DNA of 64,000 bases from Tenggerimyces flavus (lineage in GTDB: Bacteria > Actinomycetota > Actinomycetes > Propionibacteriales > Actinopolymorphaceae): assembly GCF_016907715.1 (NCBI RefSeq), contig NZ_JAFBCM010000001.1:6138001-6202000 (forward strand). Reading direction: 5' to 3'. The translations under genes and the position numbers were made by a program. The notes under the pieces were generated by a model. That model ran no database searches. It worked only from the letters and a program-made list of their open reading frames with translations, and was not told where the DNA came from. This document shows, one piece after another, positions 1 to 64,000 of this stretch (position 1 is the stretch's first letter; every line of letters begins with the position of its first letter).

Positions 1-1866
1 CCCGACCAGCTCGCCGAACATCCGGTTGTACGTCTCGGTCTGCTCGACCGGGTTGGTCCGCTGCAGCCGGGACTTCAGGTCGTTGACCTTCCGCCCGATA
101 GACAGCTCCTGCACGCGGGCGACGAGCGCGCCGGCGTACTTCGGGCCGGGCTCGCCCGTCGAGCGCACCGGCTCGACCGCGAGCGCGGAGACGAGCGAAC
201 GGACGGCGTCGTCGGTGGCCTTGTCCTGCACGTTCGACACCCACACGTCGCTGCCGACCGCGGTGCCTGCTCCCCCGGCCGCGCCGATCGCCTGCCGGAT
301 CGCGACGTACGCCGGGTGGGTGAAGTCGGTGTCCTCGAGCACGTCGAACTCCGGTCCGACGGCGGTCGGCATCTGGATCGCGCACTTGAGCAGCTCGCGC
401 TCGGAGGAGATGCGCGGGTCGTTCGGGTGCGGCATCGGGATCGTCGCCACCGCGACCGGGGCGCCGGCCGTTGCCGGCGCCACGGGGCGCTGGCCCGCGC
501 GGTTGCCGCGGCCCTGCTGCCCCTGACGTCGCGGGTCGGCGGCCCGGCCGACCTCGGCGCGGACCTCCTCCATGTCCATGCCGAGCATGCCGGTGAGCTC
601 GCGGCTGAACGCGGCGACCTTCGCCTTGTCGCGGATCGAGGCGACCAGCGGCGCGGCGGCGCGCAGCGCGTCGACGCGGCCGTCGGCCCGGTCGAGGTCG
701 TAGCGGCGCAGGACGTTCGTCAGCACGAACCGGTAGAGCGGCACTCGTCGCGCGACCAGGTCACGGACCGCGGCGTCGCCCTTCGCCAGGCGCAGGTCGC
801 ACGGGTCGAGGCCGTCCGGCTCGATCGCGACGTACGTCTGGGCGACGAACTGCTGGTCGCCCTCGAACGCCCGCAGCGCCGCCCGTTGCCCGGCCTCGTC
901 GCCGTCGAAGGTGAAGATGACCTCGCCGCGGAACTCGTCGTGGTCGAGCATCAGCCGGCGCATCACCCGGGCGTGGTCCTCGCCGAACGCGGTGCCGCAG
1001 GTCGCGACCGCCGTGGGCACGCCGGCGAGGTGGCAGGCCATCACGTCGGTGTAGCCCTCGACGACCACCGCCTGTGCGCGCTTGGCGATCTCGCGGCGGG
1101 CCAGGTCGACGCCGTACAGCAGCTGGCTCTTGTGGTAGATCGCGGTCTCGGGCGTGTTGAGGTACTTCGCCTCGACCCGGTCGTCGTCGAACAGCCTCCG
1201 CGCGCCGAAGCCCACGACGTCGCCGGACAGCTCGCGGATCGGCCAGAGCAGCCGGCCGCGGAACCGGTCGTACGGGCCGCGCGCGCTGGTCGCGACGAGG
1301 CCGGACGCCTGCAGCTCCTCGTCGTTGAACCCCTTGCCGCGCAGGTGGTCGAGCAACGCGGAGTTGCCGCGCGGCGCGAAGCCAACACTGAACTGCTCGG
1401 CCGCCGCCTTGTCGAAGCCGCGGCTGGACAGGAAGTCGCGGCCCTTGGCGGCGTCGCCCGCGGCGAGCAGCTGCTCCTGGTAGAACTCGGCGGCGATCCG
1501 GTGCGCCTCGACCAGCCGCGCCCGCGTGTTGTGATCGCGCCGCTCCGGCCGCGCGCCGCCGTCCTCGTACCGCAGCTGGACGCCGGCCTTCAGCGCGAGC
1601 CGTTCGACCGCTTCGGCGAACCCGATGCCCTCGATCTTCTGCAGGAACGAGATGACGTCGCCGCCCTCCCCGCAGCCGAAGCAGTGCCAGAACCCGACGT
1701 GCGGACGCACGTTGAACGACGGCGACTTCTCGTCGTGGAACGGGCACAGCCCCTTCATCGACCCGACGCCGGCCTGCTTGAGCGTGACGTACTGCGAGAC
1801 GACCTCGTCGATCCGGGAGCGCTCGCGGACGAGCGCGATGTCCTCGTCCCGGATCCGACCTGCCAT
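1..1866 (-). CDS. dnaG: DNA primase DnaG (3' end beyond window)
   Basis: DnaG makes the RNA primers for DNA replication. The frame is open from ATG 1866 to the window edge (622 codons). The N-terminus carries the CHC2 zinc finger: LCPFHDEKSPSF at about residues 40-51, followed by WHCFGCGEGGD. The TOPRIM core follows, with VVVEGYTDVMA (catalytic Glu) and FTFDGDEAGQ (DxD-type acidic cluster). The last visible residues, LQRTNPVEQTETYNRMF, match the C-terminal helicase-interaction region, so probably only a few tens of residues are missing. It is listed as a CDS cut by the window edge, not a broken gene. Plus-strand ORFs across this stretch are antisense shadows. Confidence 0.97.
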   Translation of the reverse strand, partial: MAGRIRDEDIALVRERSRIDEVVSQYVTLKQAGVGSMKGLCPFHDEKSPSFNVRPHVGFWHCFGCGEGGDVISFLQKIEGIGFAEAVERLALKAGVQLRYEDGGARPERRDHNTRARLVEAHRIAAEFYQEQLLAAGDAAKGRDFLSSRGFDKAAAEQFSVGFAPRGNSALLDHLRGKGFNDEELQASGLVATSARGPYDRFRGRLLWPIRELSGDVVGFGARRLFDDDRVEAKYLNTPETAIYHKSQLLYGVDLARREIAKRAQAVVVEGYTDVMACHLAGVPTAVATCGTAFGEDHARVMRRLMLDHDEFRGEVIFTFDGDEAGQRAALRAFEGDQQFVAQTYVAIEPDGLDPCDLRLAKGDAAVRDLVARRVPLYRFVLTNVLRRYDLDRADGRVDALRAAAPLVASIRDKAKVAAFSRELTGMLGMDMEEVRAEVGRAADPRRQGQQGRGNRAGQRPVAPATAGAPVAVATIPMPHPNDPRISSERELLKCAIQMPTAVGPEFDVLEDTDFTHPAYVAIRQAIGAAGGAGTAVGSDVWVSNVQDKATDDAVRSLVSALAVEPVRSTGEPGPKYAGALVARVQELSIGRKVNDLKSRLQRTNPVEQTETYNRMFGELVG

Positions 1867-1937
1867 GAGTGTGGAGTCTACGACCGCGCCCCACCCGACT
1901 CACCGGCAGCGCTCGGACCTGTGGACGAAGGGTGCCT

Positions 1938-3473
1938 TCAGTGGACGAAGCCGCGCTGCAGCTGACGCAGAGCCTCCCGCCGCTCGGCCTGGTCCTGGCT
2001 CGACGCACCGAACAACCCGCCGTCTTTCGGGCAGTGCAACCCAGCCCGCGGGCGCTTGCCGGTCACCAGGTACGTCGTCACGGTGTTGTTCGCGCACGCG
2101 TTCTCGCCGAACAGGTAGACACCGTGCCCGCCCTGGTCCACCGTCACCAGCCGAGCCTGCCGACCGAAGGCTCGTTTCATCTCCAGCGTTCCCACCAACG
2201 GCGTCGCGGGGTCGCGGAGGTTCTCCACCAGCAGCATCCGGTCAGCAGCCTTGCCGTTCACGCGGACCGGCGGCTCGTACCGTTCCACCGGCCAGAACGC
2301 GCAGGCCCAGATGTTCGCCGCGGCCGGACCGAAGGCCGGACGCGCCAGGCGCTCGCGCTCCACCACCCGCTGGTACGTCGACACCGACTCCGGCCAGTCG
2401 CTGTCGTTGCAGACGACCAGCAACTGGCTCGAGACGTAGTTCTCCAGCGGGTCGATGGCAGCGGCGACCGATGCGGCGGCCGCGGCCGAAGGCGCACGGA
2501 GCAGCTGCTGCCACGCCTGCGCCATCGTCGGGAAGCTCGCGTCGTTGTAGAGCCAACTGAACGTCGCCGCACGGAACAGCGCCCCGTCCACACCCTGGAT
2601 CGGCGTCTGGTCCAGCCGCGCGGCGAGCGAGAAGTACGTCCGGCGCACCTGCCCAGGCGTCGCGCCGAGCTCGTACGTCGCGTCCCGTGCCGCGGCCCAC
2701 TTCGCGAAATCGGGGAACCGGATGTCGAAGCCGGTCGCGAACCACCGCGACCCCTGGTAGTCCAGCCCAGCCGGCCCGGTCACCGAGTCCAGCACGACCC
2801 GGTCGACGCGCGACGGGAACATCGACGCGTACGCGGCGCCCAGGTAGGACCCGTACGACACCCCGAAGTAGGAGATCTTCGACTCGCCGAGCGCGACCCG
2901 GATCCGGTCCATGTCGCGCGCCGTGTTCGACGTGTTGACGAACGGCAGCAGCGCACCCGTCGAGGATGCCGCGCACTGCGCGGGCAGCGGCTTCAGCGCC
3001 TCGGCGTGGGCGGCTACGTCGGCAGGGTTCCGCGCGTACGGCGGCACGTTCGACTGGACCTCCGCCGGCGGGATGTCGCAGGTGACCGGCGTGCTCTCCC
3101 CCGTACCCCGCGGGTCGAAGCCGATCAGGTCGTAGGTGTCCATCACGCTGACCGGCAGCCCGAGGCTCACCAGGTCCAGCGGCATCGTCTGCCCCGGCCC
3201 GCCGGGACCACCCGGGTTGACCAGCAGCACGCCGCGCCGCTTCGCCGGGTTCGTCGAACGGAGCCGCGACACCGCGACCTCGATCGTCTTCCCGTCCGGC
3301 TTGCGGTAGTCCAGCGGCACGGGGATCTTCGCGCACTCCTGGCCGATCGAGCCGCCCGGCTCGGGACACGGCTTCCAGGTGATCGAGTCGGCCGCGGCCG
3401 CTGGCAGGGCCGGCAACAACCCGACCACCAACGCTCCCACGGCGGCAGCCACCGCACCCACACGTCCGCGCAT
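1938..3473 (-). CDS. Secreted alpha/beta hydrolase, tripeptidyl aminopeptidase-like
   Basis: 511 aa from ATG 3473, chosen because GGGAGG lies 8 nt upstream; an in-frame start 39 nt earlier would spoil the signal peptide. The N-terminus MRGRVGAVAAAVGALVVG...ALPAAAA is a Sec signal. The mature part has the alpha/beta-hydrolase oxyanion motif NPGGPGGPG, DPRGTGES, the nucleophile elbow GVSYGSYLG (Ser), a C-terminal NLRDPATP (Asp) and GGHGVYLF (His). This order fits the secreted tripeptidyl aminopeptidase/proline iminopeptidase-like family (SlpD/E type) that trims peptides outside the cell. It lies 72 nt upstream of dnaG on the same strand. Substrate is inferred from family only. Confidence 0.9.
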   Translation of the reverse strand: MRGRVGAVAAAVGALVVGLLPALPAAAADSITWKPCPEPGGSIGQECAKIPVPLDYRKPDGKTIEVAVSRLRSTNPAKRRGVLLVNPGGPGGPGQTMPLDLVSLGLPVSVMDTYDLIGFDPRGTGESTPVTCDIPPAEVQSNVPPYARNPADVAAHAEALKPLPAQCAASSTGALLPFVNTSNTARDMDRIRVALGESKISYFGVSYGSYLGAAYASMFPSRVDRVVLDSVTGPAGLDYQGSRWFATGFDIRFPDFAKWAAARDATYELGATPGQVRRTYFSLAARLDQTPIQGVDGALFRAATFSWLYNDASFPTMAQAWQQLLRAPSAAAAASVAAAIDPLENYVSSQLLVVCNDSDWPESVSTYQRVVERERLARPAFGPAAANIWACAFWPVERYEPPVRVNGKAADRMLLVENLRDPATPLVGTLEMKRAFGRQARLVTVDQGGHGVYLFGENACANNTVTTYLVTGKRPRAGLHCPKDGGLFGASSQDQAERREALRQLQRGFVH

Positions 3474-3637
3474 GTCCCTGTCCTCCCGTAGCCCTGACCT
3501 GACCTTCGTCACCCTAGGTTCGGGTCCCGGCCGGGCGGCTCGACCGCGCGGACGAACGCGGGCTCCTCCTTTGGTACCTGTCGGTTCCTACCTATCGGCA
3601 GGGGCAGGCCGGCAACGGTCCGTCGTACTGTCTCCGG

Positions 3638-5326
3638 GTGACGTCCGAGCGAACCGAGCTCGCCGGCAGGCGACGGCTTTGGCCGCGCTGGCCGGCCTTC
3701 ACGCGCGCGGAAGTCCTCGGCGACCTGCCGCTCGCCGCCGTTCTCGTGATCTGCTCGATGACCGAGGCGTACGTCAGCACCAGCACCGAGCGGTCCTCCC
3801 ACGTTCCGCTGCCGGCGGCGATGACCATCGGCGCGATCCTCGCGATCGGCGTCGTCGTCCTCCGCCGCCGCGCCCCGATCCTCGCTCTCGCCCTGCCGTC
3901 GTTGATCGGAACCTGGTTCGGCGTGGGGTACGTCCTCAGCCTGTTCGCCGCGTACCACCTCGGATACCGGGTGCTGAAGACCTGGAAGGTCGTCCTCGCG
4001 ACCGTCCTGATCGGCATGCTGCCCACCGTTCTCGAATGGTGGTTGGTGATCCGGCAGCTCGGTCCCGAGTACAACCTCGGGATGATCATGGTCTTCACCG
4101 TGATCTTCACCGTGGTGCCGACGTTGATCGGGCGGTACGCCCGCCAACGCGTCGCGCTGAACGAGGCGGGCTGGGAGCAGGCGAGGCGGCTCGAACGCGA
4201 GCACCAGATGGTCGTCGAGCAGACCAAGCTGCGCGAACGTTCCCGCATCGCCCAGGACATGCACGACTCCCTCGGCCACGAGCTCAGCCTGATCGCCTTG
4301 CAGGCAGGCGCATTGGAGCTCGACCCCGAGCTGCCCGACCGGCAGCACGAGACGGCGAGGCTGCTCCGTACGACCACCGCCGACGCCGTCAACCGGCTGC
4401 ACGAGATCGTCGGCGTCCTCCGCGACACCACCGACCCCGCACCGACCGAGCCCGCCGCCGAAGGGGTCTCCGCGCTCGTCGACCGGGCAGCGGCGTCCGG
4501 CGTCGCGGTGACGTACGACGAGTCCGACGACGGGACCGGCGACCGCAACCTGTCGGCCATGACGGACCGCGCGATCTATCGCGTCGTCCAGGAGTCGTTG
4601 ACGAACGCGACCAAGCACGCGGCGGGCGCCGACGTCACCGTACGGCTGAACTACAACGCCGACGACGTGGTCGTCGAGGTCGACAACGCCGCCGGCGCGG
4701 CGATTGGCTCACGTGCACAGGAGAACGGTGGCGGGCGCGGCCTGATCGGACTCGCCGAGCGGGTCCGGCTCGCCGGCGGACGGCTGACCGTGGGGCCACG
4801 CGAGGGCGGCGGGTTCAGTGTCAAGGCCAGGTTGCCGCTCCGGGTCGGCAGCGCGATCGCCGCCGACGAGCCGCCGCGGTTGGGCAACCTGCCCCGACTC
4901 GAGCCCTCGTCGGAGGAGATCGCCAGGTTCGCCGACTATCCGTCGGCCGTCGCCAGGCTGCGGCGCAGCTTCTGGTTCAAGCTGGTCGCGCCGATCCTCG
5001 GCCTCGCGGTGTTCGCTGTCGTCTACCTGTTCTACACCGGCCTGCAGATGGCGACCGTGCATCCCGACCCGTTCCAGTCGTTGCGGGACGGCCAGTCGCA
5101 GGAGTCGGCGCAGGACGTCCTGCCGCCGGGAAACCCGGACCCACCGGCCGACTTCGGGCCGATCGAGGCGGAGCCCAAGGGGCAGGACTGCCGCTACTAC
5201 AGCCCGCGCAACGGTCCGTGGTGGGACTTCTCGCGGTACGTGGGAGGCCAGCTCTACCGGGTCTGCTACGCCGACGGGAAGCTCGCCTCGCACGTGATCC
5301 TCCGTCAGACCAAGGCTTCTCAATGA
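3638..5326 (+). CDS. NarL-family sensor histidine kinase with extra C-terminal membrane segment
   Basis: 562 aa from GTG 3638, preceded by TACTGT six nt upstream (likely leaderless). The N-terminal third has several hydrophobic helices. A coiled linker is followed by the HisKA_3 box RIAQDMHDSLGHELSL (phospho-acceptor His), then the HATPase N box ESLTNATKHA and glycine motif GGGRGLIGLAERV. Unusually for this family the ATPase domain is followed by about 170 more residues: another transmembrane helix (LVAPILGLAVFAVVYLF) and a polar, Cys-containing tail. That would put the tail outside the cell if the topology is as drawn. It is cotranscribed with the response regulator downstream. Confidence 0.93.
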   Translation: MTSERTELAGRRRLWPRWPAFTRAEVLGDLPLAAVLVICSMTEAYVSTSTERSSHVPLPAAMTIGAILAIGVVVLRRRAPILALALPSLIGTWFGVGYVLSLFAAYHLGYRVLKTWKVVLATVLIGMLPTVLEWWLVIRQLGPEYNLGMIMVFTVIFTVVPTLIGRYARQRVALNEAGWEQARRLEREHQMVVEQTKLRERSRIAQDMHDSLGHELSLIALQAGALELDPELPDRQHETARLLRTTTADAVNRLHEIVGVLRDTTDPAPTEPAAEGVSALVDRAAASGVAVTYDESDDGTGDRNLSAMTDRAIYRVVQESLTNATKHAAGADVTVRLNYNADDVVVEVDNAAGAAIGSRAQENGGGRGLIGLAERVRLAGGRLTVGPREGGGFSVKARLPLRVGSAIAADEPPRLGNLPRLEPSSEEIARFADYPSAVARLRRSFWFKLVAPILGLAVFAVVYLFYTGLQMATVHPDPFQSLRDGQSQESAQDVLPPGNPDPPADFGPIEAEPKGQDCRYYSPRNGPWWDFSRYVGGQLYRVCYADGKLASHVILRQTKASQ

Positions 5327-5340
5327 GAGTGAGGAGAGAA

Positions 5341-6003
5341 GTGACTATTCGGGTGGTACTGGCCGACGACGAGACGATGATCCGCGCCGGGGTCAAGGCG
5401 ATCCTCGGCACCGAGCCGTCGATCGAGGTGGTCGCGGAGGGCGCGAACGGGCACGAGGCCGTCGAGCTCGTCCGCAGCCACCGGCCGGACGTCGTGCTGC
5501 TCGACATCCGGATGCCCGGCCTCGACGGTCTGGCCGCGGCGGCGGAGATCCGCAAGGTGCGGCCGGAGACCGCGGTCGTGATGCTGACGACGTTCGGCGA
5601 GGACGCGTACGTCGCGCGCGCCCTGTCCAGTGGCGCGAACGGGTTCCTGCTGAAGGCGAGCGACCCGCGCGAGCTGATCGCCGCCGTACGCGCCGTGGCC
5701 GACGGTGCCGCGTACCTCTCCCCCACGGTCGCCCGGCAGGTGATCAACCAGCTCTCCGGGACCGCGTACGCGCGCGGTGAGGAGGCACGCGCGCTGCTCG
5801 GCCAGCTCACCGACCGCGAACGCGAGGTGCTGGCACTTGTCGGACAAGGGCTGTCCAACGCCGAGATCGCCCGTAGGCTGCATCTCGTCGAGGGGACGGT
5901 GAAGAGCTACGTGAGTACGATCCTCACCCGGCTCGACGCCAAGAACCGCGTCCAGGCGGCGATCCTCGCCTACGAGGCTGGGCTCGTGGACCGAGACGCC
6001 TGA
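5341..6003 (+). CDS. NarL/FixJ-type response regulator
   Basis: 220 aa from GTG 5341, with GAGGAG just upstream; an in-frame ATG at 5323 overlapping the kinase stop is the alternative. The receiver domain has the acidic pair DD at 9-10, phospho-acceptor Asp55 (VVLLDIRMPG) and the Lys of LLKASDP. The C-terminal LuxR helix-turn-helix reads LTDREREVLALVGQGLSNAE and ends GTVKSYVSTILTRL. It is the partner of the kinase encoded directly upstream. Targets are unknown; the ABC exporter genes 1 kb downstream are candidates because such pairs often control drug-export ABC-2 systems. Confidence 0.95.
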   Translation: MTIRVVLADDETMIRAGVKAILGTEPSIEVVAEGANGHEAVELVRSHRPDVVLLDIRMPGLDGLAAAAEIRKVRPETAVVMLTTFGEDAYVARALSSGANGFLLKASDPRELIAAVRAVADGAAYLSPTVARQVINQLSGTAYARGEEARALLGQLTDREREVLALVGQGLSNAEIARRLHLVEGTVKSYVSTILTRLDAKNRVQAAILAYEAGLVDRDA

Positions 6004-6091
6004 TCCGACCGGTTCCGGGCGTGTCGTTGAACCGAACGCCGTCTCCATCCGATGCAGTCAGTGGTGGACTCCATCCTCTGGGGAGACGCGA

Positions 6092-6988
6092 ATGACGGAG
6101 ATCAAGAAGTATCTGGCCGAAGAGGTCGCCGAGGACCTCGCGGACGGCATCATCTCGCGGCGTGAGGCTGTGCGCCGGCTGGGGCTGATGGGTGTCTCGG
6201 GAGCGGCGGCGACGGGGTTGTTGGCGACGTTCGCCGCGGGTGAGGCGGCAGCCGCGCCGACCGTGCACGCGAGCGGCAAGCGGGTCACGAGCTGGGCGCC
6301 GGTGGCCCGCGAGCCGATCACGTTCGCGGGACCGCGCGTCCCGCTGATGGGGGTCTGGTCGCCCGCGGCCAAGGCCCGCGGCGGGGTGCTGGTCATCCAC
6401 GAGAACCGCGGCCTGACCGTCCACATCCAGACGATCGCCGGGCGGCTCGCGGCGAGCGGCTACTCCGCGCTCGCCCTGGACCTGCTGTCCGAGGAGGGCG
6501 GCACCGGCGCGTTCCCGGGCGAGGCCGAGGTCGCGGCGAAGCTGTCGGAGATCTCCGCGACCAACCCGGGACGGTTCGTCGAGGACATGAAGGCGGCGGT
6601 CAGCGAGCTCAAGCGGCGCGTACGCGGCAAGAAGCTCGCGGCGATCGGGTTCTGCTTCGGCGGCGCGATGGTCTGGCAGCTGCTCGCCTCGGGCGAGCCA
6701 CGGCTCGCCGCGGCGGCCCCGTTCTACGGCCCGTTCCCCGAGGGCGGCGATCTGCGGGGCTCCGGTGCCGACGTGCTCGGCGTGTTCGGCGGCCTCGACG
6801 CGCGGGTGAACGCGACGCTGCCCGCGGCCAAGGCGGCGTTGGAGAAGGCCAGGCTGGACTATGAGCTGCTCACGTTCACCGAGGCGGACCACGCGTTCTT
6901 CAACGACACGGGGGCGCGGTTCAACCCGCACGCCGCGACCGAGGCCTGGCGCCGGACCATCGGTTGGTTCGACGACGCGCGGAAGTAG
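6092..6988 (+). CDS. Dienelactone hydrolase family protein with N-terminal export-like segment
   Basis: 298 aa, ATG preceded by GGGGAG at a good distance. A polar N-terminus leads to SRREAVRRLGLMG and a hydrophobic Ala/Gly stretch ending in AAAAP, resembling a Tat signal; export is therefore likely but not certain. The core is an alpha/beta hydrolase of the DLH family: VLVIHENRGL strand-loop, Cys nucleophile in IGFCFGGAM, Asp in GGLDARVN, and His in ADHAFFND. The family opens dienelactones or related cyclic esters; the true substrate cannot be read from sequence. Confidence 0.9.
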   Translation: MTEIKKYLAEEVAEDLADGIISRREAVRRLGLMGVSGAAATGLLATFAAGEAAAAPTVHASGKRVTSWAPVAREPITFAGPRVPLMGVWSPAAKARGGVLVIHENRGLTVHIQTIAGRLAASGYSALALDLLSEEGGTGAFPGEAEVAAKLSEISATNPGRFVEDMKAAVSELKRRVRGKKLAAIGFCFGGAMVWQLLASGEPRLAAAAPFYGPFPEGGDLRGSGADVLGVFGGLDARVNATLPAAKAALEKARLDYELLTFTEADHAFFNDTGARFNPHAATEAWRRTIGWFDDARK

Positions 6989-7060
6989 TGACCAAAGTCA
7001 GTCCAAGGGATCACTTTCGCGGCTGACGCGACGAGGTGGGCTCGCCGTAGCGTTTCGGGC

Positions 7061-7960
7061 ATGATCACCATTCGTGGGTTGACGAAACGCTACGGCGCCA
7101 CCGTCGCCGTCGACAACCTGTCGTTCGACGTACGGCCCGGGCAGGTCACCGGCTTCCTCGGGCCGAACGGCGCGGGCAAGTCGACGACGATGCGTGCGGT
7201 CCTCGGCCTCGACCGGCCGACCGATGGGCAAACGCTGATTGACGGTCGCCCGTACCGCTCGCTTCGCGAACCCCTGCGATCGATTGGAGCGCTGCTCGAG
7301 GCGAAGGCGGTGCATCCGCGCCGCAGCGCTGCGGACCATCTGAAGGCGCTGGCGCAGAGCAACGGCATCGCGCAAGGCCGGGTTGACGAGGTCCTCGGAC
7401 TCGTCGGGCTGTCCCAGGTCGCCGGGCGGCGGGTGGGTCAGTTCTCGCTCGGGATGTCCCAGCGGCTGGGCATCGCCTCCGCGCTGCTCGGCGACCCGCC
7501 GATCGTGATGTTCGACGAGCCGGTGAACGGGCTCGACCCGGACGGCATCCGGTGGGTGCGCGAGCTGATGCGCGGGCTCGCCGCCGAGGGGCGGACGGTA
7601 TTCGTCTCCAGCCATCTGATGAGCGAGATGGAGGACACCGCGGATCATCTTGTGGTCATCGGGCGAGGGCGGCTGGTCGTGGACGCGCCGATCGCGGACG
7701 TCATCTCGGAGAGCTCGCACACGATGGTGCGAGTGCGTACGCCGGAGGCGGCGAAGCTGGGCGCCTTGCTTGGGTCTTCCGGTGGTGTGCAGGTCTCTTC
7801 CCCGGAGGAGCTGCTCGTGTCGGGGCTGTCGACCGACGAGATCGGCGATGTCGCGTACGACAACGGCATCCGCCTGCACGAACTCGCGCTCCGCGAGGCC
7901 TCGCTGGAGCAGGCGTACTTGGAGCTCAGCCGCGAACACCTCGACTACACAGGAGCCTGA
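7061..7960 (+). CDS. ABC transporter ATP-binding protein (ABC-2 exporter type)
   Basis: 299 aa ATPase. Walker A is GPNGAGKST, the signature region is FSLGMSQRLGIA, Walker B is PIVMFDEP, and the switch His is in VSSHLMSEME. The C-terminal extension of about 80 residues after the switch is typical of bacitracin/daunorubicin-type exporter ATPases. TAGCGT lies 7 nt before the ATG, so the message may be leaderless. The stop is 3 nt before the permease gene, so the two form an operon. Substrate unknown. Confidence 0.95.
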   Translation: MITIRGLTKRYGATVAVDNLSFDVRPGQVTGFLGPNGAGKSTTMRAVLGLDRPTDGQTLIDGRPYRSLREPLRSIGALLEAKAVHPRRSAADHLKALAQSNGIAQGRVDEVLGLVGLSQVAGRRVGQFSLGMSQRLGIASALLGDPPIVMFDEPVNGLDPDGIRWVRELMRGLAAEGRTVFVSSHLMSEMEDTADHLVVIGRGRLVVDAPIADVISESSHTMVRVRTPEAAKLGALLGSSGGVQVSSPEELLVSGLSTDEIGDVAYDNGIRLHELALREASLEQAYLELSREHLDYTGA

Positions 7961-7963
7961 CTC

Positions 7964-8692
7964 ATGTTGCTACGTACTGTGCGCGCCGAATGGACGAAGC
8001 TGTGGTCGCTGCGGTCCACGGTCGCCTGCGCGTTGGTGACCGTGGTGCTGACGGTCGGGATCACGGCTTTGCTGAGCTGGGCGATGGCTTCCGGGAACGC
8101 CGGTGAGGGTGCTTCCGCTTCGGCCGCAGAGCTGGCTTCGGTGGGTGCCACGTTCGGGCAGTTCGGGCTGCTTGCCCTTGCGGCGTTGGTGATCACGTCG
8201 GAGTTCGCGAACGGCTCGATCCGCGTGACGCTCGCCGCGACGCCGTCGCGGTGGCGGCTGGTCACGGCGAAGGCCGTGGTGGTCGCGGTCGTGACGTTCG
8301 TCAGCGCGCTGGTCGCGGTGGTCCTGGCGACGCTCGTCGCGGCGCCGATCCTCGGAGTCTCGGCAACGTCCGTACTGCCCTCGGGCGCGAAGGCCGCGGC
8401 GGCGATGACGCTGATGGGGCTGGTCGTCCTCGGCATGGGCGCGCTGCTGCGAAGCACGGCGGGAACGATCGTGACCGCGGTCGCGATGCTGTTCGCGCCG
8501 CTGATCATCGGCGGCGTGGTGTCGAATCGCGTGGTCCGTACCGTGCTCGACTACCTGCCCGCCGGCCTGTCCGACGGCATCACCTCGGCGAAGGACGCCT
8601 ACGCACCCGGCCTCGCCGCGACGCTGTTGGCCGTCTGGGCAGTCGTCCTCCTCGCCAGCGGCGGCCTGGCGCTCGCCCGCCGGGACAGCTAG
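7964..8692 (+). CDS. ABC-2 type transporter permease
   Basis: 242 aa. The amphipathic start MLLRTVRAEWTKLWSLRST followed by a long hydrophobic helix is the usual N-terminus of ABC-2 permeases. Five to six hydrophobic segments follow, including the LLALAALVITSEFANGSIRV element (transmembrane helix then conserved polar S-E-F-x-N-G-S loop). It begins 3 nt after the ATPase gene and is its membrane partner. Its stop codon TAG (8690-8692) overlaps the stop of the convergent dGTPase gene through a shared CTAG. Confidence 0.93.
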   Translation: MLLRTVRAEWTKLWSLRSTVACALVTVVLTVGITALLSWAMASGNAGEGASASAAELASVGATFGQFGLLALAALVITSEFANGSIRVTLAATPSRWRLVTAKAVVVAVVTFVSALVAVVLATLVAAPILGVSATSVLPSGAKAAAAMTLMGLVVLGMGALLRSTAGTIVTAVAMLFAPLIIGGVVSNRVVRTVLDYLPAGLSDGITSAKDAYAPGLAATLLAVWAVVLLASGGLALARRDS

Positions 8693-9948
8693 CGGGTCAG
8701 CTTGGCGTGCAGGGCGAGGGCTGAGGAGTCGGTGAGGGACGCGACCTGGTCGACGACGACGCGGAGGCGGGCCGCGTCGTCGTTCGCCTGTTCGAAGTCC
8801 TCCTGGAACGCCGGGTCCAGGCCGCGCGGGACGGCGAGCCGGAGGGCGGAGACGAGCTCGTGGACGATATCGCGCTGCTTGGTAAGGAGCGCCATCCGTT
8901 CGTCGGAGCGCATTACGTAGTGGGCCGCGATCCCTTTGAGTACGGCGATCTCGACCTGTTCCTCGCGCGGCACGACGAGGTCGGCGCGATAGCGGGTGAG
9001 CACGCCCTCGCCGTACACCTCGTGGGTGGCGGTCTGCGTGGCGATGCAGAACCGGCCGATCAGCTGGCTGGTCATGTCCTTCAGCGCGGCCAGCGCACGG
9101 CGGCCGCCGTCGTACGTTGTGTCCGGCCAGTAGCCGAACTCGCGCAGCCGCGCGTACGCCTCGTCGAGCTCCTCGTCGGCGGCGTCGGCGACGTACCAGT
9201 CCCGTACGACCTTCCACACGTCCCGGCGCGCGCCCGGGTCGGCGAGGGCGTGCAGGTCGACTCGGTGGGAGACGACGGCGTCCTCGACGTCGTGGACGGA
9301 GTAGGCGACGTCGTCGGAGAAGTCCATCACCTGCGCCTCCAGGCAGCGCCGCCCCTCCGCGGGTGACGGCGCGCGGAGCCAGGTGAAGACGTCGAGGTCG
9401 TCGTCGTACACACCGAACTTCTCGCCGCTGCCGGGCGGGCCAAAGCCCCGGCGCCACGGGTACTTGGTCGCGGCATCGAGGCTCGCGCGGGTGAGATTGA
9501 GACCTGCCGACCGGGTCTCGTCGAACGACTTCGCCTCGAGCCGGGTGAGGAGCCGGAGCGTCTGCGCGTTGCCCTCGAATCCGCCGATCTGGCTGGTGAT
9601 CTCGTCGAGCGCGCGTTCCCCGTTGTGCCCGAACGGCGGGTGGCCGAGGTCGTGCGCGAGGCATGCCGTGTCGACGATGTCGGGATCGCACCCGAACGCC
9701 TGCCCCAGCTCGCGGCCGACCTGCGCGACCTCGAGCGTGTGGGTGAGCCGGTTGCGGATGAAATCGTCGGTGTTGGGACCGAGGACCTGCGTCTTCGCAG
9801 CGAGGCGCCGGAGCGTGGCGGAGTGCAGCACCCGAGCCCGGTCCCGCGCGAACGGCGTCCGCCCAGCCCGCTTCGGCGGCTCGGTGACCCAGCGTTCGAC
9901 GTCGAGGGCCCCATACCCCTCCGGCGGCGAGCTCCACGGAAGATCCAT
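8689..9948 (-). CDS. dgt: Deoxyguanosinetriphosphate triphosphohydrolase-like protein
   Basis: 419 aa from ATG 9948; GTG 9957 is in frame but sits directly on a TAAGGT hexamer, so the ATG is preferred. The HD-domain metal ligands are visible: His in RNRLTHTLEVAQV, and HD in ACLAHDLGHPPFGHNGE. ARDRARVLHSATLRRLAAKT is typical of the actinobacterial Dgt family, which hydrolyses dNTP to deoxynucleoside and triphosphate. Downstream of it on the same side of the chromosome lies dnaG, the usual actinobacterial association. A double palindrome lies just upstream of its start. Confidence 0.94.
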   Translation of the reverse strand: MDLPWSSPPEGYGALDVERWVTEPPKRAGRTPFARDRARVLHSATLRRLAAKTQVLGPNTDDFIRNRLTHTLEVAQVGRELGQAFGCDPDIVDTACLAHDLGHPPFGHNGERALDEITSQIGGFEGNAQTLRLLTRLEAKSFDETRSAGLNLTRASLDAATKYPWRRGFGPPGSGEKFGVYDDDLDVFTWLRAPSPAEGRRCLEAQVMDFSDDVAYSVHDVEDAVVSHRVDLHALADPGARRDVWKVVRDWYVADAADEELDEAYARLREFGYWPDTTYDGGRRALAALKDMTSQLIGRFCIATQTATHEVYGEGVLTRYRADLVVPREEQVEIAVLKGIAAHYVMRSDERMALLTKQRDIVHELVSALRLAVPRGLDPAFQEDFEQANDDAARLRVVVDQVASLTDSSALALHAKLTR

Positions 9949-9975
9949 CGCCTCCACACCTTAGGGCCGCATTTG

Positions 9976-10024
9976 AATGAAGGGCACCTTCATTCGAACC
10001 TATTGAATGAAGGTGCCCTTCATT
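9976..10024. repeat. Pair of self-palindromes forming a larger inverted repeat
   Basis: AATGAAGGGCACCTTCATT (9976-9994) and AATGAAGGTGCCCTTCATT (10006-10024) are each self-palindromic and are also exact reverse complements of each other. The 11 nt between them contain CGAACCTAT, the same loop motif found in the GGGTCGGGGGCAC repeat family elsewhere in the window. It lies 28 nt upstream of the dgt start, in the divergent dgt-efeU gap, so it is not an obvious terminator of a known gene. Confidence 0.85.
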
Positions 10025-10435
10025 AAAAGCGGAGCGGGAGCGGAAGACCCGGCTTCATCCGAGCCACAAGAGACCGGGGACACCCCACAAGCGACGCGAG
10101 CACGGCAGCAGACCGGAAGCGAAGCAGGCCTGGCCCGGGCACCCGTTCCCGGGGGCAGGGGCGGCGCGTTAAAGACAGGTGGCCGGGCCGGGGCGAGTCA
10201 AGGGCCGCAAAGCGATCGCGAAGCGACGTCGTTTGCCCATCTGCGCGAAGCGCCGCCCAAACGACGCCCTTGACGCGCCCCGGACCGGCCACCACAATCG
10301 ACCGCCGCAACAGCCCACGCCAGTACCAACGCCCGAACAGATCTCATCGCAACACCGCACCACGAGAGCCTCGTGCCCAGGAACCCTTCGCCTCGAAGGC
10401 GCGGGAATGGCGCTGCGCGCGAGGTGCGGGCCGGG
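10025..10435. other. Intergenic stretch without a supportable gene
   Basis: About 400 nt between the double palindrome and the tandem repeats. Short ORFs on both strands exist, but their translations are low-complexity Arg/Pro/Ala strings without a ribosome-binding site or recognisable domain. I see no RNA gene. Confidence 0.6.
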
Positions 10436-10600
10436 GTGGCGCTACGCGCGGATGCGGCCGGGTGGCGCTACGCGCGGATGCGGCCGGGGTGGCGCTACGC
10501 GCGGATGCGGCCGGGTGGCGCTACGCGCGGACGCGGCCGGGGTGGCGCTACGCGCGGACGCGGCCGGGTGGCGCTACGCGCGGATGCGGCCGGGTGGCGC
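10436..10600. repeat. Tandem repeat, 27-28 nt unit, about six copies
   Basis: The unit GGTGGCGCTACGCGCGGATG plus CGGCC(G) recurs about six times, alternating between 27 and 28 nt by one G. Units carrying GGATG or GGACG occur. Degenerate copies (GGTGGCGCCGCGCGCGAGGT) continue to about 10700. Because the unit length alternates in steps not divisible by three, a conserved reading frame is unlikely; the region looks non-coding. Confidence 0.85.
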
Positions 10601-10737
10601 CGCGCGCGAGGTGATGGCGGGATGCCGCGCGCCAAGGTGATCGCGGGGTGGCGCAACGCGCAAGGTGGTGCCGGGGGTGGCGCCGCGCGCGAGGTGAGGC
10701 GGTTGTGGCTGGGCCAGCTGTCGGGACGGGCTGGGCC

Positions 10738-10807
10738 ACTTTGCCCACGAAGAGGGCGTTCGGAGGGGTCTTGCGGAACCTCGGAACGCCCCCTCGATGG
10801 GCGAAGT
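10738..10807. repeat. Long imperfect hairpin
   Basis: ACTTTGCCCA (10738-10747) pairs with TGGGCGAAGT (10798-10807). Inside it GAGGGCGTTCGGAGG (10752-10766) pairs with CCTCGGAACGCCCCCTC (10779-10795) apart from two unpaired bases and one mismatch. The structure would make a stem of roughly 25 bp with a short loop. It has no obvious gene to terminate on either side. Confidence 0.7.
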
Positions 10808-10854
10808 CACGATGTGGGAAGGCCCGAGCGCAGTGTCCGTCCAAGACTCGCGAG

Positions 10855-10898
10855 TTGTTCGACAGATCTCGCCTTCTAGACCGACATCTGTACAACAA
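10855..10898. repeat. Inverted repeat TTGTnnnACAGAT
   Basis: TTGTTCGACAGAT at 10855-10867 and ATCTGTACAACAA at 10886-10898 pair at 10 of 13 positions (the middle three differ). The AT-richer composition differs from the surrounding DNA. Could be an operator or the end of a decayed mobile element; no function can be assigned. Confidence 0.55.
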
Positions 10899-10916
10899 GT
10901 CTCTAAAACCCGCGCC

Positions 10917-10978
10917 GGTTGAGGGCACCTGGCGGAGAGCCCGAACCTATGGGACCAGCGCGCCCCTCACCCCAAACC
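10917..10978. repeat. Degenerate CGAACCTATGGGACC-loop palindrome
   Basis: GGTTGAGGGCACC on the left and CGCCCCTCACCCCAAACC on the right flank the conserved loop CCGAACCTATGGGACCAG. The arms are less exact than in the copies at 10998, 61904 and 61988. It is immediately followed by the better-preserved copy. Confidence 0.65.
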
Positions 10979-10997
10979 ATCGCCCCCGCCCGCGCTT

Positions 10998-11048
10998 GGG
11001 TCGGGGGCACCCTTGTCCGAACCTATGGGACCAGGGTGCCCCCGACCC
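10998..11048. repeat. CGAACCTATGGGACC-loop palindrome
   Basis: GGGTCGGGGGCACCC pairs exactly with GGGTGCCCCCGACCC across a loop containing TCCGAACCTATGGGACCA. It is a member of a dispersed family (see 42965, 61904, 61988) and here lies between divergent genes. Confidence 0.85.
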
Positions 11049-11102
11049 AGTCGACCCAGTCGACCCAGTCGACCCAGTCGACCCAGTCGACCCAGTCGAC
11101 CC
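11044..11102. repeat. GACCCAGTC tandem repeat
   Basis: The 9-nt unit GACCCAGTC is repeated about six to seven times directly after the right arm of the adjacent palindrome, whose end (CGACCCAGT) supplies the first copy. This suggests slippage expansion from the palindrome end. Confidence 0.85.
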
Positions 11103-11170
11103 AGGCGACCCCAGTCGAGCCAGCGCCCGCCACCAGGCCCCGGGTCGCGTGTACAGTAAGGCCGTTGTGC

Positions 11171-11189
11171 ATAGGTAAGCCTTACCAAT
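11171..11189 (+). promoter_or_regulatory. IdeR/DtxR-like iron box upstream of efeU
   Basis: ATAGGTAAGCCTTACCAAT is a 19-bp dyad that closely follows the known actinobacterial IdeR/DtxR operator pattern TTAGGTnAGnCTnACCTAA. It ends 19 nt before the efeU start, the right place to block transcription or early elongation when iron is plentiful. Regulator identity is inferred; no IdeR gene is in the window. Confidence 0.8.
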
Positions 11190-11208
11190 CCTTTACCTGG
11201 AGCGTCGC

Positions 11209-12057
11209 GTGCTCGCCACGTTCGTCATTGGCCTGCGGGAGGGCCTCGAGGCGGCCCTGATCGTCGGCATCGTCGCCGCGTTCCTCCGGCAGCGGGGGAA
11301 GCTCGACGCCCTTCGCTACGTCTGGCTCGGCGTGCTCGCCGCGGTCGTCAGCTGCGGAGCAATCGCGATCGGCCTGATCCTGCTGCAGTCCGAGCTGACC
11401 CAGCAGGCCCAAGAGGCGCTCGAGACCGTCATCGGCCTGCTCGCCGTCGCGATGGTCACGTACATGGTCCTCTGGATGCGCAAGCACTCCCGCGGCCTCA
11501 AGCACGATCTCGAAGGGGCCGCCGAGCACGCGCTCGCGCAGGGATCGGCGTTCGCGCTGGTCGGCATGGCGATTCTCGCCGTGCTGCGCGAGGGCATCGA
11601 GACCGTCGTGTTCCTGCTCGCCCTGTTCCGCACCGCCGAGACCCCGGCCCTGGCGGGCGTCGGTGCGGCGCTCGGGCTGGTGATCGCGATCGGCATCGGG
11701 TACGCGATCTACAAGGGCGGCGTACGGCTCAACCTCAGCAGGTTCTTCCGCATCACCGGCTTCGTGCTCGTCCTCGTCGCCGCCGGCCTGCTCATGTCCG
11801 CGGCCCACACCGCGCACAGCGCCGGCTGGATCAACTTCGGCCAGCAGCAGGCGCTCGACCTCAGCTGGCTCGTCGAGCCGGGCACAATCCGCGAGTCCCT
11901 CCTCACCGGCGTCCTCGGCCTGCAGCCCAAGCCGACCGTCATCGAGGTCGTCGTCTGGCTCGTCTACTTCATCCCGTTGGCGCTGTACGTCTGCTGGCCG
12001 GCCAAGCGGCAGCCGCGTCCAGCCAGCAGCACATCCGTAGAAAGGCCCGCACCGTGA
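11209..12057 (+). CDS. efeU: EfeU-type ferrous iron permease (FTR1 family)
   Basis: 282 aa from GTG 11209, with GGAG a few nt upstream. An integral membrane protein with about seven hydrophobic helices. The two RExxE iron-binding motifs of the FTR1/EfeU family are present: REGLE in FVIGLREGLEAALIV (helix 1) and REGIE in LAVLREGIETVVFL (helix 4). It moves iron across the inner membrane in the EfeUOB system. Its stop overlaps the efeO GTG (GTGA), and the operon is headed by an IdeR-like box. Confidence 0.95.
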   Translation: MLATFVIGLREGLEAALIVGIVAAFLRQRGKLDALRYVWLGVLAAVVSCGAIAIGLILLQSELTQQAQEALETVIGLLAVAMVTYMVLWMRKHSRGLKHDLEGAAEHALAQGSAFALVGMAILAVLREGIETVVFLLALFRTAETPALAGVGAALGLVIAIGIGYAIYKGGVRLNLSRFFRITGFVLVLVAAGLLMSAAHTAHSAGWINFGQQQALDLSWLVEPGTIRESLLTGVLGLQPKPTVIEVVVWLVYFIPLALYVCWPAKRQPRPASSTSVERPAP

Positions 12058-13196
12058 ACGTTCGCCACCTGGCGATCCTCGCCGTCCCCCTCGCACTCCT
12101 CGTCCCTGCCGGCTGCCAGAAGGTCGCCACCAGCTCTGACACGCCGGAGGATCGGAACGTCGCGATCACCATCGCCGACAGCGGTTGCACGACCGACCGT
12201 GCCGAGATCCCCGCCGGACCGGCGACGTTCAAGGTGACCAACAAGGACGCCAAGGTCGTCAACGAGGCCGAGCTCGTCAACGCCGACGGACGCATCCTCG
12301 GCGAACGCGAGAACCTCACGCCGGGGCTGTCCGCCTCGTTCTCGTTGAACCTCGACGCCGGCGACTACACGATCTACTGCCCTGGCGCGGAGACCGAGAG
12401 TGCGGCGTTCAAGGTCACCGGCGAGGCGAAGGCCGCGAGCCAGCCGCCGTCGGAGGTCGGCGACCAGCTCGAGCAGGGCGTCGCCGGGTACGCCGACTAC
12501 GTCAAGGCGCAGACCGGGCAGCTGGTCACCGCGACCAAGGCGTTCACCGACGCCGTACGGGCGGGCGACCTGGACAAGTCCAAGGAGCTGTACGGACAGG
12601 CGCGCGTCTACTACGAACGGATCGAGCCGGTCGCGGAGAGCTTCGGCGACCTCGACCCGGCGATCGACGCGCGGGCGAACGACGTCGAGGACCCGACGAA
12701 GTGGACCGGGTTCCACCCGATCGAGCAGTCCCTGTGGGAGAAGAAGACCGCTGCGGACCTGACGAAGCTCGCCGACCAGCTCGACGCGGACGTGACGAAG
12801 CTCGACGGTCTCGTCCAGACGACCACGTACCAGCCGGCAGACCTCGCGAACGGTGCCACCACGCTGCTCGCCGAAGTCGCGAGCTCGAAGATCACCGGTG
12901 AAGAGGAGCGCTACTCCCACCTCGACCTGCTCGACTTCTGGGCGAACGTCGACGGCGCGAAGCGCTCGTTCGACCTGCTCACGCCGGCGCTGAAGCGGAT
13001 CGACGGGCAGCTCGTCACCACTGTCAACGAGCGCTTTACAGACGTCAACCACGCCTTGGCGCAGTACCGCGACGGCAACTCGTTCAAGCTCTACACGGAT
13101 CTGACCAAGCCGCAGATCAAGGAGCTCGCCGACAAGGTCGACGCGCTGGCCGAGCCGCTGTCGAAGGTCGCGGAGAAGGTGGTGTCGTTCAAGTGA
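12054..13196 (+). CDS. efeO: EfeO, iron-uptake lipoprotein (cupredoxin plus M75 domains)
   Basis: 380 aa from GTG 12054. The signal ends in a lipobox (LLVPAGC), so it should be lipid-anchored on the outer face of the membrane. Residues about 30-120 resemble a cupredoxin domain (...TNKDAKVVNEAELV...). Residues about 135-380 are the helical M75/imelysin-like domain, with the HxxE-type motif WTGFHPIEQSLW that binds metal. In EfeUOB systems EfeO delivers iron to EfeU. It overlaps efeU and efeB by 4 nt on both sides, so translation is probably coupled. Confidence 0.93.
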   Translation: MNVRHLAILAVPLALLVPAGCQKVATSSDTPEDRNVAITIADSGCTTDRAEIPAGPATFKVTNKDAKVVNEAELVNADGRILGERENLTPGLSASFSLNLDAGDYTIYCPGAETESAAFKVTGEAKAASQPPSEVGDQLEQGVAGYADYVKAQTGQLVTATKAFTDAVRAGDLDKSKELYGQARVYYERIEPVAESFGDLDPAIDARANDVEDPTKWTGFHPIEQSLWEKKTAADLTKLADQLDADVTKLDGLVQTTTYQPADLANGATTLLAEVASSKITGEEERYSHLDLLDFWANVDGAKRSFDLLTPALKRIDGQLVTTVNERFTDVNHALAQYRDGNSFKLYTDLTKPQIKELADKVDALAEPLSKVAEKVVSFK

Positions 13197-14446
13197 CCTC
13201 GGCCGAACGGTCCGGGTTCTCCCGTCGCGGCCTGCTCATCGGCGCCGCGGGCGCCGGTGGCGTCGCGGTCGGCGCCACGGCGTCGGGGCTGTTCAACGCG
13301 GTGAACGCCGATGAGCCGGCGCCGCCGCCCACCGACGTCGTGCCGTTCTTCGGCGCGCAGCAGGCGGGCGTCGCGACGCCGGTCCAGGACCGGCTGGTGT
13401 TCGCCTCGTTCGACGTGGTGAGCGATCGTCGCGAGGACCTGGTCGCGATGTTGAAGGAGTGGACGTCCGCCGCCGCCAAGCTCACCGCCGGCGACCCGGT
13501 CGGCGAGGTCGCCGGACATCCGATGGCGCCGCCGGAGGACACCGGCGAGGCGCTCGGGCTGCCCGCTGCCAACCTCACGTTGACAGTGGGCTTCGGGCCG
13601 TCGCTGTTCGACCAGCGCTTCGGCCTCGAGGCGAAGAAACCCGCTGTCCTACACGAGATTCCGGCCCTCCCCGCCGACGAGTTGGACCTGGGCCGGTCGC
13701 ACGGCGACCTCTGCGTGCAGGCCTGCGCGGACGACGCGCAGGTCGCGTTCCACGCGATCCGCAACCTGCTCCGCATCGGCCGCGGCACCGTGGTCATGCG
13801 CTGGTGTCAGCTGGGCTTCGGGCGTTCGTCGACAACCACGCGTTCGCAGTCGACGCCGCGCAACCTGATGGGCTTCAAGGACGGGACGAACAACATCCTG
13901 TCCGAGAGCCCCGCGGACATGGACGCGTTCGTGTGGGTCGGCGACGAGACCGACCAACAGTGGATGCGTGGCGGTACGTACGTCGTCTCCCGCCGGATCC
14001 GCATCCTGGTCGAGTCGTGGGACCGCGACCGGCTCGAAGACCAGGAAGCGGTGATCGGCCGGCAGAAGGTCGGCGGCGGCCCGTTGACCGGCGTACGTGA
14101 ACGCGACGTGGTCGACCTCGCCGCGAAGAACAAGCAGGGCGAGCTCGTCGTCGACACCAACGCGCACATCCGGTTGGCCGCGCCGGCGAGCAACGACGGG
14201 CAGAAGATCCTGCGCCGCGGCTTCAACTTCACCGACGGCATGGACCCGCGAACCGGTCAGCTCGACGCGGGACTGTTCTTCATCTGCTTCCAGAAGGACC
14301 CCGCCAAGCAGTTCGTCGCGATCCAGCGCCGGCTCGGCGCGACGGACCTGTTGAACGAGTACATCAAACACGTCGCGAGCGCTGTCTTCGCCTGCCCTCC
14401 TGGGCTGCGCGAAGGCCAGTGGTGGGGCCAGGACCTGTTCTCCTGA
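13193..14446 (+). CDS. efeB: EfeB, DyP-type peroxidase/deferrochelatase, Tat-exported
   Basis: 417 aa from GTG 13193 (GTGA overlap with efeO). The N-terminus FSRRGLLIGAAGAGG is a Tat signal (twin Arg), consistent with export of a folded heme protein. The DyP signature GFKDGTNN (GxxDG, distal Asp) is at about residue 225, and the C-terminal half has MRGGTYVVSRRIRI and the DyP core ending PGLREGQWWGQ. The family oxidises Fe(II) or handles heme iron for EfeU uptake. Last gene of the operon. Confidence 0.95.
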   Translation: MTSAERSGFSRRGLLIGAAGAGGVAVGATASGLFNAVNADEPAPPPTDVVPFFGAQQAGVATPVQDRLVFASFDVVSDRREDLVAMLKEWTSAAAKLTAGDPVGEVAGHPMAPPEDTGEALGLPAANLTLTVGFGPSLFDQRFGLEAKKPAVLHEIPALPADELDLGRSHGDLCVQACADDAQVAFHAIRNLLRIGRGTVVMRWCQLGFGRSSTTTRSQSTPRNLMGFKDGTNNILSESPADMDAFVWVGDETDQQWMRGGTYVVSRRIRILVESWDRDRLEDQEAVIGRQKVGGGPLTGVRERDVVDLAAKNKQGELVVDTNAHIRLAAPASNDGQKILRRGFNFTDGMDPRTGQLDAGLFFICFQKDPAKQFVAIQRRLGATDLLNEYIKHVASAVFACPPGLREGQWWGQDLFS

Positions 14447-14451
14447 CCCCA

Positions 14452-14466
14452 CCAAGTCCTACTTGG
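14452..14466. terminator. Short convergent hairpin after efeB
   Basis: CCAAGT-CCT-ACTTGG forms a perfect 6-bp stem at the junction of the convergent efeB and the gene at 14459, overlapping the latter's stop codon. It is small and lacks a T-tract, so a terminator role is only suggested. Confidence 0.4.
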
Positions 14467-15274
14467 CCGGCGTCGGTGTCGCTCGGTGCTCGGCGCAGGT
14501 CACGTCCTTGCCGCACTCCAACGGCGGCGGCATGTCCACCGGCGGATCGGCGACCTCGCCGTTCTCGTCCAGCGGTGTCACGGCCGTGACCTTCGCGTCG
14601 CGTTGCGGAACGACGAACGCGAAGAACCGCAGCTGGTCCGAGTTCGGGGTGGCGACCGCGTCGGCGGTGTAGAGCTGACCGTTCGCCGTCTCGATCCGCA
14701 CCGACCGCGCCTCGATCGACACCGCGCCGAGCACGAGGGTCTTGTCGAGCGGCTCGAAGTCGGGCTTGGCGCCCAACCGCAGGCCGGTGGTGAACCAGTC
14801 GGCGCGCTTGGCCGGGTCGGTCCAGTCGTCGAAGCAGACGAACGAGTCGTTCAACGTCTGCGGCTCGATGACCAGGCAGCCCCGCTCGGCAGTCAGCGTC
14901 GACAGGGCGTTCCAATCCTTGTCCGCCTCCTTGCCGCTGGCCACGTAGTAGCCAGGGCGGTAGGCGTTGGCCTCCGGCAGCTTCGTGTACTTGCGGTCGG
15001 AGAACGGCTCGGCCTGGTCGTCCGGTACCACCGGTGCGTTCGCGGTGACCGGGCCGGCCGGCTCGATCGTACTGGTGCCGTTGAGCGCCGGGACGATCGC
15101 GAACGCGAGCGTCGCGCACGCGGCGAGAACGACCGTGGTGCCGACGAACCGGACACGCCGGCGGCGGACGATGCGGCCTTGGATGGCGGGCAGCGGATCG
15201 GCCGGGGCGGTAGGTAGTTCGGCCATCGAGAGCAGGCCGTCCTTCAGCCTCGTGCTCTCCTGGGGTTCAGGCAT
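14459..15274 (-). CDS. Membrane-anchored protein, partner of SigE-like sigma factor
   Basis: 271 aa from ATG 15274 with a strong AGGAGGAGAGG site. A cytoplasmic N-terminus of about 45 residues rich in charged residues is followed by one transmembrane helix (FVGTTVVLAACATLAFAIV) and an extracytoplasmic domain of about 200 residues with four Cys (ERGCLVIE, SFVCFDDW, LECGKDVTC). It overlaps the 3' end of the sigma-factor gene by 8 nt. That position and topology fit an anti-sigma or sigma-linked sensor, but I see no zinc-binding HxxxCxxC motif, so the role is inferred from context. Confidence 0.8.
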   Translation of the reverse strand: MPEPQESTRLKDGLLSMAELPTAPADPLPAIQGRIVRRRRVRFVGTTVVLAACATLAFAIVPALNGTSTIEPAGPVTANAPVVPDDQAEPFSDRKYTKLPEANAYRPGYYVASGKEADKDWNALSTLTAERGCLVIEPQTLNDSFVCFDDWTDPAKRADWFTTGLRLGAKPDFEPLDKTLVLGAVSIEARSVRIETANGQLYTADAVATPNSDQLRFFAFVVPQRDAKVTAVTPLDENGEVADPPVDMPPPLECGKDVTCAEHRATPTPAK

Positions 15275-15809
15275 GTTCCTCTCCTCCTGGGACGGACTCG
15301 AGCGTCGCGGTGACGTCGAGCCCGGAGCTGCGCAGGCTGGCGAGCCCGCGGGAGGTGTGCTGTTTCACGGTGCCGACCGAACAGCCGAGCAGGTCCGCGA
15401 CCTCCTGCTCGGACCGGTCCTCCGCGTACCTGAGGAAGACCGCCGCCCGCTGTCGCGGGCTCAGTTCGCGCATGGCGCGCCGCAACGCGTCCCAGTCGTC
15501 GACCCGGGAGTGCGCCTCCCGGGCGGCGACGTCGGGGAGCTGCGCGGACGGATGCTCGCCCCACCATCGGCGTCGACGACTGGCCAGGAACGTCGACGTC
15601 ATGATGCGGCGCAGGTAGCCCTCCGGGTTGCCGTCGCGCGCCCGCGACCAGCGAAACCAGAGCTTGGCAAAACTGTCCTGCGCCAGATCCTCGGCGTGGC
15701 CATGGTCGAGGGTCAGGGCGTACGCGAACCGCATCGCCGCCGACCAGCGTGCACGGACGAAGTCGGCGAACGCGTCCTCGCGCGAAACCCGTTCGGGTTC
15801 GATCGGCAT
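15267..15809 (-). CDS. SigE-family ECF RNA polymerase sigma factor
   Basis: 180 aa from ATG 15809, chosen over an in-frame GTG 15 nt upstream because AGGGGTGAG lies at SD distance. Region 2: FVRARWSAAMRFAYALT followed by GHAEDLAQDSFAKLW. Region 4: LSPRQRAAVFLRYAEDRSE and a helix-turn-helix with LLGCSVGTVKQHTSRGLASL. This layout is that of the actinobacterial SigE/SigM-like short ECF family. The next gene overlaps it and encodes a one-TM protein that is probably its regulator or sensor. Confidence 0.95.
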   Translation of the reverse strand: MPIEPERVSREDAFADFVRARWSAAMRFAYALTLDHGHAEDLAQDSFAKLWFRWSRARDGNPEGYLRRIMTSTFLASRRRRWWGEHPSAQLPDVAAREAHSRVDDWDALRRAMRELSPRQRAAVFLRYAEDRSEQEVADLLGCSVGTVKQHTSRGLASLRSSGLDVTATLESVPGGEEHA

Positions 15810-15864
15810 CAACTCACCCCTCACAGCCCTAAGAACGACGCCGCCGACTGCTTAGGTTGACACG

Positions 15865-15934
15865 AATAAGGATCCCCTCCGGATGTCACGCCAGACCCCA
15901 AAATAAGGATCCCCTCCGGACGTCACGCCGGACC
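15865..15934. repeat. Two 33-bp direct repeats between sigma factor and SOD-like gene
   Basis: AATAAGGATCCCCTCCGGAT... (15865-15897) and AATAAGGATCCCCTCCGGAC... (15902-15934) match over 33 bp with two or three differences, spaced 37 bp start to start. They lie between divergent promoters and could be paired regulator or sigma-factor recognition sites. Confidence 0.8.
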
Positions 15935-16009
15935 AGGAGCGCGGTGAACATCCTGTACCGGCCCGGCGATGACAACAGTCGAGTCACGGGTCTCCCTAAA
16001 ATACGTCTT

Positions 16010-16585
16010 ATGAGACGTTCCATCGCTTTTGCCGCTGTTGTCCTCTGCGCTCTCGGCCTCGTCGCCCAGCCGGCCGCAGCACATTCGTCGGAGCCGCTGC
16101 CGGTGGTCGAGGTGGTCTCGTACCAGCCGTCCGACTCCGGCGCCGAGGCGGTGACGTACGACCCGTCGCTGGTGCCGGTCGGCGCGACCGCGGTGGTGGT
16201 GTCGGTGCCGGTCTCGGTCGGCACAGTGGTCGCGCTGCAGGTCCGCGGGCTGGAGCCGAACCGCGAGTACGGCGCGCACGTGCACGTCGGTTCCTGCGGG
16301 CCGGATCCAATGACCGCCGGGCCGCACTTCCAGAACGTGCCGGATCCGGTCACACCGTCGACCGACCCCGCGTACGCCAACCCGGAGAACGAGGTCTGGC
16401 TCGACCTCACCACGAACGCGCTGGGCATCGGCAAGGCCGCGTCGACCGTCTCGTGGCGCTTCGACGGACGGCCCGCGGCGTCGCTCGTTCTGCACGAGCA
16501 CCACACCCACACCGCGCCTGGCGAGGCGGGAACGGCGGGCAGCCGGCTCGCGTGCGCGTCGGTGCCCTTCAGGGATGTCCCCTAG
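16010..16585 (+). CDS. Secreted Cu/Zn-superoxide-dismutase-like protein
   Basis: 191 aa from ATG 16010, preceded by TAAAAT seven nt upstream (likely leaderless). Signal peptide MRRSIAFAAVVLCALGLV...PAAA. The mature domain resembles SodC: EYGAHVHVGSCG (HxH copper-ligand pair and the disulfide Cys), AGPHFQNV (bridging-His position), EVWLDLTTNALG, then LVLHEHHTH and TAGSRLACASV (second disulfide Cys). Some loops are shorter than in classical SodC, so the dismutase activity is not assured; it may be a SOD-fold metal-binding protein. Confidence 0.8.
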   Translation: MRRSIAFAAVVLCALGLVAQPAAAHSSEPLPVVEVVSYQPSDSGAEAVTYDPSLVPVGATAVVVSVPVSVGTVVALQVRGLEPNREYGAHVHVGSCGPDPMTAGPHFQNVPDPVTPSTDPAYANPENEVWLDLTTNALGIGKAASTVSWRFDGRPAASLVLHEHHTHTAPGEAGTAGSRLACASVPFRDVP

Positions 16586-16676
16586 GCCGATCGTCGCAGT
16601 GCGGATCGCCCTTGCGGAGGATGCTGGCGGCAGGGCGCGGCGTCTAGCGTGGAACACGTCCGCGGGGGAAGTGGAC

Positions 16677-16709
16677 TACGGGACGGCGCTGGGCTGGCGC
16701 CGTCCCGTA
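16677..16709. promoter_or_regulatory. Perfect 13-bp inverted repeat before the PhyH gene
   Basis: TACGGGACGGCGC and GCGCCGTCCCGTA are exact reverse complements around a 7-nt loop. The repeat ends 20 nt before the ATG at 16730, upstream of a TACGGT hexamer. Position fits an operator or a hairpin of the promoter region; a terminator for the SOD-like gene is less likely because it is about 90 nt away and has no T-run. Confidence 0.65.
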
Positions 16710-16729
16710 CCTGTTCGTACGGTCGAGGC

Positions 16730-17590
16730 ATGACGACTCTCGCCGCTGAGCTGCTGCCGCTGTTGCCGACCGAGGACGACGTCGCCTTCTACCGCTCGCA
16801 TGGCTACTGGATCTCCGGCGCGATCCTGCCCGACTCGGTGATCGACACGGCGGAGGCCGGGATGGCGCGGCTGTACGCGGGCTCCACCGACCACGTTCTG
16901 CCCGGCCGGGAGGGTATCCCGGGATGGTCGCCTGCCGATGGCGACGTGCTGCGCAAGAACGACTGGGCCTCGTTGCAGGTCGACGAGCTCTCCTCGCTCG
17001 TTCGGCATCCGCTGATCGCCGCCTGCGCCGCCGTGCTGAGCGGCGCGGCCTCGATCCGGCTGTGGCACGACCAGTTGCTGTACAAGCCGGCGGAGAGCTC
17101 GCAGGCCGCGTCGGGGCGGGTGAACGTGGGGTGGCACACCGATCGCCAGTACTGGAGGACGACCTCGAGTACGGAGATGCTGACCGCCTGGGTGCCGTTC
17201 CACTCGGTCGGCGAGGTCGAGGGCGTGGTGTCTTTCGTGGAGGGAAGCCATCTGTTCGACGACGACATCGTGCTGGACTTCTTCAACCCGGACCTGTCGC
17301 AGCTGGACTCGGTGCGGTCGTCCCACGACGTACGGATCGCGGTGCACGAGATCCCGCGCGGAGGGATGAGCTTCCACCACTGCCGCACGATCCACGGCAG
17401 CGGCCCCAACCTCAGCGGCGCGCCACGCCGGTCGATCGCGGTCCACCTGCAGCCGGGCGACAACCACTTCGTCGAACACCAGCGGCCGGACGGCTCGCTC
17501 GCCCACCACGGCAACGACGACCTGGTCCGACGCGGAGCGGACGGCCACCCCGACTACACCGACCCAGCGATCTGCCCGCAGCTGTACTGA
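16730..17590 (+). CDS. Phytanoyl-CoA dioxygenase (PhyH) family protein
   Basis: 286 aa from ATG 16730 (TACGGT 6 nt upstream). An Fe(II)/2-oxoglutarate dioxygenase by motif: N-terminal YRSHGYWISGAILPDSVI, metal-binding HxD in VGWHTDRQYW, and the distal His in GMSFHHCRTIHGSGPNLS followed by Arg in RRSIAVHLQPG that would hold 2-oxoglutarate. Such proteins hydroxylate diverse small molecules; the substrate is unknown. It is a stand-alone gene ending just before a large palindromic element. Confidence 0.92.
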   Translation: MTTLAAELLPLLPTEDDVAFYRSHGYWISGAILPDSVIDTAEAGMARLYAGSTDHVLPGREGIPGWSPADGDVLRKNDWASLQVDELSSLVRHPLIAACAAVLSGAASIRLWHDQLLYKPAESSQAASGRVNVGWHTDRQYWRTTSSTEMLTAWVPFHSVGEVEGVVSFVEGSHLFDDDIVLDFFNPDLSQLDSVRSSHDVRIAVHEIPRGGMSFHHCRTIHGSGPNLSGAPRRSIAVHLQPGDNHFVEHQRPDGSLAHHGNDDLVRRGADGHPDYTDPAICPQLY

Positions 17591-17600
17591 CGCCCGTCCC

Positions 17601-17675
17601 GTGATCATGTACGTGATCATGAAGCCGAACGGTCGTATACGCAGGGTTTGCCTTCATGATCACGTACATGATCAC
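17601..17675. repeat. 75-bp GTGATCATGTACGTGATC palindrome, copy 1
   Basis: Perfect 24-bp inverted arms (17601-17624 and 17652-17675) made of tandem TGATCATG-like half-sites, with a 27-nt loop containing GGTCGTATACGC and GGGTTTGC. It lies between the convergent PhyH and aminotransferase genes. Two further copies at 37600 and 43048 keep both the arms and the loop. Confidence 0.9.
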
Positions 17676-17686
17676 TCGGTGGAGCT

Positions 17687-18850
17687 CTACCGAGGGGGCG
17701 AGGTCGAGAGGAAGTCGTCGAGAACCTCCAACCCCGGTTGCGGGTTCAGCCGGCCCAGCCCCACTCGGAAGCGGTCGCCCGGCACCTCCGCCAGGTCAGA
17801 AGCGAAGATCGACGCCGGCAGGAAGAGCAGTCCGCGTTCCTCGACGGCTCGGCGGCAGAACTCCTCCACGCCCTCGGGGCCGAGGTAGCGTGGGAACGCG
17901 ACGCAGCTGCCGTCGGGTGGGGTGAACTCGAAGCGGTCGGCGTGCTTGGCGAAGAAGTCGGTGAACACCGGCACGTTCGCCGCGACGATCCCGCGCACCC
18001 GTTCCCGCAACATGGGCGCGTTGCGCATCGCCACCGTCGCGAGCAGCTCGCTCGGCGCCGAGTTGCAGATCGTGGTGAACTCCTTCGCCCGTTCCAACGC
18101 CCGCAAGGCCGCCTTGTCACAGCACGCGACCCAGCCGATGCGCAGCCCTGGAAGTCCGTACGCCTTGGACAGCACGTTGATCGAGACCGCCCGCTCGGAC
18201 AGGTCCGCGGCCTGCGGCAACGTACGCGAAGCGTCGAGCTCAATGCCGCGATAGACCTCGTCCGACACCAGCCGGATCCCCCGCGACTCGCACAGCGCGA
18301 CGAGCTCCTGGAACGTCGAGAGCGACGGCACGTACCCCGTCGGGTTGTTCGGGAAGTTCACCGCGACCACCGTCGTGTTCGGGCGCAACGCCGCCTTGAC
18401 ACGATCCAGGTCGAGCGTCCAGTCGAGCGTCGACCCCGAGCCCGTCCAGAGCGGCACCCCGGTCAGCGACGATCCCGCAGCGAGCGGAACGGTCTCCGTC
18501 GACTGGTAGTTCGGCACGGTCACCACCGCGTGCTCGCCCGGCCCCAGCAGCACCTGCAGCGTCCAGAACAAGGCCTCCTCCGCGCCCGTGAACACGAGCA
18601 CATCGTCGGCCGGCACGCGCGAGTATGTCGCAGCAATCGCCGACCGCAGCGCGTCGGTCCCCCAGGTCGGCGTGTAGCCGAGCCACAGCCCGTCCAGCGC
18701 CGCCCGGTCGGCGTCCGTGCCCAGCGCGAGCAGCTCCGAGACCGTCATCGACTCCGGGTCCGACGCGGTCAGGTGGTAACGGGCGTTGAACTCCCAGCGT
18801 TCGAAGTACGCCTCGATGCGAAACTCCGGCAGGTCCAGTCGCTGGCTCAT
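17687..18850 (-). CDS. Class I/II PLP-dependent aminotransferase
   Basis: 387 aa from ATG 18850 with AAGGAGG 7 nt upstream. PLP-fold motifs: TGAEEALFWTLQVLL (phosphate loop), VVAVNFPNNPTGY (the Asn-Pro-x-Pro-Thr-Gly-type turn), LVSDEVYRGIE (Asp to pyridine N), SKAYGLPGLRIGW (Schiff-base Lys) and a C-terminal RFRVGLGR (substrate-carboxylate Arg). Substrate unknown. Its ATG overlaps the stop of the upstream YheO-like regulator gene, so regulator and enzyme are one operon. Confidence 0.94.
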   Translation of the reverse strand: MSQRLDLPEFRIEAYFERWEFNARYHLTASDPESMTVSELLALGTDADRAALDGLWLGYTPTWGTDALRSAIAATYSRVPADDVLVFTGAEEALFWTLQVLLGPGEHAVVTVPNYQSTETVPLAAGSSLTGVPLWTGSGSTLDWTLDLDRVKAALRPNTTVVAVNFPNNPTGYVPSLSTFQELVALCESRGIRLVSDEVYRGIELDASRTLPQAADLSERAVSINVLSKAYGLPGLRIGWVACCDKAALRALERAKEFTTICNSAPSELLATVAMRNAPMLRERVRGIVAANVPVFTDFFAKHADRFEFTPPDGSCVAFPRYLGPEGVEEFCRRAVEERGLLFLPASIFASDLAEVPGDRFRVGLGRLNPQPGLEVLDDFLSTSPPR

Positions 18851-19452
18851 GCGCGAGCCTCCTTGATCAGTGCGTAGACGGAGGCCCGCGAGATCCCGAG
18901 GGCGAGCGCGAGGTGTTCGGCCGCGCGCCTGGTCGCGAACAGCCCCTGCGCGTCGATGTGGCCGACGAGCGCGAGCCGTTGCGTACGGGACAGCCGGTCC
19001 CGGGCGACGTGCTGGTCGCGGCACCACGCGTCGACAGTGAGCGCGATCTGCTCGCGCCAGTCCCGTTCGAACAGAGCCTCCGGGCGCGGCTCGACGGCGG
19101 CCGCGAACCGGGAGAGAACGTCGATCGCCTCGTCGAGCGGCGACCGGTCGAGGTTGACGCAGAGCAGCCCGGCACCGCCCTCGACGAGCACGCTCACCGA
19201 CGTGATCCGGTGGCCGTCGGTGCCGACCTTCTCGTACGGGCCGAGCACCTTGCCGTCGGTCGGCAGGTCGTCGGCGGTGATCAGGGACCGGTCGCCAGGT
19301 GCACGGCCGGACCAGGAGTTCCAGATCGCGGCGACCTTGTCGGGCTTGACGTCGTGCAGCACGACCTCGGCGTACGGGTGCAGCAACGCGACGACGGCCT
19401 CGACGACCGGCGCGTACGTCCCGACCCACGCCGGCGGCTTGTAGCGTCCCAC
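18847..19452 (-). CDS. YheO-like PAS/HTH transcriptional regulator
   Basis: 201 aa from GTG 19452; a longer form from ATG 19509 (220 aa) is possible but would overlap the divergent aldo/keto reductase start. GTG is favoured because TAGACA-N18-TAGAGT lies 8 nt before it, giving a leaderless message. The N-terminal YheO-type PAS domain reads YAPVVEAVVALLHPYAEVVL; the C-terminal helix-turn-helix is AEHLALALGISRASVYALIK. Relatives such as DauR control amino-acid catabolism, so it probably controls the overlapping aminotransferase gene (inference). Confidence 0.85.
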   Translation of the reverse strand: MGRYKPPAWVGTYAPVVEAVVALLHPYAEVVLHDVKPDKVAAIWNSWSGRAPGDRSLITADDLPTDGKVLGPYEKVGTDGHRITSVSVLVEGGAGLLCVNLDRSPLDEAIDVLSRFAAAVEPRPEALFERDWREQIALTVDAWCRDQHVARDRLSRTQRLALVGHIDAQGLFATRRAAEHLALALGISRASVYALIKEARA

Positions 19453-19507
19453 GGGAGTGGACTCTACGTACAGGTTGGACGGAATGTCTAGCGCTAGGCT
19501 GGGCGCC
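19453..19507. promoter_or_regulatory. Divergent promoter region, regulator and aldo/keto reductase
   Basis: Minus strand: TAGACA, 18-bp spacer, TAGAGT, then 8 nt to GTG 19452. Plus strand: TAGGCT 7 nt before ATG 19508. A CTAGCGCTAG dyad lies between. Both transcripts would be nearly leaderless. Confidence 0.55.
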
Positions 19508-20497
19508 ATGGAGCATGTGCGATTGGGCCGGACCGGCCTGCGGGTGTCCCGCCTCTGCCTCGGCACGATGACGTTCGGACTGCAGTGCGACGAGCCGACG
19601 TCGTTCGCGATCCTGGACAAGGCGGCCGAAGCGGGCATCACGTTCCTCGACACCGCGGACGCGTACCCGGTGGCCGGCGATCTCAGCACGGTCGGCCGGA
19701 CCGAGGAGATCATCGGGCGGTGGTTCCGGGGTCGCCGCGACGAGTACGTGGTGGCGACCAAGGGCTTCGGACGGATGGGCGAACGGCCTTGGCAGCAAGG
19801 CAACTCGCGCAAGCACCTGATCGAGGCGGTGGACGGTTCGCTGCGCCGGCTGCAGACCGACTACCTCGACCTGTACCAGCTGCACAGCTTCGACCCGGAG
19901 ACGCCGGTCGACGAGACGCTCGGCGCGCTGGACGACCTCGTCCGGTCGGGCAAGGTCCGCTACATCGGGGTGTCGAACTGGCTCGCGTACCAGCTCGCCC
20001 GCGCGCTCGGCCGCAGCGAGGTGCTGCGCGTCGCGCGGTTCGACTCGCTGCAGCCGCGCTACAACCTGCTGTTCCGGCAGATCGAGCGTGAGCTGCTGCC
20101 GCTGTGCGCCGAGGAAGGCGTCGGCGTGATCCCGTACAACCCGATCGCGGCGGGCATGCTGAGCGGCAAGCACCGGCCGGGCGCGCCGACCGAGGGGACG
20201 CGCTTCACGCTGGGCTCGGCGGGCGAGACGTACCGCGGCCGGTACTGGCACGAGGCCGCGTTCGAGGCGGTCGAACGGCTGCGCCCGCTGGCCGCCGAAG
20301 CCGGGCTGCCGATGGTGACGATGGCGGTCGGGTGGGTGCTGGCCAACCCCGCGATCACGGCACCGATCATCGGCGCGAGCCGGCCGGACCAGCTGGACGA
20401 GTCGATCGCCGCCGCCGAGAAGCCGTTGCCGGCCGACCTGAAGGAACGGCTCGACGAGCTCACCCACGAGTTCCGCATGGGCGACGCGGCCCGCTAG
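19508..20497 (+). CDS. Aldo/keto reductase
   Basis: 329 aa. Classic AKR features: start EHVRLGRTGLRVSRLCLGTM, catalytic Asp-Tyr in FLDTADAYP, Lys in VVATKGFG, His in LYQLHSFDPETP, YIGVSN, and the NADPH phosphate-binding end in TAPIIGASRPDQL. The barrel is complete for the AKR11/12-like (YajO/oxidoreductase) subgroup. It is divergent from the YheO-like regulator and may share its control. Substrate unknown. Confidence 0.94.
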   Translation: MEHVRLGRTGLRVSRLCLGTMTFGLQCDEPTSFAILDKAAEAGITFLDTADAYPVAGDLSTVGRTEEIIGRWFRGRRDEYVVATKGFGRMGERPWQQGNSRKHLIEAVDGSLRRLQTDYLDLYQLHSFDPETPVDETLGALDDLVRSGKVRYIGVSNWLAYQLARALGRSEVLRVARFDSLQPRYNLLFRQIERELLPLCAEEGVGVIPYNPIAAGMLSGKHRPGAPTEGTRFTLGSAGETYRGRYWHEAAFEAVERLRPLAAEAGLPMVTMAVGWVLANPAITAPIIGASRPDQLDESIAAAEKPLPADLKERLDELTHEFRMGDAAR

Positions 20498-20550
20498 TCG
20501 CCGTTGATCCGGACGCGGAACGTCCGTAATGCGGTCTAGAGTCCGGTGGC

Positions 20551-21510
20551 ATGGAGTTGGAGTTTCGCGGCGAGGTCTGGGAGTGGCGCGGCCCCGCGCC
20601 GTACTACTTCGTCACCGTGCCGGACGACGCGTGCCGGGCGCTGGGTGCCGTGGCGAAGGATGTCAGCTACGGCTGGGGGATGATCCCCGTCCGGGCGATC
20701 CTGTCCGGCAGCGGCGGCAGCAAGGAGTGGTCGACGTCGCTGTGGCCGAAGGACGGCGGGTACGTCGTTCCGCTCAAGGACCTCGCCCGCAAGGCCATCG
20801 GCGTCGGCGCGGGCGACACCGTCACGCTTCAGCTGACGACGACCAAGCGAGACAAGCCGAAGCGGTCCCCGCAACCACCGCCGCGACCACGACCGCAGGT
20901 TCCGCGCAACCGCGACAGAACGCCGGTCACGTACGAGCAGCTCACCATCGTCCCCGCCAACCAGGCATCCTGGCAGGACCTCGAGGCGATCTTCGAGTCG
21001 AGCGGCGCCTCGTCGCGATGCTGGTGCCAGCGGTTCAAGATGACGCGCGGCGAGTCCTGGGGGTCCGAAGGGCCGGACGAGCTCTCCAGCCGCCTGAAGG
21101 ACCAGACGAACTGCGGCCGTCCGAAGGCCAAGTCGACCACCGGCCTGATCGCCTACCTCGACGGCGAGCCGGTCGGCTGGTGCGCGGTCGACCCGCGATC
21201 GGACAACCCGCGCCTGGCGAGCCACGTGCCCGTCCCCTGGGTCGGGCGGAACGAGGACAAGACCGATCCGACGGTCTGGGCGGTGACCTGCTTCGTCGTC
21301 CGAGCCGGCTACCGCCGCCGCGGCATCAGCACGGCGCTGGCCCGCGGAGCCGTCGACTTCGCCAGGCGACGCGGCGCGCGAGCGGTCGAGGGCTATCCGA
21401 ACCTCGCCGAGCACGGGTTCCAGGGCTCCGCGAGCGCGTTCGAGGCCGCCGGATTCGACGAGGTGAGCCGGCCGTCCAAGCAGCGCGTCGTCATGCGCGT
21501 CGACCTCTAG
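20551..21510 (+). CDS. DUF1905 - GNAT acetyltransferase fusion
   Basis: 319 aa from ATG 20551 (TAGAGT 8 nt upstream, leaderless-like). Residues 1-105 match the small beta-barrel DUF1905 (WEWRGPAPYYFVTVPDD, GWGMIPVRAILSG, DGGYVVPLKDLARKAIG). After a Pro/Arg linker (PQPPPRPRPQVPRN) residues 130-319 are a GNAT domain with WAVTCFVVRAGYRRRGISTA, the acetyl-CoA loop (RRRGIS). A Cys/Trp-rich start (SSRCWCQRFKM) marks the same GNAT subfamily. Joining the two is not something I recall as a common arrangement. Confidence 0.85.
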   Translation: MELEFRGEVWEWRGPAPYYFVTVPDDACRALGAVAKDVSYGWGMIPVRAILSGSGGSKEWSTSLWPKDGGYVVPLKDLARKAIGVGAGDTVTLQLTTTKRDKPKRSPQPPPRPRPQVPRNRDRTPVTYEQLTIVPANQASWQDLEAIFESSGASSRCWCQRFKMTRGESWGSEGPDELSSRLKDQTNCGRPKAKSTTGLIAYLDGEPVGWCAVDPRSDNPRLASHVPVPWVGRNEDKTDPTVWAVTCFVVRAGYRRRGISTALARGAVDFARRRGARAVEGYPNLAEHGFQGSASAFEAAGFDEVSRPSKQRVVMRVDL

Positions 21511-21604
21511 ATTCGCCGGACGTATCCGTACCAACGCCCCTAGACTCACCGCGAGACGAGCTCACGAATACCGTGGTGGGCTTGGTGATTTGGGGGGTTT
21601 GGGC

Positions 21605-21784
21605 ATGGCTGGCAAGTTCGAGATCTACACCGATGCGGCGAAGAAGTACCGGTGGCGACTGAAGGCCGGCAACGGCGAGATCATCGCCGTCGGCGAGGCG
21701 TACGAGTCGAAGTCCGGAGCGCAGAACGGCATCGACTCGGTCAAGCGCAACGCGCCGGACGCGAGGGTCGAGGACGACACCTGA
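21605..21784 (+). CDS. DUF1508 (YegP-like) small protein
   Basis: 59 aa from ATG 21605; an in-frame ATG 15 nt earlier gives only an unusual extension. The sequence has the family pattern: FEIYTDAAKKYRWRLKAGNG, IAVGEAYESKSGAQNGIDSV and a final KRNAPDARVEDDT. Length equals a single DUF1508 unit (YegP has two). Function of the family is poorly known. Confidence 0.9.
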   Translation: MAGKFEIYTDAAKKYRWRLKAGNGEIIAVGEAYESKSGAQNGIDSVKRNAPDARVEDDT

Positions 21785-21817
21785 TCCGACCCTGCACGCG
21801 GCTGCGAGAATGGCCGC

Positions 21818-22357
21818 GTGACAGGTGTCGTTGTCTCGGTGCACATCAGTGCGACGCATACGTTCAGCAAGCCGCCTCGGGACGCCATCACGCTGCTCGA
21901 GGGGTTGGGTGTCGAGGGCGACGCGCACTGTGGGGCGACGGTCAAGCACCGGTCGCGGGTGCGGGCTGATCCTTCTCAGCCCAACCTGCGGCAGGTGCAT
22001 CTCATGCACGCCGAGCTGTTCGACGACCTCGCGGCAGCGGGCTTCGAGGTCCGGCCGGGACAGCTCGGGGAGAACGTCACCACCCGCGACCTCGCGCTGC
22101 TCGAGCTGCCCGTCGGCACTCGGCTGCACATCGGCGCCGCGGTGATCGCGGTGACGGGACTGCGCAATCCGTGCAACCAGATCAACGACTTCCAAGCCGG
22201 CTTGCTCAAACAGGTCGTCCACACCGGCCCGGACGGCGACGTCGTACGGCTCGCCGGCGTGATGGGTACGGTCGCCCGCGGCGGCGAGATCAAGCCCGGC
22301 GACGGGATCGACGTCGTCCTGCCGCCGGAGCCACATTTCCCGCTGACCCGCGTCTAA
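21818..22357 (+). CDS. MOSC domain protein
   Basis: 179 aa from GTG 21818. The single-domain MOSC layout is visible: LEGLGVEGDAHCG, RQVHLMHAELFDDL, RPGQLGENVTTRDL, and the conserved Cys in GLRNPCNQINDFQ expected to carry sulfur. Stand-alone MOSC proteins act in molybdenum-cofactor-linked sulfur transfer or reduction of N-hydroxylated compounds; which one is not readable here. It is convergent with the lipoprotein gene 3 nt away. Confidence 0.93.
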   Translation: MTGVVVSVHISATHTFSKPPRDAITLLEGLGVEGDAHCGATVKHRSRVRADPSQPNLRQVHLMHAELFDDLAAAGFEVRPGQLGENVTTRDLALLELPVGTRLHIGAAVIAVTGLRNPCNQINDFQAGLLKQVVHTGPDGDVVRLAGVMGTVARGGEIKPGDGIDVVLPPEPHFPLTRV

Positions 22358-22360
22358 TGC

Positions 22361-22942
22361 TCACATCCGGGCCAGGGTCTCCTTCAGCATCGCCAGGGCG
22401 ACATCGGCGCTGGCTCCCGGCGCGTTGATCGAGACGATCGTCATGAGCTTGTCGTGCTTGGCCGCGGCGGTCCAGTCCTGGAACATGCCGATCGCCGTGT
22501 ACGCCTGGTCGCCGACGCCCTCGACCGCCTTGTACTTCGCGCCGGGATCCAGCTTGGGCTCCGTCCAGTACTCGTCGGTCGTCGTCTGGATCATGACGTT
22601 CCCACCGTCCGCACTGTCAAGGAGCCATTGGCAGGCCGAGCCCATCGGCCCGGCAACCACGCCCGGCTGGACCTTGGCGCCGATCTGATCGCCGATCTCC
22701 GCCGCGGTGAAGAACGTGCAGAGCGCCTCCCCCGCACCGCCGTCACCCTGTCCGAGCACGATCTTCTTCCGCGCCACGGGCTCGGGCGCTGCCGAGGTCG
22801 GCGCCGCCTCGGTGGGCGCGGCCGACTTGGTCGGCGCGGGCGCCTCCTCGGTCGCCGCCGTGGTCGGCGGAGCCGCGTTCGACCCACAGGCGGCCAACGG
22901 CACGAGCAGCGCGAGCAGAACCACGGACTTGCGAACGTTCAT
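22361..22942 (-). CDS. DUF3558-like lipoprotein
   Basis: 193 aa from ATG 22942 with AGGAG 8 nt upstream. Signal and lipobox (LLVPLAACG) followed by a Pro/Ala/Thr-rich linker of about 45 residues. The folded part has EALCTFFTAAEIGDQIG, GSACQWLLDS and VEGVGDQAYTA. This Cys-(x)n-Cys-Trp pattern with 'GVGDxA' is that of DUF3558-type actinobacterial lipoproteins, whose role is unknown. It lies 11 nt downstream of the larger (frameshifted) lipoprotein gene and is probably cotranscribed. Confidence 0.85.
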   Translation of the reverse strand: MNVRKSVVLLALLVPLAACGSNAAPPTTAATEEAPAPTKSAAPTEAAPTSAAPEPVARKKIVLGQGDGGAGEALCTFFTAAEIGDQIGAKVQPGVVAGPMGSACQWLLDSADGGNVMIQTTTDEYWTEPKLDPGAKYKAVEGVGDQAYTAIGMFQDWTAAAKHDKLMTIVSINAPGASADVALAMLKETLARM

Positions 22943-22953
22943 CAGAGAATCTC

Positions 22954-24694
22954 CTATCCCAGCTGGAACCACGACGGATCGACCTTGCATGCCGTCCCGA
23001 GCCGCGTGCCCGCCCCGGGGAAGTCGTTCTTCTCCACCTCGTTCCCGATCACGCCGGCGTTCGCGCCCGAGCCGACGAGGTCGAAGATCTTGATCATCAC
23101 GTCCAGATCTGTCCGCTGCGCGGGTGAGGCGAGCGAACGGATCGCGCGGAGCCGAGCGGCGAACTCGGTGGCCGCCGCCACGGAGGCGTTCTTCGACCAC
23201 CACAACGCCGCGTCGCGGTACTTGCCGCAGAAGTCCCCCTTCGGCTGGGGCTTCTTCGACGGCTTCGGCGGTACCGGCGTCGCCGTCGGATCGTCGGGCT
23301 GGTGGAACGCGACCCACACCGTCCCGCTGCCCGAGACCGTGAACACTCCCGAGACCTGCTTCTTGATCTCCGCCTCGAGCTCGTCCAGCACCGGGTTGAC
23401 GATCGACGCGACGACACCCTTCACCGCCGTACGGATGGCGGCGACCGGGATCTTGTTCAGCAGGTCGTCCATCGCCGCCTGGAGCCGCCCGCGAACGAGC
23501 TTCAGCAGCTCGTTCAGCTCCTTGCGCTCGATCGTCGCGGTCGCCGTGGACGGAGCGATCCGTTCCTTCCCCTTCGCGGTCTCGGGATCCTCGCGACCGG
23601 TCACGAACGTCAGCCGCGCCTCGTTCTTCTCGACCTTCCCCACCGCCGGGCTCGTGAGGTGGGTGACCGGGACCGGCTCCTCGACCGTCCAGGTCACCTT
23701 GGCCCCGTTCGCCACGACCTCCGGAACATCGATGCCGACCGCGCGGGCGCAGCTCTTGAGCCCTTCTGGCCAAGCCTGCTTGGGATCCGCGCGGGCGACG
23801 AACGTGCCCGCGATGTCGGCCGCGTCGCCGACGGCGAAGCGATACGGGTTCCCCGGGCTGAGGTCGGGTGGGTCGAGGTCCACCGTGAGCTGCGGTGTGC
23901 CGAGGTACGACCTGATGATCGAGACGACGGCCAGGATCCCCATCGCCGTACGCAGGGCGCTGAACGCCGGCTTGGTGAGCGTGTCGACGACCGCGTGGAC
24001 GATGCCGCGCATGAGCTCGACGGCCTCGTCCCACACGGCCACCAGCCAGCCGATGACCGGGAGGTCGCTGCCGGTCTTGGGGTCGAGCTTCAGGGTGTCG
24101 AAGACCGTGTCGATCGCCTTCGCGAGGAACGTGGTCGCGATCATGCACGGGTCGGCCTGGGTCCGAATCGCCTGCAGCGGTGGGCGTTCCCAGGATCGAC
24201 TCGGCCTGGTCGTACGTTCGAGCGCGTTCCCCACGTCGGCGACGAACATCGTCACGACCGCGGTGGGGAACACGATGGACTGCGCGTACTTCCAGTCCCG
24301 CTTGCCCATAAGGGCACCCGCCGCCCGCGCGGTCGGCGTCGGCGCCTTCACGATCCACGCCGCGATCAGGTAGCTCAGCGTCGGCGAGCCGGCCGGCATC
24401 GGCGCGAGCCGGTCGAGGTCGCGGCCGACGATGCCCGCCCCGCGAGACTGCTCCGCCACCAGGTACTCGGCCTGCGCCTGCGTGAACACCAGGCCCTTGC
24501 GGGTGTCGACCGGCGCGTGCTCGTCGGCGACGAGCTGCAGGCCCGCGGCCTTCAGGTGGTCCAAAGTGACGCCCTCCGCGACGGCGGTCGGCGCGGTCGG
24601 CTCCGGAGAAGCCTCAGGAGGGTTCTCGGCCGGCGTCCCACACGCGGGACAGCAGAACGGCGAGCGCGAGGACGGGAACAAAGCGGCGGATCAT
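22954..24694 (-). pseudogene. Large lipoprotein with frameshift in its signal peptide
   Basis: The long frame (575 codons) opens at TTG 24681 and begins with a Cys-rich string that is not a plausible start. One frame over, ATG 24694 (TAACCT 6 nt upstream) encodes MIRRFVPVLALAVLL, which then leaves the long frame; the long frame continues at PACGTPAENPPEAS. Joining the two at about 24649 by removing one base gives a perfect lipobox (VLLPACG). The gene is thus a lipoprotein broken, or mis-sequenced, by a single extra T (minus strand). The rest is unrecognised: a PxP linker, a hydrophobic SIVFPTAVVTMFVADVG, and repeated Val/Thr-rich segments. It is not assigned a function. Confidence 0.75.
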
Positions 24695-24756
24695 GCCCGG
24701 AGGTTAGGCCGGGCACGATCCGCCGCGAAATACGGGAAACTACGTAGTTCTGTCGA

Positions 24757-27015
24757 TCAGTCGTCGAGCGCGTCCCGCAGACCGGGGACGTCGATCTCGA
24801 TCACCTCGACGTCGTCGGGCTTGCCGAGGATGCGGCCGTCGTTGCCCGGGAAATTGTTGTCGTTCGCGACCAGCACCTTGTCCCCGAACAGCGGCAGCAC
24901 GGTCTCGACCGACTGCAGCGGGAACGAGAACAGCTTGCCGACGCCGTACTCCCCCGGCCGGGCCGGCGTGGAGACGCCGTCCGGGTCGGCCATCCGCATC
25001 AGGTCGAGCGCCGTACGCCGCGGCAGCACGCCGTTGGCGTCCGCCTCGTCGAGGTCGGTGACGATCAGCTTCTTCGTCTTGGTGTCGATGCCCTCGGCGT
25101 TGTCGCGCTCGATCAGCACGAGCCGACGACCGTCGAGCACGGCCGCGTCGCCGACCATCAGGTCTGCCGTCTCGTTGCGGAACGTCCAGGTACGACCGGT
25201 GTACTCGTTGCGCTTCACCGAGAACTCGTACACGATCCGGCGCCGCTGGTCGGGATCGTCGGTCCGCGCGCCCTCGAGGATCGGGTACAGCGTCCAGCCG
25301 TCCTTGCTCACCGCCATCGCCTCGAAGCCCTTACTGGCAGGCAGATTCGGCTGCTCACCGAGTGCGAGGTCGGGCGACTGCGGCGACTTCGTCCCGTCCA
25401 GCAACGGGATCGGCGCCTGCAGCACCTTGCCGGTGGCGTCGACCTTGACCAGGTACGGGCCGAACTCCTCGCCCAGCCACAGGTTGCCGCGAGCGTCCCG
25501 CTGGAGCGACTCGAGGTCGAAGTCCGCGCCGGTCAGCAGCCTGTTCGGCGTGTCCTCGTTGACGATCGGGAACGGCACCTTGTGGTTCGGGTCGCGGACG
25601 CTGATGTACCCGTTCACCTTGATCTTGCCGGTGCGGTAGTTCGGCTCGATGTTGTACGCCCGCAGCAGGAAGTCGGCGGAGTTGGTCTTCGCGCCGAACC
25701 CGTTGTCGGGCATCGCGAGCAGTCGCTTGCCGGACAGGTCGTACGGGCTCGCCGGGATCACCGCGGAGAAGCCGGGGATCGGCTGGCCGTCGAACGGCGG
25801 CGTCACGCCGTTCACCGTGTCCGGCGGCAGCTGGTGCCCGGACGTCGGGCCGGGCTGGTACGCGGTCGCGCTGTACAGCGCCCGGGACAGCAGCGTGGGC
25901 TGCTCGGGCAGCCGGACCGAGAAGCGGTACAGCCGGGTGATCTGCGTCGCGCCACCGTTGTCGTCCGACAGCAGGAACAGCTCGCGCCGGTCGCCGCGCA
26001 GGTCGTCGCCGACGGCCATCGCCTCGATGTTGTCGAGCAGCGGGTTCGGCTGCGGCTGCTTGGCGGTCGCGCCGGACGGCGGGCAGGTGACGACGTCGAG
26101 CAGCAGCTGCTTGCCGATGAACGCGCGCGGGTCGGCCAGCGTCGCCAGCGAGGCGACGTCGGTGACGTCCGGCACGCCGGTGGCGGTCGCCCGGTAGGCG
26201 CGGACGGTGTTGCCCACACCAGCGACGAAGCCGCGCTCCATGACGATCAGCTGGTCGTCGCCGAGCGCGACCAGTTCGACGACGCCGAGCCCGGGGTCGG
26301 TGCGGTACGCGTACTGCGCCACCGGCTCGTACGCGCGGCCCGGCTTGCCCGAATACCGGATGAACCGGTTGAGCATGCCGTCGCTGGCGTCGGTGTCGTC
26401 GGCGGAGAGCGCGCCCTCCATGCCGGCGAAGAGCGTGCGACCGTCCGGCGTGACGCCGAGCGCCTCGAACGTCGCGTTCACGCTCGCCTCACCGTCGGGC
26501 GTGACGCGGAACCGGGCGGGAACGGGGAACTCGGCGACCTGCTTGCCGGTCGCACGGTTGAAGCGGCGGATGGACGGCTCGCGTTCGGACGACGCGAGGA
26601 TCGTCCTGCCGCCGCGCTCGGCGACGAGGCCCTCGCCGTCGAAGTCGGCGCCGGTGTACGGGGTCCCGTCGGCGCGCTTCAGCGTGGTCACCTTGCGGAC
26701 GGCGACGTCCAGCTTGCGGTGGGTGTCGATGCCCAGGTCGTAGAAGCGGGCCGGCGTCGTGCCGATGTTGTCGACCAGCGCGAGCGCCCGGTCGTGGCCG
26801 GTGAGCGCGAGGGCGGACAGGCCATTGACGGCGGTGCCCTCGAACGTGGTCTTGTCGAGCGCGTCGGAGAATCCGAGTAGGGAGGCGTCGGGCGAGCAGG
26901 GCGCCCCCTTCTCCCAGCCGTTGGCGACGCTACCGGCGTTGGCCGCGGGCGCGGCGGCGAGCAGAGCCGCACCAGTGGCGGCGGCGATGAGCAGATGGAG
27001 ACTGCGCGACTTCAA
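24757..27015 (-). CDS. Secreted esterase-like phytase-family protein
   Basis: 752 aa from TTG 27015, chosen because GGGAGG lies just upstream and the product begins with a clean signal peptide (KSRSLHLLIAAATG...PAANA). The mature protein is a beta-propeller type: FDGEGLVAERGGRTILASSE, GVTPDGRTLFAGMEGALS, and in the C-terminal half LLTGADFDLESLQRD, LWLGEEFGPYLVKVD, SKGFEAMAVSKDG. These are hallmarks of the 'esterase-like activity of phytase' domain (PF13449-type), with two copies of the propeller signature. The substrate is unknown; the family is exported. Confidence 0.88.
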   Translation of the reverse strand: MKSRSLHLLIAAATGAALLAAAPAANAGSVANGWEKGAPCSPDASLLGFSDALDKTTFEGTAVNGLSALALTGHDRALALVDNIGTTPARFYDLGIDTHRKLDVAVRKVTTLKRADGTPYTGADFDGEGLVAERGGRTILASSEREPSIRRFNRATGKQVAEFPVPARFRVTPDGEASVNATFEALGVTPDGRTLFAGMEGALSADDTDASDGMLNRFIRYSGKPGRAYEPVAQYAYRTDPGLGVVELVALGDDQLIVMERGFVAGVGNTVRAYRATATGVPDVTDVASLATLADPRAFIGKQLLLDVVTCPPSGATAKQPQPNPLLDNIEAMAVGDDLRGDRRELFLLSDDNGGATQITRLYRFSVRLPEQPTLLSRALYSATAYQPGPTSGHQLPPDTVNGVTPPFDGQPIPGFSAVIPASPYDLSGKRLLAMPDNGFGAKTNSADFLLRAYNIEPNYRTGKIKVNGYISVRDPNHKVPFPIVNEDTPNRLLTGADFDLESLQRDARGNLWLGEEFGPYLVKVDATGKVLQAPIPLLDGTKSPQSPDLALGEQPNLPASKGFEAMAVSKDGWTLYPILEGARTDDPDQRRRIVYEFSVKRNEYTGRTWTFRNETADLMVGDAAVLDGRRLVLIERDNAEGIDTKTKKLIVTDLDEADANGVLPRRTALDLMRMADPDGVSTPARPGEYGVGKLFSFPLQSVETVLPLFGDKVLVANDNNFPGNDGRILGKPDDVEVIEIDVPGLRDALDD

Positions 27016-27125
27016 GTTCCCTCCCGGGCATACGGACTTACTGCCTCGGCGTAGCACGAGACCCGATCGATCGAAGCGGATCGACCGGGTACGCGCCAGT
27101 CCAGGGCGGGCGAACAGCAGTTGAA

Positions 27126-29990
27126 CTACTGCACGCAGGGGTTGCCTTGGGGGTGGGCCGTCGTGCCGGCGACGCCGGCGCGGGCCTCGCCGAGCACGAC
27201 GCTGCCGAGCAGGGTCTGCAGGTCGACGGCCCGTTGGGTGACGCCGGTGGCGGTCGTGGTGGTGCTGTTCAGCTTGAGCGTGCCGAGCAGGAGCGGAACG
27301 GTCACCGGCTGGCTGCCGACCGGGATGGCGATGCCGTTGACCTTGAGCGCTCCGATGCTCGAGCTGCCGCGGTGGGTGGGTGTCGCCCCGGCACAGCTGG
27401 TGCTGGCCGTGGCATTGACGGCGCCGAGCTCGATCGTCAGGCCGATCGTGCTGAGCTTGGTGGTGCCGACCTGCGCGGTGGCCTGGGCTTCGCCATCTGC
27501 CGCCTGGGTGGTGACCCGTGGGGTTGCGGCCTGGATCCTCAGCAAGCCGAGGTTGACGTTGAGGCCGGCGCTCTGCCTCGCGTCGTTCACGCAAGGGGTG
27601 AACGGGGCGTTGGCGGTCAGGCTGAGGACGTTCGCCCGGCAGCCGAACACGCCGTTCCGGTCGTCGTCTCGGATCGTGCCGGTCCCCTGGCCGTCCTGGA
27701 TCGTCGCGCCCTCGGGGCTGGACAGCTGAAGGGTGAACGTCTCGTCGAGCTCGTCGACCGCGTCCTGCACGGTGGAGACCGCGATCTGCTTGGTCGTCTC
27801 GCCCGCGGCGAAGGTGACGACGCCGCTCCCCGCGACGAAGTCGCCCGGCGCTGCCGCCGTCCCGTTCGCCGTGGCGTAGCGCACCGTGGCGGGTCCGCTG
27901 GCCGGTCGATCCAACGACACCGTGAACGTCGCCGCGCCGCCCTCAGCCGTCGAGGCGTCGCCGACGCTCAGCGCAGGTGGGATCTCCACGTCGTCGTTGA
28001 CGATCGTGCCGACGCCCTGGCCGTCGGCGATCGTCGCGCCCGTGGCTGCGGACAGGTTGACGGTGAACGTCTCGTCCGGCTCCACCGCCGTGTCACCGAC
28101 CACCGGCACGTTGAACGTGGCCGACGTGCTGCCGGCCGGGATCGTCACCTGGCCGGCCGAGTCCGTGTAGTCCCCCGGCGCCACCGCGGAACCGTCCGCG
28201 GTCTCGTAGCCCACCGACACCGGACCGGTGGCGACGCGGTCCAGCCGAACCGCGAACGTCGCCGCCGTCGTCCCCGTATCGCCCTCGTCGACCGACACGT
28301 CGCCCACGCTCAGCGCGGGCTGGAGCTCCCGGTCATCGTCGACGATCGTCCCCACACCCTGTCCGTCGGCGATGGTCGCGCCCGTGGCTGCGGACAGGTT
28401 GACGGTGAACGTCTCGTCCGGTTCCACCGCCGTGTCACCCACCACGGGCACGACGATCTGCTGGCTGATCGCACCCGGCGCGAACGTCACCTCACCACTC
28501 GTGGCAACGAAGTCACTCGGCGCCGTCGCCGTGCCATCAGAGGTGGTAAACCGCACCGTCACCGGCTCCGGACTCGCCTCATCGAGCGTCACCGCGAACG
28601 TCGCCGACGTCGTACCCGAATCGCCCTCCGGCACGGACACATCGCCAATCGACAACCCAGCAGGCGAACCCTCACGATCGTCATCGACGATCGTCCCCAC
28701 ACCCTGCCCGTCGGCGATGGTCGCCCCGACGGCCTCGGACACGTTCACGGTGAACGTCTCGTCCGGCTCCACAGCCGTGTCACCCACCACCGGCACGACG
28801 ATCTGCTGGCTGACCGCACCCGGCGCGAAAATCACCTCACCACTCGTGGCGACGAAGTCCCCCGGCGCAGTCGCCGTGCCATCGGCGGTGGAGAAGCGCA
28901 CCGTCACCGGCTCCGGACTCGCCTCATCGAGCGTCACCGCGAACGTCGCCGACGACACCCCCGAATCCCCTTCCGGCACAGACACATCGCCGATCCGGAG
29001 ATTCGTCGACTGTCCCGGCACGTCCACGGTGATCGACTGGGTGTAGCCGGTCGAGACTCCGTTGATCCGGTAGTCGACCGCGCACCCGTACGTTCCCGGC
29101 GCCGCGTCCGCGCGGACGCCGATCGTCTGCTGGAACACCGCGTTGGCACCGCTGGGCACCGTCGACGTGGACGGGGAGAACCCCACGGTCAGGGCCGGGT
29201 CGCACGAAGTGACGGTGGGCGCGACGATCACGTCCAGCGCACGGATCCCGTCCAGCAGCCCCTGGGCAACGGCGTTCGCGGCGGTCGGCGGAAGGAGCTC
29301 ACCCCTGGTCGCCGCGGTGAGGGCCGAGGCCTGTCCGAGGGCGTCGAGACCGCCACCAGCGCCGTCGGTGAGCGGGACCGCCACGACCCGAATACCCTGC
29401 GCCTGGAGAGCCTGAATCGCGTCCTGCTGGGTGTGTCCCATGCTCGGGTCATGGGAACGCGCGTCGCCGAACCAGGCGACGATGCGCGTCGTGTTCGGGC
29501 GGAACGCGAACGCGTCCGTGCCGATCCGGTAGTGCGCGTTGATGAAATCGGTCCACGGCGCCCCGCCGCCTCCGACGTTGAGCAGCCAGTCGTCGACACC
29601 GTTCGCGACCGCGTTCTCGTCGCTCGTCAACGGAGTGTTGACGTGGAACGCCCGGGTGTTGCGCTGCTCCTTGTACTCCGCGACCGCGAACTGCGCCTCG
29701 GGCTGCGCGGCCTTCACCTCGCCGACGATGCGCCGAATGTTCTGGCTCACGTTCGCCAGCACCGGCTGCATGCTGCCGGTGGTGTCCGCCAGGAGCACGA
29801 TGTCCGGCCTGGGAGCGGTCGGCGGCGTCGTCACCGTCGCGGCGATCGTCTGGCTCTCGCCGGACCCGAGCGTCAGGTCCACGGTCGCGGGGTCGATGCC
29901 GGGCGCGGCCGCGGCGGGCGACGCCGGGACGACCACGAGGCTCAGGGCGGCGGCGAGCACGAGACAGACAGCACGCGGCAAAGTACGCAT
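27126..29990 (-). CDS. Secreted vWA - Calx-beta (x4) surface protein
   Basis: 954 aa from ATG 29990 (TAACTT 7 nt upstream; a start 27 nt earlier has no support). Signal peptide RAVCLVLAAALSLVVV...PAAAA. Residues about 40-240 form a von Willebrand A domain with a MIDAS-like DIVLLADTTGSM. Four Calx-beta repeats follow, each starting like GDVSVPEGDSG and ending DDD(R); the first two are nearly identical. The last 160 residues (RANVLSLTANAPFTPC, LGTLKLNSTTTTATG, GNPCVQ) look like a choice-of-anchor type domain. A cell-surface adhesion role is inferred. Confidence 0.88.
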   Translation of the reverse strand: MRTLPRAVCLVLAAALSLVVVPASPAAAAPGIDPATVDLTLGSGESQTIAATVTTPPTAPRPDIVLLADTTGSMQPVLANVSQNIRRIVGEVKAAQPEAQFAVAEYKEQRNTRAFHVNTPLTSDENAVANGVDDWLLNVGGGGAPWTDFINAHYRIGTDAFAFRPNTTRIVAWFGDARSHDPSMGHTQQDAIQALQAQGIRVVAVPLTDGAGGGLDALGQASALTAATRGELLPPTAANAVAQGLLDGIRALDVIVAPTVTSCDPALTVGFSPSTSTVPSGANAVFQQTIGVRADAAPGTYGCAVDYRINGVSTGYTQSITVDVPGQSTNLRIGDVSVPEGDSGVSSATFAVTLDEASPEPVTVRFSTADGTATAPGDFVATSGEVIFAPGAVSQQIVVPVVGDTAVEPDETFTVNVSEAVGATIADGQGVGTIVDDDREGSPAGLSIGDVSVPEGDSGTTSATFAVTLDEASPEPVTVRFTTSDGTATAPSDFVATSGEVTFAPGAISQQIVVPVVGDTAVEPDETFTVNLSAATGATIADGQGVGTIVDDDRELQPALSVGDVSVDEGDTGTTAATFAVRLDRVATGPVSVGYETADGSAVAPGDYTDSAGQVTIPAGSTSATFNVPVVGDTAVEPDETFTVNLSAATGATIADGQGVGTIVNDDVEIPPALSVGDASTAEGGAATFTVSLDRPASGPATVRYATANGTAAAPGDFVAGSGVVTFAAGETTKQIAVSTVQDAVDELDETFTLQLSSPEGATIQDGQGTGTIRDDDRNGVFGCRANVLSLTANAPFTPCVNDARQSAGLNVNLGLLRIQAATPRVTTQAADGEAQATAQVGTTKLSTIGLTIELGAVNATASTSCAGATPTHRGSSSIGALKVNGIAIPVGSQPVTVPLLLGTLKLNSTTTTATGVTQRAVDLQTLLGSVVLGEARAGVAGTTAHPQGNPCVQ

Positions 29991-30023
29991 GGCCGGCAAG
30001 TTAGGCGCGCCCGCCACCCGTGC

Positions 30024-32717
<2,694 letters not shown>

Positions 32718-32746
32718 GGCCAGCTCCTTCCCGTGACAGGTTCTCG

Positions 32747-33586
32747 CTACGTGGGATGCCCCGTAACCGGGGTGAACACACGTCGCTCCTCGCGCAACCG
32801 CTGCCGGGCGCGCTTGACCGCGGGGTGAACGGGCATGGGAACGGCCTTGAGAGCGGTGCGCACGGCCTTGAGCGTGAGCGTGGTCGTGAAGTCCGTCGTG
32901 GGAAGGACGGGCACGCCGTACATGCGGCGCGCCCAGCCGGGCATGCTCGCGAACGCGAGCACGATCAGGCCCGGGGTGCCGAGCTTGAGGAATGCGAGAT
33001 TCTTGGGTAGCGGCGGGTTGAACGTGTTTCGCAAGCCCTGCTTGGCCTCGTCGCTCGCATAGAGCTTTGGCCGCAGCCCGTCGAAGTAGTCGGCGAGCTC
33101 TCCGCGCGACTTCGGCACGCTGTCGTACGGGATGCCGACCACCTCGGCGGCCCGCCGCTGCTCGTCGACGTACTGGTCGGCGTCCCTGTCGTTGTCGAGG
33201 ATGCCGGAGCGGCCCGCGATGTCGACGTAGGAGTCGATCTCACCGCAGTGCACCCAGAGCAGGCTGTCGACCTCGTCGAGCCGGAACGTCTCGTCGGTGT
33301 CCGGGTCGTACCCGGTGAGGCTCTCGTGGATGTCGCGCACACGCCGGGCCAGCCGTTCGACCTCGTCGGTGCTACCGAACGTCCGCACGGTCACGAACTC
33401 GGTCGTGCGCAGGAACCTCGCCCACGCCTTCTTGCGGTCGAACAGCGCGGAGTTCTGATACGTGGCGCGCATCACGCGCGCGTTCAGGGACTGCAGGAAG
33501 AGGGCGCGGAAGCCGGCGACCCAGAGGATCGGATCGACGTGGACCCGCCAGGTGACCGATCGGGGTCCGAACAGGCCTTCGTCCAT
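32747..33586 (-). CDS. MpaB-type oxygenase-like (DUF2236) protein
   Basis: 279 aa from ATG 33586 (TACGTT 6 nt upstream); the longer start at ATG 33622 adds 12 residues and is the alternative. The family landmarks are GLFGPRSVTWRVHVDP at the start, RFLRTTEFVTVRTFGS, and the LWVHCGEIDSYV segment containing the conserved His likely to bind heme. A hydrophobic LIVLAFASMPGWARRMYG near the end is typical. The MpaB/latex-oxygenase relatives act on lipids or rubber; the substrate here is unknown. Confidence 0.87.
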   Translation of the reverse strand: MDEGLFGPRSVTWRVHVDPILWVAGFRALFLQSLNARVMRATYQNSALFDRKKAWARFLRTTEFVTVRTFGSTDEVERLARRVRDIHESLTGYDPDTDETFRLDEVDSLLWVHCGEIDSYVDIAGRSGILDNDRDADQYVDEQRRAAEVVGIPYDSVPKSRGELADYFDGLRPKLYASDEAKQGLRNTFNPPLPKNLAFLKLGTPGLIVLAFASMPGWARRMYGVPVLPTTDFTTTLTLKAVRTALKAVPMPVHPAVKRARQRLREERRVFTPVTGHPT

Positions 33587-33652
33587 GAGCTGAACGTACG
33601 CCGCCGTCCCTGCCCGGTCCATGGCCCGCGAACGTCACGCTCGTCACGTTCG

Positions 33653-34063
33653 CTAACGCGTGACGGGCGGAGCAGGTGGGGAGACGGTGTGCAGGAACGA
33701 CACCAGGTCGTCGGTCGTGTAGCCCGCGACACCGGCTCGGTGCGCGGCCATCAGGAGGAGCTGGCCGGTGATCGCCGCGCCGTGCCCGTCCGTTCCGTCG
33801 TCGGACCATTCCCAGAGCTTCTCCACGCCCAGGTCGTTCAGCAGGAAGCCGTGCTCGGCCCGGACCTCCGCGCACACCTCGCGCACCGCGTCCAGCAGCC
33901 TGGGCGCCTCGCGCCGGCAGTTCAGCCCGAACATGCCGTCGAAGTCGGCCGGTACGCAGCCGGCCGGAGGGGAGGCCTTCACGGCGTCGTAACGGGGATC
34001 CTCGAACCGCGGCGGCAGCTCGTCGACCGGGCAGTGGAGGAGGACGAAGTCATGCACGGGCAT
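33653..34063 (-). CDS. Uncharacterised small protein
   Basis: 136 aa from ATG 34063, preceded by TAGTCT eight nt upstream, which argues for this start over the earlier in-frame ATG. No family recognised. Visible: FVLLHCPVDELPPRF, GMFGLNCRREAPRLL, a helical middle, and a Pro-rich end. No signal peptide or membrane helix. It is transcribed toward the DUF2236 gene with 66 nt between, and could share a transcript with it. Confidence 0.7.
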   Translation of the reverse strand: MPVHDFVLLHCPVDELPPRFEDPRYDAVKASPPAGCVPADFDGMFGLNCRREAPRLLDAVREVCAEVRAEHGFLLNDLGVEKLWEWSDDGTDGHGAAITGQLLLMAAHRAGVAGYTTDDLVSFLHTVSPPAPPVTR

Positions 34064-34137
34064 AGCCGCACAGACTACGCCTCCGAGGGGTGAGCCCGCG
34101 CCCAGAAGCACGGCACGGGCTCCCCGTCAGCGGGTGC

Positions 34138-35826
34138 TCATGGACGCGCGGTCTCCCAGGCCACCGTCGCGTCGATGATCGCCTGCGCATCCGCGCCGGC
34201 CAGTGCCCGCGCCGCGGCGGCGGGCGGCTTGTCGTACACCTGGTGCAGCGTCCGGTCGCCGTCCTCGACGACGTACGACCGCCGCGTGAACGCCGGCACG
34301 CCCTCCGACCGAACGGTCGGCAGGCAACGGAAGTCGGCCCGCAGTTCGTCCCGCGAGATCGTCGTCCGCACATACCCGCGCAGGTTGTTGTAGAACTTCA
34401 GGTGCGGGTTGATCTGCAGGAACGGGTGGTCGGCCGGGTTGGAGTCGCCGCCGTCACCGCCCGACGTGATCGACGAGCACACCAGCTCCGTCCCCACCGA
34501 GGGGCCGGTCGGGTCGTCGTAGTCGGTCTTCAGCTCCGAAGCCCAGTGCGCGTGCACGTCGCCGGTCAGCACGACCGGGTTGCGTACGTCGGCGTCCAGC
34601 CAGCCCTGCGTGATCCGCGACCGCGACGCCACGTACCCGTCCCACGAGTCCATGCTCGTCACCTTCAACGGACCCGCGTTGTTGTCGCGCTGCGCGAAGA
34701 ACACCTGCTGGCCGATCACGTCCCACCGCGCCCGCGAGCGGTGGAAGCCGTCGATCAGCCACTCCTCCTGCTTTCCGCCGGTGATCGAGCGGGCCGGGTC
34801 GACCGCGGCCGAGCAGTCCTTGTAGCCGTCGTTGCAGCCTTGGTCGTCGCGGTACTGGCGGGTGTCGAGCATGTGGAAGTTGGCCAGCTTGCCCCAGCGG
34901 ATCCGCCGATACAGCTGCATGTCGATGCCGCGCGGGATCGACGTACGGCGCAGCGGCATGTTCTCGTAGTAGGCCTTGAACGCGGCCGCGCGCCGAGTCA
35001 GGAACGCCTCGCCGGCGGGCGTCTGAGTGCCGGCCTCGGGCGACTCGTCCGCCCAGTTGTTCTCGAGCTCGTGGTCGTCCCACACGACGAGCCACGGCGC
35101 GATCGCGTGCGCCGCCTGCAGGTGCGGGTCGGTCTTGTACTGGGCGTGCCGCTGCCGGTACGTCTCCAGCGTGATCGTCTCGGGACCTTCGTGGTCGCGC
35201 ACGTTCCCACCGGGCGCGACGTAGGCGTTCTTCGTGTACTCGTACTGGTAGTCGCCGAGGTGCAGGATCAGGTCGGGCTCGTCGGCGGCGAGCGCGCCGT
35301 ACGCGGTGAACAGGCCGTGCTCGTACTGGCTGCAGGAGACGAAGCTCATCTCCAGCTTGCTGCCCCAGTCGTTCGGGTGCGGGGCGGTCCGCGTGCGCGC
35401 GGTCACGGTCACGTACGGGCCGACCCGGAACCGGTACCAGTACTCGCGGTCGTCCTGCAGGTGAGTCAGCTCGACGTGCACGGTGTGGCCGTGCTCGGGG
35501 CGGGCGATCGCCGTGCCCTGGCGGACGACGTGGCGGAACCGCTCGTCCTTCGCGAGCTGCCAGCGGACCGGCACGGACTCGTTCGGCATGCCGCCGAGCC
35601 CGTCCTCGGCGAGCGGCGTGGGGGCGAGGCGGGTCCACAGGACGACGCCGTCGGGGCTGGGGTCGCCGGACGCGACGCCGAGCGTGAACGGGTTCTGGCG
35701 CAGGTAGCTGGGCTTGGCGCCCGCGCTCGCGATCTCTGGCAAGGCTGGCAGCGCGAGCAGCGAGCCGGCGGCGAGGCCGCCGACGACGAACGTACGACGG
35801 CCAAGCGCCGATGTGGGCTGGGACAA
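34138..35826 (-). CDS. phoD: PhoD-type alkaline phosphatase, Tat-exported
   Basis: 562 aa from TTG 35826 with GGAGGT 5 nt upstream; no ATG or GTG gives a better start. The N-terminus SALGRRTFVVGGLAAGS is a Tat signal. PhoD core: LGVASGDPSPDGVVLWTRL, SCSQYEHGLF, HLGDYQYEY, VVWDDHELENNW (metal-binding DDH and N), and LTGDVHAHWASEL. The enzyme is a secreted phosphodiesterase/phosphatase, with Fe(III)/Ca(II) in the family. No Pho box was found by eye upstream. Confidence 0.94.
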   Translation of the reverse strand: MSQPTSALGRRTFVVGGLAAGSLLALPALPEIASAGAKPSYLRQNPFTLGVASGDPSPDGVVLWTRLAPTPLAEDGLGGMPNESVPVRWQLAKDERFRHVVRQGTAIARPEHGHTVHVELTHLQDDREYWYRFRVGPYVTVTARTRTAPHPNDWGSKLEMSFVSCSQYEHGLFTAYGALAADEPDLILHLGDYQYEYTKNAYVAPGGNVRDHEGPETITLETYRQRHAQYKTDPHLQAAHAIAPWLVVWDDHELENNWADESPEAGTQTPAGEAFLTRRAAAFKAYYENMPLRRTSIPRGIDMQLYRRIRWGKLANFHMLDTRQYRDDQGCNDGYKDCSAAVDPARSITGGKQEEWLIDGFHRSRARWDVIGQQVFFAQRDNNAGPLKVTSMDSWDGYVASRSRITQGWLDADVRNPVVLTGDVHAHWASELKTDYDDPTGPSVGTELVCSSITSGGDGGDSNPADHPFLQINPHLKFYNNLRGYVRTTISRDELRADFRCLPTVRSEGVPAFTRRSYVVEDGDRTLHQVYDKPPAAAARALAGADAQAIIDATVAWETARP

Positions 35827-35954
35827 AATGCACCTCCGCGGGAGATTCGGCTCGCGGGCCACGATTGCCCCAGCAGGTGAGGGAATGGCAACGGGCGGAT
35901 GGCCAGCAGTGTCGAGTCCCGACCGGCTTCGGACAGGCGACCTCGCTGCTGGGG

Positions 35955-36488
35955 CTATTGCCGTGCGCGGAGTCCGTCCATGATCAGCTCGACGATCCGC
36001 TTCGCCCGCGCCTCGCCGTCGTTCGCCGGGTCGAGGCGCCAGAGCACGCTGAGCTGGAGCAGGACGTCCTCCGGGTCGATCCCCTTCTTGAGCGTGCCCG
36101 CCTCGACACCCGCGTCGAGCAGCTGCCGGATCGCGCCGACGAAGGGTCCGTAGTACTCGGCGTCGTTCACCGCCGCGTGGATCACCTCCGACATGCCGTA
36201 CTTCATCCGCCCGTACCTCGCGACCTCCGCGAACCAGGCCCGCAGCGCCTCCAGCGGCTTCCGCTCGGTGAGCAACGCCGGGACGAGCTGGATCAGCCGT
36301 TCGATGTGGTGCCGGTAGAGCGCGACGATCAGCGACTCGCGGGTCGGGAAATGCCGGTAGAGCGTGCCGATGCCCACGCCGGCCTGCTTGGCCACGGCGG
36401 AGAGCGAGGCGTCGGCCGACTTCGCGAACGACACACGGGCGGCGGCGAGCAGGCGTTCGCGGTTCTGGACGGCGTCCGCGCGAGCCAC
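35955..36488 (-). CDS. TetR-family transcriptional regulator
   Basis: 177 aa from GTG 36488 with AAGGAG 8 nt upstream. N-terminal TetR helix-turn-helix: RERLLAAARVSFAKS then LSAVAKQAGVGIGTLYRHFP. The C-terminal ligand domain is helical and unassigned. Divergently transcribed from the extended SDR gene, with the palindrome AACGGAGGGCTCTCCGTT in between as a likely operator, so it probably represses that gene and itself. Confidence 0.95.
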   Translation of the reverse strand: MARADAVQNRERLLAAARVSFAKSADASLSAVAKQAGVGIGTLYRHFPTRESLIVALYRHHIERLIQLVPALLTERKPLEALRAWFAEVARYGRMKYGMSEVIHAAVNDAEYYGPFVGAIRQLLDAGVEAGTLKKGIDPEDVLLQLSVLWRLDPANDGEARAKRIVELIMDGLRARQ

Positions 36489-36542
36489 GGGTGACGCTCC
36501 TTCCTTGCGAACCGGAGGGGGCTCCGGTAACGTCTCGATCGT

Positions 36543-36560
36543 AACGGAGGGCTCTCCGTT
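36543..36560. promoter_or_regulatory. Putative TetR operator
   Basis: AACGGAGGGCTCTCCGTT has 7-bp inverted arms AACGGAG / CTCCGTT around four bases. It lies in the divergent gap, 22 nt before ATG 36583 and near the regulator start, as expected for the operator of the adjacent TetR protein. Confidence 0.6.
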
Positions 36561-36582
36561 TCATCCTATACAGGAGATGTCG

Positions 36583-37581
36583 ATGAACGAGCTGGTCCTG
36601 GTCACCGGAGGCACCGGGTATGTCGCGGGGTGGTGCATCGCGGCGCTGCTCGAGCGCGGGTACGAGGTGCGGACGACCCTCCGTTCGACGAACCGGGAGG
36701 CGGCCGTCCGCGAGGCGGTCGGGGCGAGCGACCGGCTGGGGTTCGCGGTCGCCGACCTTACCTCCGACGAGGGCTGGGCGGAGGCGATGAAGGACGTCGA
36801 CTACGTGCTGCACGTCGCGTCGCCGCTGGGCATCAGCCAGACCGACGGCCCGGACACGATCGTAGAGACGGCCCGCGAGGGCACCCTCCGGGTGCTGCGC
36901 GCGGCGGTCGCGGCCGGGGTGAAGCGGGTCGTGATGACGTCGGCGGCGAACGCGGCGAGCCCGTCGTCGTACAACACCGAAGGCGTGACCGACGAGACGT
37001 TGTGGACCGACCCGGACGACCCGACGCTGATCCCGTACCGGCGGTCGAAGACCGCGGCCGAGCGCGCGGCGTGGGACTACATCCGCGACCACGGCGGTAC
37101 GACGGAGCTGACGACCGTGCTGCCCGGCGCGGTGTTCGGGCCGATCCTCGCGACCAGCACGATCGGCTCGGTGGCGATCGTGCAGCGGATGCTCGCCGGC
37201 CGGACGCCGGGCGTTCCCCGCATCGGACTGGAGGTCGTCGACGTCCGCGACCTCGCCGACCTGCACGTGCGTGCGATGACGGCTCCGGAGGCGGCGGGCG
37301 AGCGGTTCCTGGGGACGGGCGAGTTCCTGTGGATGCGCGACCTGGCGGTGACGCTGCGGGACGGGCTCGGCCGCAAGGTCCCGACCCGACAGCTCCCGGA
37401 CTTCGTCGTCCGCCTCGCCGCGCGGTTCGACCCGTCGCTGCGCGAGATCACCGTGTCGCTCGGCCGCCGGCACCGGCACAGCATCGGCAAGGCGAAGCGC
37501 GTGCTCGGCTGGCAGCCCCGCCCCGCGGCCGAGACCGTCCTCGACTGCGGCCGAAGCCTCATCGAGCACAACGCCGTTTAG
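36583..37581 (+). CDS. NAD(P)-dependent extended SDR (dihydroflavonol reductase-like)
   Basis: 332 aa from ATG 36583 with AGGAG 6 nt upstream (another ATG at 36577 overlaps the SD). Rossmann motif VTGGTGYVAGWC, DVDYVLHVASPL, and the SDR active site with Tyr in RRSKTAAERAAW region (YRRSK; YxxxK) and MTSAANA (Ser). The pattern is that of dihydroflavonol-4-reductase-like extended SDRs. It is under the divergent TetR regulator; substrate unknown. Confidence 0.93.
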   Translation: MNELVLVTGGTGYVAGWCIAALLERGYEVRTTLRSTNREAAVREAVGASDRLGFAVADLTSDEGWAEAMKDVDYVLHVASPLGISQTDGPDTIVETAREGTLRVLRAAVAAGVKRVVMTSAANAASPSSYNTEGVTDETLWTDPDDPTLIPYRRSKTAAERAAWDYIRDHGGTTELTTVLPGAVFGPILATSTIGSVAIVQRMLAGRTPGVPRIGLEVVDVRDLADLHVRAMTAPEAAGERFLGTGEFLWMRDLAVTLRDGLGRKVPTRQLPDFVVRLAARFDPSLREITVSLGRRHRHSIGKAKRVLGWQPRPAAETVLDCGRSLIEHNAV

Positions 37582-37599
37582 CCCGACCCACCCCGCCGC

Positions 37600-37675
37600 G
37601 TGATCATGTACGTGATCGTGAAGCCAAACTGGTCGTATACGCCGGGTTTGCCTTCATGATCACGTACATGATCAC
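37600..37675. repeat. 76-bp GTGATCATGTACGTGATC palindrome, copy 2
   Basis: Arms at 37600-37623 and 37652-37675 match copy 1 (17601) with one mismatch within the pair; the loop again has GGTCGTATACGCCGGGTTTGC-like sequence. Located between the convergent SDR and DUF4091 genes, so a bidirectional-terminator role is conceivable for this copy. Confidence 0.9.
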
Positions 37676-37680
37676 TCCGC

Positions 37681-39363
37681 TCAGTTGACCGCGTTGGCTG
37701 CGGCGACGAGGAGTGCCTTGCTCTGTTGGGCGATGAAGGCCGGATCGGTGCTGTAGACGTCGAACGACTCGACCAGCGAACGCGCCAGGTCGTGCGCCGC
37801 GGCCGGGTCGCGCTCACCCAGGATGCGCAGCAGCTCGTAGTCCTCATGGCCGTCCCGCGTCGCGATGCCGCGCACCGAGCTCCGCACCGTGGTGTTCGCC
37901 GGGTCGGGATAGACGATGTAGCCGTCACCGGGCCGCGGCTCGCCGCCGCCCGTTCCGGTGTAGCCCGACTCGGCCCACGCGTTGTAACCCCAGTGGAAGA
38001 AACCGGTGATCCCGTACCGGTAGTTGCCCCACGCGATCAGCTTCGCGGTCGACGGCGCCTGCAGGGTCATCCGGTCGAGCCAGCCGTCCGCCGGATCGGA
38101 GCAGAAGCCGCAGGTGTAGCTCCACACCTGCTCGCCGAGCTCCTGGCGGCCGCCGTACCAACCGTCGGCGTCCTCGAACTCCTGCACGCTCGGGATCCAG
38201 ATGTCGACGCTCCCCACGTAGTCGGTCGAGCGTCCGTTGATCGCGTCCTGGATCGTCGAGATCGGGCCGAAGTACGAGCGGTACAGCGCCACCAGGTCCG
38301 CGTAGTTGGACGGGTTCGACGGCTCGTCGCTGATCGTCTGGTACCACCGCGCGGTCCAGCCCTTGGCGTCCAGATGGGCTTTGAGGGCTGGGATGTACGC
38401 GTTCAGCCATCGGTTCGCGTCCACCGAGCCGACGGCGGCTTGGCCGATCTTCCCACTACTGTTGATGATCCAGACCTTGTTCGATCCACCGGGCCCAGCG
38501 TTGAGCAGCGGGTTGCCGCGGAACGTCGTGACCGCGCCGTGCGCGAGGAAGCGTTCGATGAACTGGTCGAAGCGGCTCCAGTCGAACGTGTACTGCCCGT
38601 TCACGAGCCGGCTGCCGCCGTCGAGCACGAGGTCGATGGAGACGTGCAACTGGTTGTGGCGTTGGGCTTTCATCTCCTCGGCGATGTTGTCCATCAGCGT
38701 CCACCACTGCGGCGAGTAGCGCGGGTACCGGTACTTGTCCCAGATCTCGTCGGCGATGATCCCACCGTCGGAGTCGGCGTAGCCGTTCATGAAGACGCTC
38801 CACGTACCGGAGACGTACTCGCTGTCGGCCGGGTCGGGAATCTCGACCGCGTACACCGTGAGTGCGATCGGCACGACCTTCTCGCCGGCGGTGGTGTGGA
38901 CGGTGGCGTTGCCGCTGTACGGGCCTGCCGCTTGGCCGCGCGGCACGTCCACGGTCAACCAGATGCCCTGCGTCGCGTTCGCACCCACCGCGACCGTCGG
39001 GTCGTTGCTGAGCGGATCGGGGTGCCCGCCACCGTTGCCGTCGGCGTCGTAGTACTGCTGGAGCTTGAAGCTCAGGTTGCCGCGGCCGAGCGTCGCCGGC
39101 CCGGCGAGGTCGGTGAACGTGACGCCGGTGACCGTGAACGCGGCGGTGTGCCTGAGTAACACCTGTGCCGACTGCCGTTCGTTGCGCGCGGCGTCCCAGC
39201 TGATCGACGTCGCCGCGCCCGCCGGGCGGGGCGTGGGCTGAAGGATCTGTTCGAACGCGTTCGCCGTCCACACCTCGGGCCCCGCGGCGTACGCCGGACC
39301 ACTCATGGCCGCGACCAGGATCAACCCGAGCCCCACCGTCCACACTGCCGCTGCCCGTCGCAT
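37681..39363 (-). CDS. Secreted DUF4091 protein, glycoside-hydrolase-like
   Basis: 560 aa from ATG 39363 with GGAGG 4 nt upstream. Signal peptide AVWTVGLGLILVAAMSG...PAYA. After an N-terminal beta domain (AQVLLRHTAAFTVTGV, PYSGNATVHTTAG) comes a barrel-like part: FIERFLAHGAVTTFRGN, WYQTISDEPSNPSNYADL, and the DUF4091 end TGFFHWGYNAWAESGYTG, IATRDGHEDYELLRIL. The Asp-Glu of SDEP fits a glycosidase-like active site; the family is thought to act on polysaccharides, but activity is not shown for this protein. Confidence 0.88.
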   Translation of the reverse strand: MRRAAAVWTVGLGLILVAAMSGPAYAAGPEVWTANAFEQILQPTPRPAGAATSISWDAARNERQSAQVLLRHTAAFTVTGVTFTDLAGPATLGRGNLSFKLQQYYDADGNGGGHPDPLSNDPTVAVGANATQGIWLTVDVPRGQAAGPYSGNATVHTTAGEKVVPIALTVYAVEIPDPADSEYVSGTWSVFMNGYADSDGGIIADEIWDKYRYPRYSPQWWTLMDNIAEEMKAQRHNQLHVSIDLVLDGGSRLVNGQYTFDWSRFDQFIERFLAHGAVTTFRGNPLLNAGPGGSNKVWIINSSGKIGQAAVGSVDANRWLNAYIPALKAHLDAKGWTARWYQTISDEPSNPSNYADLVALYRSYFGPISTIQDAINGRSTDYVGSVDIWIPSVQEFEDADGWYGGRQELGEQVWSYTCGFCSDPADGWLDRMTLQAPSTAKLIAWGNYRYGITGFFHWGYNAWAESGYTGTGGGEPRPGDGYIVYPDPANTTVRSSVRGIATRDGHEDYELLRILGERDPAAAHDLARSLVESFDVYSTDPAFIAQQSKALLVAAANAVN

Positions 39364-39491
39364 ATGCCCTCCCGCTGATTCGACTGGTCTCCGTCATTAT
39401 TACGGCGGGATCGGCCGTCGAGTCAGCAAGAAGCGGTGGACACTTGTGGCCAGAACGGAGGCTTTACGTCGCACTCCGCGCGAAAGACGGG

Positions 39492-40622
39492 TCAGCCGCC
39501 GGAGATGCCGAGCTCGGCGGCGGACAGCTCGTCGCGCGTCCCGTCGGTGTCGTCGAGCCAGCCGTACGGCAGCGTGACCGGCCGCGGCGCACCCTGGCGG
39601 CCGCGCGGCTGGCCGAGCTCGTGCGCCGGGAACGGCTCTGCCGGGTCCAGCTCCGCGAGCAGCCGGTCGAGCTCGTCGAGCGAGGAGAGCATGCCGAGCT
39701 CGGTGCGTACGCGGGTGCCGACCGAGAAGCCCTTGAGGTACCACGCGACGTGCTTGCGGAACTCCCGGCAGGCGCGGTCCTCGCCGTCGTACGACGCGAG
39801 CAGCTCGACGTGGCGGCGCATCATCACCGCGACCTCGCCCAACGTCGGCAACGGCGGCGCGTCCTCGCCAGCGAACGCCGCGGCCAGATCGCGAAACAGC
39901 CAAGGCCTTCCGAGGCAGCCGCGCCCGACGACCACACCGGCGCAACCTGTGGTTGACACCATGCGCAACGCGTCGGACGCCTCCCAGATGTCGCCGTTGC
40001 CGAGTACCGGGATCGAGACATGCTCGACCAGGTTGGCGATCGCCGACCAGTCCGCCTTGCCGGAGTAGTGCTGCACCGCGGTCCGCCCGTGCAGCGCGAT
40101 CGCCGCGGCACCGGACTCCTCGGCGATCCGACCGGCGTCGAGGTAGGTCAGCTTGTCGTCGTCGAGTCCCTTGCGGGTCTTCATCGTCACCGGTACGCCG
40201 TACGGCGCGGCCGCCTCGACCGCCGCGGACAGGATGCGGCCGAGCAGCACGCGCTTCCATGGCAGCGCCGCTCCCCCGCCGCGCCGGGTGACCTTGGGTA
40301 CGGGGCAGCCGAAGTTCAGGTCGACGTGCCGGACGCCGTACTCCTCGCACAGGATCGCGGTCGCCTTGCCGACGTAGGTGGGATCGACGCCGTACAGCTG
40401 CACCGACCGCACGGTCTCGCCGGGCGAGAACACCAGCATGTCGCGGGTCTTCTCGTCACCCTCGACGAGCCCGCGGGAGGTGATCATCTCGCAGACGTAC
40501 AGCCCCGCGCCCTGCTCAAGGCAGAGCGCACGGAACGCGGCGTTCGTGACACCGGCCATCGGCGCGAGCACGACGGGCGGGTCAACGGTCAGCGGACCGA
40601 TCCGGAGCGGGGGCGTGGGCAC
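39492..40622 (-). CDS. dusB: tRNA-dihydrouridine synthase
   Basis: 376 aa from GTG 40622; TACCAT lies 7 nt upstream, which supports a leaderless start. It reduces uridine in tRNA D-loops using FMN. Motifs: VVLAPMAGVTNAAFRALC, catalytic Cys in DLNFGCPVPKVTRRGGG, VTMKTRKGLDD, ALHGRTAVQHYSG and VGRGCLGRPWLFRDL. Length and C-terminal helical domain fit the DusB/NifR3 type common in actinomycetes. Neighbour of glyS as in relatives. Confidence 0.96.
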   Translation of the reverse strand: MPTPPLRIGPLTVDPPVVLAPMAGVTNAAFRALCLEQGAGLYVCEMITSRGLVEGDEKTRDMLVFSPGETVRSVQLYGVDPTYVGKATAILCEEYGVRHVDLNFGCPVPKVTRRGGGAALPWKRVLLGRILSAAVEAAAPYGVPVTMKTRKGLDDDKLTYLDAGRIAEESGAAAIALHGRTAVQHYSGKADWSAIANLVEHVSIPVLGNGDIWEASDALRMVSTTGCAGVVVGRGCLGRPWLFRDLAAAFAGEDAPPLPTLGEVAVMMRRHVELLASYDGEDRACREFRKHVAWYLKGFSVGTRVRTELGMLSSLDELDRLLAELDPAEPFPAHELGQPRGRQGAPRPVTLPYGWLDDTDGTRDELSAAELGISGG

Positions 40623-40642
40623 GGTGTCGATGGTACGTGGGC

Positions 40643-41380
40643 CTACTTGGCCGGCAGGAAGATCAGCGAGCCGTCGTTCAGCAGCTCGCCGAAGTAGGTC
40701 GTGTTCGTCCCGGTGATGTCGGTGACCGTGCAGGACAGGCCGTCGTTCTTGCCGACCTTGACCAGCTTCAGCGCCTCCATCGAGCAGGCCACCTTCGCCG
40801 GCTTGTAGGACTGGCGGGTGAGCTCGTGCAGCGCCTTCGGCTTGGAGACCGGGAGGTACGTCGCGTTCCACTTGAGCTTGACGTCCTTGGTGCCCACGGT
40901 CGCGTCGATCTCGTACCGGACCGTGATCCCGCCGGTGAGCATCACGTCACAGGCGAACGAGTGGTCGCCGCGCTCGGCGAGCTTGCTCTCGGAGATGTCG
41001 CAGTCGGTCTCGGCCTTCTTGTCGTACACGCCGAGGGAGTTCCATGCGATCTGGCGCAGGCTGAAGTCGAGCCGGGTCAGCTCCGGGGTGTCGTCGTCTG
41101 GGGCCTTCGGGACCTTGGGGTTGGGGAACGCCTTCGCCGGCTGCTTCAGCGCGGGCAGCGTGACGGGCTTGCTCGGCGACGGTGGCGGGGACGGGGCGCT
41201 GGACTTGGTCGGCGGGTCCTGCGTCTTCGGCTTCGGCGCGTTGGCGTCCTCGTTGGCGTTCGTCGAATGCGCCACCAGCAGCGTCGAGTCGAACGCGCCC
41301 AGACCGGCGGCGACCGCGACGCCGAGCGTCCCGGCCGCGGCGATCGCGGTCAGGAGGCGCAGTGGAGCGGTGGGTTTCAT
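40643..41380 (-). CDS. Secreted or anchored protein with paired-Cys repeats
   Basis: 245 aa from ATG 41380 with GAGG six nt upstream. A hydrophobic N-terminus (LLTAIAAAGTLGVAVAAGLG) is followed by a Pro/Lys/Ser linker of about 40 residues. The folded part shows two similar halves, each with a Cys pair: AETDCDISESKLAE...HSFACDVMLTG and AKVACSMEALKL...DGLSCTVTDITG. This resembles DUF4333-type actinobacterial exported domains, without certainty. It lies 8 nt downstream of glyS. Confidence 0.75.
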   Translation of the reverse strand: MKPTAPLRLLTAIAAAGTLGVAVAAGLGAFDSTLLVAHSTNANEDANAPKPKTQDPPTKSSAPSPPPSPSKPVTLPALKQPAKAFPNPKVPKAPDDDTPELTRLDFSLRQIAWNSLGVYDKKAETDCDISESKLAERGDHSFACDVMLTGGITVRYEIDATVGTKDVKLKWNATYLPVSKPKALHELTRQSYKPAKVACSMEALKLVKVGKNDGLSCTVTDITGTNTTYFGELLNDGSLIFLPAK

Positions 41381-41388
41381 TCGCGACC

Positions 41389-42771
41389 TCAGCAACCAAC
41401 CAACCGTTGCGCGAGGTAGCCCGGCACCTCGGCGGCGGGTACCCGTTCCTGCTTCATCGAGTCGCGTTCGCGCACGGTCACAGCGTCGTCCTCCAGCGAC
41501 TCGAAGTCGATCGTCACGCAGTACGGCGTACCGATCTCGTCCTGCCGGCGATAGCGGCGCCCGATCGCGCCGGCGTCGTCGAACTCGACGTTCCACGACA
41601 TCCGCAACGTGCTCGCGAGCTGCTTGGCCTTGGGCGACAGGTCGGGGTTGCGGGACAGCGGGAGCACGGCGACCTTCACCGGGGCGAGGCGCGGGTCGAG
41701 CCGCAGCACGGTGCGCTTCTCGAGCACGCCCTTGGCGTTCGGGGCCTCGTCCTCGGTGTAGGAGTCGAGCAGGAACGCGAGCACGGAGCGGGTCAGGCCG
41801 GCGGACGGCTCGATGACGTACGGCGTCCAGCGCTTGCCCTTCTCCTGGTCGAAGTAGGACAGGTCGACGCCCGACTTCTGCGAGTGCACGTTGAGGTCGT
41901 AGTCGAAGCGGTTGGCGATGCCCTCGAGCTCGGAGAACTCGTCGCCGCCGAAGCGGAAGCGGTACTCGATGTCGACGGTCCGCTTGGAGTAGTGGGAGAG
42001 CTTCTCCTTGGGGTGCTCGAAGAAGCGGAGGTTGTCGGGGTTCATGCCGAGGCCGACGTACCAGTCCCAGCGGGCCTGCAGCCACTCGTCGTGCGCCTGC
42101 TCGTCGGTGCCGGGCTCGACGAAGTACTCCAGCTCCATCTGCTCGAACTCGCGGGTGCGGAAGATGAAGTTTCCGGGCGTGATCTCGTTCCGGAACGACT
42201 TGCCGACCTGCGCGATGCCGAACGGCGGCTTCTTGCGGGCGGCCTGCATGACGTTCGCGAAGTTCACGAAGATGCCCTGGGCTGTTTCTGGCCTGAGGTA
42301 GTGCAGGCCTTCTTGGCTCTCGACCGGCCCGAGGTTGGTCTTGAGCAGGCCGTTGAACATGCGCTGCTCGGTGAACGCGCCCTTCGCTCCGCAGTGGGTG
42401 CAGTTGACGTCGGAGAGGTCCGGCTGGGGTGGGCGTCCGTGCTTGGCCTCGAACGCTTCCTCGAGGTGGTCGGCGCGGAACCGGCGGTGGCAGGCCTGGC
42501 ACTCGGTGAGCGGGTCGACGAACGCCTCGACGTGGCCGGAGGCCTCCCAGACCTGCTTGGGGAGGATCACGCTCGAGTCGAGACCGACGATGTCGTCCCG
42601 GCCCTGCACCATGCTGCGCCACCACTGGCGCTTGATGTTCTCCTTGAGCTCGACGCCGAGCGGACCGTAGTCCCAGGCGGAGCGGGTGCCACCGTAGATC
42701 TCGCCGCACGGGAAGACGAACCCGCGTCGCTTGCAGAGGCTGACGAGGGACTCGATGCGATCTACTGGCAC
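41389..42771 (-). CDS. glyS: Glycyl-tRNA synthetase (dimeric type)
   Basis: 460 aa from GTG 42771, with GGAGAG about 7-9 nt upstream; ATG 42786 is an in-frame alternative. Class II motifs: [15 protein letters not shown] and [15 protein letters not shown] at the start, a zinc-binding region ([18 protein letters not shown]), motif 2 [20 protein letters not shown], the [10 protein letters not shown] stretch, and motif 3 [13 protein letters not shown]. The alpha2 type charges tRNA-Gly without a separate beta subunit. First gene of the glyS-dusB run. Confidence 0.97.
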
Positions 42772-42964
42772 GCCTGGACTCTCCATCCGGCTGGCTGTCG
42801 GCGAGGGCAAGTCGTCCCACGATAGCCAGGTGCGCAAGGGGTTGGCTTGCCGGCCCACCCGTGAGATGTGACCGAACGCACGGCCCGGCGCGGCATGTCG
42901 TGGCCGATCTGGGCGCCTTTGCCCCGATTCTCCGCCGCGACGCTTTCGAGGCGGACGTGGCTGG

Positions 42965-43027
42965 GGTTGGCTGGGTCGGGGGACCCCTGTCCGAACCTAT
43001 GGGACCAGGGCGCCCCTCACCCCAACC
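42965..43027. repeat. CGAACCTATGGGACC-loop palindrome
   Basis: GGGTCGGGGGACCCC and a GGCGCCCCTCACCCC right arm surround the conserved loop TGTCCGAACCTATGGGACCA. Outer GGTTGG also pairs with CCAACC. This copy lies between divergent genes (glyS and the DUF6703-like gene), so simple termination does not explain it. The rest of the 480-nt gap holds only the neighbouring palindromes. Confidence 0.8.
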
Positions 43028-43047
43028 TCTGCGCGCGACCCCTGCCC

Positions 43048-43123
43048 GTGATCATGTACGTGATCGTGAAGGCAAACCCGGCGTATTCGACCAGTTCGCC
43101 TTCATGATCACGTTCATGATCAC
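43048..43123. repeat. 76-bp GTGATCATGTACGTGATC palindrome, copy 3 (inverted)
   Basis: Arms at 43048-43071 and 43100-43123; two mismatches inside the pair. Its loop is the reverse complement of the loops at 17625 and 37624, so the whole element is inserted in the opposite orientation. It lies in a divergent gap, unlike the other two copies. Confidence 0.87.
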
Positions 43124-43156
43124 GGGGCCTGGCGGGCAGCTGGCGGATGGGCGGCC

Positions 43157-43182
43157 GTTGGGACGAGGGTGCCCCCGACCCA
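43157..43182. repeat. Right-half fragment of the CGAACCTATGGGACC family
   Basis: GACGAGGGTGCCCCCGACCC matches only the right arm of the family; the left arm and loop are missing. Together with the neighbouring full copy it suggests that the copies in this gap have recombined or decayed. Confidence 0.6.
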
Positions 43183-43252
43183 ACACCGGTCAGGTTTCGA
43201 TAGAGGGACGCCCTCATTCGGAACGGGGAGGGCTGGGACGTAGGCTCCGTGC

Positions 43253-43642
43253 ATGTCCAACCGCCGTCGGTCCCAGCAGGGCGCTGCCCGTTCGCGTCCC
43301 GCCGCACCCGCGGGCGCCGGTGCTGGTGCTGGTGCGCGACCGGAGGCCATGCGGCCGGCGTCGCCGGGGTTCCGCGGCAAGGTCGAACGGGTCAGCTATC
43401 CCGTCCTCCGCGGTCTGCACCGGCAGCCGCGCTGGCTCGTGGTCGGCGGGCTGGTCGTCCTGCTCGTCGCCGGGCTGCTCGCGCCGAAGGTGGTCGCCGT
43501 ACCCGCGCTCGCCGTGGCGGTCGCATTCCTCGGCTGGCTGACCTACCTGGCCTGGCCCGAGGTGCACGGCAGCCGGCGGCTGGTCCGCATCGTCGCGCTC
43601 GTTCTCGCGGTCGCCGCCGTCGTCATGCGCGCCGTCACGTAG
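43253..43642 (+). CDS. Small membrane protein, DUF6703-like
   Basis: 129 aa from ATG 43253 (TAGGCT 6 nt upstream). A basic, Ala/Gly-rich N-terminus (SNRRRSQQGAARSRP) is followed by three hydrophobic helices: WLVVGGLVVLLVAGLLA, VVAVPALAVAVAFLGWL and IVALVLAVAAVVM. It looks like the DUF6703 family of actinomycete membrane proteins of unknown function; family name given from memory. Confidence 0.75.
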   Translation: MSNRRRSQQGAARSRPAAPAGAGAGAGARPEAMRPASPGFRGKVERVSYPVLRGLHRQPRWLVVGGLVVLLVAGLLAPKVVAVPALAVAVAFLGWLTYLAWPEVHGSRRLVRIVALVLAVAAVVMRAVT

Positions 43643-43700
43643 CCAGCCGCAGCCACCAGCCAGCTGGGCACCATCCGCCTTTGCCGCGTGCGCCGATCGT

Positions 43701-43790
43701 CCAATGATCATGTTTACACGGCGAGCAGGCACTTCACCTGGCGCCGACTCCACGTAAAGCACCCAATGACCGTGTAAACATGATCATTGG
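43701..43790. repeat. Perfect 21-bp inverted repeat with 48-nt loop
   Basis: CCAATGATCATGTTTACACG(G) at 43701-43721 is the exact reverse complement of 43770-43790. The TGATCATG core resembles the 75-bp palindromes but the rest differs. It lies between the DUF6703-like gene end and the znuA promoter. Confidence 0.85.
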
Positions 43791-43882
43791 CGGCAGCACG
43801 CGACGCCGGGCGATGACCCCCCCGTGCTCGACAACGCCTCGTAGTTGGTCACGCACTGTGTGTATCTTGAGATAGAGCCAGT

Positions 43883-43919
43883 TTGACAGTTACGAAGAGT
43901 AAGTTGAGAATGATTCTCA
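43883..43919 (+). promoter_or_regulatory. znuA promoter with overlapping Zur box
   Basis: TTGACA (43883-43888), a 17-nt spacer and GAGAAT (43906-43911) form a good sigma-70-type promoter that would start transcription at or beside ATG 43919. The dyad TGAGAATGATTCTCA (43905-43919) covers the -10 and touches the start codon; it matches the known actinobacterial Zur operator TGAAAATGATTTTCA in layout. Zur binding would block the polymerase when zinc is sufficient. Confidence 0.8.
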
Positions 43920-44860
43920 TGTTCTTGCGTGCTTCTCGACTTCTGCCCGCCCTCGCCGTGGTCGGCGCCCTCGCGCTCGCGGCTTGCGGGACCAACGGCA
44001 CCGCCGGTACGGGCGGCGGTGACAAGCTCGAGGTCGTCACCGCGTTCTATCCCCTCCAGTACGCGACCGAGCAGGTCGCCGGCGACCACGCCACGGTCAG
44101 CAACCTCACCAAGCCCGGCGCCGAGCCGCACGACCTGGAGCTCACCCCGCAGGACGTCGCGCAGCTGAGCGAGGCCGGCCTGGTCGTCTTCCTGCACGGC
44201 TTCCAGCCGGCCGTCGACGACGCCGTCGAGCAGGAGGCCAAGGACCGGAGCCTCGAAGTGAGCACGGCCGCCGACCTCAGCCGCCCCGCGGTCGAGGAGG
44301 AGCACGAAGGCGAAGAGGCGCACGCCGCCGAGGAGCTCAAGCACGACCCGCACTTCTGGCTCGACCCGACCAGGCTCGCCAAGGTCGGTACGGCCATCGC
44401 GGACAAGCTCGCCGAGGTCGACCCAGACAACGCCCAGGCGTACAAGGACAACGCCGCCAAGCTGAGCCAAGACCTCAAAGCCATCGACGAGGAGTTCAAG
44501 CAGGGCCTCGCCAGCTGCCAGAACAAGGATCTCGTCACCAGCCACCAGGCGTTCGGCTATCTCGCCGACCGCTACGGCCTCACCCAGGTCGGCATCAGCG
44601 GCCTCACGCCCGAGCAGGAGCCGTCGCCGGCGAAACTCGCCGAGGTGTCGAAGTTCGTTCGCGATCACCAGGTCCGTACGATCTACTACGAGACGTTGGT
44701 GAGCCCCACGATCGCCGAGACCGTCGCCCGCGAGACCAACGCGCAGACGGCCGTGCTCGATCCGCTCGAGGGCGTCACCGACGATTCCGCCGCCAAGGAC
44801 TACCCGGGCGTCATGCGAGCCAACCTGCAGGCGCTCGAGAAGGGTCAGAGCTGTTCGTGA
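43919..44860 (+). CDS. znuA: Zinc ABC transporter substrate-binding lipoprotein
   Basis: 313 aa from ATG 43919, taken as leaderless because the promoter ends beside it; TTG 43883 is the -35 element, not a start. Lipobox LALAACG. Cluster A-I metal-binding protein: TAFYPLQYATEQVAGD, GAEPHDLELTPQDV (His), the acidic/His loop EEEHEGEEAHAAEE, LKHDPHFWLDP (His), TSHQAFGYLADRYGL (His) and YYETLVSPTIAETVA. Zinc is favoured by the His/Glu-rich loop and the Zur box. First gene of znuA-znuC-znuB-zur. Confidence 0.95.
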   Translation: MFLRASRLLPALAVVGALALAACGTNGTAGTGGGDKLEVVTAFYPLQYATEQVAGDHATVSNLTKPGAEPHDLELTPQDVAQLSEAGLVVFLHGFQPAVDDAVEQEAKDRSLEVSTAADLSRPAVEEEHEGEEAHAAEELKHDPHFWLDPTRLAKVGTAIADKLAEVDPDNAQAYKDNAAKLSQDLKAIDEEFKQGLASCQNKDLVTSHQAFGYLADRYGLTQVGISGLTPEQEPSPAKLAEVSKFVRDHQVRTIYYETLVSPTIAETVARETNAQTAVLDPLEGVTDDSAAKDYPGVMRANLQALEKGQSCS

Positions 44861-45639
44861 CCGACGCACCCGCGATCAGGGTCCGCGGCGCCACCGTGGC
44901 GTTCGGCGACCGGCCGGCGCTCCGGCAGGTCGACCTCGACGTCGCGACCGGTGAGGTGGTGGCACTGCTGGGTCCGAACGGGTCCGGCAAGTCCACGCTG
45001 ATCCGCGCGATCCTCGGGCTGACCCCGCTCGCGGCCGGCACGATCGAGCTGTTCGGCGTTCCGTCGGCGCGGTTCAAGGACCGCGGCAGGCTCGGGTACG
45101 TTCCCCAACGCCACACCGTCGGCGGCGGCGTTCCGTCCACCGTGCAAGAGGTCGTCAGCTCCGGACGGCTGTCGAGGCGGCCGTTGTTCGCGCCGTTCCT
45201 CGGCTCGGCCGACCGCGAGGTCGTCTGCGACGCGATCGCCACCGTCGGGCTGACCGAGAAGCTCACGGCGCCGGTGTCCACGTTGTCGGGCGGCCAGCAG
45301 CGTCGCGCGCTCATCGCCCGCGCCCTCGCGGGGCAGCCGGACGTGCTGATCATGGACGAACCGTTCGCCGGCGTCGATGCGCCGAACCAGCAGATTCTCG
45401 CGCGTACGTTGGGAGATCTGGTCGAACGAGGCGTCACGCTGCTGCTCGTCACGCACGAGATCGGACCGATCGCCGCGCTGCTGAACCGCGCGGTCGTCCT
45501 CAGCCACGGCCACGTCGTGCACGACGGCGCACCGGACCAGGCGCTGCTCGACCGGTACGGCAATGGCGACCCGCACGCCGGATCCCCAACGCCAGCGAGC
45601 GAAACCGTACAGCTAGGCAATCTCAACGGATCGAGCTGA
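44857..45639 (+). CDS. znuC: Zinc ABC transporter ATP-binding protein
   Basis: 260 aa from GTG 44857, overlapping the znuA stop by 4 nt. Walker A GPNGSGKST, Q-loop YVPQRHTVG, signature LSGGQQRRALIARAL, Walker B VLIMDEPFAGVD, switch His LLVTHEIGPI. Typical of zinc/manganese importer ATPases. Energises the ZnuB permease encoded 3 nt downstream. Confidence 0.96.
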   Translation: MTDAPAIRVRGATVAFGDRPALRQVDLDVATGEVVALLGPNGSGKSTLIRAILGLTPLAAGTIELFGVPSARFKDRGRLGYVPQRHTVGGGVPSTVQEVVSSGRLSRRPLFAPFLGSADREVVCDAIATVGLTEKLTAPVSTLSGGQQRRALIARALAGQPDVLIMDEPFAGVDAPNQQILARTLGDLVERGVTLLLVTHEIGPIAALLNRAVVLSHGHVVHDGAPDQALLDRYGNGDPHAGSPTPASETVQLGNLNGSS

Positions 45640-45642
45640 CCG

Positions 45643-46599
45643 GTGGAGATCCTCGAGTTCGGCTTCATGCAACGGGCGCTGCTCGCCGCGTTGCTGATCG
45701 GCCTGACCGCGCCGGCGGTCGGCATCTACCTCGTGCAGCGGCGGCTCGCGCTGATCGGCGACGGCATGGGCCACGTCGCGCTCACCGGCGTCGGCCTCGG
45801 CCTGCTCACCGGGCAACAGCCGGTGTGGGTCGCGCTCGCGGTGACGGTCGCGGGTGCGGTGGCGATCGAGCTGATGCGGGCGCGCGGCCGAACGTCGAGC
45901 GATGTGGCGCTGGCAGTGCTGTTCTACGGCGGCATCGCGGGCGGCGTCGTGCTGCTGGCGAAGGCACCGAGCGGGACGCCGGCGAGCGTGACCGCGTACC
46001 TGTTCGGCTCGATCACCTCGACGACGCCGAACGACCTCGCGGTGTTCGCCGTACTCGCGGTCGTCGTGCTGGTGACCGCGGTCGGCTTGTCGCGCGTGCT
46101 GTACACGGTCGGCGGCGACGAGGAGTACGCGCGGGCGTCCGGACTGCCGGTGCTGGGCATGAACATCCTGCTCGCGATCATGGTCGCGGTCACCGTTGTC
46201 GTTTCGATGCGCGTCGTCGGGCTGTTGCTGGTGAGCGCGTTGATGATCGTTCCGGTGGCGACGGCGCAGCGGTTGGGTCGTTCGTTCGTCGGAACGTTGG
46301 GCGCCGCGATGGTGATCGGCGTGCTCGTCAGCGTGGGCGGCGTGGTGACGTCGTTCTATGCCGACACCCCGTCCGGCGGAACGATCGTGCTGCTGGCGAT
46401 CGGCTTCTTCCTGGTCGCGACGATCGGCTCGATGGTGTGGGCGGCGGCGTTCCGGCGTTCGCATTCGGAGGCCGAGGACCACCTGCACCGGCATGGTCCT
46501 ACGTGCGGTCACGAGGTGGTGACGCACGAGGATCACGTGGACTATTTGCACGACGGCCACCGACACGCCGTGCATGGGGCGCACTATGACGAGCACTGA
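45643..46599 (+). CDS. znuB: Zinc ABC transporter permease with His-rich C-terminal tail
   Basis: 318 aa from GTG 45643. An ABC-3 family permease with about eight hydrophobic helices (start FGFMQRALLAALLIGLTA; then ALIGDGMGHVALTGVGLG, VVSMRVVGLLLVSALMIVPV). After the last helix comes a cytoplasmic tail of about 50 residues with about a dozen His and several Asp/Glu (HLHRHGPTCGHEVV, HDGHRHAVHGAHYDEH). The tail is not needed for transport in the family and may bind zinc. Followed by zur. Confidence 0.94.
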   Translation: MEILEFGFMQRALLAALLIGLTAPAVGIYLVQRRLALIGDGMGHVALTGVGLGLLTGQQPVWVALAVTVAGAVAIELMRARGRTSSDVALAVLFYGGIAGGVVLLAKAPSGTPASVTAYLFGSITSTTPNDLAVFAVLAVVVLVTAVGLSRVLYTVGGDEEYARASGLPVLGMNILLAIMVAVTVVVSMRVVGLLLVSALMIVPVATAQRLGRSFVGTLGAAMVIGVLVSVGGVVTSFYADTPSGGTIVLLAIGFFLVATIGSMVWAAAFRRSHSEAEDHLHRHGPTCGHEVVTHEDHVDYLHDGHRHAVHGAHYDEH

Positions 46600-46644
46600 A
46601 GTCGGGCTACTCCTGGGTAAGCTGGCGTGATGGGAGGTATCGAC

Positions 46645-47055
46645 GTGAAGACCAGCCCAAGGCTGCGGTCGACCCGGCAGCGCACGGCGGTGGCGGAGTT
46701 GCTCGACAACGTCGAGGACTTCCGGAGCGCGCAGGAGATCCACGCGTTGTTGCGCTCGAAGGGTGACGCGGTTGGCCTGACGACGGTCTACCGAACGCTG
46801 CAGTCCCTCGCCGACGCCGGCGAGGTGGACGCGATCCGCACCGACGACGGCGAAACCGTCTACCGTCGCTGCGAGAACGCGCGGCACCACCACCACCTGG
46901 TCTGCCGCTCGTGCGGCCGAACGGTCGAAGTGCAAGGTCCCACGGTGGAGAAGTGGGCCGACCGCGTCGCCGCCGAAGCCGGCTTCGTCGACGTCACCCA
47001 CACCCTCGAAGTCTTCGGCACCTGCGCCGACTGCGCCAAGAAACAGCCGCGCTAG
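46645..47055 (+). CDS. zur: Zinc-uptake regulator (Fur family)
   Basis: 136 aa from GTG 46645, with GGGAGG 7 nt upstream; ATG 46630 is in frame and preceded by TAAGCT, so a slightly longer form is possible. Winged helix: LRSTRQRTAVAELLD, FRSAQEIHALLRSKG, GLTTVYRTLQSLADAG. Metal sites: CENARHHHHLVCRSCG and FGTCADCAKK (two CxxC structural zinc pairs plus His cluster). Last gene of the zinc operon, so Zur probably controls its own supply. Its stop shares CTAG with the convergent NUDIX gene. Confidence 0.95.
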   Translation: MKTSPRLRSTRQRTAVAELLDNVEDFRSAQEIHALLRSKGDAVGLTTVYRTLQSLADAGEVDAIRTDDGETVYRRCENARHHHHLVCRSCGRTVEVQGPTVEKWADRVAAEAGFVDVTHTLEVFGTCADCAKKQPR

Positions 47056-47495
47056 CCACACAACCGGACGAGCGCGCCATCGATGGGCGCCACCCCGTCG
47101 AGGGCATCGGCGGGATTCCACCAGATGATCTCGGAGATCTCGTCGTTCGGCTCGAACGGCAATGGCCGGTCGATCACGCCGCGATAGATCGCCAGCGACT
47201 CGACCCGCTCGGCGGGCGCGTACCAGCAGTGCGCGAACGCCACGAAGTCGAGCTCGTCGGGCCGTTGCCCGCTCTCCTCCGCGAGCTCGCGGAACGCCGC
47301 ATCGCGCGAGGTCTCCCCCGGATCGATCATGCCGCCGGGCAGCTCCCACACCTGGCGAAACCGGTTGAAGACCTGCAGGCACTCCTCACCACGCCAGAGC
47401 ACCACCAGCGATGCGGTGAGCGGTCCCTCCTGGGTGGCCCGGTCGAATCCGAACAGGGTGCAGCCGTCGGGCTGGACGACCGGGAGCGCGAGCAC
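47052..47495 (-). CDS. NUDIX hydrolase
   Basis: 147 aa from GTG 47495, three nt after the uppS stop, so it is translated from the same transcript. The NUDIX box GGMIDPGETSRDAAF followed by RELAEESGQ matches Gx5Ex7REUxEExGU, with the upstream FRQVWELP strand. It hydrolyses a nucleoside-diphosphate-linked substrate; which one cannot be read. No SD is visible and the start is the least certain part. Confidence 0.88.
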   Translation of the reverse strand: MLALPVVQPDGCTLFGFDRATQEGPLTASLVVLWRGEECLQVFNRFRQVWELPGGMIDPGETSRDAAFRELAEESGQRPDELDFVAFAHCWYAPAERVESLAIYRGVIDRPLPFEPNDEISEIIWWNPADALDGVAPIDGALVRLCG

Positions 47496-47497
47496 AG

Positions 47498-48295
47498 CTA
47501 GCGGATGGTGCCGCGGGTGGATTCGGCTTTGCCGTAGCGGCGGTCGCGTTTGGCGAACTCTTCGATCGCGCGCCACAGGTCGCGGCGGTCGAAGTCGGGG
47601 AACAAGGTGTCCAGGACGACGATCTCCGCGTACGACGCCTGCCACAGCAGGAAGTTCGACACCCGTTGCACCCCGGACGACCGCACCACCAGGTCCACGT
47701 CCGGGATGTCCGGGTGGTACAGGTACTTCCCCACCGTCCGTTCGTCGACCCGATCCGCCCGCAGCCGCCCCGCGGCCACATCGGCGGCGATCGCACGCAC
47801 GGCGTCACCGATCTCGGCGCGGCCGCCGTAGTTCACGCAGAACTGCAACGTGATCACGTCGTTGTCGACCGTCTGCCGCTCTGCGGACTCCAGCTCCGAG
47901 ATCACCGACCGCCACAGTCGCGGCCGACGACCCGCCCACCGCACACGCACGCCCATCGCGTCGAGCTCGTCGCGGCGGCGGTGGATCACGTCGCGGTTGA
48001 AGCCCATCAGGAACCGCACCTCGTCCGGCGACCGCCGCCAGTTCTCGGTGGAGAACGCGAACGCCGACAGGTACTTCACGCCGATCTCGACCGCACCCGC
48101 GATCACGTCGAACAGCGAGCTCTCCCCCTGCTCGTGCCCCTTCGTCCGCGGCAGCCCGCGCGCCTTCGCCCAGCGCCCGTTGCCGTCCATGATCAGCGCG
48201 ACGTGCCGCGGCACCAGCTCCGACGGCAGCACTGGCGGCCGAGCACCCGAGGGATGCGGCTCGGGCGGGGAGAACGTACGGCGACGCGGGCTCAC
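47498..48295 (-). CDS. uppS: Isoprenyl diphosphate synthase (undecaprenyl-type)
   Basis: 265 aa from GTG 48295 (GTGA overlap with recO). cis-Prenyltransferase building the lipid carrier for cell-wall synthesis. Motifs: [18 protein letters not shown] (catalytic Asp), [25 protein letters not shown], and [15 protein letters not shown] with [16 protein letters not shown]. In the usual form the fourth motif is RTSGE(x)R; here a Val (GTG, 47669-47671) replaces the Glu. The other Mg-site Glu (YAE) is kept. Confidence 0.95.
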
Positions 48296-49029
48296 CGCGC
48301 GATCCGCTCGACGTGCGGCAGCGAACGCAACCCACGCTCCAGATGCCATTGCAGGTAAGCGGAAACCAACCCCGTCGCCTCTCGTTGGTGCCGTTGCTCG
48401 GCCACATCGGCCACCGCCCAGTCCCCCGCCAGCAGCGCGCCGAGCAGGACGATGGTCTCGCCCGCCGGCATAGCCACGCCGGTCGGCCGGCAGTTCGCGC
48501 AGATCATCCCACCTGCCGCCGGCGCGAAAGCCCGGTGCGGCCCGTCGCTGCCACAGCGCGCGCACGCGTCGAACGACGGCGCGTACCCCGCGACCGCCAA
48601 CGAGCGCAGCAGGAACGAGTCGAGGATCTGCCCCGCGTCGTGCGCGTTCGACGCCATCGACTTGAGCGCGGCGGCGAGCAGCAGGTACTGCTGGGTGGCC
48701 GGCTCGCGCTCCTCCGCGGTGAGCCGTTCCGCCGCCTCGAGCATCGCGGTCGCCGTGGTGTACCGCGGGTAGTCGGTGCACATCGCCTCGCCGTGCGGGG
48801 CGATCGTCACGACCTGGGTGATCACGTCGAGCGACCGGCCGACCGCGAGCTGCAGGTCGACCTGGCTGCACGGCTCCAGTCGAGCGCCGAACCGGGACGT
48901 CGTACGCCGCACGCCCTTGGCCACCGCGCGGATCCGGCCGTGGTGCCGGGTCAACAGCGTGATGATCCGGTCGGCCTCGCCGAGCTTCTGCGTGCGCAGC
49001 ACCACGGCTTCGTCGACGTACAGGGTCAC
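48292..49029 (-). CDS. recO: DNA repair protein RecO
   Basis: 245 aa from GTG 49029. N-terminal OB fold: [55 protein letters not shown]-terminal helical domain with a zinc-binding cluster FDACARCG and [10 protein letters not shown]. It loads RecA in the RecFOR pathway. Operon-mate of uppS, as is common in actinomycetes. Confidence 0.96.
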
Positions 49030-49045
49030 CGGAACAGTGTCTCAG

Positions 49046-49786
49046 CTAGGCGAGCGAAAGCAGCGAAAGCGCCGCGATCGCGTTCATGATCAAATGGACG
49101 ACGATCGCCGGCCCGAGCCGATCGGTCTGCATGCGGACGAAACCGAGCACCAGCCCCGCGGCGAACAGCAGCGCCACCCGAGTCGGCTCCAGGTGCACGA
49201 CGGCGAACAGCAGGGCCGTGACCAGCAACGTCAGCCAACGGTGCAGGCCGCGGCGGCGGAGCGCCGACCACCACATCCCACGGAAATGCAGTTCCTCGAC
49301 GAACGGTGCCAGCACCGCGATCACCGCCAGGAAGTACACCTGCCACGGCGCGCTGGCGTTCGTCGCGACCGTGCCGACGGTCGAGGTCGGCTGCGTGCCG
49401 GTGATGCCGGCGTAGATCACGACGAACGCGGCCGCACAGGCGAAGACCACGACCGCGCCCAGGATGCCGATGCCGAGGTCCACCCAGCGGAACGTCAGGT
49501 GCAGATCCGCCCGGACCCCGTTCCCGCGCGCCCGGGCGACGAGCAACGGCCAGCCCGCCAGGCTCAGCCACGCGACCGGCGTCGCGATGATGCTGGCGGT
49601 CACCGCGTCGACACCGAGGTAGACCGGCAACGCCAGCGCCAGGCCGAACGAGATCACCACGAAACCGAGCAGCGACCCGATCGCGTGCAGTACTCCCCAG
49701 CGCGGCGCGGGCAGGACCTGGGTCGCGGCGAAGTCCTGTGTGGCGGGCGGTGGAGGCGGGCCGTACGGGTACGTCACCGTTCCCAT
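49046..49786 (-). CDS. CPBP family intramembrane protease
   Basis: 246 aa. A Pro/Tyr-rich tail (TYPYGPPPPPAT) precedes about eight hydrophobic helices. The CPBP/Abi active site is present: FVEELHFRGMWWSALRR (EExxxR), LLFAVVHLEPTRV (His) and VVHLIMNAIAAL (His...N). The family covers CAAX-type prenyl proteases and bacteriocin-immunity proteins; the substrate is unknown. It is just upstream of recO on the same strand. Confidence 0.92.
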   Translation of the reverse strand: MGTVTYPYGPPPPPATQDFAATQVLPAPRWGVLHAIGSLLGFVVISFGLALALPVYLGVDAVTASIIATPVAWLSLAGWPLLVARARGNGVRADLHLTFRWVDLGIGILGAVVVFACAAAFVVIYAGITGTQPTSTVGTVATNASAPWQVYFLAVIAVLAPFVEELHFRGMWWSALRRRGLHRWLTLLVTALLFAVVHLEPTRVALLFAAGLVLGFVRMQTDRLGPAIVVHLIMNAIAALSLLSLA

Positions 49787-49874
49787 CTTTCCGGCTCCTC
49801 GATGTTTGCGCCTCCTCGACCCGGGCAGGGGGTTTCAGGACGTACCGTCGAAAGAATTGCTAGGAGACGTCTTC

Positions 49875-50207
49875 GTGCTCACACTGACGAACAACGCCGC
49901 GACAGTCATCAAGTCGCTGACCAGCAACGATGCGTTGCCGGACAGCTCCGGTCTGCGCATCGCGGCTCGCCAGGAGAATCTGGAGAGCCTGCAGCTCGGC
50001 GTCGCGCCAGAGCCCGTTCAGGGTGACTCGGTCGTCGAGGACCAGGGCGCACGCGTCTTCCTCGGCGAGCACGCCCACGACATGCTGGACGAGATGATCC
50101 TGGACGCCGAGGTCGACGAACAGGGCAGCGTGCAGTTCTTCCTCGCGTCCCAGGCGGCGGCGCGAGCGGACACGCAGCAGTCGAACGGGCAGCAGCCCCA
50201 GGACTGA
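49875..50207 (+). CDS. HesB/IscA-fold protein without cysteines
   Basis: 110 aa from GTG 49875 with AGGAG 8 nt upstream. The first 90 residues follow the HesB-like fold: LTNNAATVIKSLTSND, SGLRIAARQENL, GDSVVEDQGARVFLGEHAHD, EVDEQGSVQFFLAS. The three Cys used by IscA/HesB proteins to hold Fe-S are all missing; there is no Cys at all. Actinomycete members of this type are often labelled 'adhesin'. A direct Fe-S role is unlikely. Confidence 0.82.
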   Translation: MLTLTNNAATVIKSLTSNDALPDSSGLRIAARQENLESLQLGVAPEPVQGDSVVEDQGARVFLGEHAHDMLDEMILDAEVDEQGSVQFFLASQAAARADTQQSNGQQPQD

Positions 50208-50279
50208 CTCGATCTAGATGAGCCCTCTGTGAGGGGCGGCCGCGTCCGTGTGCTGGGTAGGGGCACTCGGGCCGCGGGC

Positions 50280-50324
50280 AGGAGGTCGGTGATCCGCATG
50301 GATGCGGCGGGTGACCGACCTCCT
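50280..50324. terminator. Hairpin downstream of the HesB-like gene
   Basis: AGGAGGTCGGT (50280-50290) pairs exactly with ACCGACCTCCT (50314-50324); within the loop CCGCATGGATGCGG makes a second small stem. No T-run follows, so it is a terminator candidate only. Confidence 0.5.
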
Positions 50325-50334
50325 GCAACGTCTG

Positions 50335-50511
50335 GGCCCTGTCTGGCAAATAGCGCCGGTCATCGCGCGTAGCGCGATGGCGCGCGGCGCCCCGCGCCCG
50401 TATGGGCGTGGTGCAGGAGGAACTCATATTGGTTATATGGGTGACGATGTGCACCGCGGCCAGACGGGATGTGGGGTGTCGCGCGCCAGGCGATCTTTGC
50501 CAGACAGGGCC
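50335..50511. mobile_element. MITE-like element, 177 bp with 16-bp terminal inverted repeats
   Basis: GGCCCTGTCTGGCAAA (50335-50350) and its exact reverse complement (50496-50511) bound a segment too short to code for a transposase. Internal subterminal bases are also partly symmetric (AnCGCC, then TGGCGCGCG), and a perfect hairpin CATCGCGC-gta-GCGCGATG sits at 50361-50379. No clear target duplication is visible. The right end touches the stop codon of the TPR gene (TAG, 50511-50513). Confidence 0.6.
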
Positions 50512-53252
50512 TAAGACCGTCTGACTTCTTCGAGCAGGGCCTGGATCTCTTCCCGCCGGTCTGAGTCCTCGGCCGGCAAGGCTTCCAGCACCGCCGCGAG
50601 CACCGGCTCGGCTTCCTTCGGCCGGTCCAGGTCGACGAGCAGCCGACCTCGCAACGTCTCGGCGATCGTGGCCTCCGCCAGCTCGCCGATCGACCGGAAT
50701 CCCGCGCTCGCCTCGATCGTCCGGGGCAGCGCCTCCTCGAACCTCTCCGCCGCCGCCAGCAGGCGTGCTCCCTCGTAGCTGAGCAACGCACGCTTCCAGA
50801 CCGTCTCGGGCTCGTCGCCGGTGAGCGTCGTGGCGACCGCGTCGGCTCGGGCGAGCGCGGCGAACGAACGCTCGTTGTCCTCCGCCCAGTGCCACGACTT
50901 GGCGGCTCGGGCCCAGTTCTCCAGCTGGTCCGGCGCTCCAGCCTCGAGAGTCGCGTACGCCTCGGCCGCCAGCGTGAACCGTTCCGCCGCCGCGGCGTCC
51001 CGGTCGGCCTTGTCGAGGAGCTCCCCCGCGGTCGCGTGCATCTGTCCGGCACCGGCGACGTTCTCCTGCGCGAGGCAGTGCGCGACGACGTCGTCGAGCA
51101 GCGCCAGCGCGGCGTCGGGCTGGTCGAGGTCGCGATGCACCTTGGCCAGCAGGAACTTCGCGCGCGCGGTCTCGTCCGCGTCGCCGAGGCGCTCCAGCAC
51201 GGGGATCGCCTCTTCGGCCGCGTCGGCTGCCTCGTGGAGGTGGCCCGCGGTGTGCGCGGCGTACGTCAGCTCCACCCGCGCGTACGCGGCCCGCTCCACG
51301 TCCGACACCGCCAGCAGGTCCGCGACCGCGCCGGTGAGCGCCTCGTACGCCTCCTGCATGCGCTCGAGGTCCAGCCCGAGCCGGCCGCGGAGGTACAGCG
51401 CCTCGCCACGCAAGGTGGGTTCGTCGACGCTGGCAGCCAACCCGGTCAGGTCGAACGCCTTCTCCAGCTCGCCGTTCGCCGCCTGGAAGCCGGCGGCCAT
51501 GAACTGCAGGTGGCGGAGGCGGCCACAGTCACCGCCGGCCTCCTGGTAGAGCGTGATGCCCCGGTCCAGGTGTGCCAACGCGATCGTGAGCGCCTCCTCG
51601 TCGTCGCGATGGGACACGACGTCCGCCAGGTGCTGCGCGATGCTCCCGCGCAGTGCCGGCGACACGGCCAGCCCGTCGGCGTGCTCGAGCCCCGCGGACG
51701 CCTCGTCCAGCTGACCCAGGACGAGCCGAGCCATGCCGAGCGACACCCACGCCCGTGCTTCCTCGTCTGGGTCTCCGAGGGTCGACAGCGTCGCGATCGC
51801 GTTCTCGATGTCCGCGAGGTCGTCCGGCGCCAACTCCTCGGCGCCGCGCGGGATCCCGAGGCGGGACAGCATGACCTGCCGGCGGACCTCGTCTCCGCCC
51901 TCGGCATACAGAGCAGCCGCCTGCTTCCCGAGGTCCCATCCTTCCTCGTCGCCGGTCGCCATGAGGTCGATCGCCCGCGCGGCCAGTCGCTGAGCGAGCA
52001 ACAGGCCTTGGGGTTCGGGGCACACCTCGTCGAAGCGCGCCCAGGCGGCCGCTTCGGCGGCGAGATTACCGAGGCGCCCTTGCAGCAGCGCGTGATCGGC
52101 GAGCTCCTGCGGCGACTCGGGCAGCGGTGGCAAGGCGGGCGCGGTCTGCTGGGCGGCCGCCGCACGCCGAGCCGGCCCGGACAGCGGCAGGTGGTCGGTG
52201 ACGGGCTCGGCGTTCAGCAGGTCCCTGATCGCCCTTCCCTGCGTGTCCGTTCCGTTCCGGGCGTCGAAGCGCGCGACCAGGTCGAGCGCGCGGGTGCGCA
52301 GTTCGTCGGCCAACGCGCCGACGGACTCCTCGCCGACGGGCAGGTGCCTGCCGCCGCCCGCCGACACCTGCTCCAGAACGAGCGCGCAGGACGCGCTGAA
52401 CCGCATGTCCGCCCACGGCGACGGCGCCTCGTCGAGCCACGGCAGATGCCGTTCGATCAGCTCGAGCGCCCTTGCCTGGTTGCCGGTCAGGCCGCAGAAC
52501 GCGATGTGGTCGCCGACGTACTCGAGCTCGGCGCGGTTGGCCTGAAGCGCGCGATACCCCTGCCGGTGGGCCGCGGCCGCCTCCTCCAGCCGCCCGGTGT
52601 GCAGGTACGGCGGGAGCAGTGCGGTCAGCATCGAGTGCGGCTGCTCGATGCAGGTCAGCTCGCCGCTGAGGACGTTCAGACCGAGCGCGACTGCTTCCTC
52701 GTCCTGTCCCAACCAGCGCAGGTGATTCACCTTCGCGGTCGGCTCGCAGCCGACGCAGTCCGACAGCTCACCGCGGGGCGCGGCGCACCACAGCCGGTAC
52801 TGCTCGCGGGCCGTCTCGACGTCGCCGACGTGCGCCGCGACCTGCTGGCGGTACTGGTGAACCGGGTTCAGCGACTCCCCCGCGAGACGGTAGCGGCGTT
52901 CCATGTCGTCCAGCACCGCGTACGTACGGTCGAGCGGCACCTCGGGGAACTTCGTGAGGGCGTTGACCATCCACTTGAAATGCCACAGCAGCGTGTAGAC
53001 GTCCTCGCCCTCGAGCTTCACCTCGCCGCGGTCGTACGCGTCGAGGCACCACGAGAACGTGACGAACGACTTCCCCGGCTCGCCGCCGTAGGTGTACGCG
53101 TGCGTCGCCCGCATCCGCGCGGCGAACTGGAGGTCCTTCGCGCCGAGCGCGTCGGCGTGCCGGACGACCTCCTCGACCACCGCGATCTGGCCGCGTCCGA
53201 ACGGCAGGTTTCCCGCGTTCCACAACCGCTCGCGCAGCTCGTCCTCGTTCAC
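50511..53252 (-). CDS. Large tetratricopeptide-repeat protein paired with HSP90
   Basis: 913 aa from GTG 53252 with GGAGG 7 nt upstream; the GTGA overlaps the HSP90 stop, so translation is coupled. No signal or membrane helix. The first 300 residues are helical with a CVGCEPTAK motif and short TPR-like units (ALGLNVLSGELTC, AAAAHRQGYRALQAN). From about residue 480 on, TPR units repeat: ARAWVSLGMARLVLGQLDEA, AAYARVELTYAAHTAGHLHE, ARAKFLLAKVHRDLDQPDAA. It may act as a co-chaperone or client adaptor of the HSP90 (inference). The stop lies at the edge of a MITE-like element. Confidence 0.85.
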   Translation of the reverse strand: MNEDELRERLWNAGNLPFGRGQIAVVEEVVRHADALGAKDLQFAARMRATHAYTYGGEPGKSFVTFSWCLDAYDRGEVKLEGEDVYTLLWHFKWMVNALTKFPEVPLDRTYAVLDDMERRYRLAGESLNPVHQYRQQVAAHVGDVETAREQYRLWCAAPRGELSDCVGCEPTAKVNHLRWLGQDEEAVALGLNVLSGELTCIEQPHSMLTALLPPYLHTGRLEEAAAAHRQGYRALQANRAELEYVGDHIAFCGLTGNQARALELIERHLPWLDEAPSPWADMRFSASCALVLEQVSAGGGRHLPVGEESVGALADELRTRALDLVARFDARNGTDTQGRAIRDLLNAEPVTDHLPLSGPARRAAAAQQTAPALPPLPESPQELADHALLQGRLGNLAAEAAAWARFDEVCPEPQGLLLAQRLAARAIDLMATGDEEGWDLGKQAAALYAEGGDEVRRQVMLSRLGIPRGAEELAPDDLADIENAIATLSTLGDPDEEARAWVSLGMARLVLGQLDEASAGLEHADGLAVSPALRGSIAQHLADVVSHRDDEEALTIALAHLDRGITLYQEAGGDCGRLRHLQFMAAGFQAANGELEKAFDLTGLAASVDEPTLRGEALYLRGRLGLDLERMQEAYEALTGAVADLLAVSDVERAAYARVELTYAAHTAGHLHEAADAAEEAIPVLERLGDADETARAKFLLAKVHRDLDQPDAALALLDDVVAHCLAQENVAGAGQMHATAGELLDKADRDAAAAERFTLAAEAYATLEAGAPDQLENWARAAKSWHWAEDNERSFAALARADAVATTLTGDEPETVWKRALLSYEGARLLAAAERFEEALPRTIEASAGFRSIGELAEATIAETLRGRLLVDLDRPKEAEPVLAAVLEALPAEDSDRREEIQALLEEVRRS

Positions 53253-55039
53253 TGGTGGTCCTCCGTGGGTACGGCCTGGTCGAGCAGGCCGAGGAACGAA
53301 CGGTTGAGCAGCTGCGCGTCGGCAGGGCGGATCGGGTGGTACCCGAGCAGCAGGGCCTGACCGTACAGCGCCTCCACCGCGAGCCGGACGAGCTCCGGGT
53401 CGGTGAGGCCGCAGATCCTTTTGACGAGCGGGTTGCGGTGGTTGAGCACGAGCTGTGGCCGGTCGGTCGTCGGTTTGTCGAACGCCGACAGCACTCCTGC
53501 CCACAGCTCGTCGACCCTCTCGCGGGTGGCGCGCAGCTCGTTCTGGAACGCCGCGGCGCGGTCGATCAGGAACAGGACGGACAGCGAGGTCGGGTCGTAC
53601 GAACGCAGCACGACCTCGCAGCCCATCGGGTCCATCGCGCGCTGGGCGGCCGCGAGGAACGGGCGAAGTGCCAACTCCTCTTGGGATTCCAGCGCCGAGA
53701 ACGTGGTGGCGAGGTCGGTCGGGTCGAGCCTGGTGACGACGAGCGACGGATCGATTTGAGGCAGCCGTTCGATGATCTCGGTGTCGTAGGCGTAACCCCC
53801 GTTGACCAAAGCGAGGTCCTGCGCTGCGGCGGCCGCCGCGAGCTGGCGGAAGTCGTCGGTGGTCGCGGTGTAGCGGATCGTCCCGTAGCGCGCGCGGAAG
53901 TCCGACAGCGTCATCCGCCCGAAGTTGGTCTCCACCGGCATCCACAGGTCGACCAGGCGAAGCATCTCCTCGTCGTGCAGGGCGAGCGCCTTGACGCCGA
54001 GGTGGTGGATCCCGAGGAACCGCGCCAGCTTCTTCGAGTCCGTACGGGCGAGCCCGACCAGCCAGCCGCGCAGCTGGTCGCCGAGCGCTTCGCGGGTCGC
54101 GTCGAGCAGGCTGTCGTCGTACAGCGCCTCCCGGCTCGCGGTGGGCCGCAGCTCGGCGGTGTCGACGACGCAGCGGGCGAAGAACGCCCACTTCGGCAAC
54201 AGGCCTTCGGCGGTCTCCGCGAGCAGCATGCGCTTGAGGTAGACGCGGTTTCCGCCGCGGTCGGCGGGGTTCGCCGGGAACGGCAGCACGTACGCCACGC
54301 CGGACAGGCCGGCCTCGGGGACGTCGAGCTCGATCACGTCGAACGGCGTGAAGCCGAACGTGTCCTGGGCGTAGCCGACAAGGTCGGCTTGACGCAGGCC
54401 GCTCGGCCTTTCGTCGGCGCGCCAGGGCGTGCCGTCGCCGCTGACGCGCTGGCCGGCCACGGTGACGGGGAACGGGAGCATCGAGCCGTACAGCGCCGCG
54501 AGCTCTTTGACGGTCGGGACCTCGAACCACTGCTCGGCGCCCGCCCTTGTCTTGAGGGTGACCGTCGTTCCGGGGGCGTCCCTGCTGCCTGGGCCGATCT
54601 GGTACGTGCCGTCGCCGCGGCCGACCCACTCGACGGCCGGGTCGCCGGCGACCGAACGCGTGACGACGCGGATCTCGTCGGCGACGAGGAACGCCGACAG
54701 CAGGCCGATGCCGAACTGGCCCAGGAACTCGTGCCGCGCGAAGCCGAGGTCGTCGCGCTTGGAGCTGCGGCCGATGGTCGCGAGCAACTCGTGCACCTGC
54801 TGTTCGGTGAGGCCGATGCCGCTGTCGGTGATCGTGAACGTACCGTCGGCGACGGCCACGTCGATCTCGGTCGGCGCGCTCGCGTCCTGTGCGCGGCGGG
54901 CGGTGACGGCGTCGACGGCGTTCTGCAGCAGCTCGCGAACGTACACCCGCGGGCTGCTGTACAGGTGGTGACTGAGCAGGTCGACGACTCCACGAAGATC
55001 GACCTGGAAGGTGCGGTTCAGGTTCTTGTTCTCCCCCAC
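53249..55039 (-). CDS. HSP90-family chaperone (HtpG-like)
   Basis: 596 aa from GTG 55039, slightly shorter than HtpG. GHKL ATPase: YVRELLQNAVDAVT (Glu36, Asn40), ITDSGIGLTEQQ (Asp72), LGQFGIGLLSAF (lid/glycine loop, 107-118) and GTTVTLKTRAG. The middle domain has NRVYLKRMLL and AELRPTASREALYDDSLL. The C-terminal part is divergent, ending with no MEEVD-like tail for eukaryotic TPR binding. Its stop overlaps the TPR gene, a close pairing that suggests the two products work together. Confidence 0.9.
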   Translation of the reverse strand: MGENKNLNRTFQVDLRGVVDLLSHHLYSSPRVYVRELLQNAVDAVTARRAQDASAPTEIDVAVADGTFTITDSGIGLTEQQVHELLATIGRSSKRDDLGFARHEFLGQFGIGLLSAFLVADEIRVVTRSVAGDPAVEWVGRGDGTYQIGPGSRDAPGTTVTLKTRAGAEQWFEVPTVKELAALYGSMLPFPVTVAGQRVSGDGTPWRADERPSGLRQADLVGYAQDTFGFTPFDVIELDVPEAGLSGVAYVLPFPANPADRGGNRVYLKRMLLAETAEGLLPKWAFFARCVVDTAELRPTASREALYDDSLLDATREALGDQLRGWLVGLARTDSKKLARFLGIHHLGVKALALHDEEMLRLVDLWMPVETNFGRMTLSDFRARYGTIRYTATTDDFRQLAAAAAAQDLALVNGGYAYDTEIIERLPQIDPSLVVTRLDPTDLATTFSALESQEELALRPFLAAAQRAMDPMGCEVVLRSYDPTSLSVLFLIDRAAAFQNELRATRERVDELWAGVLSAFDKPTTDRPQLVLNHRNPLVKRICGLTDPELVRLAVEALYGQALLLGYHPIRPADAQLLNRSFLGLLDQAVPTEDHQ

Positions 55040-55103
55040 TGGCTGACACGCTGCCGGGCAAGTGTGGCACCGTTCGCGATCGGCGGCACGTGAGAATGGC
55101 CCA

Positions 55104-55910
55104 ATGAGCGACCTGTTGCAACGTCTCGAGACCTACTACGACGCCTCGCCGCGGCCGACGGCCCGGACCGAGGAGATCGGCCCGTTCACGCTGTTCGTGG
55201 CGACGGGTGCGTCCGCCTACTATGCGCGACCGCGGCTGGGCTACGCCGGCACGTTCACGGTCGCGGAGGTGGCGGCGGTCCGGGCGCGGCAGGAGGAGCT
55301 CGGCGTCCCGGTCGCGTTCGAGTGGGTGCACGAGAACTCGCTGTCGCTGGCCGAGGTGGCGGCCTCGGCCGGGCTTTCGGTGGGGTCGTACCCGCTGCTG
55401 GTGCTGTCGGAGCCGTTGCAGCCGTCCACGCCTTCCGGGGTGCGGCTGCGGCTGCTTGCTTCCTCCGACCCGGCCGTGGGGGTGGCGAACGCGGTGCTCG
55501 CGGTGGGCTTCGGCGCGCCGGGGACTGCTTCCGGGCCTCAGGGGGTGGCGGAGCGGGACGCGGCCTTGGCCTCGTCGGACGAGGACGACGACCGGACGGC
55601 GTACGTGCGGGAGCTGATCGAGCGGAACCTGTATGTCTTCGCGGTCGCCGAGGACTCGTCGGGACCGGTGGCGGGCGGCCTGCACCTCCCGCGCGGCTCG
55701 GTGACCGAGGTCGCCGGCGTCGCGACCCTGCCCACCCACCGCCGCCGCGGCATCGGCGCCGCCGTGACCGCCCTGCTGGTCGCGGACGCCAAGCAACGCG
55801 GCATCGACGTGGTCTTCCTGTCGGCGGGCTCGGAGGAGATCGCCCGCGTCTACGAACGCGCCGGCTTCCGCCGCTTCGCCACCGCCGGCATCGCCTCCCT
55901 CCCCGAGTAG
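55104..55910 (+). CDS. GNAT acetyltransferase
   Basis: 268 aa from ATG 55104 (GAGAAT about 6 nt upstream). The N-terminal half (TLFVATGASAYYARPRLG, VPVAFEWVHENSLSLAEV) is the GNAT-like arm; the C-terminal half holds the acetyl-CoA loop VATLPTHRRRGIGAAVTALL followed by VFLSAGSEEIARVYERAGF. Substrate unknown. It is divergent from the HSP90 gene. Confidence 0.9.
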   Translation: MSDLLQRLETYYDASPRPTARTEEIGPFTLFVATGASAYYARPRLGYAGTFTVAEVAAVRARQEELGVPVAFEWVHENSLSLAEVAASAGLSVGSYPLLVLSEPLQPSTPSGVRLRLLASSDPAVGVANAVLAVGFGAPGTASGPQGVAERDAALASSDEDDDRTAYVRELIERNLYVFAVAEDSSGPVAGGLHLPRGSVTEVAGVATLPTHRRRGIGAAVTALLVADAKQRGIDVVFLSAGSEEIARVYERAGFRRFATAGIASLPE

Positions 55911-55915
55911 GCGCG

Positions 55916-56401
55916 ACTTCCCTTTCCGGAACGGGGTCGCGCGAGGTGGCAGCACGGTCTCCAACCCCGGTTCGGCAAGGGAAGTGGCGCAGGTTGTGGA
56001 TGACGGGCACCCCACAGCCAGCACCCGCACCACCGCCAGCGCCCGGGCCGCCGGGGCCTCCTGTCGGCAGCGGCATCGCGGCTGTCCCCAGGTTGGCGCG
56101 ACTTCCCTTACCGGAACGGGGTTCTGCAACGTGGCAAAGGGCTGTCCAACCCCGGTTCGGCAAGGGAAGTCGGGCGAGCTGTGGATGACGCCCGCACTGC
56201 CAGCCGCCCGACCGCTAGCTCCAGTGCCTGGGCCGCCGGAGCCGCCATCACCCTGGCCGCCACCACCCCGTGCCGCCAGCTCCCCACCCCTCCTGTCGGC
56301 AGCGGCATCGCGGTTGTCCCCAGGTGGGGGCACTTCCCTTACCGGAACGGGGTTCTGCAACGTGGCAGAGGGCTCCCCAACCCCGGTTCGGCAAGGGAAG
56401 T
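55916..56401. repeat. Triplicated 70-bp palindrome with shared spacers
   Basis: Three copies at 55916-55985, 56101-56170 and 56332-56401. Each begins ACTTCCCTT(A)CCGGAACGGG and ends AACCCCGGTTCGGCAAGGGA-AGT, so the two ends form an inverted repeat of about 23 bp with a few mismatches. Downstream of copies 1 and 2 the same spacer recurs (GTGGATGACG... and CCTGTCGGCAGCGGCATCGC). The 600-nt gap otherwise holds no supportable gene; ORFs across it are low-complexity. Confidence 0.85.
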
Positions 56402-56458
56402 GGCGAACCCCGCTGACCAAACCTGGTCGGTACGTCTGGACACCCCCGGCGCCCGCAC

Positions 56459-56493
56459 GTAACGTCCAGGACATCGAAGCGTTTCGACGTTAC
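56459..56493. promoter_or_regulatory. LacI-like operator upstream of the oxidoreductase gene
   Basis: The core dyad TCGAAGCGTTTCGA (56474-56487) has the CG-centred look of LacI-family operators, nested in an outer inverted repeat GTAACGTC / GACGTTAC (56459-56466, 56486-56493). It ends 14 nt before the ATG at 56508, overlapping the place where a promoter must be. No LacI gene is in the window. Confidence 0.5.
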
Positions 56494-56507
56494 CAGGAGC
56501 GCCGCAC

Positions 56508-57599
56508 ATGACTGACCGACCGCTGCGGGCGCTGCTGGTGGGCGCGGGTGGGATGGGGCGGGGCTGGTCGCAGGCTCTCGCCCGGAACGGCGACGTCCAG
56601 CTCGTCGGGATCGCCGACATCGACGACGCCCGGGCCGAGGAGCTCGCCCACACCCACGACCACGACGTCGCCACCGCGAAGACCCTCGACCACCTGCTCG
56701 AGACCACCATCGAGGCGGACTTCGTCGTCGACGTCACGATCCCCGAAGCCCACCACGCCGTCACGATGACCGCGCTCAACGCCGGCCTGCCCGTGCTCGG
56801 CGAGAAGCCGCTCGCCGCCACGCTGCCCGAGGCGCTCGAGCTCGTCGCGACCGCCGAGGCCACCCAAACGCTGTTCATGGTCAGCCAGAACCGCCGCTAC
56901 ATCGACACCATCAAGACCTTCAAGGCCTACACCCAACGGCTCGGCGCCCTCGGCGCGGTCGTCGCGAACTTCTTCAAAGCCCCCCACTTCGGCGGCTTCC
57001 GCGACGAGATGGCGCACCCGCTCATCCTCGACATGGCGATCCACACGTTCGACGGCGCCCGCTTCCTCACCGACCAGGACCCGGTCGCCGTCTACTGCGA
57101 CGAGTACAACCCGCCGTGGAGCTGGTACGCCGGCGACGCCGCCACGACGGCGATCTTCGAGCTGATCGGCGGCCTGCGCTTCGTCTACACCGGGAGCTGG
57201 TGCAGCCCCGGCCAGGAGACCTCCTGGAACAGCGCCTGGCGGGTCAGCGGCGCGAACGGAACCGCCCAGTGGGACGGCGACAACGCACCCACGCTCGAGC
57301 TCACCGATGACAGCACCGACACCCCCGACGTACAGACGATGGAGCACTCCGGCCTGGACGGATCGCTGCGCGAGTTCGTCGAAGCGGTACGCAACGGCAG
57401 CACCCCGATGGGCGAGTGTCACGACAACGTCGTCAGCCTCGCCATGGTGCACGCGGCGATCGTGTCCGCGACCACCCAGCAATGCGTTCTCATCGCCGAC
57501 GTGCTGGAGCAAGCCCGCACCGAGGCACTCACCAGGGCGACCGGTCCGGCGCTCGACGTTCTCAAAGCCTGGACGACGCTCATCCCGCCATCACGCTGA
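56508..57599 (+). CDS. Gfo/Idh/MocA family oxidoreductase
   Basis: 363 aa from ATG 56508 with AGGAG 8 nt upstream. N-terminal Rossmann LLVGAGGMGRGWSQALARN, then ADFVVDVTIPEAHH, GLPVLGEKPLAATL (the EKP catalytic Lys), MVSQNRRYIDTIK. C-terminal domain HPLILDMAIHTFDGARFL. These NAD(P)-dependent enzymes oxidise sugars or inositols. It is followed 22 nt later by solute-binding protein genes; together with the LacI-like operator this suggests use of a sugar or plant-derived compound. Confidence 0.93.
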   Translation: MTDRPLRALLVGAGGMGRGWSQALARNGDVQLVGIADIDDARAEELAHTHDHDVATAKTLDHLLETTIEADFVVDVTIPEAHHAVTMTALNAGLPVLGEKPLAATLPEALELVATAEATQTLFMVSQNRRYIDTIKTFKAYTQRLGALGAVVANFFKAPHFGGFRDEMAHPLILDMAIHTFDGARFLTDQDPVAVYCDEYNPPWSWYAGDAATTAIFELIGGLRFVYTGSWCSPGQETSWNSAWRVSGANGTAQWDGDNAPTLELTDDSTDTPDVQTMEHSGLDGSLREFVEAVRNGSTPMGECHDNVVSLAMVHAAIVSATTQQCVLIADVLEQARTEALTRATGPALDVLKAWTTLIPPSR

Positions 57600-57621
57600 A
57601 CGCGGAGGAGGTCCGCACCAT

Positions 57622-59727
57622 ATGAGTGACAACGGACTGTCAAGGCGCGGTTTCCTCTATGGCACTGCCGTCGCGGCCGCCACCGCGACGCTGGTCGCAT
57701 GCACGGGAAACACCAACCCTGGAACGCAAAACCCGACCAGCAGCGGAGCCGCGTCGACCGGCAAGGGCTCGGAGAAGGAGCCGCTCGAGCCACCGGCGAC
57801 GTTCCAGGAGGCACCCGCGCTCGCCGCCCAGGTCAAGGCGGGCAAGCTCCCGCCGGTCGCCGAGCGGCTGCCTGAGAAGCCGTACGTCGTCCCGCACAAG
57901 TGGCTCGCTCCCGGCAAGTACGGCGGCACGATGCTGATGCCGGGCAACGAGGGCGTGGACGTGACCCAGAAGGAGTTCATGTATGGGCACTCGCCTCTGC
58001 GCTGGTTGAACGACGGCCTCGACTTCGGGCCTGGGCTGGCGGAGAGCTGGGAGTCGAACGACGACCAGTCGGAATGGACGCTGCACTTCCGCAAGGGGCT
58101 GAAGTGGTCGGACGGGCACCCCTGGACCACCGAAGATGTCATGTTCTGGTGGGAGGACATGGTCCTCAACGAGGAGTTCGCCGAGGGCATCCCGGACGAG
58201 GCGCGTTCCGGCAAGGGCACGGTGGCCAAGGTCACCGCGCCCGACGACCTCACGATCGTGCTCACCTACGACGCGCCGTCGCCGATGGTGCCGGAGATCA
58301 TCGCGAACTGGGTGAAGCGGGGCATCGGCGCCGGATGGATGGAGCCGAAGCATTACGTGAAGCAGTTCCACCCCAAGTACAACAAGAACGTGCCGAAGGA
58401 CTGGCCGACCGCGTTCGACGCGAAGCGCAACGCGGTGCAGAACCCGGACGTGCCGGTGATGACGGGGTGGCAGCTCGCGAAGTACCAGGAGAGCTTGGCC
58501 AGTACCTACCAGCGCAACCCGTACTACTGGGTGGTCGACCCGGACGGGAATCAGCTGCCGTACCTCGACTCGATCTCGTTCACTGTGATCGCTAACGTCC
58601 AGACGCGGAAACTGCAGATGCAGCAGGGCAAGTTCGACTTCGTGCACGGGCGGTTCGCCGGCCTGGTGCTGTCGGACATCTCAGGGCTGCGGTCGACGCA
58701 GTCGCGCAGCGGTATGCAGATGACCTTGTGGGACAGCGGGTCCGGGACCGGCTCGATCTTCTTCTTCAACCAGGACTACTACGAGCCGGAGATGCGGGCG
58801 TTGATCCGCAAGCCCGAGTACCGGCAGGCGTTGTCCCTGGCGTTCAATCGGCCGGAGGCGCGCAAGGCGATCTACTACGACACCGGCGAGCTCACCACGG
58901 GCACCTACAGCCCGAAGACGAGAGAGTTCCAACGCGGCGACGGCAAGTCGCTGTACGAGCAGTGGCGCGACTCGTTCAGCAAGTACGACCCGGAGCAGGC
59001 CAAGAAGATGCTGGACGAGCTCGGCGTGGTCGACAAGAACGGCGACGGCATGCGCGAACTCCCGAGCGGGAAGAAACTCGTCGTCTATCTCGACTATCAG
59101 GCCGAGGAGGAGCCCAGCGGCGAGCACATGCAGAAGAACGAGCTGCTGAAGAAGAACTGGGAAGAGATCGGGATCGAGACCAAGCTGAACCCGGTGCCGA
59201 ACGCGGCCTGGGACGCTACCTGGGCGACCGGGAAGCTGATGAGCCGGACAACTTGGGAGACGAGCACGGTCAGCGTCGCGGCCGACATGGTGTGGATGCT
59301 GCCGATGGAACCGTCGCGGTGGGCGCCGCTGCAGGGGCAGTTCTACGCGATGCGGGGAACGCCTGCGGAGACGGAGGAGCTGGACGTCGACCCGTTCAAG
59401 CGGACGCCGCCGCGGATGGAGCCCGAGCCCGGCGGACCGGTCGAACGGATGTGGCAGCTGTCGGACCAGATCCGGGTCGAGGCGGACCTGCTGAAGCGGG
59501 ACAAGCTCGTCGCGGACCTGGTGAAGATCCACGTGAACGAGGGCCCGTTCTTCATGGGCTCGGTGGCGAACTACCCGGCGATCGAGCTTGTCAAGAACGG
59601 GTTGCGCAACATCCCGACGCGCGAGAACACCGCGCTCGGCGGCTTCACCAACGACTGGCACTACCCGGTGCCGGCGGCGTACGACCCCGAGACCTGGTTC
59701 TGGGACGACCCGTCAGCCCACAGCTAG
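57622..59727 (+). CDS. ABC transporter solute-binding lipoprotein (oligopeptide/sugar type)
   Basis: 701 aa from ATG 57622 with GGAGG about 10 nt upstream. Tat-type signal NGLSRRGFLYGTAVAAAT joined to a lipobox (LVACTG). The SBP_bac_5 domain shows FGPGLAESWESNDDQSEWTL, FRKGLKWSDGHPWTTED, the LTYDAPSPMVPEI region, and ALSLAFNRPEARKAI. Length and the WxLQ-like aromatic patches fit the large actinomycete DppA/oligosaccharide binders. No permease or ATPase lies nearby in the window, so it is an orphan. Confidence 0.93.
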   Translation: MSDNGLSRRGFLYGTAVAAATATLVACTGNTNPGTQNPTSSGAASTGKGSEKEPLEPPATFQEAPALAAQVKAGKLPPVAERLPEKPYVVPHKWLAPGKYGGTMLMPGNEGVDVTQKEFMYGHSPLRWLNDGLDFGPGLAESWESNDDQSEWTLHFRKGLKWSDGHPWTTEDVMFWWEDMVLNEEFAEGIPDEARSGKGTVAKVTAPDDLTIVLTYDAPSPMVPEIIANWVKRGIGAGWMEPKHYVKQFHPKYNKNVPKDWPTAFDAKRNAVQNPDVPVMTGWQLAKYQESLASTYQRNPYYWVVDPDGNQLPYLDSISFTVIANVQTRKLQMQQGKFDFVHGRFAGLVLSDISGLRSTQSRSGMQMTLWDSGSGTGSIFFFNQDYYEPEMRALIRKPEYRQALSLAFNRPEARKAIYYDTGELTTGTYSPKTREFQRGDGKSLYEQWRDSFSKYDPEQAKKMLDELGVVDKNGDGMRELPSGKKLVVYLDYQAEEEPSGEHMQKNELLKKNWEEIGIETKLNPVPNAAWDATWATGKLMSRTTWETSTVSVAADMVWMLPMEPSRWAPLQGQFYAMRGTPAETEELDVDPFKRTPPRMEPEPGGPVERMWQLSDQIRVEADLLKRDKLVADLVKIHVNEGPFFMGSVANYPAIELVKNGLRNIPTRENTALGGFTNDWHYPVPAAYDPETWFWDDPSAHS

Positions 59728-59791
59728 CGATGCTTGCCGCCGGGCGCGCTTGGGCATGAGTCCAGGCGTACCCGAGCGGGAGGATCGAGCG

Positions 59792-61894
59792 ATGCCAGTG
59801 CCGAGGAGAACGTTCCTGTACGGGGCGGCGGTCGCCGCGGCGAGCACGACGCTGGCGGCCTGCAGCGGTGATGGCGACGGTGGGAACGGTGACGCGGACT
59901 CGACCGGCGCACCCAGCTCCAAGCTGAAGGGCTCGGAGCCGAAGCCGCTCGCGCCGCCGAGCGAGCTGCACGAGTCGCCGATCCTGGCCAAGGAGGTCGA
60001 GGCGGGCAAGCTGCCGCCACTCGCGGAGCGGCTGCCGGCGAACCCGTACGTCGTCCCGCACCGCTGGCTGTCCCCCGGCAAGTACGGCGGCACGCTGCGC
60101 ATCCCGGGCAACCCGCCGGTGGACACGTCGCAGAAGGAGTACATGTACGGCCACTCCCCGCTGCGCTGGTTGAACGACGGTCTCGACTTCGGGCCCGGGC
60201 TGGCGGAGAGCTGGGAGTCCAATGCCGACCAGTCCGAGTGGACGTTGCATTTCCGCAAGGGCCTGAAATGGTCGGACGGGGAGCCGTGGACGACCGCGGA
60301 CGTCGTCTTCTGGTGGGAGGACATGGTCCTCGACGAGGAGTTCGCCGAGGGCATCCCGGACGAGGCGCGCTCCGGCAAGGGCACGGTGGCGAAATTGGCC
60401 GCGCCGGACGACCACACGATCGTGCTCACCTACGACGCGCCGTCGCCGATGGTGCCGGAGATCATCGCCAGCTGCGTGAAGCGCGGCGTCTGCGGGAGCT
60501 GGATGGAGCCGAAGCACTACCTCAAGCAGTTCCATCCGAGGTACAGCAAGAACGTGGCGAAGGACTGGCCGACCACGTTCGACCAGAAGCGGAACGGAAT
60601 CCTCAACCCGGACGTGCCCGTGATGACCGGCTGGCGGCTCGCGTCGTAACGCGAGAGCCAGCTCAGCACGTACGAGCGGAACGCGTACTACTGGGCCGTC
60701 GACCGCGACGGCAACCAGCTGCCGTACCTCGACAGCATCGTGTTCCAGATCAACGACAACGTGGAGACGCGGAAGCTGCAGATCCAGCAGGGGCAGTTCG
60801 ACTTCGTGCACGGGCGGTTCATCGAGCTGACGTTGAAGGACGTGTCCGCGCTGCGGCAGTCCGAGTCGCGCAGCGGCATGCAGATGACCTTGTGGGACAC
60901 GGGATCCGGCACGGGGTCGATGTTCTTCTTCAACCAGGACTACTTCGAGCCGGAGCTGCGTGCTCTGATCCGGGAGCCGAAGTTCCGGCAGGCGTTGTCG
61001 CACGCGTTCCGTCGGGAGGAGGCACGGCGGGCGATCTACTACGAGAGCGGCGAGCTGACGACGGGGACGTACAGCCCGAAGACGCGCGAGTTCCAACGCG
61101 GGCAGGGGAAGTCGCTGTACGAGCAGTGGCGCGACTCGTTCATCAAGTACGACCCGGCGCTGGCGAAGCGGCTGCTCGACGAGCTCGGCGTGGTCGACAA
61201 GGACGGCGACGGCAAGCGGGAGCTGCCCAGCGGAAAGAAGCTCGTGGTCTCGCTGGACTACCCGGCCGACATCGACCCGAGCGGTGAGCACCTGGCCAAG
61301 AACGAGCTGCTCAAGCGCGACTGGACCGCGATCGGCGTCGAGACCAAGCTCAACCCGGTCTCGCCCGAGGCCTTCGCGGCGACGTGGGCGGCCGGCAAGC
61401 TGATGAGCACGACGGCGTGGGAGGTCAGCACGGTCACGTTCGCGGCGGACATGCTGTGGCTGATGCCGATGGAGACGACCCGCTGGGCGCCGCTGCAGGG
61501 GCAGTTCTACGCGGTGCGCGGCACGCCAGCGGAGAAGGAGGAGCTCGACGTCGACCCGTACGCCCGGACGCCGCCGCGGATGGAGCCCGACTCAGGTGGC
61601 CCGGTCGAGCGGCTGTGGGCGTTGTCGGACCAGATCCGGCTGGAGGCCGACGTCCTGAAGCGGGACAAGCTGGTCGCCGACATGGTGCGGATCCACATCG
61701 AGGAGGGGCCGTTCTTCATGGGCTCGGTCGCGAACTACCCGGCGATCGAGCTGTACCGCAAGGGCCTGCGGAACGTTCCGGCGCGGGAGAACACCGCCTT
61801 GAACGGCTTCACCAACGACTGGCACTACCCCGTACCCGCCGTCTACGACCCCGAGACCTGGTACTGGGACGACCCCGCCGCCCACAGCCAGTGA
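59792..61894 (+). pseudogene. Paralogous solute-binding protein broken by one nonsense codon
   Basis: 700 codons from ATG 59792 (GGGAGG 8 nt upstream) with TAA at 60647-60649. Both halves stay in one frame and align end to end with the protein at 57622: before the stop MTGWRLAS (paralog MTGWQLAK), after it RESQLSTYERNAYYW (paralog QESLASTYQRNPYYW). The paralog has Tyr at the stop, so one TAC-to-TAA change explains it. The rest keeps the Tat/lipobox signal (RRTFLYGAAVAAAS...LAACS) and the SBP motifs. The gene is therefore recently inactivated, or the stop is a sequencing error. Confidence 0.88.
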
Positions 61895-61903
61895 GGTCCG
61901 GCT

Positions 61904-61954
61904 GGGTCGGGGGCACCCCTGTCCGAACCTATGGGACCAGGGTGCCCCTCACCC
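61904..61954. repeat. CGAACCTATGGGACC-loop palindrome
   Basis: GGGTCGGGGGCACCCCTGTC and GGTGCCCCTCACCC pair around the conserved loop CCGAACCTATGGGACCA. Located 10 nt after the broken solute-binding gene, in a convergent gap with leuA. Confidence 0.85.
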
Positions 61955-61987
61955 AAACCATCGCCGCTGACTGGCCGAGGCCTGACT

Positions 61988-62038
61988 GGGTCGGGGGCAC
62001 CCCTGTCCGAACCTATGGGACCAGGGTGCCCCCGACCC
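61988..62038. repeat. CGAACCTATGGGACC-loop palindrome
   Basis: Near-perfect arms GGGTCGGGGGCACCC / GGGTGCCCCCGACCC with the same loop as the copy at 61904, from which it is separated by 33 nt. The pair in a convergent gap could serve as terminators here, but the family also occurs between divergent genes. Confidence 0.87.
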
Positions 62039-62053
62039 AAACGACCGCGCGCG

Positions 62054-63934
<1,881 letters not shown>

Positions 63935-64000
63935 CTACCCAGCGACATCGAGGAGATCGAGCCGGTAACGGACAGCGGCGCCCGGGGGTACGGCGAGGCC
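63935..64000 (-). CDS. 3' end of an upstream protein gene (partial)
   Basis: Reading the minus strand in from the window edge, one frame is open for 21 codons and ends GAAVRYRLDLLDVAG followed by TAG at 63935. The alternating hydrophobic pattern looks like a final beta-strand of a folded protein. Too little is visible to name it, and it could be chance. Confidence 0.35.
   Translation of the reverse strand, partial: GLAVPPGAAVRYRLDLLDVAG

Follow-up and report, generated by a model that had tools for sequence, protein, structure and literature searches.

An HSP90 of the PRK14083 class and its probable dedicated TPR-repeat partner in Tenggerimyces flavus

The gene pair and its products

The window, a stretch of 64,000 nucleotides of Tenggerimyces flavus, corresponds to positions 6138001-6202000 of a single-contig genome of 8.52 Mb. 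It carries the gene of an HSP90 family protein and, behind it, that of a large TPR-repeat protein (Table 1). A first-pass annotation, made from the sequence alone, had placed the pair at 50511-55039 as two open reading frames (596 aa and 913 aa) that overlap by GTGA. The coordinates were correct, both frames are real and intact, and the strand, which had not been given, is the minus strand for both genes. The overlap was also confirmed at the junction, where the TGA stop codon of the HSP90 gene (53251-53249) shares two nucleotides with the GTG start codon of the TPR gene (53252-53250), giving GTGA (junction sequence ...GGAGGACCACCAGTGAACGAG). Since the upstream gene is divergent (55104-55910, plus strand) and the small ORF downstream is convergent (49875-50207, plus strand), the pair stands alone. 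The reading frame of the TPR gene is open further upstream, across the HSP90 gene (50511-56474), a high-G+C effect and no HSP90-TPR fusion. Further upstream in the window, at 55886-56405, three imperfect palindromic copies of about 84 nt (CACTTCCCTTRCCGGAACGGGGT...AACCCCGGTTCGGCAAGGGAAGT) lie between a GNAT-like gene and the next gene on the plus strand. An 81-nt piece of this element has 38 genome-wide matches and represents a dispersed REP/MITE-like repeat family.

Table 1. Features of the HSP90 and TPR genes, in positions of the window
Feature	Position	Strand	Remarks
HSP90 family protein (NF010683/PRK14083) gene, 596 aa, GTG start	53249..55039	-	ORF read; GHKL ATPase, middle and C-terminal dimerisation domains; catalytic E36 and R303; short ATP lid
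HSP90 N-terminal GHKL ATPase domain, about residues 1-200	54440..55039	-	E36 codon at 54932-54934
Shine-Dalgarno-like GGAGGA	53259..53264	-	Read from sequence; 6 nt 5' of the TPR GTG, within the last HSP90 codons
GTGA stop/start overlap of the HSP90 and TPR genes	53249..53252	-	Putative translational coupling; -4 gap also in 46/80 named loci
TPR-repeat protein gene, 913 aa, GTG start	50511..53252	-	AlphaFold2 all-helical solenoid
Conserved N-terminal helical domain, residues 1-346, without Pfam family	52215..53252	-	Common to Listeria and Paenibacillus partners
W90..K93 codons, candidate HSP90 contact	52974..52985	-	122/124 and 123/124 in HSP90-paired homologues; both in 1/7 unpaired
C166, C169, C201 and H229 codons, near-invariant CxxC..C..H	52566..52757	-	Possible metal or redox site
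C-terminal TPR superhelix, residues 381-913, candidate client-binding arm	50514..52112	-	Absent from Bacillota partners

The HSP90 belongs to the superfamily by its GHKL N-domain, its middle domain with the catalytic arginine and its C-terminal dimerisation domain. Against the NCBIfam model NF010683 (PRK14083, "HSP90 family protein") it scores 815 bits, above the cut-off of 455, over model positions 3-600 of 604, whereas the HtpG equivalog model NF003555 yields 175 bits, below its cut-off of 371. The earlier description as "HtpG-like" is loose. The ATPase motifs, which had been read as intact, are so: E36, N40, D72, G74, G76, G107, G110 and G112, with the DxGxG and GxxGxG motifs among them, as well as R303 of the middle domain, do not vary in any of the 136 relatives. 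The ATP lid is about 7 residues shorter than the HtpG lid. The best structural relatives by sequence (PDB search) are TRAP1 and HtpG, and the AlphaFold model (pLDDT 85.7) matches full-length HSP90s, with a Foldseek E value of 5e-35 to TRAP1.

No other HSP90 was found in the genome, which makes this protein the sole one, and a search for a separate housekeeping htpG, as suggested in the first-pass annotation, gave none; a second GHKL match, at 1303158, covers only residues 31-130 of the model. Of the 36 genomes in the class sample that have the PRK14083 family, about ten also show a canonical HtpG-type match (counted from the tabulated matches). The translation ends in TEDHQ, as had been noted, and a MEEVD-like tail, whose absence had likewise been recorded, was not found; the tails differ among relatives and have no common acidic motif, which sets the pair apart from the eukaryotic MEEVD-type HSP90-TPR pairs. 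Because the C-terminus of the HSP90 is not conserved, a MEEVD-type clamp contact between the two proteins is unlikely.

The TPR protein is predicted by AlphaFold2 as a confident all-helical solenoid (mean pLDDT 94.2, pTM 0.88), in which an N-terminal part (1-346) is joined to a C-terminal array (381-913) by a linker of lower certainty (about 350-378). Pfam recognises only scattered TPR repeats; TPR_8 passes the Pfam cut-off and, together with profile matches to TPR structures and a solenoid Z of about 20 to LGN, identifies a TPR repeat protein. In the fold comparison, which covered mainly residues 379-913, the C-terminal array aligns with LGN, OGT and Rap-type TPR scaffolds. Conservation among 127 homologues peaks in the N-terminal part and not in the repeats, with P17, G19, W90, K93, C166, C169, C201, P205, H229, F252, D330, R332 and N333 invariant or nearly so. 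The CxxC...C...H arrangement may constitute a metal or redox site; H229 is replaced in the partners from Listeria and Paenibacillus.

Conservation of the pair among actinomycetes

Among the 297 class genomes, 36 contain between them 41 loci that score above the PRK14083 cut-off, and at 40 of these loci a homologue of the TPR protein lies directly downstream on the same strand. At the exception (G419) a different, unrelated TPR protein of 297 aa follows at a 4-bp overlap. A further 80 loci from named actinomycetes, among them Kribbella, Micromonospora, Actinoplanes, Actinomadura, Nocardia and Kitasatospora, all carry the TPR partner (80/80). These loci were found by an alignment-based scan of genome contigs, while a scan of the contigs with a single-protein query found nothing; as the genes were called by our own codon-usage caller, start sites at the named loci are approximate. 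The gap between the genes is exactly -4 in 46 of the 80, and this recurrence of a GTGA-type overlap across genera indicates that the pairing is more than chance. Seen from the other side, 40 of the 44 strong TPR-family matches in the class genomes adjoin an HSP90. The first-pass annotation had named rare adjacency, or a TPR protein found mainly with other partners, as outcomes that would speak against its proposal; neither was encountered. Since nearly all relatives examined, some of them in other phyla, keep the two genes adjacent, the TPR protein is probably a dedicated partner of this HSP90.

As a control, 25 HtpG-type loci were inspected (20 actinobacterial HtpG plus those of Tsukamurella, Bosea, Roseomonas, Methylobacterium and Leptospira), and none gave a match to the profile of the TPR partner. 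Among the few downstream proteins at HtpG loci that were scanned or annotated, none was a TPR protein. No third operon gene is shared across the lineages: flanks vary by lineage, MshC-type or KptA neighbours are lineage-specific, and only the HSP90-TPR pair is constant. In Streptomyces the type-A copy occupies a stable locus, flanked by a FakA-like gene and recG; the second copy is found in varying surroundings. Streptomyces with two copies keep cognate pairs, the identity between types A and B being 0.61 for HSP90 and 0.30 for the TPR protein, compared to 0.90-0.93 and 0.76-0.80 within one type. Pairwise identities of the two proteins correlate with r=0.94 over 48 pairs, a value to which vertical inheritance contributes. 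Upstream of the pair, the heat-shock operators CIRCE and HAIR were not found at 3 mismatches, and a single HAIR match (L141) appeared at 4.

Two minor observations were made at these loci. A protein of about 330 aa without Pfam or NCBIfam match (cluster 20) is encoded 5' of the second Streptomyces copy only, and it lies on the same strand as the pair in eight loci among L118-L127 (e.g. L118:11886-12878). In the Kribbella-like locus L149 (G574:C1:3197661-3216582) the C-terminal domain of HSP90 is out of frame after residue ~485, and HSP90 and TPR protein form an ORF of 1474 aa, to be ascribed to a frameshift or to a sequencing error, not to a designed fusion.

TPR-family proteins without an adjacent HSP90 were detected in G204, G467, G171, G566, Actinomyces oris and Priestia. 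Seven N-domain homologues outside the pair position were compared with the paired ones (L141, L150, L151, L152, L153, A. oris and Priestia). At L141 (11858-13510) a divergent N-domain paralogue of 550 aa, which has lost W90/K93, immediately precedes a complete HSP90-TPR pair. In L150 and L151 the TPR-family gene lies beside a short gene on the same strand, which encodes a YbjN protein in L150 and is the syntenic counterpart in L151, and in A. oris the N-domain gene adjoins one clear and one weak YbjN match. N-domain/TPR genes follow YbjN-domain genes at L150:6971-9048, where the start overlaps, at L151:7468-9042 and at L240:4316-9033. This arrangement suggests a YbjN-domain protein as an alternative partner of the N-domain, and the occurrence of TPR-family proteins without HSP90, some beside YbjN, means that the N-domain is not bound to HSP90 by definition. 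W90 or K93 is missing in six of the seven unpaired homologues, A. oris keeping both, while C166, C169, C201, D330 and R332 are mostly retained. Loss of W90/K93 in unpaired copies, where the cysteines, D330 and R332 persist, and their retention in paired ones point, in small numbers, to a surface related to HSP90.

Relatives in other phyla and the HSP90 tree

Outside Actinomycetota a handful of loci was sampled. The HSP90s of Listeria monocytogenes (799 bits) and Paenibacillus (715 bits) belong to PRK14083; in Listeria the gene is followed by two tandem N-domain proteins of about 320 aa, and in Paenibacillus by one N-domain protein of 353 aa at a 4-bp overlap. Against the actinomycete TPR profile these partners match in the N-terminal part only (E 3e-50 to 2e-68); W90, K93 and the three cysteines are retained. 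Since the match is confined to this part, the N-domain is the shared partner, probably the ancestral one, to which actinomycetes probably added the long repeat array. Related HSP90s, followed by proteins of 764-774 aa, occur in Pseudomonas, Xanthomonas and Salmonella. The HSP90s of Pseudomonas and Salmonella reach 286-293 bits against PRK14083, below the cut-off; the downstream proteins of Pseudomonas and Xanthomonas give weak TPR matches, and that of Salmonella is, by alignment, a homologue of these two. With an HHalign probability of 52%, we do not claim that the TPR protein of P. aeruginosa/Salmonella is homologous to the actinomycete N-domain; in Xanthomonas, too, homology to the T. flavus TPR protein is not clear. 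For the pairs of P. aeruginosa and Listeria, which we take to be PA1068/PA1067 and lmo0942/lmo0941, no published functional work was found under these names in the literature searched. The idea of a bacterial HSP90-TPR pair, put forward in the first-pass annotation for this operon, thus stands as far as a dedicated, conserved partner gene is concerned (40/41 and 80/80 adjacent), and is wider than proposed, extending to a whole HSP90 clade and to other phyla.

In trees of 43 and 38 sequences, a branch with supports of 100/100 and 100/99 separates all TPR-linked HSP90s from canonical HtpG, and the HtpG of Leptospira is placed between the two; placements inside the TPR-linked clade are uncertain because several branches are long. 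HTPG Group C was described by Chen et al. 2006 (PMC1525184) in Actinobacteria, Firmicutes and gamma-proteobacteria. The taxa and topology of the TPR-linked clade, in our own tree built without the published Group C sequences, agree with this group. The TPR-linked HSP90s are therefore probably HTPG Group C, and HTPG2 of S. coelicolor is probably an example of this Group C/PRK14083 HSP90.

A plasmid of Pseudanabaena (L236:5213-9314) encodes an 877-aa HSP90 that is Group C-like; a TPR gene is found two genes further downstream, and a ThsB-like TIR protein (E 6e-63) adjoins the HSP90. The HSP90 itself has a weak C-terminal match to the CAP12/Pycsar TIR (E 0.001, below the Pfam cut-off), and the locus is a possible conflict-system offshoot of the TPR-linked clade.

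A candidate two-gene chaperone module

Based on the fixed and mostly overlapping gene order in all sampled lineages, we think it reasonably likely that the TPR protein is a co-chaperone or adaptor of the PRK14083-class HSP90 and that the two together form a self-contained two-gene module. Coupled translation would provide matched amounts of HSP90 and TPR protein. The N-domain would dock on HSP90 through a surface including W90/K93, and not through a MEEVD-type tail, and may tune the ATPase cycle. In actinomycetes the C-terminal TPR superhelix could hold client segments and pass them on to the HSP90 dimer, which would mature them as it closes, driven by ATP, while in Bacillota the N-domain alone would represent the regulatory part. 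On a wider scale, we propose more tentatively that Group C is an ancient second class of bacterial HSP90 whose TPR co-chaperone is, bacteria-wide, obligate, encoded together with the HSP90 and attached to it through the N-domain of the co-chaperone, a partnership evolved in bacteria with an interface unlike the MEEVD clamp.

A conserved operon can also pair a chaperone with its client. The TPR protein might then be the main substrate, with HSP90 folding or stabilising the solenoid, and would itself do the actual job, perhaps that of a scaffold or of a signalling adaptor. The common operon fits this arrangement, TPR scaffolds are plausible chaperone substrates, and the C-terminal array resembles peptide-binding scaffolds of the LGN/OGT/Rap type. 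However, the compact N-domain of ~320-350 aa that serves as partner in Listeria and Paenibacillus would hardly need a private HSP90, orphan relatives exist without a neighbouring HSP90, and it is the N-domain rather than the repeats that is most conserved; we consider a dedicated client unlikely.

Neither an operon nor coupled translation by itself proves contact, and the two genes might serve the same stress or development pathway without a physical complex, the more so as some orphan genes have YbjN neighbours, a sign that the N-domain is able to work with other partners. Against this stand the order and overlap that stay fixed across phyla despite changing flanks, the matched paralogue pairs of two-copy Streptomyces, and the loss of W90/K93 from most unpaired copies, all of which point to a specific contact. 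A relationship without any complex is, in our opinion, distinctly improbable.

The first-pass annotation had also raised a defence role. The HSP90-like ATPase and the TPR protein would then act as sensor and effector or scaffold of a conflict or anti-phage module, as in other GHKL/TPR systems. The patchy distribution (36/297 class genomes) and the TIR-associated Pseudanabaena relative are in line with it, but we regard it as very improbable, since no PADLOC family covers either protein in full length (TmtA or REase models match the GHKL region alone, and the TPR protein is unmatched), toxic or nuclease domains are absent, and the type-A copy of Streptomyces resides in its stable locus. Comparison of 134 neighbouring proteins with PADLOC revealed no enrichment of defence genes around the pair, in raw counts taken without a background sample: among the matches listed, each PADLOC family was represented by at most 3 of the 134, chiefly PD-T4-6, which we took as generic kinase matches. 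In actinomycetes, the defence alternative thus found no support.

Returning to the co-chaperone reading, the HSP90 class itself is already known. The protein described here is the same HSP90 as HTPG Group C/NF010683 (815 bits, cut-off 455), from the same taxon groups, but the literature searched knows the class as a paralogous lineage only. The paralogues hsp90B and hsp90C were set aside in a study of bacterial HSP90 paralogues and co-evolution (PMC3708813), and obligate co-chaperones are said not to have been identified for bacterial HSP90 (PMC3708813; PMC7926864). A TPR partner for HTPG Group C/PRK14083 was not found in the literature searched, which covered few subscription journals, and a systematic TPR partner appears to be unreported there. 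A neglected HSP90 class would thereby gain a concrete, testable partner in many soil actinomycetes, Listeria and Paenibacillus, with a divergent form in Pseudomonas and Salmonella, and bacterial HSP90s, supposed to have no dedicated partner, probably have one in the TPR protein. The locus also offers a route to studying the origin of HSP90-TPR partnerships without a MEEVD tail.

Canonical HtpG (Group A) shares with this HSP90 the three domains, the catalytic Glu and Arg and the dimerisation region, but forms a separate clade: the present protein falls below the HtpG cut-off and has the shorter lid (by ~7 residues), and HtpG loci lack a TPR neighbour of this kind. The eukaryotic TPR co-chaperones (Hop/Sti1, FKBP51/52, PP5, TOM70) likewise combine HSP90 with a TPR protein, and the repeats here are similar in sequence to TOM70 and further TPR proteins; the bacterial pair differs in having no MEEVD or other conserved tail, in its single operon, in an N-domain without known counterpart and in a much longer repeat array. 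The bat locus of Leptospira resembles the pair in that a bacterial hsp90 gene shares an operon with a TPR gene, but its HSP90 is an HtpG equivalog (629 bits) outside the TPR-linked clade, and batD separates the TPR gene from htpG. In L. interrogans (L249:670-6794) the order of this bat operon is VWA, VWA, TPR, BatD, htpG.
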